Shown one piece after another: positions 1 through 27,825 of a DNA stretch of 27,825 nt (the stretch's first letter is position 1; the number at the start of each line of letters is the position of its first letter). The translations under genes and the position numbers were made by a program. Source of the stretch: a virus; the IMG/VR virus record IMGVR_UViG_3300047564_000181, positions 1-27,825 of that record; one strand, 5' to 3'. Under the pieces are notes generated by a model. It was not told the DNA's origin, did not search any database, and worked only from the letters and a program-made list of their open reading frames with translations.

Positions 1-233
1 GCCTTGACATAGGTAACTCCTTCTTTCTTCATAATAAGTGAGTAGACATCTCCAGCCATGTCACATGCGAAGCAGCGAAACCCGCCGTTCTCTATGTTTA
101 AACGCGCTGACTTAACTTTATCATTGTGGAAGGCACACCGCACAGTCACCCAACCACCACGATTGGTAGGGATAGTGAATCCGTAGTGTTCTAATACTTT
201 AACGATGTCGTGCTTAGAGTTTTGGGAGTGCAT
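1..233 (-). CDS. DNA primase, CHC2 zinc-finger N-terminus (partial, runs off left edge)
   Basis: This is the N-terminal 77 codons of a DnaG-type primase, whose zinc domain helps recognise the template when RNA primers are made. The sequence shows the CHC2 pattern: C33-x2-H36, then C54-x2-C57 inside FRCFACDMAGD, followed by the usual hydrophobic helix and an acidic residue before glycine (MKKEGV). In the family the zinc finger is followed by a TOPRIM catalytic domain, which would lie beyond base 1 and cannot be checked. The ATG at 231-233 overlaps the end of the upstream nuclease gene by 20 bp. It is the last visible gene of the leftward DNA-metabolism operon, downstream of a helicase-like ATPase and an ssDNA-binding candidate, which fits a replication role. 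It could also be a stand-alone CHC2 protein. Confidence 0.85.
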   Translation of the reverse strand, partial: MHSQNSKHDIVKVLEHYGFTIPTNRGGWVTVRCAFHNDKVKSARLNIENGGFRCFACDMAGDVYSLIMKKEGVTYVK

Positions 234-579
234 CACGGAGCCTCTGTACGACATACGACTCTCCAATCCCCTTGTTACTCGCTTTGATAATCACCAATGG
301 AGAAGGCGCAATCACCAAACGCTTTTGTATGCGGTAGTTTTCTGCTTCTATCTCTGCCTCGCGCAACCAACCCGATAGGTCAATGCGACCATCACGCCTT
401 GGTGCCTTGGCTTCAATCACATAGCCATCGGTGTTGGCTGGAAGGTACACATCTCCGATGTCATTGCGCCCAGCACGAGGCAACCGCTGTGCGTTTAAAC
501 CTTGTGCCATTAACCAGTCAGCAAGTTCAATCTCAAATGCTGCACCTCTACGCTTGTTGCTCGCTTGCTGTGTTGGCAT
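214..579 (-). CDS. PD-(D/E)XK nuclease, Holliday-junction-resolvase-like
   Basis: This small protein (121 aa) is probably a metal-dependent endonuclease acting on branched DNA during replication or recombination. A short basic N-terminus (NKRRG) leads into a helix with acidic E16/E18. Then come D43 in NDIGDVY and the E56-A-K58 pair in YVIEAKAP, the expected order of the PD-(D/E)XK core. A glutamate-rich helix follows. The length matches archaeal/phage Hjc-like resolvases. I chose the ATG at 577-579 rather than an in-frame start 69 bp upstream because AGAAAGGAG sits about 7 nt before it and this limits overlap with the glycosyltransferase gene to 32 bp. The family call is firm. Resolvase versus another nuclease role is inference. 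Confidence 0.75.
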   Translation of the reverse strand: MPTQQASNKRRGAAFEIELADWLMAQGLNAQRLPRAGRNDIGDVYLPANTDGYVIEAKAPRRDGRIDLSGWLREAEIEAENYRIQKRLVIAPSPLVIIKASNKGIGESYVVQRLRDALPKL

Positions 580-1285
580 TTTGCTGGCTCCTTTCTGCGC
601 TTTCAATGGCTGCCCAGTATAAGTTGTAGTAGTTATCATCAAAGGCAAACCGCTTCATGTGCTTCACCAATGCCGATGTGTTGGCATAGACAGGCACGCC
701 TGCTGCTTTAACCTTACGGAAGAAGGCAATGTCCTCACCAATAAACTGCTCACCGCTTGCGTTGTTCTCTGCAAACACGAAGTCAGTCTCGCCATGCTTA
801 GCATGTAACGCTTTGATAACAGACTTGTGCATCAACACTAAGCCCAGTCCAGCGTGGTCTACCTTAAGTACTTGATTGCGTGGCAGTGGGTGCTTGTACT
901 TAATCTCGTACTCGTTCTCACCTTCATCAAAGATGGCAGGCATAGGTTGCATCAGTGAGTTCTCCATCTGCTTAGAGATAAAGTACACACCACTTACAAC
1001 AGGACGAGCAATCTTGTCAGCGGTATCCCATAGAATCTTGACTACCTCTTTGGTCAATACGATGTCGGAGTCAACCCACAACGCCCAGTCTGTGCCAACC
1101 TTGTTCCACATCTCAAATGCAGCCTGTCGTTGGCGTGCAATCTGATTACCCTGCACACGAATAGCGTTATGAAATGGCACCTCACCAGTGATGATGCTGT
1201 ACACCAAACCCTCTGTGAACTTGCCGTCAGTATTGCCATTGTCGCACCAAATAACTGAGAGAGTTTCTTTATTACTATGAGCCAT
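548..1285 (-). CDS. GT-A fold glycosyltransferase (family 2-like)
   Basis: This 245-aa protein is probably a nucleotide-sugar-dependent glycosyltransferase. An early beta strand (LSVIWCDNGN) and an arginine/glutamine-rich helix (NQIARQRQAAFEMW) lead to the strand WALWVDSDIV. There the D72-S-D74 motif would bind metal and the sugar nucleotide. A later acidic stretch (GEDIAFFRKVKAAG) and a late histidine in VKHMKRF match the acceptor-site and metal-binding parts of the fold. No signal peptide or membrane segment is seen. It lies inside the replication operon, with its ATG overlapping the upstream gene by 11 bp. That placement suggests an early enzyme, perhaps modifying phage DNA bases, a host component or a virion protein; substrate and target are not shown by the sequence. 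Confidence 0.75.
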   Translation of the reverse strand: MAHSNKETLSVIWCDNGNTDGKFTEGLVYSIITGEVPFHNAIRVQGNQIARQRQAAFEMWNKVGTDWALWVDSDIVLTKEVVKILWDTADKIARPVVSGVYFISKQMENSLMQPMPAIFDEGENEYEIKYKHPLPRNQVLKVDHAGLGLVLMHKSVIKALHAKHGETDFVFAENNASGEQFIGEDIAFFRKVKAAGVPVYANTSALVKHMKRFAFDDNYYNLYWAAIESAERSQQNANTASEQQA

Positions 1286-1694
1286 GTTTAAACACTTCCT
1301 CTGATTTGTCGAGTACTTCCATTGCGTTCTCTGCTAAGTCTTTCCAAGACTCACTCATGAGTCGGAGTTGTGTTGCGATTTCTTCTCTGCACTCTGGTCC
1401 GTGGTCCTCAGTAAGATGCTCAGCCAACTGCCCAACATAATCAGCGAACTGTAGAGACTCGAACCAGACTTGTGATGGGTCGTAGATTTTTTGTGTAGCC
1501 TCATCAATGCGTTCAATAAACTCTGGTAGTCCATCAAGTATCGCTTGTTTCATCTCCGTTGGTATCTGCTTGGCTGACAGCACTGCTTCCTCCAGCATCT
1601 CGGGAGTAACTGATAGTGCCTTCATCAAGGAGTCTTTTGAATTCCTCATCTGTGAGGTCTTGGAACCTACCGCTTTCTTCTTCTTGCCAAACAT
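1275..1694 (-). CDS. Hypothetical protein, helical, overlaps upstream gene by 161 bp
   Basis: This 139-aa protein is not recognised. It opens with a lysine cluster (FGKKKK) and continues as mostly helical, acidic sequence without cysteines clustered for metal or any membrane segment. The start at 1692-1694 is supported by GGAG five bases upstream. Later in-frame ATGs (1649, 1625) have poor ribosome sites. Its first 53 codons are read over the end of the preceding 108-aa gene in another frame. It ends 11 bp inside the glycosyltransferase gene. Position suggests an accessory role in DNA metabolism, but nothing in it states a function. Confidence 0.65.
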   Translation of the reverse strand: MFGKKKKAVGSKTSQMRNSKDSLMKALSVTPEMLEEAVLSAKQIPTEMKQAILDGLPEFIERIDEATQKIYDPSQVWFESLQFADYVGQLAEHLTEDHGPECREEIATQLRLMSESWKDLAENAMEVLDKSEEVFKHGS

Positions 1695-1860
1695 ACGCTC
1701 TCCATCCCACTGTCCACGAAAATTGTTTAGGTATAAACATCAACTGCGATTTAATGTCTGTAATCAATGGCTTAGTAGGGACGACTACATCCTCTGCGTT
1801 TAAACTACCCTGCAGTTCTCCAGCATTTTCTACTACTTTGATTTCCCATTTGGGTGTCAT
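1534..1860 (-). CDS. Hypothetical protein with long out-of-frame overlap at its 3' end
   Basis: This 108-aa protein is not recognised. The first half looks like a compact mixed domain (MTPKWEIKVVENAGEL, then a tryptophan-rich WTVGWRAYVWQEEESG). Next is an acidic helix (DLTDEEFKRLLDEG) and a low-complexity Ser/Ala/Asp/Thr tail that is probably disordered. It starts 9 bp after the helicase-like gene ends, behind a GGAG-type ribosome site. The final third of the gene is shared with the start of the next gene in a different frame. The tail being disordered fits the idea that it tolerates constraint from the overlapping gene. Confidence 0.6.
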   Translation of the reverse strand: MTPKWEIKVVENAGELQGSLNAEDVVVPTKPLITDIKSQLMFIPKQFSWTVGWRAYVWQEEESGRFQDLTDEEFKRLLDEGTISYSRDAGGSSAVSQADTNGDETSDT

Positions 1861-1869
1861 GACTTCTCC

Positions 1870-2649
1870 TTACGCTTGTAATAAATCTGCCAGTTGCATA
1901 CTGGCTGGGTTGTATGCAAGCCACACTGGACTTGCACCTGTCGAATCTGCGGGACCATAACGATTCTTTACCGCACACACACCCATAGATGCAATTTGGT
2001 TGTACACCGTGAGGATGAGCGAAGGAGTCTGAGCAATCTTTCCGTGAAGCGAACTGCTTGGTGGACATGGATTGCCTGGAGCGCCTTGACTTGTATGATG
2101 ACAGACAACAACAGCAGCGCCAGTTTCTCTAGCCCACCACTTGAGTTCACGCATGAGAGTGCGGAGTCCGCCCCACTCATCTTGTCCATCAAGGGTTACA
2201 TCAACTGCGTTGTCAAGTACGATGAGTTCAACATCTTGACCCATGCGCTCACGGGCTGCAAGTACTGCATCCTCTATGTCCTTAAGCGTAGGTGCTGAGT
2301 CAAACTCCCACATGATGTGGTCAGCAGGCTTGAGCATTTGTGCTGCCCATTCTCTGTCTGCTTCCATCAGTGGTTCTACTTCTTGTTGTGGTCTGCCTGT
2401 AATCATCGCAAGCAAACGCAAACTCATAGTATGTGAGTGTGTATCTGCTGAGATGTACAGGGTAGGAACCTGAGCATGGACTGCCAGTGACAAGGCAAAG
2501 GTAGATTTACCTGAGCCAGGAGGACCAGCAACCATGCTCACCTCACCTCGTCTAAACGCTATCTGCTGCTCTGCAAGAGAGCGCCACACTGTAGGCAAAG
2601 TGGCACCCCCTTGCGAGGCAGTCTTAATAGCACGAGATAAACGGCGCAT
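1870..2649 (-). CDS. RecA-like/DnaB-like ATPase, probable replicative helicase
   Basis: A single RecA-fold ATPase domain of 259 aa, matching the C-terminal motor of DnaB-type helicases and the short helicase-like ATPases of actinophages. Walker A is GPPGSGKST at residues 42-50. A catalytic-type acidic strand LYISADTHSH follows near 64-73. Walker B is ELIVLDN at 141-147, and VVVCHHTSQG near 181-189 resembles the sensor strand with its histidines. The N-terminal primase-binding domain of full DnaB (about 450 aa) is absent. No clear Shine-Dalgarno precedes the ATG, which lies 3 bp after the previous stop, so translation is probably coupled. With a CHC2 primase and an ssDNA-binding candidate in the same operon, a replication helicase or loader is likely. 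A RadA/Sak4-type recombination ATPase is the main alternative. Confidence 0.8.
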   Translation of the reverse strand: MRRLSRAIKTASQGGATLPTVWRSLAEQQIAFRRGEVSMVAGPPGSGKSTFALSLAVHAQVPTLYISADTHSHTMSLRLLAMITGRPQQEVEPLMEADREWAAQMLKPADHIMWEFDSAPTLKDIEDAVLAARERMGQDVELIVLDNAVDVTLDGQDEWGGLRTLMRELKWWARETGAAVVVCHHTSQGAPGNPCPPSSSLHGKIAQTPSLILTVYNQIASMGVCAVKNRYGPADSTGASPVWLAYNPASMQLADLLQA

Positions 2650-2652
2650 CGC

Positions 2653-3096
2653 TTATGCGTTAACGCGGTTATTACACTGAGAGCCTTGTGGCTGTGGGCA
2701 TGAGAAGAAGGCGCGGTATGGCTTGCCTGTTGACTTACTGATACCAGCCTTGACCAAGCGCATTGGTCCAGCGCCACATGAACACATTGGTACAGAAGCA
2801 GGTGCTGGTGCATAACCCTGTGCTGTAGGTGCTGGCTGTTGGAACTGTTGTGCTGGCTGTGCGTGTGCAGGCATTGGTGCTGCACCTTGGTTAACAACTT
2901 CTGCTGATGGGAATGAAGTCTTAACTGTAGCCATAGCCTCAACAGTTGTCTCAAGGTCAACCAACGCTGCAATGCGCTGGCTTACTGCATCAAGCAAGGT
3001 ATCAAGTTCCAACGCATCGGATGCGTAGAGGTTGATAAGCATGCCATCCTTCTTTGTCTTGAAGTTGATTTGAATTGCTGCGTTTTGATTACTCAT
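2653..3096 (-). CDS. Probable ssDNA-binding protein with C-terminal zinc ribbon
   Basis: The 147-aa protein has three parts. Residues 1-60 form a strand-rich start (AAIQINFKTKKDGMLINLYA) and a helix. Residues 65-100 are a proline/alanine/glutamine linker. The C-terminus holds a four-cysteine zinc ribbon: CSCGAGPMRL, then FFSCPQ and CNN. I recall this arrangement in actinophage proteins annotated as ssDNA-binding, and the tail ribbon resembles those that contact single strands in topoisomerases. It sits between the RecB-like nuclease (8-bp overlap) and the helicase-like ATPase, a typical recombination/replication trio. The DNA-binding role is inference from family memory and context; only the zinc ribbon is direct. 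Confidence 0.6.
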   Translation of the reverse strand: MSNQNAAIQINFKTKKDGMLINLYASDALELDTLLDAVSQRIAALVDLETTVEAMATVKTSFPSAEVVNQGAAPMPAHAQPAQQFQQPAPTAQGYAPAPASVPMCSCGAGPMRLVKAGISKSTGKPYRAFFSCPQPQGSQCNNRVNA

Positions 3097-3931
3097 TTGT
3101 TTCTGCTCCTAGTTCGGGGTACATGTGTGAATCTTCACCTTTAACTGCATAGCATGCCTTGTTGACTGAACATGTACCACACATAAATCCTGGCTGTGGG
3201 ATAAAGATGTTGTTGTCAACGGCAATCTTGAACCCACTTACCCATTGGGAAAGGCGTGGTTCTGTATAGTGCGATAGGTCTACTGGAGGTGTTAACTCAC
3301 CAGTGCGAGCCATGAAGTAAGCGCCCAATGTAGGACGGATACCCAGCAACTTCTCAGTCATGATGGCATAGGTGCCTAACTGTGTGAAAGTCATGGGTGC
3401 TTTACTGGATGTCTTGATGTCCACCACGACAAGTTCGCCTGTTGGCGCAACCATAAGGCGGTCAAGGAATCCCTTCATGTTGACCCCACCAATCTCCACA
3501 TTAAGTTCTGTTTCGATGGCAGGTGCTCCGTCAGGTAGGTGGTACATCTGATACCCACTATCGTGGCGGAATTGTACCCAGAAGTCACCCATCTTGGGTC
3601 CGTTATCTAACCACCAAGATGCATCCTCTTTGTTGGGATACGCCTTGGTTGCTCTGCCACCAGCACGGAACTCCATGCCATTGTCAGCCTGCTTGTAGTT
3701 CTCATTCCATCGCTGGTTAAATACAGCAGTGGTATCAAACGGACTACCAAGCGGTAGAGCATCGTAGATTTCAGTTAACTCATGGAGTGCTTTGCCCCCT
3801 ACTAGCCAGTAGGATGGGTTCTGCGGGACATTCTGTATGCGGGATAGATAATACGACCAACCACAGTTGAGCCATGTGCTCATGGCGCTGTGGGAGATGT
3901 AGTTCTTCCCAGTCTTTTCTTCTAGTGTCAT
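3089..3931 (-). CDS. Cas4/RecB-like exonuclease with probable Fe-S cluster
   Basis: This 280-aa protein belongs to the PD-(D/E)XK branch that includes Cas4, AddB and RecB nuclease domains, and probably trims DNA ends for recombination or replication. The core is visible: GFLDRLM with its aspartate, then ELVVVDIKTSS supplying D-x-K, then a Q-x3-Y-type helix (FTQLGTYAIM). C23 near the N-terminus plus C251, C254 and C260 near the C-terminus (MCGTCSVNKAC) give the four-cysteine pattern that holds a 4Fe-4S cluster in this family. The ATG at 3929-3931 has AAAGGAG five bases upstream. A TTG five codons earlier would swallow that site, so I rejected it. It is the first gene of the leftward operon and lies just behind an inverted repeat. 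Confidence 0.85.
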   Translation of the reverse strand: MTLEEKTGKNYISHSAMSTWLNCGWSYYLSRIQNVPQNPSYWLVGGKALHELTEIYDALPLGSPFDTTAVFNQRWNENYKQADNGMEFRAGGRATKAYPNKEDASWWLDNGPKMGDFWVQFRHDSGYQMYHLPDGAPAIETELNVEIGGVNMKGFLDRLMVAPTGELVVVDIKTSSKAPMTFTQLGTYAIMTEKLLGIRPTLGAYFMARTGELTPPVDLSHYTEPRLSQWVSGFKIAVDNNIFIPQPGFMCGTCSVNKACYAVKGEDSHMYPELGAETNE

Positions 3932-3944
3932 GTTTCTCCTTTGC

Positions 3945-3979
3945 AATAGAGGAGTCTACTACACAATGTCTCCTCTATT
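3945..3979. promoter_or_regulatory. Inverted repeat in the leader of the leftward operon
   Basis: AATAGAGGAG at 3945-3954 and its exact complement CTCCTCTATT at 3970-3979 are separated by 15 bases, in the divergent gap between the nuclease gene (start 3931) and the first plus-strand gene. It may be an operator for a repressor or a hairpin in the leftward mRNA just ahead of the ribosome site at 3937-3943. No convincing -35/-10 pair was found around it. Confidence 0.55.
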
Positions 3980-4005
3980 CTGCGACACGCCGATGAATTA
4001 CACCA

Positions 4006-4275
4006 GTGTGTTTTACAAAAAAGTCCGTTACACTCCTGTTCGTGCAGAACTGGATATTTCTACCTAGACTCAGACGAAAGCCTAAGCCTAGCACGAAGGC
4101 TAACTATCGTGGTATTCCCACGCATGTATGCCCTTGTGGGTCACGACTTTTTAAAGTCGGCTGCATGTTCGAGGAAAATGAAATTTCGTTGTGGTTCACG
4201 GATGCAGAGTGTGCATTGTGTGGCGCACAAATAACAGTACCTACTCCTGCGGATGGTGAAGATGCCACAGTATGA
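4006..4275 (+). CDS. Small zinc-ribbon protein
   Basis: About 89 aa, with a four-cysteine zinc ribbon in its second half: CPCGS, then C about eight residues on, then ECALCG near the C-terminus. The segment between (FEENEISLWFTDAECALCG) matches a small zinc-ribbon family I recall from actinophages, often near DNA-metabolism genes. Function is unknown; small ribbons like this may bind nucleic acid or polymerase. The start is doubtful. GTG at 4006 and GTG at 4042 are both possible, neither has a Shine-Dalgarno site, and there is no in-frame ATG, so leaderless translation is possible. The gene overlaps the FmdB-like gene by 14 bp and is read opposite to the replication operon. Confidence 0.6.
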   Translation: MCFTKKSVTLLFVQNWIFLPRLRRKPKPSTKANYRGIPTHVCPCGSRLFKVGCMFEENEISLWFTDAECALCGAQITVPTPADGEDATV

Positions 4276-4438
4276 TTTCCAATGTAACGCCTGCAATGTA
4301 GTGCAGGAACTGCACCTGTCTGTAAAAGAATCATCCAATGTGCCTACCTGTAGCCTGTGTGAGGGTGAGATGCGCCGTGTCTTTACTCCACCTGCTGTGC
4401 ATTTCAGGGGTCCAGGGTTCTACAAGACTGGCGGATAG
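4262..4438 (+). CDS. FmdB-like zinc-ribbon protein
   Basis: This 58-aa protein fits the FmdB family of small zinc ribbons. It starts MPQYDFQCNACN, has a second pair in CSLCEG, and ends RVFTPPAVHFRGPGFYKTGG, where the VHF-x-G-x-GFY-T ending is diagnostic. I start it at 4262 because the family begins M-P-x-Y-D/E; an ATG three codons earlier is possible. GGTGA lies just upstream. It overlaps the preceding zinc-ribbon gene, so the two are probably co-translated. FmdB proteins are described as putative regulators, but a biochemical role is not settled. A candidate promoter overlaps its 3' end. Confidence 0.8.
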   Translation: MPQYDFQCNACNVVQELHLSVKESSNVPTCSLCEGEMRRVFTPPAVHFRGPGFYKTGG

Positions 4439-4447
4439 TGCTACAAT
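4419..4447 (+). promoter_or_regulatory. Candidate sigma70-type promoter
   Basis: TCTACA (4419-4424) and TACAAT (4442-4447) are separated by exactly 17 bases. These match the -35 and -10 consensus at 4/6 and 5/6. Transcription would begin near 4454, run through about 50 untranslated bases into the terminator at 4501-4546, and with read-through reach the gene at 4567. Confidence 0.45.
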
Positions 4448-4453
4448 AAATTC

Positions 4454-4546
4454 ACTATAGCCTGTTGGGGAAGCATGCTATGGGTCTTTGAGGGAAAAAT
4501 AAAAGCCCCCGTTCAGGTAAATCAATTTACTTGGCGGGGGTTTTTT
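4454..4546 (+). ncRNA. Possible short leader or small RNA
   Basis: Between the candidate promoter and the terminator there is no ORF of note. A weak stem TAGC/GCTA (around 4463-4492) with a G-rich loop is followed by the strong terminator hairpin. The expected transcript is about 90 nt. It may be a free small RNA or an attenuating leader for the gene at 4567. No known RNA family is recognised, so this is a low-confidence inference. Confidence 0.25.
4501..4546 (+). terminator. Rho-independent terminator upstream of the orphan gene
   Basis: AAAAGCCCCCG (4501-4511) pairs with CGGGGGTTTTT (4535-4545), with one G-T pair. An inner AGGTAAAT/ATTTACTT stem extends the hairpin, and a T6 run follows. 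The complementary strand also ends in a T-rich run, so it could stop transcription in both directions. Confidence 0.8.
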
Positions 4547-4566
4547 AAACTTAACAAAGGAAAACC

Positions 4567-5262
4567 ATGAAAAAGAAAACAGTAGTGTATTGGACAATGT
4601 ACACAGCAATAGACAGAATTACAAAAAGTAATTTATTGTTTGAACCACCTAAACATATTTGGTCCACGCTTCCTAAAGATGGTGTTGATTCTTATAGGTC
4701 TTGCTATGCATCACAAGGATTTTTTAAAAACACTTATGTTTTAAATAATGCTATTGATTTATCAGTAGTTATTTCAGATGATGGAAAAACTGTTATACCT
4801 AATGATGGTTTTGTTTTGCCAAAACACTCAGCGTACGATGGTCAACATACAATTACTATTGATTATGCGTGGTTGTTTTTTACTGAGGATGACATAGAAC
4901 TTGCTATGTATCCACCTTATTTACATAACCCAACCACGGCTAAGCATGGGACTGTACATGCTGGAGCATTTAACATAAGCAAATGGATTAGACCAATCGT
5001 TCCACAATACACACTATGGAAAGGTGTAAATACATTCGAGGCTAAGGCTAATGAGCCACTGATGTATCTTGATTTTAAAACAGATAATAAAATTCAACTT
5101 CAACAGTTTGAATTAACACCACAGATTTATGAAATTACCGCAGGGAGTGTAAGTTTTAAAGACTTGAAACCTAAGACACCAATGCAAGAACTTTACAATA
5201 GATTTACAAGAAGCAACCGTGACAAGCGTTTACTTCAACTAATTAAACAAAACCTTTTGTAA
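4567..5262 (+). CDS. AT-rich orphan protein (moron candidate)
   Basis: This 231-aa cytosolic-looking protein has no membrane segment or signal peptide. Its tone (VVYWTMYTAIDR, LFFTEDDIELAMYPPY, ISKWIRP) recalls hypothetical proteins of marine T4-like and podo-like phages, near structural or unassigned genes; I cannot give a function. The C-terminal 40 residues are basic and helical. The start at 4567 has AAAGGAAA just upstream. Codon use is far richer in A/T-ending codons and long A or T runs than the neighbours, which suggests later acquisition. It is the only sizeable plus-strand gene, it meets the late operon head-on, and both flanks carry terminators. That is the layout of a self-contained moron, though no separate promoter was found between the upstream terminator and its start. 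Confidence 0.8.
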   Translation: MKKKTVVYWTMYTAIDRITKSNLLFEPPKHIWSTLPKDGVDSYRSCYASQGFFKNTYVLNNAIDLSVVISDDGKTVIPNDGFVLPKHSAYDGQHTITIDYAWLFFTEDDIELAMYPPYLHNPTTAKHGTVHAGAFNISKWIRPIVPQYTLWKGVNTFEAKANEPLMYLDFKTDNKIQLQQFELTPQIYEITAGSVSFKDLKPKTPMQELYNRFTRSNRDKRLLQLIKQNLL

Positions 5263-5265
5263 AGC

Positions 5266-5310
5266 AAAAAAGCCCCCGCTCTTAGATTTCTCTAAGGCGG
5301 GGGTTCTTTT
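5266..5310. terminator. Bidirectional terminator between converging transcripts
   Basis: GCCCCCGC (5272-5279) pairs with GCGGGGGT (5297-5304), and inside it CTTAGA (5281-5286) pairs with TCTAAG (5291-5296). TTCTTTT follows on the plus strand, and on the minus strand the hairpin is followed by CTTTTTT. It lies between the orphan gene ending at 5262 and the holin candidate ending at 5321, so it probably ends both the plus-strand unit and the leftward late operon. Confidence 0.9.
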
Positions 5311-5320
5311 GTTTAAACGA

Positions 5321-5506
5321 TTACTTTGAGCCGCGACCGTACTCAGTTGCTGATGGGTCAAGCCACTTGAGTAGTGGACCTGCAAAGCCTGCAAGGGCTG
5401 CAGCACCAAGAGTCTTAAGGTCCGTCTCGCCAGCAAGGTAAAGCGCTACAGCAGCAGATGCCGCAGCACGGAACCATGTTAGTCCGAGTTGCTTAAATTG
5501 TTCCAT
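5321..5506 (-). CDS. Small holin-like membrane protein
   Basis: A 61-aa protein with one or two hydrophobic segments (WFRAAASAAVALYLAG and LGAAALAGFAGPLLKWL) and a charged end (EYGRGSK). The hydrophobic pair joined by a short acidic turn (ETDLKT) is typical of small phage holins, which open the membrane to let endolysin reach the cell wall. It lies 14 bp after the endolysin gene and is the last gene of the late operon, right before the terminator. I use the ATG at 5504-5506, preceded by GAGGAGGAAAC, rather than a start 16 codons earlier inside the endolysin gene. Holin is inferred from size, hydrophobicity and position. Confidence 0.7.
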   Translation of the reverse strand: MEQFKQLGLTWFRAAASAAVALYLAGETDLKTLGAAALAGFAGPLLKWLDPSATEYGRGSK

Positions 5507-5520
5507 TGTTTCCTCCTCGT

Positions 5521-6021
5521 TTATTTTGTACCGTGCAACTTGCAACATGTACAAACTTCTGTTTTGTACGCCTTCTTAGCAGGCGCAGGTGTTACCTTTG
5601 CAATAACTTGATTAACAATCTTAGGTTGATTCATCCACCAAAACCACGGAGAAGTATCGGTAGCCATAGCGGACTCAATAGAAATATGTAGATGCTTGTT
5701 ATGAGGATTACTCCCAGTGTACCGTCTGTTTCCCAACTTTGACTTTTCTCTGGACCAGATTCTTCCTTTGAAGATAAGGTACTTGACACGCTTATCCTCT
5801 TTAAGTTTCTCAAAAATTTCTTCACAATCAATACCGTTCTTAGGGTCGTGCGTTAAGTCAACAGCAAGACCAGTGTTATGGTCGCTCGCAGGACTCTGCT
5901 TGAGATGAGCGTTCGATGGCAGAAGCCCATCGCTGGCTTTCATACGCAATGGTGCTATCGCTGTGGCTTGGCGTAGGACTGCAAGTGCGGCAGGTGTGGC
6001 TTTCTTGACAACATGTTTCAT
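5521..6021 (-). CDS. Endolysin, M15-type peptidase
   Basis: This 166-aa protein is a VanY/M15-like zinc peptidase that should cut peptide cross-links in host peptidoglycan at lysis. The metal site is visible: S-D-H-N-x-G-x-A-V-D (SDHNTGLAVDLTHDP, about residues 46-60) and the later H-x-H in NPHNKHLHISI. The middle (KYLIFKGRIWS, GNRRYTGSNPH) matches actinophage lysins of this class. No signal peptide is seen, so release depends on the holin. The C-terminal 40 residues end in CTCCKLHG, a cysteine-rich tail that could bind metal or the cell wall. Its ATG overlaps the stop of the small membrane protein by 4 bp (ATGA). Confidence 0.88.
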   Translation of the reverse strand: MKHVVKKATPAALAVLRQATAIAPLRMKASDGLLPSNAHLKQSPASDHNTGLAVDLTHDPKNGIDCEEIFEKLKEDKRVKYLIFKGRIWSREKSKLGNRRYTGSNPHNKHLHISIESAMATDTSPWFWWMNQPKIVNQVIAKVTPAPAKKAYKTEVCTCCKLHGTK

Positions 6022-6224
6022 TCATTCTTCCCTCTTTGCAACATCATTTGATAAAGGATTTCAACTTTTTCCTCAAGTCTAATAACAGAATCTTTGAGGC
6101 TTGTGCCAGAGTTAGGCTTAAGTTCATACAAGTAATGCTTAACTAACCACCGTACTGCAGTAGCAAAAGCAGCAACAAGTGTACAAACGGATACGGCTAA
6201 ACCTAGCCACTGAGCAGGAGTCAT
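6018..6224 (-). CDS. Small membrane protein with coiled-coil tail, lysis-associated
   Basis: This 68-aa protein has one N-terminal hydrophobic segment (LGLAVSVCTLVAAFATAVRWLV) followed by a charged helix (LKDSVIRLEEKVEILYQMMLQRG) likely to form a coiled coil. Small actinophage membrane proteins of this shape commonly sit beside endolysins and are annotated as holin-like or membrane proteins. The ribosome site AAGGAAAG is close to the ATG, and the stop overlaps the endolysin start by 4 bp, so the two are coupled. It could be the true holin, an antiholin or a spanin-like partner of the protein at 5321-5506; the sequence does not decide. Confidence 0.7.
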   Translation of the reverse strand: MTPAQWLGLAVSVCTLVAAFATAVRWLVKHYLYELKPNSGTSLKDSVIRLEEKVEILYQMMLQRGKNE

Positions 6225-6240
6225 TTACTTTCCTTATGTA

Positions 6241-8205
6241 TTAGACGACAGTACGGGCAACTACTTGAATTACTCCACCATAACCAGAGAAGTTTCCGTT
6301 AGGTGGTGTTGTGCGGGTAAATGTAACCTGCTCAACTACTGCTTCGATAGGTTCTCCTCCAGCAGTAAAGTCTTGAATGATGAGCGTTTCGCCCAATGCT
6401 TCCATCTGTTCTAGTGCTTGCAAGCGAGCAAGTGCATAACCTTGGAAGCCAATGATTTGCTTGTTGCGGTCAGTCTCTTGGTCAAAGCAGAACAATGGAA
6501 TCTGTAACACACGAGCACGAGTAGGTGTAGGCAAAGCCTTGACTGAGTATCCGTAGATGACAGCACCAGTTGTTGCGATTGTATTGTTTCTGTTTAAACG
6601 GAATTTAAACTGTGCCTCTGCTGTAACATCATTAAAGACAGGGGCTAAGTCGTAGTCATAGATAGCGGTAGTACCTTCTGGCACTGTCTGAAATGCTATG
6701 TCTGTACCATCGAGAACACGGAACATATCTATGTCACCTTGTAGTGTTCCTTCAAGGCGCAACTTAATACGCTTCCACGCTTTGTTTTCAAAAGTATCGA
6801 AGCGAATAATGCCAGTAGTTATTTCACCTGACTCAAGGTAATCTGTTTGAGACTCTCGCCATAGTCCAGAGTTTTCAACAGTAAATGCCATGTGTCCATT
6901 AGCAAATGTAGCAATAGACCATACACTGCCAGTAACGCCTTCTGCATATATATCCTTAGCATAAGCATACTTGCCACTACCAAGTGGTGCACCAAGGTTA
7001 ATGCGAATAAGTCCTGAGTAACTATTTACTTCACCCTTAACGCCTGCAAAAATGTACTCATTGCTGGCAGTAAATGCGTAGATGTCATTGGCTGATTCGT
7101 ATACAAGTGGACCATACGATAGGTTTCCGCTGGCATCTGAAACTGCAATACGCACACCTCGGCTAGTACCAAGGGCTACGAATGTACCAAGGTACCCATA
7201 CATAGCGGTAAGGCGTTCGCCTCGAGGCAACACAAGTACTGTAGTCATGGTGCCTAAAGCACCAGTGTTATCTACTGTAATCTTAAGGGCGATACCCTCA
7301 TCACCTGAGAATCCGCCAACATAAATAGCAGCACTTGACTCTGTAATACCCATGAATCTAAATCCAATAGGTAGGGTAGCGCTACCATTGACGGCAGTAA
7401 GAGTGCTGAGGTTAATGCTTGAGCCTAGGTTACGGGCTAATTCATAGACAAATGTATTCTTATTGACATCAGTAAAGCCCAGCATAAAGCGTTGCTTGAC
7501 ATAGGAAATAAAAGCAGTTGCGGCATTGGCTGTGTTGATTGCGTAGTCTTGATGCAGGGCAGGTGAGTTCTGGTCAAATGAGTAACGCCATACTTTAGTA
7601 GGCGTGACCATCATTAAATCATTACCACCCATTGCAGCATAAAGAATTTCTTCATTGATTGCTGTGTTGTTAACAACTGTTGTTGATGAGCCAGCGGTAG
7701 TAGTAATGGTTACGCGGGCTGTAACGGCTGCTGAACCAGTGACTTTAACAAGGTACTCAGTGCCACTAATGATGGTAGAGAATACGCCAGAGCGGGCAGT
7801 AGAAGCCTGTGTAAGGCTTGTAGAGTGGAGCAGGCTCAACTGTCCTGGAGTCCATGGGTCTACGCCCACTGAGTCAGAGAACTGAAACTTAACTTCATCA
7901 GGGGTGCCAACGATAGGCTCCTGATAGGTGATGCCTCCACCTAAATGGAAGGATGACTGTGAACGAATCCAATAGCCTGAGCCTGAGAGCGACTGCTCAC
8001 CTGGGTCACGGGCATTGTCAAAACGCTGAGTTCTAAACTCTGCAGTCTGACGGCGGTACGGGGTTGCATCTGTAATGCCATAGATAAACGGCATGCCACC
8101 AATAGCAACATCAAACTTGTAGGTGGTTGGGTCATAGTAGGCGGAGGTTCGACCAGACAGGTCAATGATTACGCGCTCGGATATATCAGGTGGTCTGCTT
8201 GCCAC
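6241..8205 (-). CDS. Large tail protein, beta-rich
   Basis: A 654-aa virion protein. The first 95 residues (ISERVIIDLSGRTSAYYDPT and following) look like a conserved attachment region with repeated tyrosine and arginine motifs. Residues about 140-430 are strand-rich with blade-like repeats (GGNDLMMVTPTKVWRYSF, GGFSGDEGIALKITVDN, VALGTSRGVRIAVSDASGN), which suggest a beta-propeller. The last 200 residues form another beta domain (WKRIKLRLEGTLQGDIDMFR). No enzyme motif is seen. It starts at GTG 8203-8205 behind AAGGAG. It is followed by the lysis genes and preceded by the sulfation-like cassette. A tail knob or receptor-binding role is inference from size and place. Confidence 0.65.
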   Translation of the reverse strand: MASRPPDISERVIIDLSGRTSAYYDPTTYKFDVAIGGMPFIYGITDATPYRRQTAEFRTQRFDNARDPGEQSLSGSGYWIRSQSSFHLGGGITYQEPIVGTPDEVKFQFSDSVGVDPWTPGQLSLLHSTSLTQASTARSGVFSTIISGTEYLVKVTGSAAVTARVTITTTAGSSTTVVNNTAINEEILYAAMGGNDLMMVTPTKVWRYSFDQNSPALHQDYAINTANAATAFISYVKQRFMLGFTDVNKNTFVYELARNLGSSINLSTLTAVNGSATLPIGFRFMGITESSAAIYVGGFSGDEGIALKITVDNTGALGTMTTVLVLPRGERLTAMYGYLGTFVALGTSRGVRIAVSDASGNLSYGPLVYESANDIYAFTASNEYIFAGVKGEVNSYSGLIRINLGAPLGSGKYAYAKDIYAEGVTGSVWSIATFANGHMAFTVENSGLWRESQTDYLESGEITTGIIRFDTFENKAWKRIKLRLEGTLQGDIDMFRVLDGTDIAFQTVPEGTTAIYDYDLAPVFNDVTAEAQFKFRLNRNNTIATTGAVIYGYSVKALPTPTRARVLQIPLFCFDQETDRNKQIIGFQGYALARLQALEQMEALGETLIIQDFTAGGEPIEAVVEQVTFTRTTPPNGNFSGYGGVIQVVARTVV

Positions 8206-8214
8206 TATGTCTCC

Positions 8215-8424
8215 TTAATTAGATTTTCTACCCCAGGATATTTTGTCCCAGATTCTTTCGTGCCAGTAATAGATACCGACCTTGACTACTGTTTCCCAAA
8301 GCGCAATCAGCGCAGAAAGAGTTCCTTCGCCAGTGATAACAAATACAACAGCAAAAGAACTGAGTGTTCCAAAAATTCTATAACTGAGTGATTTGCTAAA
8401 CGAACGAGCCTTGGTTACTTTCAC
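8215..8424 (-). CDS. DUF2061 membrane protein
   Basis: This 69-aa protein matches the DUF2061 pattern. It starts with basic residues (ARSFSKSLSYRIFGTLSSF), has two hydrophobic segments (FAVVFVITGEGTLSALIALW and VVKVGIYYWHERIW), and ends ERIWDKISWGRK, where the YYxHERxW motif is characteristic. In bacteria DUF2061 genes are often found beside, or fused to, sulfate-activation genes such as cysC/cysN; this is from memory of the family. Here it overlaps the APS-kinase-like gene by 4 bp (GTGA, GTG start), which keeps that association. Its biochemical role is not known; transport or membrane anchoring of the pathway is a guess. Confidence 0.8.
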   Translation of the reverse strand: MKVTKARSFSKSLSYRIFGTLSSFAVVFVITGEGTLSALIALWETVVKVGIYYWHERIWDKISWGRKSN

Positions 8425-9167
8425 AAGCCAAGTTCTTTTCTTTTCTGTGTTGCTGAAATTGCATGTATGTCTGCACCTAAATCAACTTGCTCAATCTTGT
8501 AACCTACATCACGACCATAAACTATGTTGGTAATGTTAGGAAACTTTACAACGAAAGATGACCGTTCTTCGGCTCGTATCCGATTGGCAACTTCTTGATA
8601 AGGCAGAGGGTCTTTCTCGCTAGTGCCGTGAGTATCCCTAACGCCAATAACAACCTGTGCTGTACGCTCATGTGCTTTCTCCAATAGTGCGTGATGACCC
8701 TCATGCCATGGTTGATAACGACCAAGTAGCAAGGTAGTGGGTGCTTTCCAATCGTGTAGATTAGATTGAGCAATGATTAAATCTGTTTGACCTTTGCTGT
8801 CGTAAGACACAAAATGATAATCAAACTCAGTAGGCTTTTCCCATAGTTTGTTAGTGTCCTCGAAGCGACCCTCGGCAAGTGTGTCCATCCAGATACAGAT
8901 GTCAGGCTTGCCAAAGGCTGCACGAGTAGCAGCGGTAGGGCAGATGAAGTCAACAACAACATCTAAGCCTTGGCTAGATAGCATCTTAGCCATCTCACCA
9001 AGACGGCGAGCATGCTCAACTCTATCATCAGGCGTAAAGCCAAGGTCAGAGTTAATGGTTGCCCGTACATAATCAGCGTTTAAATGTACAGCATTGATGC
9101 GGTCAGCCAGAGCAGTGGCAAGTGTTGTCTTACCACTGCCAGGCAGACCAATGATTTGAATAATCAT
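8421..9167 (-). CDS. APS-kinase-like P-loop kinase fused to HxGH nucleotidyltransferase
   Basis: A 248-aa two-domain enzyme. The N-terminal half is CysC-like: Walker A GLPGSGKTT (7-15), HLNADYVRATIN (28-39) in place of the D-G-D-x-x-R substrate motif, LGFTPDDRVEHARRLGEMAK (42-61), and a following strand DVVVDFICPTAATR. The C-terminal half is a nucleotidyltransferase: LLLGRYQPWHEGHHALLEKA with H-x-G-H at 155-158, and a closing ISATQKR motif (237-243). HxGH and ISxTxxR motifs are shared by NMN adenylyltransferases and ATP sulfurylases. It may therefore make APS and then PAPS from sulfate and ATP, or the second half may act in NAD or another nucleotide pathway. The start overlaps the sulfotransferase-like gene's stop by 1 bp (TAATG). 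The domain calls are firm, the joint pathway is inference. Confidence 0.8.
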   Translation of the reverse strand: MIIQIIGLPGSGKTTLATALADRINAVHLNADYVRATINSDLGFTPDDRVEHARRLGEMAKMLSSQGLDVVVDFICPTAATRAAFGKPDICIWMDTLAEGRFEDTNKLWEKPTEFDYHFVSYDSKGQTDLIIAQSNLHDWKAPTTLLLGRYQPWHEGHHALLEKAHERTAQVVIGVRDTHGTSEKDPLPYQEVANRIRAEERSSFVVKFPNITNIVYGRDVGYKIEQVDLGADIHAISATQKRKELGL

Positions 9168-10024
9168 TATGCTTCTATGAACACCAATAGTTTTGTATAG
9201 AGTTCGTTAGCCTTAGCAATCAAATCAGCAAAGCGCTCTTGATTTAAGATAGCCTTTGCTGCATCAAGTTCATCTTGATTGTCAATAGGCACATTGTAAG
9301 CCTCAGTTAAAGCAGCCACTTCACTAAGGTTATCAAATACTGTATCCTTATTAAATGGCTGTGCTTCTAGATTAAGAATATTACTTAATGCAGAAATTAC
9401 TTTTTCTGGAGTTTGTGTTGCTGTTTCAAAAGTAAAGATTGTTACATTGTTTTTATTATCTAAAGTTACTTGTAACATATCAATGTGCTTCTGAATTAAG
9501 TTATTTAATTCTCTATTCTTTGTTGTATCTAAACTAGACATAACAATTTGTGATGCAAGAGAATCTATTGGGTTACGAAGTGTAGTTACAAGAGCATCAA
9601 ACTTATGCGTTGGCTCAGTAAATGATAGCAATGAGTGAGGCAGTGGGTATCCCCATCTTTGAAATGCATTTGGAAACGCTTGATTGATTAAACTAATAGT
9701 CCAAATGTTTGCACATCTTGGAGGAGCATCAAACAAAATTGATGGGCTGGTTGGCTCTACAATTCCTTGCCAAGAATCTATAAATGTTGGTACATATTTA
9801 TTTTCATCAAGTACAAACATATCATTTATTGAATCGTAAATAAAACCTTTTCCTGCAAACTGGTTTCTAAAATTTCTATTGTATGAAGTTTGAACCCAGT
9901 TGCCTTCAAGACCAATAGAAGCAATATAATCTTTGCCCTGTTGTTCTGTTTCGGCATTTTTATTATCAACAACAATTACTTCTTCAACTACATTATTTTC
10001 ATTTACTTTTGCAAAATGTGCCAT
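9167..10024 (-). CDS. Tail-associated domain fused to a sulfotransferase-like domain
   Basis: A 285-aa protein in two parts. Residues 1-75 (MAHFAKVNENNVVEEVIVVD, then NWVQTSYNRNFRNQFAGKG) match a domain I know from marine-phage tail-fibre neighbourhoods. Residues about 95-230 resemble PAPS-dependent sulfotransferases. ILFDAPPRCANIWT (97-109) sits where the 5'-phosphosulfate loop (PRSGTTW-like) is expected, and TTLRNPIDSLASQI (147-160) where the 3'-phosphate site R-x-P-x-D-x3-S is expected. FTFETATQTPEKVISALSNI recalls the family's later E-D-L-type strand and helix. Base composition is more AT-rich than the flanking fibre genes. It is coupled by TAATG overlaps to the adhesin gene upstream and the APS-kinase-like gene downstream. 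A degenerate, non-catalytic fold is possible, since the loop is not canonical. Confidence 0.65.
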   Translation of the reverse strand: MAHFAKVNENNVVEEVIVVDNKNAETEQQGKDYIASIGLEGNWVQTSYNRNFRNQFAGKGFIYDSINDMFVLDENKYVPTFIDSWQGIVEPTSPSILFDAPPRCANIWTISLINQAFPNAFQRWGYPLPHSLLSFTEPTHKFDALVTTLRNPIDSLASQIVMSSLDTTKNRELNNLIQKHIDMLQVTLDNKNNVTIFTFETATQTPEKVISALSNILNLEAQPFNKDTVFDNLSEVAALTEAYNVPIDNQDELDAAKAILNQERFADLIAKANELYTKLLVFIEA

Positions 10025-11454
10025 TAGATAGCCACCCTTACTATTACAATCCCAGAACCACCTGAACCATTTACGCCATAACCTGCAGGCGCACCACCAT
10101 TAAGCCCACCTGCACCGCCACCAGTGTTTGCTGCTGCGCTGATTCCATTGGTAGTAGTAGCAGATGCTGTTCCGCCACCTAAACCACCAGCGTATGTCAC
10201 GCTGCCAGAGCCAGCACCTCCACCACCACCTGCATAGTAAGTAGAAGTTCCGCTTATTGAAGTTGCAGCACCATCGCCACCAGCAGTTCCAGTTGTATCG
10301 TTAGGCATGTTTGCACCAGCAACACCTGCACCACCGCCACCTGCACCACGGGTCCATGCAGTATAAACAGCACCTCTGCCATTACCACCATTGTTTCCTT
10401 GACCAGCAGTTCCTAGCCCGCCGTTTCCGTCATTACCAGAGTTGTAGTTAGTTCCACCGCCTCCGCCAGAACCTCCGTCACCGCCTCGTTGTTCTACGGT
10501 CCAAGTATTATTTACATTTGTAATCATACCTCCACCACCGCCACCAGTAGCAGTAAGTGCGCTAGAAAAAGCAATGGAAGAATTAGAACCTTGGTTTCCT
10601 CGAAGTCCGCTTGCTCCACGATTACCCGATTTTCCAGCACCACCAGCACCAACGGTTACAGTAAATGAACCAGTAGCAGCAGAAGTTCTTGTGCCAGTTA
10701 ACATACCACCACCACCACCACCGCCAGCAGACCCAGCGCCACCGCCTGCAATAATAACATAATCAATATTTGTAACGGTATTTACATTTAAAGTTCCAGA
10801 TGATGTAAATGTATTAACTAAATAACTTGTAGAACCACTTGTATATGTTGATGCTGTACCACCTGTAATTGGCAGAGAACAATTATTATTTGTAGTCACA
10901 GAAACACTAATACCAGTAACTCCATTAGCATCAGATGCAACTAATAGTGCTACGCCAGGTTCACCATTAACGGCGGTTGGAATAGTAACACTTGTTTTAG
11001 GTGAAGATGTAGTTGCAAAAGATGTGCTACCTCCATTTGACCAATATGCAGTTATATTTGTAGCACCTGCTGGTGGTGTAAAAGTAAATGTTGCTGCTGC
11101 GCCAGCGGTATAAGTAGATGACACACTAGTAGGTGCTGTAATTTGAGTATAGGCACCAAGTCTAATGTTAATATTTAATGGATAAGTTAGACCAGAAGGA
11201 ATAACAATTTTAGTTACAGACGAACCAACTGAGATATAACCCTTACCACCGCGAATGGTGCCTGTATATCTGTAGCCATCGGCATCTGCAAAACCTAAAG
11301 TAAATGATGACTGAACAGTATCGGTTGTAATTTCATACACACCAACAGAAAGTCCTGTACTTAAATTATATGTACCAGCAGCAGTTGCTGGAAATGTTTG
11401 AGATGCTGGGTCACCGCTTACAACGGTAACGGGAGGATATACTTGAATAGTCAT
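10024..11454 (-). CDS. Glycine-rich tail fibre adhesin
   Basis: This 476-aa protein has an N-terminal half of beta repeats with Ig-like features (ITAPTSVSSTYTAGAAATFT, GVALLVASDANGVTGISVSV). From about residue 230 it becomes a long glycine-rich domain that opens VIIAGGGAGSAGGGGGGGML and ends GGSGIVIVRVAI. This design, glycine runs interrupted by variable loops and closed by a G-x-G-x-V-I-V-R strand, matches phage adhesins that form stacked polyglycine helices, as in gp38 of S16-type phages. The loops between glycine runs would bind a host surface. It follows the 104-aa protein by a TAATG overlap and precedes the sulfotransferase-like gene by another. Receptor binding is inferred from architecture. 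Confidence 0.75.
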   Translation of the reverse strand: MTIQVYPPVTVVSGDPASQTFPATAAGTYNLSTGLSVGVYEITTDTVQSSFTLGFADADGYRYTGTIRGGKGYISVGSSVTKIVIPSGLTYPLNINIRLGAYTQITAPTSVSSTYTAGAAATFTFTPPAGATNITAYWSNGGSTSFATTSSPKTSVTIPTAVNGEPGVALLVASDANGVTGISVSVTTNNNCSLPITGGTASTYTSGSTSYLVNTFTSSGTLNVNTVTNIDYVIIAGGGAGSAGGGGGGGMLTGTRTSAATGSFTVTVGAGGAGKSGNRGASGLRGNQGSNSSIAFSSALTATGGGGGGMITNVNNTWTVEQRGGDGGSGGGGGTNYNSGNDGNGGLGTAGQGNNGGNGRGAVYTAWTRGAGGGGAGVAGANMPNDTTGTAGGDGAATSISGTSTYYAGGGGGAGSGSVTYAGGLGGGTASATTTNGISAAANTGGGAGGLNGGAPAGYGVNGSGGSGIVIVRVAI

Positions 11455-11768
11455 TAGTTAATCTCCACTCCACTGATATGGATGCTCACTGCAGTTGTTG
11501 ATGCAAAACCAGTAATTGTCTTTGGTGTTGCATTTGCTGGCAGTACCTGCTTAAGGTCAAACCCAATAAGAGAGTTTGCTGCGACAGATACAGCAGGAAC
11601 AATTACAACGCCATCCATTGCAACAGTAACTGTTGATGTAGATGCTGCTGCATTTGCCAACACAATGTTGGTTACAACGGCAACTGATGTTGTAGTTGGT
11701 GCTGTATAGAGTGTTGTACTAGAAGTTGCTGCTGCTGTTCTAGCCAGCGCCTTGGATGTTACAGTCAT
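11454..11768 (-). CDS. Small beta-sandwich virion protein
   Basis: This 104-aa protein is rich in Thr, Ala and Val and has alternating strand patterns (TTLYTAPTTTSVAVVTNIVLAN, STVTVAMDGVVIVPAVSVAA, KTITGFASTTAVSIHISGVE). The pattern matches small phage structural proteins with a jelly-roll or Ig-like fold that accompany fibres or decorate heads. No enzyme motif or membrane segment is present. It sits between the repeat fibre and the glycine-rich adhesin. The ribosome site AAAGGT precedes the start, and its stop overlaps the next ATG by 1 bp. It could be a fibre-base, cap or decoration protein. Confidence 0.6.
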   Translation of the reverse strand: MTVTSKALARTAAATSSTTLYTAPTTTSVAVVTNIVLANAAASTSTVTVAMDGVVIVPAVSVAANSLIGFDLKQVLPANATPKTITGFASTTAVSIHISGVEIN

Positions 11769-11786
11769 TATTTGCTGTACCTTTCT

Positions 11787-13856
11787 TTAGAGAACGCCCA
11801 TTACGGCATTGATATTTATATCGTCTGTGTAGCCTGTTGCTATTGAGAATGTTGAATCAGTTAGAGTAAGTCCAGTACCAGCGCTATATGTTATTGCTTC
11901 GCCAAACTGAACCCAATCTTGTCCTGAAAAACTTGATAGGCTGTAGTTATTTTGTACCCAAGAAGTTCCAGTGTAAAGAGTTCCTTCTAGGATATAGACA
12001 GATGCACCGTTAAGTTCTGTGTAAACATCAGCATCAGATGAACGACTAAGTGTATATGTGCTTCCATTATCTGAGTAAGTATAGATACCGTTGTCAGAAG
12101 ATGTTGTCTGTCCATTGACAAGAATTCTATATCCACTGTCAGCAGCAACTAAAGCAGCATGACCATCAATAACTAAAGTTCCTGCTGTTCCAGTTAAGGC
12201 AATGTTTGAAGTAGAGCGTAGGTTAGCCGCTGCCTTCCAAGTTAAACCATTAACCTTGTTATCTACATACTGCTTATTGGCAATGCCAAGGTTTACTGTT
12301 GGGTCAGCAGTTGTTAAGCCAGCATCAAGTGTTAGACCAACGATTGTTGTATATGTAGTACCAGAGGCAATAGTTGTACTGCCAAGAGTAGGAGCAGTGT
12401 AAACACTTGTGGTAGCAATCTGAACCCATGCGCTGCCTGACCACACATACATGTTATTAAGGACATCGTTCCAGTAGATAGCACCTACAAGAAGTGTGTT
12501 GCCATCGTTATCTACTGTTGGAGGGGATGACTTGCTACCAAGGTAGCGGTCATCAAATTGGTCATAAGTTGTAGCAGCAGATGATGCAGATGTTGCTGCT
12601 GAACTTGCACTTGTTGCTGCACTGGTTGCGCTTGTGGCTGCAGCAGAGGCGCTAGTTGCTGATGCTGATGCTGAGTTGGCTGCGCTAGTAGCAGATGTTG
12701 CAGCAGCCGTTGCAGAGTTAGCAGCGGATGTAGCACTTGTTGCCGCAGCGGTTGCACTTGCTGATGCAGAGGCTGCACTTGTTGCAGCAGCGGTAACGCT
12801 TGCATCCATTGTGCTTGCAGATGTAGCAGCACTAGCAGCGGATGTAGCAGCAGCAGTGGCTGATGCAGCAGCAGAAGTGGCTGAGGTTGCAGCAGCGCTT
12901 GCGCTGTTAGCAGCAGAAGTTGCATAACCTGCAATAGTTGCTACAGAAGCAGCAGCCGTAGTTGCAGAAGCAGCAGCGCTTGTTGCGCTGGTTGCTGCTG
13001 CTGTAGCAGATGCTGCTGCGCTTGTAGCACTTGTTGCCGCTGCTGTTGCAGAGGCTGCAGCCGATGTAGCAGAAGTAGCAGCAGCAGTGGCGCTTGTTGC
13101 AGATGAGATAGCAGAGGTTTCTGAACTACCTGCGCTGGTGGCTGCACTTGCTGCACTTGTTGCAGCAGCCGTTGCACTGGCAGCAGCAGAGGCTGCGCTA
13201 GTAGCAGCGGCTGTTGCTGAGCCAAGGATGCTGTCTACATAAATCTTAGGTGTAGCAGATGAGTTGACCATTCCTGCGCTGGATAGACCAGTGATAACTG
13301 GTGAGCCAGAAATAGTTGGGCTAGTAAAGGTTGCAGTAGATGCAGTGACTGTTCCTGTAATTGTAGCGCCATTAACAGTAGGTGTAGTAAGAGTCTTGCG
13401 TGTAAGTGTTTGCTCTTTAAGAGTACCTACGATTACACCATCGCCTGTTGCAATACCGTGAACATGTGTCTGGTCAGCAGCATCAAGGATTGTCTGGTCA
13501 ATATCAAATCCACGAGCAGCAATGTGATTCTCTGACTCACGGAAGTCACGACCTGATACACCGTGGCGAACAACTGCTCCTGCGGAGTGTGCTACACCTT
13601 GAGTGTTATCTTCGCCTCGATACACGCTAAGTGTTGTACCGCTTCCAGCATAAACTGTGACTACTTCTTCTTTGGAAGTATCAGGGTCAACAATAAGTGT
13701 GTAAGGGTAACTGCCTGGGAAGCCAGAGACAGATGCAACAATGAACGCGGTGTTAGCCGCGCCTTGTGCCTGTGCTGGAATGGAACCTGATAGCGCTGTT
13801 TCTACTGCAATCGAGGAGTAGTACCGCGCTGGGGAGCCTGGGTCGCCTGCTGCCAT
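11787..13856 (-). CDS. Tail fibre with Ala/Ser/Thr repeat shaft
   Basis: A 689-aa fibre in three parts. Residues 28-118 hold a beta domain (FIVASVSGFPGSYPYTLIVD, then VYRGEDNTQGVAHSAGAVV) also found in the adaptor gene next door, probably for attachment. Residues about 210-430 are an extreme Ala/Ser/Thr repeat shaft. The C-terminal 250 residues start YDQFDDRYLG (a typical fibre joint) and continue with AIYWNDVLNNMYVWSGSAWV, NKQYVDNKVNGL and an end domain rich in Thr, Ser, Gly and Tyr. YVDNKVNGL-type motifs are common in phage fibres. It lies directly downstream of the adaptor candidate. A trimeric shaft carrying a host-binding tip is the likely form; the receptor is unknown. Confidence 0.8.
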   Translation of the reverse strand: MAAGDPGSPARYYSSIAVETALSGSIPAQAQGAANTAFIVASVSGFPGSYPYTLIVDPDTSKEEVVTVYAGSGTTLSVYRGEDNTQGVAHSAGAVVRHGVSGRDFRESENHIAARGFDIDQTILDAADQTHVHGIATGDGVIVGTLKEQTLTRKTLTTPTVNGATITGTVTASTATFTSPTISGSPVITGLSSAGMVNSSATPKIYVDSILGSATAAATSAASAAASATAAATSAASAATSAGSSETSAISSATSATAAATSATSAAASATAAATSATSAAASATAAATSATSAAASATTAAASVATIAGYATSAANSASAAATSATSAAASATAAATSAASAATSASTMDASVTAAATSAASASASATAAATSATSAANSATAAATSATSAANSASASATSASAAATSATSAATSASSAATSASSAATTYDQFDDRYLGSKSSPPTVDNDGNTLLVGAIYWNDVLNNMYVWSGSAWVQIATTSVYTAPTLGSTTIASGTTYTTIVGLTLDAGLTTADPTVNLGIANKQYVDNKVNGLTWKAAANLRSTSNIALTGTAGTLVIDGHAALVAADSGYRILVNGQTTSSDNGIYTYSDNGSTYTLSRSSDADVYTELNGASVYILEGTLYTGTSWVQNNYSLSSFSGQDWVQFGEAITYSAGTGLTLTDSTFSIATGYTDDININAVMGVL
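12560..13225 (-). repeat. Degenerate Ala/Ser/Thr heptad repeat region within the fibre gene
   Basis: About 220 codons read almost only Ala, Ser and Thr in a seven-residue rhythm, often as pairs such as SAAASAT-AAATSAT. GCA/GCT and AGC/ACA-type codons are mixed, so DNA copies are not identical. The regular heptads suggest a trimeric fibrous shaft. The reverse strand therefore shows a long false Ala/Val reading frame. Confidence 0.85.
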
Positions 13857-13864
13857 TTTTTAAC

Positions 13865-14761
13865 CTATCTCTGGTAGTGGGAACGGATTGGGTGTTGACG
13901 GCGTTGGTTGTCCGCAACTTCGTTTAAACGCTGTTGGTAAATGCTGTACAAATATCTGGAAGCGTTCTGTCCAGAACCTGTTGGGCGCACACCATCAAGG
14001 ATGTCTGCAGATGCTGACTGAGGACCAAGGCGTGAAGGGTCCAAGAAAGAAATCATTCGGAAGGCTGCGCCATAGATGACTACATCTTCTGAATACGAAG
14101 GCATGCCACTGGTTGTTGAGTAATCATCATTACCATTGACAAGAAGGGTTGGGCGCTTTGAGTAGAATATATGCACTGTCTGTCCAGGCACGATTCCAGC
14201 ATAAACGCTAATGCTACGAGCAGATGTAAAAGCATCTGTATCTGCTGAGCGGTCTAAGGTGTATCCACGCACAGGAAGCCACTCTTTAGTTGGTCCAACA
14301 GTTGAGTAGGTAACGCTAAGCGCGTTCTGAAAATCACTAGGCAACTGGTATGTGGTGCGTGCTGCAATAAACTTAAAGTCTGTGCTACCTGTAGCAAATA
14401 CCATTGGGTACATTGCATCAATAGTATTGTTAATAGCCTTCTTAATCTCATTGCGTGGGAACAGTGGGGATGCGGTTATCTTTGCGTTTTGGTCATGTGA
14501 TGCAGCGGTAGTACCACGCTGTCCACGACCCCACGGTGCAAGGATTAAAGTATTAGCCACATTGTCTGTGCTGTTAACGAATACAATTTCGTCATCAATC
14601 TGCACATAGCCACGACCAATACCTGTAGCATCATAAACACTCAAGGTTGTTGTTGTAGTTGTTGCACTGGTAGTAAGCCAAGTGCTTGGCTCAGTGTTCT
14701 CTGTGTAGCCATGCAGTACCGCTTCAACGCGGTCTGCTAGTTCATTAAAAGTAGAACTCAT
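13865..14761 (-). CDS. Head-tail adaptor/neck protein candidate
   Basis: This 298-aa protein begins with a short helix (FNELADRVEAVLHGYTEN). A beta domain at about residues 25-105 ends WGRGQRGTTAASHDQNAKI. Then comes a helical and strand section typical of podophage adaptor or tubular proteins (EIKKAINNTIDAMYPMV, FIAARTTYQLPSDFQNALSV, EDVVIYGAAFRMISFL). The end is basic (RLNEVADNQRRQHPIRSHYQR). Its place between the capsid-region small genes and the first fibre gene fits a connector between head and tail. Its ATG overlaps the preceding gene's stop by 4 bp. Family membership is inferred from layout and the final helix pair, so a minor tail protein is possible. Confidence 0.55.
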   Translation of the reverse strand: MSSTFNELADRVEAVLHGYTENTEPSTWLTTSATTTTTTLSVYDATGIGRGYVQIDDEIVFVNSTDNVANTLILAPWGRGQRGTTAASHDQNAKITASPLFPRNEIKKAINNTIDAMYPMVFATGSTDFKFIAARTTYQLPSDFQNALSVTYSTVGPTKEWLPVRGYTLDRSADTDAFTSARSISVYAGIVPGQTVHIFYSKRPTLLVNGNDDYSTTSGMPSYSEDVVIYGAAFRMISFLDPSRLGPQSASADILDGVRPTGSGQNASRYLYSIYQQRLNEVADNQRRQHPIRSHYQR

Positions 14762-15033
14762 AGGTCAATGCTCCTTAAGGCTACGACTCCTGATAGTCCA
14801 GTAGTTCCTGCTAACTCGTTGCAAATGGCGTTGTAGTCTTTGTAGTCATCAGGCTGGCGTGTTGAGTCAGCCTTATAGTTGAGAGCAGCAATAAGACCTA
14901 GACCAGATGTACCAGCCCAAGAGTTAGCAGCACCCTGCTCAACCTCATAGGCTGTCATAACTGGATAAGTACCACCGTTTGCAAGACGATTGAGTTCGTC
15001 TGCTAATGAACTTCCTGCTCTACCTGTTGCCAT
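14758..15033 (-). CDS. Small virion-region protein
   Basis: This 91-aa protein is not firmly recognised. It has a short helix (SSLADELNRLANGG) and a region of small residues (GTSGLGLIAALNYKAD, GTTGLSGVVALRSIDL) without charged clusters or cysteine motifs. It is coupled on both sides: its ATG shares a base with the upstream stop (TAATG), and its own stop overlaps the adaptor start by 4 bp (ATGA). Tight coupling to an adaptor-type gene suggests a structural or head-completion role. This is inference only. Confidence 0.7.
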   Translation of the reverse strand: MATGRAGSSLADELNRLANGGTYPVMTAYEVEQGAANSWAGTSGLGLIAALNYKADSTRQPDDYKDYNAICNELAGTTGLSGVVALRSIDL

Positions 15034-15191
15034 TACTTAGCCTTTCTCCGTGCTGCTGCGTTATCCACAAGATTTGGATATGGTCTGCCAGCCTTCTTAG
15101 CCGCTGCCTTAGCCTTAGCCTTTTGTGCCGATGTCAACGGTGTTGACTTCTTCTTAGGGTTTGGCTTATCCCAAAATGCTTTCTTCTTCAC
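15033..15191 (-). CDS. Short lysine-rich basic protein
   Basis: This 52-aa gene starts with GTG at 15189-15191 and ends with TAA at 15033-15035. The product is strongly basic: KKKAFWDKPNPKKK, then QKAKAKAAAKKAGRPYPN and a LVDNAAARRKAK end. The FWDK start and GRPYPNLVDN end match small proteins I recall in the head region of actinophages. GTGA overlap with the upstream stop, and AAGGTGA upstream, support the start. The charge suggests binding to packaged DNA or to an acidic virion partner; no function is established. Confidence 0.75.
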   Translation of the reverse strand: MKKKAFWDKPNPKKKSTPLTSAQKAKAKAAAKKAGRPYPNLVDNAAARRKAK

Positions 15192-15454
15192 CACTTCACC
15201 TTGTCTGCCCAGAACGCCGCACTCATCTTGCCTTTGGCAATGTTCTTAGCGTGTCGTGCTTTGAATGATGCTTGACGGGCTGTTGGCTTTCTATCGCCAG
15301 TTACCCCTTGCTGACCAAAACGAATGGTCTTAACTTGGTTACCTTCTTTGGCAACCACAACATGTGACTTAGTTGGATGAGAGGGAGTGCGCTTAGGCTT
15401 GTTAAAGCCTGACACCCCTGCTCGCGCCAGCCGTGAATCTTTTTTACTTGCCAT
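15188..15454 (-). CDS. Small basic protein, DUF6321-like
   Basis: This 88-aa basic protein begins MASKKDSRLARAGVSGFNKP and contains SHVVVAKEGNQVKTIRFGQQG, followed by ASFKARHAKNIAKGKMSAAF and a WADKVKW end. I recall this conserved pattern (RFGQQG and KARHxxNIxxGKMSAAxWADKVKW) in cyanophages and actinophages, in a family I remember as DUF6321. The function is unknown. The basic charge and position between capsid and adaptor suggest a nucleic-acid-binding virion component. It is coupled to the next gene by GTGA. The family name is from memory and unchecked. Confidence 0.75.
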   Translation of the reverse strand: MASKKDSRLARAGVSGFNKPKRTPSHPTKSHVVVAKEGNQVKTIRFGQQGVTGDRKPTARQASFKARHAKNIAKGKMSAAFWADKVKW

Positions 15455-15456
15455 GC

Positions 15457-15636
15457 TTAAGAATACTTTTCTTCGTTCTTGTCATCTTTATCTGCCATAG
15501 GTCCACCTTCACCAATACGAACAATCTTCATGTTGTTGTACTGGGCAATGTTTGCCTCTGTTGGAGCAGCGTTAACTGCACGCCCGCCTACACCGTAAGG
15601 TGTTACTGAGCCGTAGCATCCACATTTAATGCACAT
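15457..15636 (-). CDS. Short protein with N-terminal CxxC motif
   Basis: This 59-aa gene runs from ATG 15634-15636 to TAA 15457-15459. It begins MCIKCGCYGS, giving three clustered cysteines that could bind metal. A glycine-rich stretch, a helix (TEANIAQYNNMKIVRIG) and a charged end (ADKDDKNEEKYS) follow. A GAGG site lies eight bases ahead of the start, inside the end of the upstream gene, and the gap to its stop is 2 bp. Close packing in a run of small same-strand genes and good codon pattern argue that it is real. Function unknown. Confidence 0.65.
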   Translation of the reverse strand: MCIKCGCYGSVTPYGVGGRAVNAAPTEANIAQYNNMKIVRIGEGGPMADKDDKNEEKYS

Positions 15637-15638
15637 AA

Positions 15639-15887
15639 TTAGTCCTCATCTTCATCTTCGTAGGGGTCGAACAGTGGTATATCAGTTGGGTTGATTGGCT
15701 TAGGAAGAATCCAATCTGGGTATGAATCTTTATCCATAATCATTGTCATGCATATAGATTCTGGAAAGCCTGCCTTCTTAAGCGCCTTCCAGTACTCATT
15801 GAGTCCAATGCAATAGGCTTCTAAAGGCGTGTAGTTGTCATCAACAACTTGAACTTTTCTAGTTACTGGTTTCTTTTTAGCAGCCAT
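15639..15887 (-). CDS. Small protein with acidic C-terminus
   Basis: An 82-aa protein with a basic start (MAAKKKPVTRKV), a helical middle (TPLEAYCIGLNEYWKALKKA) and a proline-rich acidic end (PTDIPLFDPYEDEDED). The helix followed by AGFPESICMTMI recalls small actinophage proteins that accompany capsid genes. The acidic tail could interact with the lysine-rich products of the neighbouring genes. No enzymatic motif is present. Confidence 0.7.
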   Translation of the reverse strand: MAAKKKPVTRKVQVVDDNYTPLEAYCIGLNEYWKALKKAGFPESICMTMIMDKDSYPDWILPKPINPTDIPLFDPYEDEDED

Positions 15888-15895
15888 GGCTCCCC

Positions 15896-16165
15896 CTATT
15901 TGAATGTTCCTGTATTACCGTCAAAGGCTTTACCAACCTTGTCGGAAATTCTTACCGCTTCTTGCACTTTTGCCATTGTTGTTCCTGCTGGCTGGATGCC
16001 TTGAGCACGAGCATCCTTGTAGGCTTTTAGTTCTGCATCCCACTTGCTAGTAGACATTGCTACTTTGGAGTTAGCATCGCCTACTCCCATTTCAAGTGTT
16101 GCCGCTTTGCAGCCAAAGCAACCTTCTACAAATTCAGGGTGTGTTTGTATCTTGTGTAGATTCAT
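15896..16165 (-). CDS. Small conserved actinophage-type protein
   Basis: An 89-aa protein starting MNLHKIQTHPEFVEGCFGCK, with a C-x2-C pair and a nearby histidine that might bind metal. A helix (SKWDAELKAYKDARAQGIQP) and SGT-like AGTTMAKVQEAVRISDKVGK follow. I recall proteins with this HKIQTHP...VEGCFGCK start in actinophages, with no known role. The ATG overlaps the upstream stop by 4 bp (ATGA), so the two are translated in step. Confidence 0.75.
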   Translation of the reverse strand: MNLHKIQTHPEFVEGCFGCKAATLEMGVGDANSKVAMSTSKWDAELKAYKDARAQGIQPAGTTMAKVQEAVRISDKVGKAFDGNTGTFK

Positions 16166-16425
16166 TCGATAGCCTCTATGTAAGCGCCGTATCCTTGAGC
16201 AGTAAGGGCATCGGCAGTAGCCTGGTCAATAACAGTGACAGTTCCACCCATGTACAGTTCTTGTGCAGCAAGTGTTTCTATCTGACTTGGGTATCGGTAA
16301 GAGGAGTAGATACCATTATGTCTCATCACAGTGACACCTCGCGTGATGGTGTAACGCTCAAACAATACTCCTTCACCCATTGGAGTTTCCTCAACAGTTG
16401 GTGTTGTGAATGTATATTGAGTCAT
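16162..16425 (-). CDS. Small beta-type protein downstream of the capsid gene
   Basis: An 87-aa protein: MTQYTFTTPTVEETPMGEGV, then LFERYTITRGVTVMRHNGIY, then RYPSQIETLAAQELYMGGTV and ATADALTAQGYGAYIEAIE. It resembles a small family found right after actinophage capsid genes, ending in an AxxLxAxGYGAY motif; I know no function. It has an AAGGAC ribosome site and follows a hairpin in the 58-bp gap behind the capsid gene. A capsid-associated role is plausible. Confidence 0.75.
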   Translation of the reverse strand: MTQYTFTTPTVEETPMGEGVLFERYTITRGVTVMRHNGIYSSYRYPSQIETLAAQELYMGGTVTVIDQATADALTAQGYGAYIEAIE

Positions 16426-16449
16426 TGTTTGTCCTTACTAATAAGTGAA

Positions 16450-16473
16450 GGGGCAGGGCTTTCGCCCCACCCC
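16450..16473 (-). terminator. Hairpin downstream of the capsid gene, possible attenuator
   Basis: On the minus strand GGGGTGGGGC and GCCCTGCCCC close on a GAAA tetraloop; two of ten pairs are G-T. No clear T run follows (TTCACTTATT), so it may be a partial terminator or an RNA-stabilising hairpin behind the capsid mRNA rather than a full stop. Confidence 0.5.
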
Positions 16474-16483
16474 TCCCGCACTA

Positions 16484-17656
16484 CTAAAGTGCAGCGATTG
16501 ATGAGCCTGATTCAATGCGGTATAGCGCAGCCTCACGGTAGCGGGCGAAACCAAGTACGCCGTACCATCCGATTGGGCGGAAACGCATCAAGCGGTCAGT
16601 CACATTACCGATAACTACGCCTGGCTCCTGAGCCACAGCCTCAGCCAATGCCTGCTTACCGCAGAGGATTGTTGAGAATACGCGAGTTACTGGTGTAACG
16701 GTTACAACAGTTGTTGCTGTGACAGCAGCAGTATTTGCTGTGTCAACAGTGATTGTTGTTGTTGAACCTGATGTTTCGATAGCAGTAATCTTGGCACCAG
16801 AAGCGATACCTGTTCCTGCAATCTTGTCACCAACTTCTGCACGAGAAGCGATGACTGCTGTTGAAGCAACACCAAATGTAAAGCCTGCTGATGTACCAGC
16901 GACTGTTACTGCAGTTGTTGCTAGAGCGGTCTGGTCTGCACCTGTCTTAGCAGAGTACATGCGTGGGTTTTCTACATAGAAAGCACCTTCGTATGTACCG
17001 ATTGTGCCAGCCCATAGGTTGCCCTGTGACTGCTCTGTGTGAGTGTGGATGTCACGCCATCCAACATTGCCTGTCTCAGCACGAAGGTCGTGTGAAACTT
17101 CTGGGTGGATACCTGTCCAGTATAGGCTTCCCATGCGAGGAACAGCCTTGTTTGTACGCAACTTAGCAACTGCCTTACGAAGGTTAGCAGATGTGATTGT
17201 CATACCTGCTGTGATTGTTGCTGTTGATGTTGCTGTACCTGAATAGATAACATTTGTACCCTGACGAAGTGGTGTCTGGGCAATGACATCCAAAGAGTCT
17301 GCCATGTTGTATGCGATGATGTCAGCGATTGCTGGGTCAACATCTGATAGTGAGAACAACTCTAACTTGCGAGTTGTAAGTGATGAGTTTCCTTGCTCAT
17401 TTAGAGTTACAGAAACTGTTGAAACATCTGGTAGTGCTACTGCATCTACATCAGTTGTTTCTGAAAGAGACGATGTTGCAGGTGCCAAGTCATTGTAAAG
17501 TGAGAATACAACGCTTGAACCTGGCATTGCCTGTTGCACTGGGCGCTTGTCAGCAACTGCACGAATCATTGGCTGAGCGCGAAGTGCGAATTCTACATAA
17601 CGGTCATACGCTGTCTTGACGAGTCCGCCAAGCGAGGTTGTGTCGTTATATGCCAT
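16484..17656 (-). CDS. Major capsid protein, N4-gp56-like, with beta-domain insertion
   Basis: This 390-aa protein fits the N4-gp56-type major capsid family. LGGLVKTAYDRYVEFALRAQ and IRAVADKRPVQQAMPGSSVV are the usual N-terminal helix and strand. They are followed by LAPATSSLSETTDVDAVALP and the ELFSLSDVDPAIADIIAYNM core. It ends in FRPIGWYGVLGFARYREAAL. Residues about 239-323 are an insert rich in Thr, Ala and Val (AEVGDKIAGTGIASGAKITA) that looks like a surface-exposed Ig-like domain. It has the strongest ribosome site in the window (AGGAGGTGA at 17661-17669), as expected for the most abundant virion protein, and it follows the scaffold-like gene. The family call is confident by pattern; the insert's fold is inference. 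Confidence 0.85.
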   Translation of the reverse strand: MAYNDTTSLGGLVKTAYDRYVEFALRAQPMIRAVADKRPVQQAMPGSSVVFSLYNDLAPATSSLSETTDVDAVALPDVSTVSVTLNEQGNSSLTTRKLELFSLSDVDPAIADIIAYNMADSLDVIAQTPLRQGTNVIYSGTATSTATITAGMTITSANLRKAVAKLRTNKAVPRMGSLYWTGIHPEVSHDLRAETGNVGWRDIHTHTEQSQGNLWAGTIGTYEGAFYVENPRMYSAKTGADQTALATTAVTVAGTSAGFTFGVASTAVIASRAEVGDKIAGTGIASGAKITAIETSGSTTTITVDTANTAAVTATTVVTVTPVTRVFSTILCGKQALAEAVAQEPGVVIGNVTDRLMRFRPIGWYGVLGFARYREAALYRIESGSSIAAL

Positions 17657-17660
17657 TTGT

Positions 17661-17669
17661 TCACCTCCT
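17661..17669 (-). promoter_or_regulatory. Near-perfect ribosome binding site of the capsid gene
   Basis: Read on the minus strand, AGGAGGTGA ends four bases before the ATG at 17654-17656. It complements the 3' end of 16S rRNA almost fully and is stronger than the sites of the neighbouring genes, which fits high capsid output. Confidence 0.8.
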
Positions 17670-17691
17670 GGTGATTGGTTGATGTTTTGGG

Positions 17692-18147
17692 TTATTTAAA
17701 TCCAAGGAGTGCATCTAAGTCCTCTTTAGTCTTAGCACCTGCAAGCCTTGAGAACATGTCCTCGTCAATATCTGGCATTGAGCCAGTGGCGATTACATTG
17801 TTCATACGGTTTTGTGCTGAGACATCAGGACCTTTTTGTGTTGGCGTTTCATTTGTTTGAGCGGGCTGTACACCAAAGACATCGCCGTATTCATCTACCC
17901 ACGCTGCAATAGATTCCTCAGAGGTATCTATATCTTGTGGGATGAAGGCGGAAATCTTTGGGTTTAATCCCTTAGCCTGTAACACATCCTTGACAGTGCG
18001 TTGACGGGTCTGTGTTTTAAGACCACTCAACTCCTGTTCTAGTTCTTTTGCACGCTTCTCGAGCGCACGATTTACCTTACGGAGTTGAGACACCACATCT
18101 GTTGATGTGTCGTCATCTTCGTCATCGAACTGGTAATTTGTAGGCAT
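17692..18147 (-). CDS. Capsid scaffold-like protein
   Basis: A 151-aa acidic protein. It starts MPTNYQFDDEDDDTSTDVVS and continues into a coiled coil (QLRKVNRALEKRAKELEQEL, with heptad leucines). A flexible middle follows, then a helical end (IDEDMFSRLAGAKTKEDLDA). Acidic start, coiled coil and a location just upstream of the major capsid gene are the usual marks of a phage scaffold that guides procapsid assembly. I use ATG 18145-18147, with GGGAG upstream, rather than a TTG 14 codons earlier. No protease motif is seen, so the scaffold may be released whole. Confidence 0.7.
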   Translation of the reverse strand: MPTNYQFDDEDDDTSTDVVSQLRKVNRALEKRAKELEQELSGLKTQTRQRTVKDVLQAKGLNPKISAFIPQDIDTSEESIAAWVDEYGDVFGVQPAQTNETPTQKGPDVSAQNRMNNVIATGSMPDIDEDMFSRLAGAKTKEDLDALLGFK

Positions 18148-18270
18148 CAGCCTATCTCCCTTGTTAGTAGTTGTATTCGCAATCCACAATAAGGTTCGGG
18201 GAAACCAAACTGGCTATTGCTCCTAGACTTGTACGCCCCCGTGGGCTAGTCGGTCACGGTGGGGATTCTT
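18148..18270. other. Non-coding gap with inverted repeats
   Basis: A 123-bp gap between the internal-virion-type gene (ends 18271) and the scaffold gene, unusually long for this operon. It contains CCCC-CGTG / CACG-GT-GGGG (about 18236-18264), an 8-bp stem with a small bulge, and GGTT/AACC around TCGGGGA. No tRNA cloverleaf could be built and no clear promoter was found. It may carry a promoter, attenuator or RNA processing site ahead of the scaffold-capsid pair. Confidence 0.35.
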
Positions 18271-19656
18271 TTATATTCCTGGTGTTGAACGAAGTGATGC
18301 GCCTGTTAAGCCAGAGCCACCACCAAAGCGAGCGCCTTCGCGCTGTGCTCTTTGCTGTGAGGCAAGGATTGCTTCTGGGCTTCCTTCGACAACAGCCTTG
18401 AGTGCTTCGCCTTCGTTGTAAACTTCGCCCTCAATACCTGTCAATCTGGATTGAGTAGTGCGTAGTTGTGCTGCTTGGCTAAGCGCTGTCTGCATTTGTT
18501 GTGCTGATAGTTTTGAGTAGGCTTCTGTTCCAACAATCTGCTCTGCTTGAGCAGCAGTCATACCTTCTAACTTGAAGCCTCTTTCACGACCAAAGCCAAC
18601 AAACTGTGCAGCCTTTGCTTGCTTCTGGAGAAGTGGAAGCGCTCTATCTGAATCAAGAACATAGGCAGTAATGCCGCCTTCTCCAATGTTATACAACTCT
18701 TGTAGTTGTGTTTTAACTCCTGGAGACATGGCGCGACCTAAGTCTTGACCTACCTGTAGGCGGTCTTGAAATTCTTTTGGCGATACAAGATTTCCAATAA
18801 GTTTTCCAAAATCATCAGGTGTGTCATAAAACCCTACTGGTACATCAAAGAAGCGTGCTGTCTGAGCAAATGCTTTTTCATCTTTAATATACTCGGCTTC
18901 GGTAATTGTCTTACCCTTAGAGCGAAGTGCCTTCATGCCAGGAAAACGCGCTTGGTATTCTGGTTGTTCGTAAAGTTCAAGAAGAACTGCTTCCTCAGAA
19001 GCATCTTCCATAATTCGCTGGTTGATAAATTTAGCAAGACTTCCTAAACCAACCCCGTCAAACATTGCTGTAAGGCGGTCTGATGCTTTTACTTTTGTAG
19101 CAAACTTAGCAGCAGCAGCATCGGCTTTCTGTTGTGAAATTAAAGCATCAGTCTTTGCGGTAGCCTCAGCAACTGCTTTAGTGACGGCTGCATCTACATC
19201 TGCTTGAGTGATTGATTTAGTAGTTGTTGTTGAAGTTGGCGTAGGGGTTGGCGTTGGGGTTTGGGTAAACCCAGAACTCTGAGTAGTGCTGCTTGCAGGA
19301 ATCTTATAGAGTTGCCATTGACCTGTATTGGTTCCACCAATCCATTGGTAGTACATACCAGCAGGTGCATCGGTTGGCTTTGAAGCCTTATTAAATAATG
19401 GATTGCTTGCTGCTAAAGCCGCTCTATCTGCTTCTTCTTTTGCTTGTCTTTCTTGAAGAAGTTGCGTGTTAGTTTTTTTGCTTCCATCAGGATTTAATCC
19501 TTTGGCAATATTTGCAGCCTGTTGTTCTTTTTCTAATTGAGCAAGACGGGCTTTTGATTTTTCAATTAAAGCCTGTGTTTGACCCAGCATGACTTCATTG
19601 GCATCAATAAAATTAGTGCTATCTGTTTGCATTACTCCTGGATTTATTCTAGCCAT
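18271..19656 (-). CDS. Probable internal virion protein with TP-rich linker
   Basis: A 461-aa protein. Residues 20-90 form a charged coiled coil (QTQALIEKSKARLAQLEKEQ). MYYQWIGGTNTGQWQLYKIP follows, then a TP repeat linker (TPTPTPTPTSTTTT) and an Ala-rich helix. A conserved helical domain from about residue 190 to 370 has ASEEAVLLELYEQPEYQARF, FFDVPVGFYDTPDDFGKLIG and ELYNIGEGGITAYVLDSDRA. Actinophage head-region proteins share the last motif in my memory (IGDGELIAYxLDPxxA) and are unassigned. Its stop is followed by the non-coding gap. Together with the next two genes it probably forms an ejected or internal core. It is fairly AT-rich. Confidence 0.6.
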   Translation of the reverse strand: MARINPGVMQTDSTNFIDANEVMLGQTQALIEKSKARLAQLEKEQQAANIAKGLNPDGSKKTNTQLLQERQAKEEADRAALAASNPLFNKASKPTDAPAGMYYQWIGGTNTGQWQLYKIPASSTTQSSGFTQTPTPTPTPTSTTTTKSITQADVDAAVTKAVAEATAKTDALISQQKADAAAAKFATKVKASDRLTAMFDGVGLGSLAKFINQRIMEDASEEAVLLELYEQPEYQARFPGMKALRSKGKTITEAEYIKDEKAFAQTARFFDVPVGFYDTPDDFGKLIGNLVSPKEFQDRLQVGQDLGRAMSPGVKTQLQELYNIGEGGITAYVLDSDRALPLLQKQAKAAQFVGFGRERGFKLEGMTAAQAEQIVGTEAYSKLSAQQMQTALSQAAQLRTTQSRLTGIEGEVYNEGEALKAVVEGSPEAILASQQRAQREGARFGGGSGLTGASLRSTPGI

Positions 19657-20639
19657 TAGATAGCCGCCATTCCGAATTTAGTAAGAATTGCAGTACCCCA
19701 CTTATCGTAGGTCTTTGTGGCATTTTCTGTGTACTGCCAACGCTCATCTTGCTTGATAAGTTTTTCGGCATCCCATGCTGGACGAGCAACAACCTTGCCA
19801 GTTTTCTCATCAACCATAGTAAAGATTTTGCCATCCTTCCACAGTGGGTCATTCCAATCGAGGTCATCCTCGTTCTGCTCTAATAGGTCAGCCCACTTCT
19901 TACGCTGTGATGCTGTTACATCCCAAAGTGTGCGACCTACTGCAAAGTCATCAGAAAACATCGGATAAAGCAAAGCCTGCTTATCGCGGATTTCTTTTTT
20001 AATCTGGTCTGGTGTGGTACGAGCACGAAGTCCACCTTCGGTTACATCACCAATAAGACGGCGCTGATAATCTTTTCTAGTTGTATCGCTTAGTGTAAAG
20101 CCCATAAGGTTGCCGTACTCAGCCAAATCTTGAACTGCTGTTGCGTAGGCTCCACCACTAATCTTGCCAACAATTTCGGAGTTACCAATGATTTGGTTCT
20201 CCATGTAATCTTCATCCCAGCCGTTAAGGAATGATGTCTCTGCTAAACCTTCTAGGTAGTCAGCAATAGTTGGGTCATTAACATCTAAACCAATGGCTGT
20301 AGCAAGACCAGAGACACTAATCTTGTATTGATTAACCTTTTGGTTGTAGTACTTCTCACCAAACTTATAGCGTGCAGCAACATTGGCAGCAACAGTTGGT
20401 CCATTTTCTAGGTACCAAGAACTGCTGGTAATCATATCTACAATGGCATCAACGGTTCTATTGAAACTGCCGTCTGGATTGCGGATTGAATCGTAGATAT
20501 TCTTAAGTTCAGGAACATTCTTAAGTAGGTTAACAATCCATGTTGTCATGGATGGTGTTGACTTGTTATCGTCATCCTGAGCAAATGGGTCAGCATTACT
20601 TGCTGCGTTAATTCCAGCGATGGTCGTTGTGTCTACCAT
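19656..20639 (-). CDS. Probable internal virion protein
   Basis: A 327-aa mostly helical protein (WIVNLLKNVPELKNIYDSIR, FNRTVDAIVDMITSSSWYLE, GLATAIGLDVNDPTIADYLE) with no cysteine motif, signal peptide or enzyme signature. Helical content, lack of domains and TAATG coupling to the genes on either side suggest a component built together with them, such as an internal core or ejection protein placed before the capsid gene. It could instead be a portal-associated protein. Function is inferred from position. Confidence 0.6.
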   Translation of the reverse strand: MVDTTTIAGINAASNADPFAQDDDNKSTPSMTTWIVNLLKNVPELKNIYDSIRNPDGSFNRTVDAIVDMITSSSWYLENGPTVAANVAARYKFGEKYYNQKVNQYKISVSGLATAIGLDVNDPTIADYLEGLAETSFLNGWDEDYMENQIIGNSEIVGKISGGAYATAVQDLAEYGNLMGFTLSDTTRKDYQRRLIGDVTEGGLRARTTPDQIKKEIRDKQALLYPMFSDDFAVGRTLWDVTASQRKKWADLLEQNEDDLDWNDPLWKDGKIFTMVDEKTGKVVARPAWDAEKLIKQDERWQYTENATKTYDKWGTAILTKFGMAAI

Positions 20640-21718
20640 TATGGTCTAACCCCCAATGCCTTTTCGATTGCTGAGCCAAACACATTTGCTGTTTGGAATT
20701 CTGCGTATAGTGGGTCCTTCTTAGCAAGTTCTAATGCAGCAGCAGCAGTCTCTGCTTCACCGAAACCTGGTGTGGTTACAGGTGTCATCTTGCCCTTAAT
20801 CTTCTTGTACTCAGTCTTTGTAGGTGTTGCCATCTGACGAGCCTTAATACGCTCTGCAAATTTAGCAGCCTGCTCATCGCCAACAATGGCACCTGCCTCT
20901 TGTTCTCTGGCAGCCTTGTACATAGACTTAACATTTTCTTCTTTAAGAAGATTGACTTGGTATGAGGTTTCATAATCTCTACCCCCACCGCCCCATAGTC
21001 CGCGTTGGATGTCAAGCAGTTGGTCAGGAGTTAACTTCTTACCCTGCTTGTTCATGTCTCGTGAGTATTCTCCCCACGCTTCCCACTGTTGCTTAAGTTC
21101 GTTTAAACCTGCGCTTGCACTAACTACGCCAGCAGATACAAGTTTTGCTTTCCAAGCAGCCAAAGCCTTTGGGTCTGAAATAGGAAACTGATTCCTCCAG
21201 TCTGTTAAAGAAACACTATCTGTAACAGTTGTCTTAGGCTTAGCGCCTCCACTACCCCATTGATACTCACTGACAGTTTCTGGCTTTCCTGTATAAACAC
21301 CAACAGTTGCAGGCATGCTGCCACTATTCATGATTGCACCAACATTAAATCCTGGAGTTTTAATAAGTTGCTGTCCCATTGGGGTATTTAATACAGCATC
21401 AATGTCAATACCTTCCGCTTGAGCCTGCGCTAATTGAAGCATCATGTTTGTATTTGCTTGTGTTTTCGCATCTACTGCTAAGCCAGCACCGCCAAGTAAA
21501 CCAACGCGAGTTACTGCTTTGCTTTTGTCAACTTTTCCACTTGCTTTTCTAGGAAAAAGTGTTTTAAGTAATCCAGAAACTGCCGCTAATCCTCTACCTG
21601 CACCAGCCTCAATTATTTTTGGGTTTGTAGCAGCCTGCTTTGCGGCATTACGGAGTTTGGTTTCAGTCCACTCAGGATGGTCATCTTTAAGTATCTGATA
21701 TATTACTTTTTCGTCCAT
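20639..21718 (-). CDS. Probable internal virion protein
   Basis: A 359-aa protein with a short helical start (MDEKVIYQILKDDHPEWTET), a glycine/alanine-rich stretch (GRGLAAVSGLLKTLF, VGLLGGAGLAVDAKTQANTN) that may touch membrane, and an Ala/Lys-rich C-terminal half. No recognised domain or active-site pattern is visible. It starts 4 bp after the giant polyvalent gene and is TAATG-coupled to the next gene. The hydrophobic stretch near residues 65-85 could insert in a membrane during ejection, which is inference. Confidence 0.6.
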   Translation of the reverse strand: MDEKVIYQILKDDHPEWTETKLRNAAKQAATNPKIIEAGAGRGLAAVSGLLKTLFPRKASGKVDKSKAVTRVGLLGGAGLAVDAKTQANTNMMLQLAQAQAEGIDIDAVLNTPMGQQLIKTPGFNVGAIMNSGSMPATVGVYTGKPETVSEYQWGSGGAKPKTTVTDSVSLTDWRNQFPISDPKALAAWKAKLVSAGVVSASAGLNELKQQWEAWGEYSRDMNKQGKKLTPDQLLDIQRGLWGGGGRDYETSYQVNLLKEENVKSMYKAAREQEAGAIVGDEQAAKFAERIKARQMATPTKTEYKKIKGKMTPVTTPGFGEAETAAAALELAKKDPLYAEFQTANVFGSAIEKALGVRP

Positions 21719-21722
21719 AGTC

Positions 21723-24700
21723 CTATCCCAATGTCACAGGGTCATTTTGTAAGAAGCGGTTATAGAAATCTTCAAACTCTCCAGAGCCTTGAAGTAGTTG
21801 AGCGATTGTGCTATTCCACAAACCATCAAGGTCTGCATTGTCTTTTGCTGCAAGGGTTGATGACATTCCGTATGCTTTACGGCTTGCCAACTCTCGTGCA
21901 ACTTGTGTGCGTACATTTAGATAAACAGCCATAGCCTGAACTACTTGGCGTTGACCATTCTCCTTCATCCACTTAGGGTCATTTAACATAGTACGCATTG
22001 AATCCATACGATAGACCCACTTGCCTCGGTCTACGCTAAAGTAATCTGCAGCCCAGTCTCTATTGCGGTTAGTCATATCAGCAACCATCATTTGCTTAAG
22101 AGTCTGTAACTCCTCAGCGCCTGATTCATTGTATGACTCATAGCCTTGTGCAAATAGTTGTGAGTCAAGAAGGTTCATGTTCTTGCGGAACTCAATCCAA
22201 CCCATCTTGACATTGGCATCCTTCTTCAATTCTGCTGGGTTACGGCGAGTACGATAGTTTTCCGTAGAACCAGGAACAGGGGAATTGCCATACTGCCACG
22301 CATAGACCGCCTCTGAAAAGTCATACTTGCCATCAGGGTCATTGACCAAGAAGCCAATCATCTCAGGTGTAGTCTGACCAATCTTGTCAATTAAACCACT
22401 GTACTTCTGGATGTTCTTAAATGCATCTTGTGATGCAACGGCACCCGTTGGGTTATATGATGCGCTAACCAAAGCAGGACCCATCTCAGGGTACATTTCA
22501 AGAAACAAAGCCTCTGCATCTGCACCATAAACCTGTTGCAAACGGCGGAACTGTTGTGTGTAGAAACTCAAAGTTGAGTCATACTGTGCAGCAAATGGCA
22601 TTACCAAGTTAGAAAGAATCCTAACTCTGTATAGGCTGTCTGCTAGTGATTTGATTTCACCCAGTTCAGGTAGCGTATTGCGCTCGCCAAGGTTAAATCG
22701 AATTAACTCATAGCGGTAAACAGTATTAAATGTACGGCTCCATGCTTCATCTTGACCCTGCAAAGAAATAAGTTTCTGTGCTGCAGGTGGAAACAGTTGG
22801 CTTACCATTCTTTGAATAACATCTTTACTGGAGCCTTGTGGACCAAATGGAAGAATTGGCAATACACTTGATGTGACTATATCTTCTAGGTCTGGCTTCA
22901 TCAAAACTAATTCGTTAACTGGAATAGTTACGATAGGACCAAATCCTGCAAGTGCTTCACCTTGGAACAATAGGTCAAGGCTTCGGATTGGAATAGACAT
23001 CTGTGTTCCAGATGAACGCATTGCCTCTGCCATTCCCTTGCCCCACCCTGGGATAAGGCTAATTGTCTTAATCGCACCTTCTGGCATAGGTAGGACAATC
23101 TTGTTGTCATAACTAAACTCAGTAGTTTGGTTACCATCTTGGTCAACCACATTTGGCTGGTTACGCAGAGAAGAAATAACCTGTCCTGCACGGGCGACAA
23201 CTGCTGGATTATCCTTTGTAAGTCCATACCAACGGCGAATAGTGTTTTCCCATGCGTTAAAGAACGGCATGATAAAACGCATCTTTTCGCCTGCGTATGA
23301 CTTGCGAATAATAGTAAAGAGTGTGCTGTTAACTTCCCTGCGTGTAGCCTCAATAACCTGCATGCGTAGGTTGTTAACATCATCTACTGTAAGTTCGGCA
23401 GCATCGCCTTCGTTTAAACGCTTTGTAGCAAGAGCAATATCTAAACGATTCTTGTATTCAGCACGATAAATCTGACGGGCTAACGGGTGACGAGCCACTG
23501 TTGTTTCAGGCAATGAACCAAGGAAGTGGAACGCACGCTCTACAACCTTACTCATACCCTCACGCCAGTTAGCCGCTTCTGGGCTTGTAGGCACGATACG
23601 ACCAATAATGTCTGGCATATCTGGGTTATCCATAAAGTGTGTACGCAACCATTGCTCGGTTGCCTCGCCATTACGGAAGGCTTCTTGTACTTCACCATCT
23701 GGAAGGTAACGGTTGTAGGAACTGTATAAGTCACCAACAAAATCTTCTGCATCTATAGATACATTTAAACGCTCTGACATTACCTTGATACCAGGAACAT
23801 CAATGTTAAACTTACCAGCATAAGCAGCATTTTCTGGCTTACGCAACCAAGCAACAGCCTGCTCTGGCTTCATTCCATTAAGGAACATTTCAATCAGTGG
23901 GTCAATGCGACCATCAGGTGAGCGGAAAAATGTGTTAAGTTGGTTTGCATAACCTGTGTAATACTCAGGCATCTTAGGTGTGAGGCGAGCCTCAGTAAAG
24001 TTTGTGTGCTCAGCAGTAAATAATTGTGCTGGGTGGTCTACAAAATTGCGATAAGACTGTGCGTTATCTGTTTGAGAGAAAAGAATATTTCCTAGTTCGC
24101 CACGGAAAACATCGTCAATCTCAACAACTGTTCCGTCATAAAGAGTTTCTGTGCGGCGACCTGTACCCTGAATAGCACGAGGTCCTGCTAATCTTTTTTC
24201 TTCTACAGCGCGTGCATTTAGTCTAGTTAATAGACCATTCATGTCACGCTTTGCTGCAGCCTGCCCGTCAGCAAACTCACGAACAAGACTTACAAGCCCG
24301 TCTGTTGGATACTTTCCTGTGCTGAGGATGGCTTCGAGTTCGCTAATGCGTTTTCCAAAGCCCTCTGTGCCAATAACTCTGCGAACGCCTTGCGCTCCTC
24401 CTGGGACATTTCCTGCACTGGCTTTGGTGCCTTGACCCAATGCAAACTCTGCTGTGGCATCTACATCTCCTGTACCTTGTGTGTTAATAGTAGCATTATC
24501 CCAATCGCCTCTTTTAATTGCGGCAAGGTCGGCAACACTCTTTTGGTTTCTTTCAAGTCCTAGTCTAGCAGCCTTTGCTTTGTCTACAATAACATTTGTA
24601 GGTTCAGCCCAGATATGTGGCACGCCATCAATATCTTCTACCCAAGTACCAAAATGGTCTGCTTGTCCAAACTTCTCAAGGTTCTTCTCAAAGTGTGCAG

Positions 24701-27700
24701 CCACAGAATCAATCCATGCCTTAGGGTTGTTACGGGCATCTTCAACTGAGAATGTATGTGTAGCGCCACGGACGGCAACAGAGAATCCTGATGCAGGTAC
24801 ATCTCCAGTAAATGAAACTGTTGCCCCACCATTTGCAATGGTATCTTCAATAAGTTTAGCAACACGAGATTCTTCTGATAGCAACTGTTGCTGCTTCTTA
24901 ATTGCATCTAAGCGCTGCTCAGCAAGTCGAACAGATGGTTGCTGTCCAAAGGCTTCAACCATGTCAGGGTCAACAAGTGCTGTTGCACCACCGTTAGCCT
25001 TGGTGTCAGGCAAGATTAACTTGCCAACACCATTAGCACGCATCCAGCCGAGGATTGCATCCTCTTTGCCTTCCCATGCTGCACGAGTTTTCCAGCCAGC
25101 AGTTTCTCCAACACCAAGAATCTTTTGCAGTTCTGGATAATCCTTGAGTCCTAGTTGAGTACGATTGCCATTAAACAAACGCACATCAACAGGAAGTCCG
25201 TACACCTTGTTGCCAAGGGTTGCTCCCTGATTGCCAGGCTTACGGATACGGAATGTGCCTTCAACAAGCATATTCTGTGAAACATTATATGGGTTGATAG
25301 CACGCCATTCACCACTTTGAGGGTTAAGAAGTTCTACCTGATTACCATTGTCAGTGCTATTGATAAAACCTTCGCGCATGTCTGCTGCGATAGTTTGCAT
25401 AGAAAGTGACGGCTTCTTTGCTTTACCTTCTTTGACAAGTTCACCTTCACGAGTGCGAAGGTTCTTTGGCATTGTGTATGCGCGACCAGTTTTGCGCTTG
25501 TAAATTTCAGAGGCTGAAATCTGTGGCATAGCAGCATCGGCATAACGATTTGCAATATCCTGAGACAGGCTCATTGCTAATGGACGAGTATTATCAAACC
25601 CATTTATAGGAGTAGGTGTTCCGTGGTATAGATACTCGCCAGTTGAATACTGGAACACATCAATAATTTCTTTGAGTTGTCCCTCGTCTAACTTGCCATT
25701 GAGATAAGAACGCTCTGCTGCTGGAAGATAAGCAAGCAGTTGATTGTACATACGCTCAGCAGCACCAAACTCGTACTGCTTCTCAGCAAACGCACGGCGC
25801 ATCTCTACAGAATTTTCACGCAATCCTTGCGCTACCATGCGGCGGTCTGTAATGCGCTCAATGTCGCGGATGCGGTTTGTGTACCATGCATCAAAGCCTT
25901 CGCGGTTCAAGTCACCTAGAGCCATCAAGCCGTAGCCCTTAGCCATTATAGACATAGCACCTTCTGACACATTTCTTACTGTGTAACCAAGGCGAAGCAG
26001 AACAGAAGCCTTCCACATATCGTTCAAGATACCTGTGGTGTAGCGCCATGAATCTGGGTCTACTACATTGAAGCCACCTTCAAGAGCAGTCAACAAGCCC
26101 TTGTTCTTTGTAAGAACGCGCTCGTAGTTCTCAAGGTCAACCATTGGTAATGCGTTAGCACCTTGGCGCTCTAGGTAAGGAATCTTAAGAATAACATCGT
26201 CATCAGTCATTAAGAACTTGCGGTCGCGAATCATAGAGCGTGCAGTCTCACGGCGAGACTTGTATGCGCCCCAAATCTGTGCACCTGCTTCATCAGATAT
26301 ACCAAGTTTGCGGTTGATAGAAGTAATTGCTAAATCTTCAAATGACTCAACTACACGAGCACGAAGTTCAGGAGTACCGCCTGATTGGATGTAGTCGTTT
26401 AAATGTCTTTGGATAATTGGGTTTGCTTCGTCTCCAACAACGCGCCGAAGAAGCCCGCCAAATGCCGCAATTTCGTTATACGAATCAGAATCATTAAGGT
26501 TAATATATCCTGCTGGTTTTTCCTGGAAAGCATCGCCCACCTTATGTATTCCAAAGTTAACAACCGCAACTAGCGGATGATACTTAGTTGGTTGAAAGTA
26601 ACCTACTGTAGGGAAATTTGTTGGTGTATCTATGTCATCTGCTTTGCCACGGACACCAGCAGCACGGCGCTCAGCGCGGTTAATTGCCATCTTTTCAAAT
26701 GGTGATGCACCAAATGTACGCTTAGTTAAGTCTGCACCCCTGTCGTTAAGGGTGGTTAGGTAGCGGAAATAAACATCTTCATCAAGTGTTTTCATTAAAG
26801 CATCTGCTGAATCTAACTTGTTGATGTCATCTACAATGCCGTTAGTTGGAATATTGTCCAACATATTAAGTTCTGTTGTAGATGTATCTTTAATCTTATC
26901 CATAACAAAGGCTAAGTCTTTGCGTTTACGCACAAGATTATCCATAGAGTCTTTATTTTTAAAGACTGTAGCCATAAGGGTATCTGCTACATCATCTACA
27001 GTTTTTGCCTCACCAAGAAGGTATGACAATGTATCTGCATCATTAGAAAGTTCAATAGTTGGGTGACTGCGTAGCGCAACTTGGTCGCTCTTAGCCATCC
27101 ATGAAAGCGTATTGTAAAGTTCTCCGCCTTCTTCACGACCCTCGTTAATTGTTCTTGCAAGAGTCTCAGGAGAAATAATAGTTGTCTTACGGATGCTATT
27201 TGGCATAAAGAAATCACGAGCCAAAGATGAAGCGTTAGCATCAGCAGCACCTACTGGGCGAGTAACTACAGCCTTACGAGCAAGACCTGCAGCCTTGCCA
27301 ATTTTGCCTAGTGGGTCAGTTACTGTTGAGAAAAATGTATCGTAAGTACCAGTAATGGTGCGTAGTGCAAAGTCTGTTTCAAAGTCTTTGCGGTCATTAG
27401 GATTGAAGATGTCAAAACCTTCATCAAATCCCATAACCATATTTCCACTTACAGGAAACTTTGACTGCAAATAAGCAAGTGCTTGTCCTGGAGAAATCTC
27501 ATCACGATTTTCCCATGACTTCTTTGCATCACCAGTTGCAAGTGTTGTTAATCCTGCTGATAGTGGCTCACGAAGGTAACGACCACCAGTTTCGTAAGAT
27601 ATTTGTGCTGCTGGAAGTAAACCCTTTTGAATTACAAAACCTGCTGATTTACGAATTGGAAAAGATGCTGCTAATACTGATGAACGAAATGTATTGCCAG

Positions 27701-27825
27701 CAAGATTAAATGCATCTCCAACCCAATTCTTGTCATTAGATGACACAGAAGCAAGGTCAAACATTAAAGTCGGTAAGCCTATATCGTTGGCAAATCCGTT
27801 ACCTTGAAGTTTTTTGGCAAAATTG
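21723..27825 (-). CDS. Giant virion polyvalent protein (partial, 5' end beyond right edge)
   Basis: At least 2033 codons, read leftward. The frame stays open upstream of the ATG at 27762-27764 to the window end and still reads like protein (GNGFANDIGLPTL). That ATG lacks a ribosome site, so the gene begins outside. Counting from that ATG, residues near 713 read YLYHGTPTPINGFDNTRP, an ADP-ribosyltransferase-like start (YHGT). Near 1036 is HFGTWVEDIDGVPHIWAEPT followed by ERNQKSVADL, a module seen in phage polyvalent proteins. Near 1492 is MRFIMPFFNAWENTIRRW, resembling the LPD38-type module. The rest is helical. Such proteins are packaged and injected to act on the host or DNA. The exact domain borders are guesses, and catalytic residues are not verified. 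Confidence 0.75.
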   Translation of the reverse strand, partial: NFAKKLQGNGFANDIGLPTLMFDLASVSSNDKNWVGDAFNLAGNTFRSSVLAASFPIRKSAGFVIQKGLLPAAQISYETGGRYLREPLSAGLTTLATGDAKKSWENRDEISPGQALAYLQSKFPVSGNMVMGFDEGFDIFNPNDRKDFETDFALRTITGTYDTFFSTVTDPLGKIGKAAGLARKAVVTRPVGAADANASSLARDFFMPNSIRKTTIISPETLARTINEGREEGGELYNTLSWMAKSDQVALRSHPTIELSNDADTLSYLLGEAKTVDDVADTLMATVFKNKDSMDNLVRKRKDLAFVMDKIKDTSTTELNMLDNIPTNGIVDDINKLDSADALMKTLDEDVYFRYLTTLNDRGADLTKRTFGASPFEKMAINRAERRAAGVRGKADDIDTPTNFPTVGYFQPTKYHPLVAVVNFGIHKVGDAFQEKPAGYINLNDSDSYNEIAAFGGLLRRVVGDEANPIIQRHLNDYIQSGGTPELRARVVESFEDLAITSINRKLGISDEAGAQIWGAYKSRRETARSMIRDRKFLMTDDDVILKIPYLERQGANALPMVDLENYERVLTKNKGLLTALEGGFNVVDPDSWRYTTGILNDMWKASVLLRLGYTVRNVSEGAMSIMAKGYGLMALGDLNREGFDAWYTNRIRDIERITDRRMVAQGLRENSVEMRRAFAEKQYEFGAAERMYNQLLAYLPAAERSYLNGKLDEGQLKEIIDVFQYSTGEYLYHGTPTPINGFDNTRPLAMSLSQDIANRYADAAMPQISASEIYKRKTGRAYTMPKNLRTREGELVKEGKAKKPSLSMQTIAADMREGFINSTDNGNQVELLNPQSGEWRAINPYNVSQNMLVEGTFRIRKPGNQGATLGNKVYGLPVDVRLFNGNRTQLGLKDYPELQKILGVGETAGWKTRAAWEGKEDAILGWMRANGVGKLILPDTKANGGATALVDPDMVEAFGQQPSVRLAEQRLDAIKKQQQLLSEESRVAKLIEDTIANGGATVSFTGDVPASGFSVAVRGATHTFSVEDARNNPKAWIDSVAAHFEKNLEKFGQADHFGTWVEDIDGVPHIWAEPTNVIVDKAKAARLGLERNQKSVADLAAIKRGDWDNATINTQGTGDVDATAEFALGQGTKASAGNVPGGAQGVRRVIGTEGFGKRISELEAILSTGKYPTDGLVSLVREFADGQAAAKRDMNGLLTRLNARAVEEKRLAGPRAIQGTGRRTETLYDGTVVEIDDVFRGELGNILFSQTDNAQSYRNFVDHPAQLFTAEHTNFTEARLTPKMPEYYTGYANQLNTFFRSPDGRIDPLIEMFLNGMKPEQAVAWLRKPENAAYAGKFNIDVPGIKVMSERLNVSIDAEDFVGDLYSSYNRYLPDGEVQEAFRNGEATEQWLRTHFMDNPDMPDIIGRIVPTSPEAANWREGMSKVVERAFHFLGSLPETTVARHPLARQIYRAEYKNRLDIALATKRLNEGDAAELTVDDVNNLRMQVIEATRREVNSTLFTIIRKSYAGEKMRFIMPFFNAWENTIRRWYGLTKDNPAVVARAGQVISSLRNQPNVVDQDGNQTTEFSYDNKIVLPMPEGAIKTISLIPGWGKGMAEAMRSSGTQMSIPIRSLDLLFQGEALAGFGPIVTIPVNELVLMKPDLEDIVTSSVLPILPFGPQGSSKDVIQRMVSQLFPPAAQKLISLQGQDEAWSRTFNTVYRYELIRFNLGERNTLPELGEIKSLADSLYRVRILSNLVMPFAAQYDSTLSFYTQQFRRLQQVYGADAEALFLEMYPEMGPALVSASYNPTGAVASQDAFKNIQKYSGLIDKIGQTTPEMIGFLVNDPDGKYDFSEAVYAWQYGNSPVPGSTENYRTRRNPAELKKDANVKMGWIEFRKNMNLLDSQLFAQGYESYNESGAEELQTLKQMMVADMTNRNRDWAADYFSVDRGKWVYRMDSMRTMLNDPKWMKENGQRQVVQAMAVYLNVRTQVARELASRKAYGMSSTLAAKDNADLDGLWNSTIAQLLQGSGEFEDFYNRFLQNDPVTLG

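Follow-up and report, generated by a model that had tools for sequence, protein, structure and literature searches.

When two tailed-phage genes overlap over a long stretch in different frames, the overlap is often put down to a wrongly called start site. A pair of small genes on the reverse strand of a virus record of 27,825 bases (IMG/VR IMGVR_UViG_3300047564_000181), which we analysed in its full length and call the window, raises the question of whether such an overlap can be genuine. A sequence-only reading had noted that a gene of 108 residues ends 161 bp inside a gene of 139 residues, and had offered three interpretations of the shared stretch: true dual coding, a frameshift site, or a wrong start for one of the genes. 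We favour, with a probability of about 0.92, two separate proteins produced from one message, their genes sharing an overlap of divided constraint in which the acidic tail of the first protein is kept.

Geometry and conservation of the overlap

Gene 1 (1534..1860, reverse strand, 108 residues) and gene 2 (1275..1694, reverse strand, 139 residues) both start with ATG, and their ORF coordinates, 1860-1534 and 1694-1275, yield a same-strand, out-of-frame overlap of exactly 161 bp at 1534..1694 (reverse strand), as originally described. The 3' end of gene 1 covers the 5' end of gene 2 in a different frame, so this is a terminal overlap; gene 2 codons begin one nucleotide after those of gene 1, which corresponds to a +1 frame relation. 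The start signals that had been pointed out are present, with GGAG located 5 nt upstream of both ATGs, at 1866..1869 for gene 1 and at 1700..1703 for gene 2 (both reverse strand), the latter within Gly-Trp-Arg codons of gene 1. In the following, part A of the overlap denotes gene 2 codons 1-25 (1620..1694, reverse strand) and part B the stretch from gene 2 codon 26 to the gene 1 stop (1534..1619, reverse strand), which encodes the acidic tail of gene 1.

Relatives were collected in scans of viral contigs, from each of which at most 80 were taken (in the largest scan, 80 of 205). Including the window, 412 sequences were examined, 410 of which hold gene 2; four that are cut at the 5' end were excluded, and the remainder collapse to 123 distinct sequences, among them the window. 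From these we obtained 74 representatives with a mutual difference above 3% and a median nucleotide divergence of 0.42; some tests were carried out on 45 representatives.

The overlap lengths range from 143 to 179 bp (161 bp in 76 distinct sequences, 158 in 27, 149 in 13, 179 in four, and 170 and 143 in one each). Gene 1 without gene 2 was not found at any locus among the 412 sequences, and gene 2 without gene 1 only in the four loci cut at the 5' end. When we resampled gene 2 among synonymous codons, the gene 1 frame was open over the overlap in a mean of 7.5% of draws (45 representatives; 10.2% for the window). Since the frame is in fact open across the gene 2 start in 122 of the 123 distinct sequences, the overlap exceeds what chance would produce. 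A wrong start for one gene would be betrayed by relatives in which gene 1 stops early or gene 2 starts after position 1534; we searched for both and found neither, except in contig L185, the single sequence without an open frame, which contains Ns and a frame break. This speaks against the wrong-start interpretation.

Open frames and divided constraint

In none of the 74 representatives does gene 1 stop sooner than 143 bp after the start of gene 2. Over the stretch delimited in this way, whose endpoint is set from the data by the first such stop, the gene 1 frame contains stops in 0 of 3344 codons, as opposed to 356 of 3257 in a stretch of the same size on the far side of the overlap. Alignment columns in which a synonymous gene 2 change makes a stop in the gene 1 frame are used in 0 of 24 cases within the overlap and in 32 of 33 beyond it (Fisher 3e-15), and part B alone, for which fixed columns were taken in the stop and constraint counts, yields 0 of 9 against the same 32 of 33 (Fisher p 2e-8), where the p values serve as guides, because the representatives are related and the columns are not independent events. 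Stop junction columns in the gene 2 frame are used in 0 of 7 cases within the overlap and in 22 of 23 upstream. The third frame, our control, uses its stop columns in 6 of 6 and 22 of 25 cases and therefore shows no stop avoidance. Measured against this control, both gene frames appear to be kept open by selection among the relatives. A third-frame ORF nested in gene 2 (1355-1537, reverse strand) was considered as a further gene and ruled out, as its stops are not avoided; it often starts at the gene 1 stop and comprises at least 56 residues in 33 of 45 representatives, being short in the other 12.

Counted by gene 1 codon position, in the order 2, 3, 1, the differences among the 74 representatives were 0.264, 0.454 and 0.321 in part A, and 0.474, 0.280 and 0.498 in part B. 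The corresponding values were 0.321, 0.205 and 0.520 in the gene-2-only region and 0.362, 0.588 and 0.396 in the gene-1-only region, a control that is slightly noisy because the region upstream of gene 2 was aligned without gaps, despite an extra codon in part of a clade that uses TTG as the gene 2 start. Part A therefore has the rhythm of gene 1 and part B that of gene 2, and the same phase switch is seen with 45 representatives.

We further computed dNN/dSN and dNN/dNS from 196 close pairs, using a simplified version of our own of an OLGenie-like count. For gene 1, dNN/dSN was 0.22 (0.13-0.36) in part A and 1.10 (0.79-1.72) in part B, with a control value of 1.07 (0.78-1.49). For gene 2, dNN/dNS was 0.51 (0.27-0.90) in part A, 0.40 (0.29-0.53) in part B and 0.20 (0.15-0.27) beyond the overlap, with a control value of 0.78 (0.60-1.04); codons 9-25 alone gave 0.55 (0.26-1.08), an interval that includes 1. 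The gene 1 tail is therefore free in sequence and the gene 2 leader weakly held. Each shared stretch thus seems to be constrained mainly in one frame, with a hand-over about half way. Hence the proposal of dual coding stands as regards the frames, both of which are held open, but not as regards amino-acid constraint, which is not dual throughout.

To obtain the charge expected of the gene 1 tail, we took the protein sequence of gene 2 and its codon usage as given and required the gene 1 frame to stay open. The observed net charge averaged −4.5 compared to an expected +1.7 (mean z −3.62, 45 representatives), and eight control stretches of gene 2 gave −1.22 to +0.47 in the same test. The acidic bias of the tail is not imposed by gene 2 coding. 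The basic leader of gene 2 has a charge of +6.8 versus +5.8 expected from gene 1 coding and seems to be largely what the gene 1 code gives anyway.

These results bear on the explanation that the gene 1 frame is open merely as a by-product of gene 2 codons and that the function of gene 1 ends around residue 88. The dNN/dSN of the tail, which indicates an unconstrained sequence, agrees with it, but the unused stop junction columns of part B and an acidity that gene 2 does not impose argue against it, and we consider it very improbable.

AlphaFold2, run for each protein on an alignment of 45 sequences, predicts for gene 1 an alpha/beta domain (approximately residues 1-88) and an acidic low-confidence tail (mean pLDDT 75.3, pTM 0.55). 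Residues 91-108 have a pLDDT <50, in agreement with the low-complexity tail noticed at the outset. The gene 2 model (mean pLDDT 66.5, pTM 0.37, no residue ≥90) is too weak for fold claims; it comprises a basic N-terminal stretch (residues 1-24, pLDDT <50) and a helical remainder, with five helices within residues 31-136. The description of gene 2 as beginning in helical, protein-like sequence is thus only partly borne out, as it does not apply to this first stretch. The low-confidence ends of the two proteins are complementary, each lying opposite better-modelled parts of the partner, as far as the overall poor gene 2 model allows this comparison. Both ends may be disordered.

The gene 2 start and the remaining alternatives

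The gene 2 start codon (1692..1694, reverse strand, ATG in the window) is ATG in 88 and TTG in 34 of the 123 distinct sequences, invariably at one and the same place, with L185 left out of the count. In the TTG clade, the gene 1 tyrosine is replaced by leucine, isoleucine or valine. GGAGG is found upstream in 27 of 28 TTG representatives, compared to 11 of 46 with ATG, which fits a stronger SD compensating for the TTG start, an association that is not an independent test, since the TTG loci seem to form a single clade. In the 45 representatives, the gene 1 tyrosine and valine over the gene 2 start are always encoded by TAT and GTT, and the arginine at the gene 2 GGAG by AGA or AGG only; CGN arginine codons and the alternative tyrosine and valine codons do occur elsewhere in both genes. 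No conserved RNA structure was found at the gene 2 start in 45 sequences (consensus energy −0.4 kcal/mol).

Gene 2 might nevertheless truly start further downstream, for instance at an internal methionine, its apparent N-terminus being an artefact of the open frame in gene 1, and both the weak constraint on residues 9-25 and the low pLDDT of residues 1-24 are in line with this. However, gene-2-frame stops are avoided in all seven overlap columns and used in almost all upstream ones, the SD and the start position persist unchanged through the substitution of ATG by TTG, the wobble positions of the tyrosine and valine codons are invariant in the 45 representatives, and no conserved internal start is visible in the alignment. 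A later start is therefore highly unlikely. Least credible is the frameshift site, at which genes 1 and 2 would be fused by programmed +1 frameshifting within the overlap: gene 2 does lie in the +1 frame throughout, but its own conserved SD and start would be superfluous for a fusion, the site where gene 1 terminates (its final codon, the stop and the base that follows), the one place where slippery context was judged, has no common form and varies widely (TGA in 29, TAG in 9 and TAA in 7 of 45), and the gene 2 start lacks a conserved RNA fold.

For two separate proteins, and thus for true dual coding, speak the near-universal retention of the overlap, the avoidance of stops in both frames and the preservation of the gene 2 ribosome-binding site and start position. 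This comparative evidence suggests that both genes are translated through the overlap. Gene 1 would be translated from its own start to a stop about 150-180 nt past the gene 2 start, and gene 2 would be initiated by other ribosomes, or by the same ones via coupling, at an SD and start that sit inside the conserved Gly-Trp-Arg-x-Tyr-Val-Trp codons of gene 1. Over the first half of the overlap, the folded part of gene 1 would dictate the sequence and gene 2 would carry a loose basic leader; in part B these roles would be reversed, with the sequence set by the helical part of gene 2 and a disordered tail carried by gene 1, a tail maintained in its open frame and acidity and free in its exact sequence. 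The overlap may be tolerated because constraint is divided in this way.

Neighbourhood, relatives and known overlaps

The pair is preceded by a DnaB-like helicase gene (1870..2649, reverse strand; PHROG 243, E 7.7e-75) and followed by a glycosyltransferase-like gene (548..1285, reverse strand; PHROG 34859, E 1.2e-120), which overlaps gene 2 by 11 bp. A helicase relative upstream and a resolvase relative downstream were found in 45 of 45 representatives each, and the glycosyltransferase in 44 of 45. The exception is L191, in which the resolvase relative directly follows gene 2 (−10 bp) and no glycosyltransferase match was found, so the pair is independent of this neighbour. In several lineages (L032, L067, L070 and others), helicase and gene 1 are spaced by about 120-136 bp, and L032 has a small hydrophobic ORF between them. 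The neighbourhood suggests a replication-related role of the pair. It is conceivable, though in our view unlikely, that the acidic gene 1 tail and the basic gene 2 leader are binding partners, or competitors for DNA, within the replication complex, the overlap being kept as the products cooperate and internal initiation fixes their ratio.

Elsewhere in the window, all on the reverse strand, a single ORF at 8421-9167 combines an APS-kinase-like P-loop part (E 1.2e-16) with a cytidylyltransferase-like part (E 1.6e-05), an ORF of 689 residues at 11787-13856 lacks a Pfam match and has a long, repeat-like central region rich in Ala/Ser/Thr, and an ORF of 2013 residues at 21723-27764 has no Pfam match at E 0.001.

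Neither gene matches Pfam above the cut-off, and the two proteins of the window have no match below 0.03 in PHROGs. Among the 45 representatives, ten gene 1 proteins weakly match phrog_583, of unknown function (best E 0.0013), and four PHROGs are hit by gene 2 members, none of them by more than 3 of the 45 (best E 0.0043). Foldseek searches of the PDB with both models found nothing that reached E 0.001; of the searches against PDB sequences, one had a designed repeat protein as best match (E 0.013) and the other had no match. Scanning genome contigs with gene 2 gave 282 candidate stretches, of which 0 were confirmed, and queries with two proteins of each gene had no match among INPHARED phages.

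The capsid protein of the window is 71.7% identical to that of OX376640 and 70.6% to that of OX376641. The former is LanE43-AprE7 (E7), a Planktophila phage in the portion of PMC10202952 available to us, and the overlap-bearing phages, which are uncultured, appear to be related to Planktophila phages. Any host or habitat ascribed to the window is putative, since it derives from the comparison with E7 and OX376641. In E7, an ORF of 65 residues comes after the helicase ORF, and an 11-kb slice contains no credible match to gene 1 or gene 2, nor was a phrog_583 match found in this phage.

Overlapped two-component spanins of phages are exemplified by LysB/LysC of P2. According to the accessible text of PMC6139136, spanin pairs share with ours a same-strand, out-of-frame overlap in a tailed phage, and gene callers frequently overlook overlapped spanin genes or assign them a wrong start; unlike our pair, which sits in a replication gene cluster, spanin genes belong to the lysis cassette and encode one inner-membrane protein and one lipoprotein. 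An Rz/Rz1-type spanin pair was rejected, as cysteine is absent from gene 1, and gene 2 has a single one at residue 102, with none near its start. In HIV-1 tat/rev, judging from the available part of PMC9119678, shared stretches likewise serve mainly one protein, and disordered parts face functional parts of the partner. Our case differs in being a terminal overlap of two small phage proteins without splicing, whose constraint pattern derives from comparative sequence analysis and predicted disorder alone. The +1 terminal overlaps of DNA viruses have the same orientation and frame relation, but in the portion of PMC8903798 at hand their median length is 14 nt (interquartile range 8-26), compared to 143-179 nt here. 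Overlaps longer than 50 nt are nonetheless frequent, being given for 61% of dsDNA virus genomes in the text available of PMC7017920. From the parts accessible of these and a further source, extended overlaps in viruses, disordered regions in the proteins of overlapping genes, segregated constraint and mis-annotated phage overlaps are already well known (PMC7017920, PMC8903798, PMC8227390, PMC9119678, PMC6139136); a literature search covering few subscription journals found no paper on this gene pair.

The overlap thus appears to be real, conserved and dual-coding, with divided constraint, and since both proteins are unannotated, it argues that both are real genes. It persists among 74 representatives whose median nucleotide divergence is 0.42, even where the start codon has switched, and could serve as a positive control for gene callers. 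Within 161 bp it shows how constraint can pass from one gene to the next, and it offers a tractable case of a putatively disordered tail in which composition rather than sequence is apparently selected.
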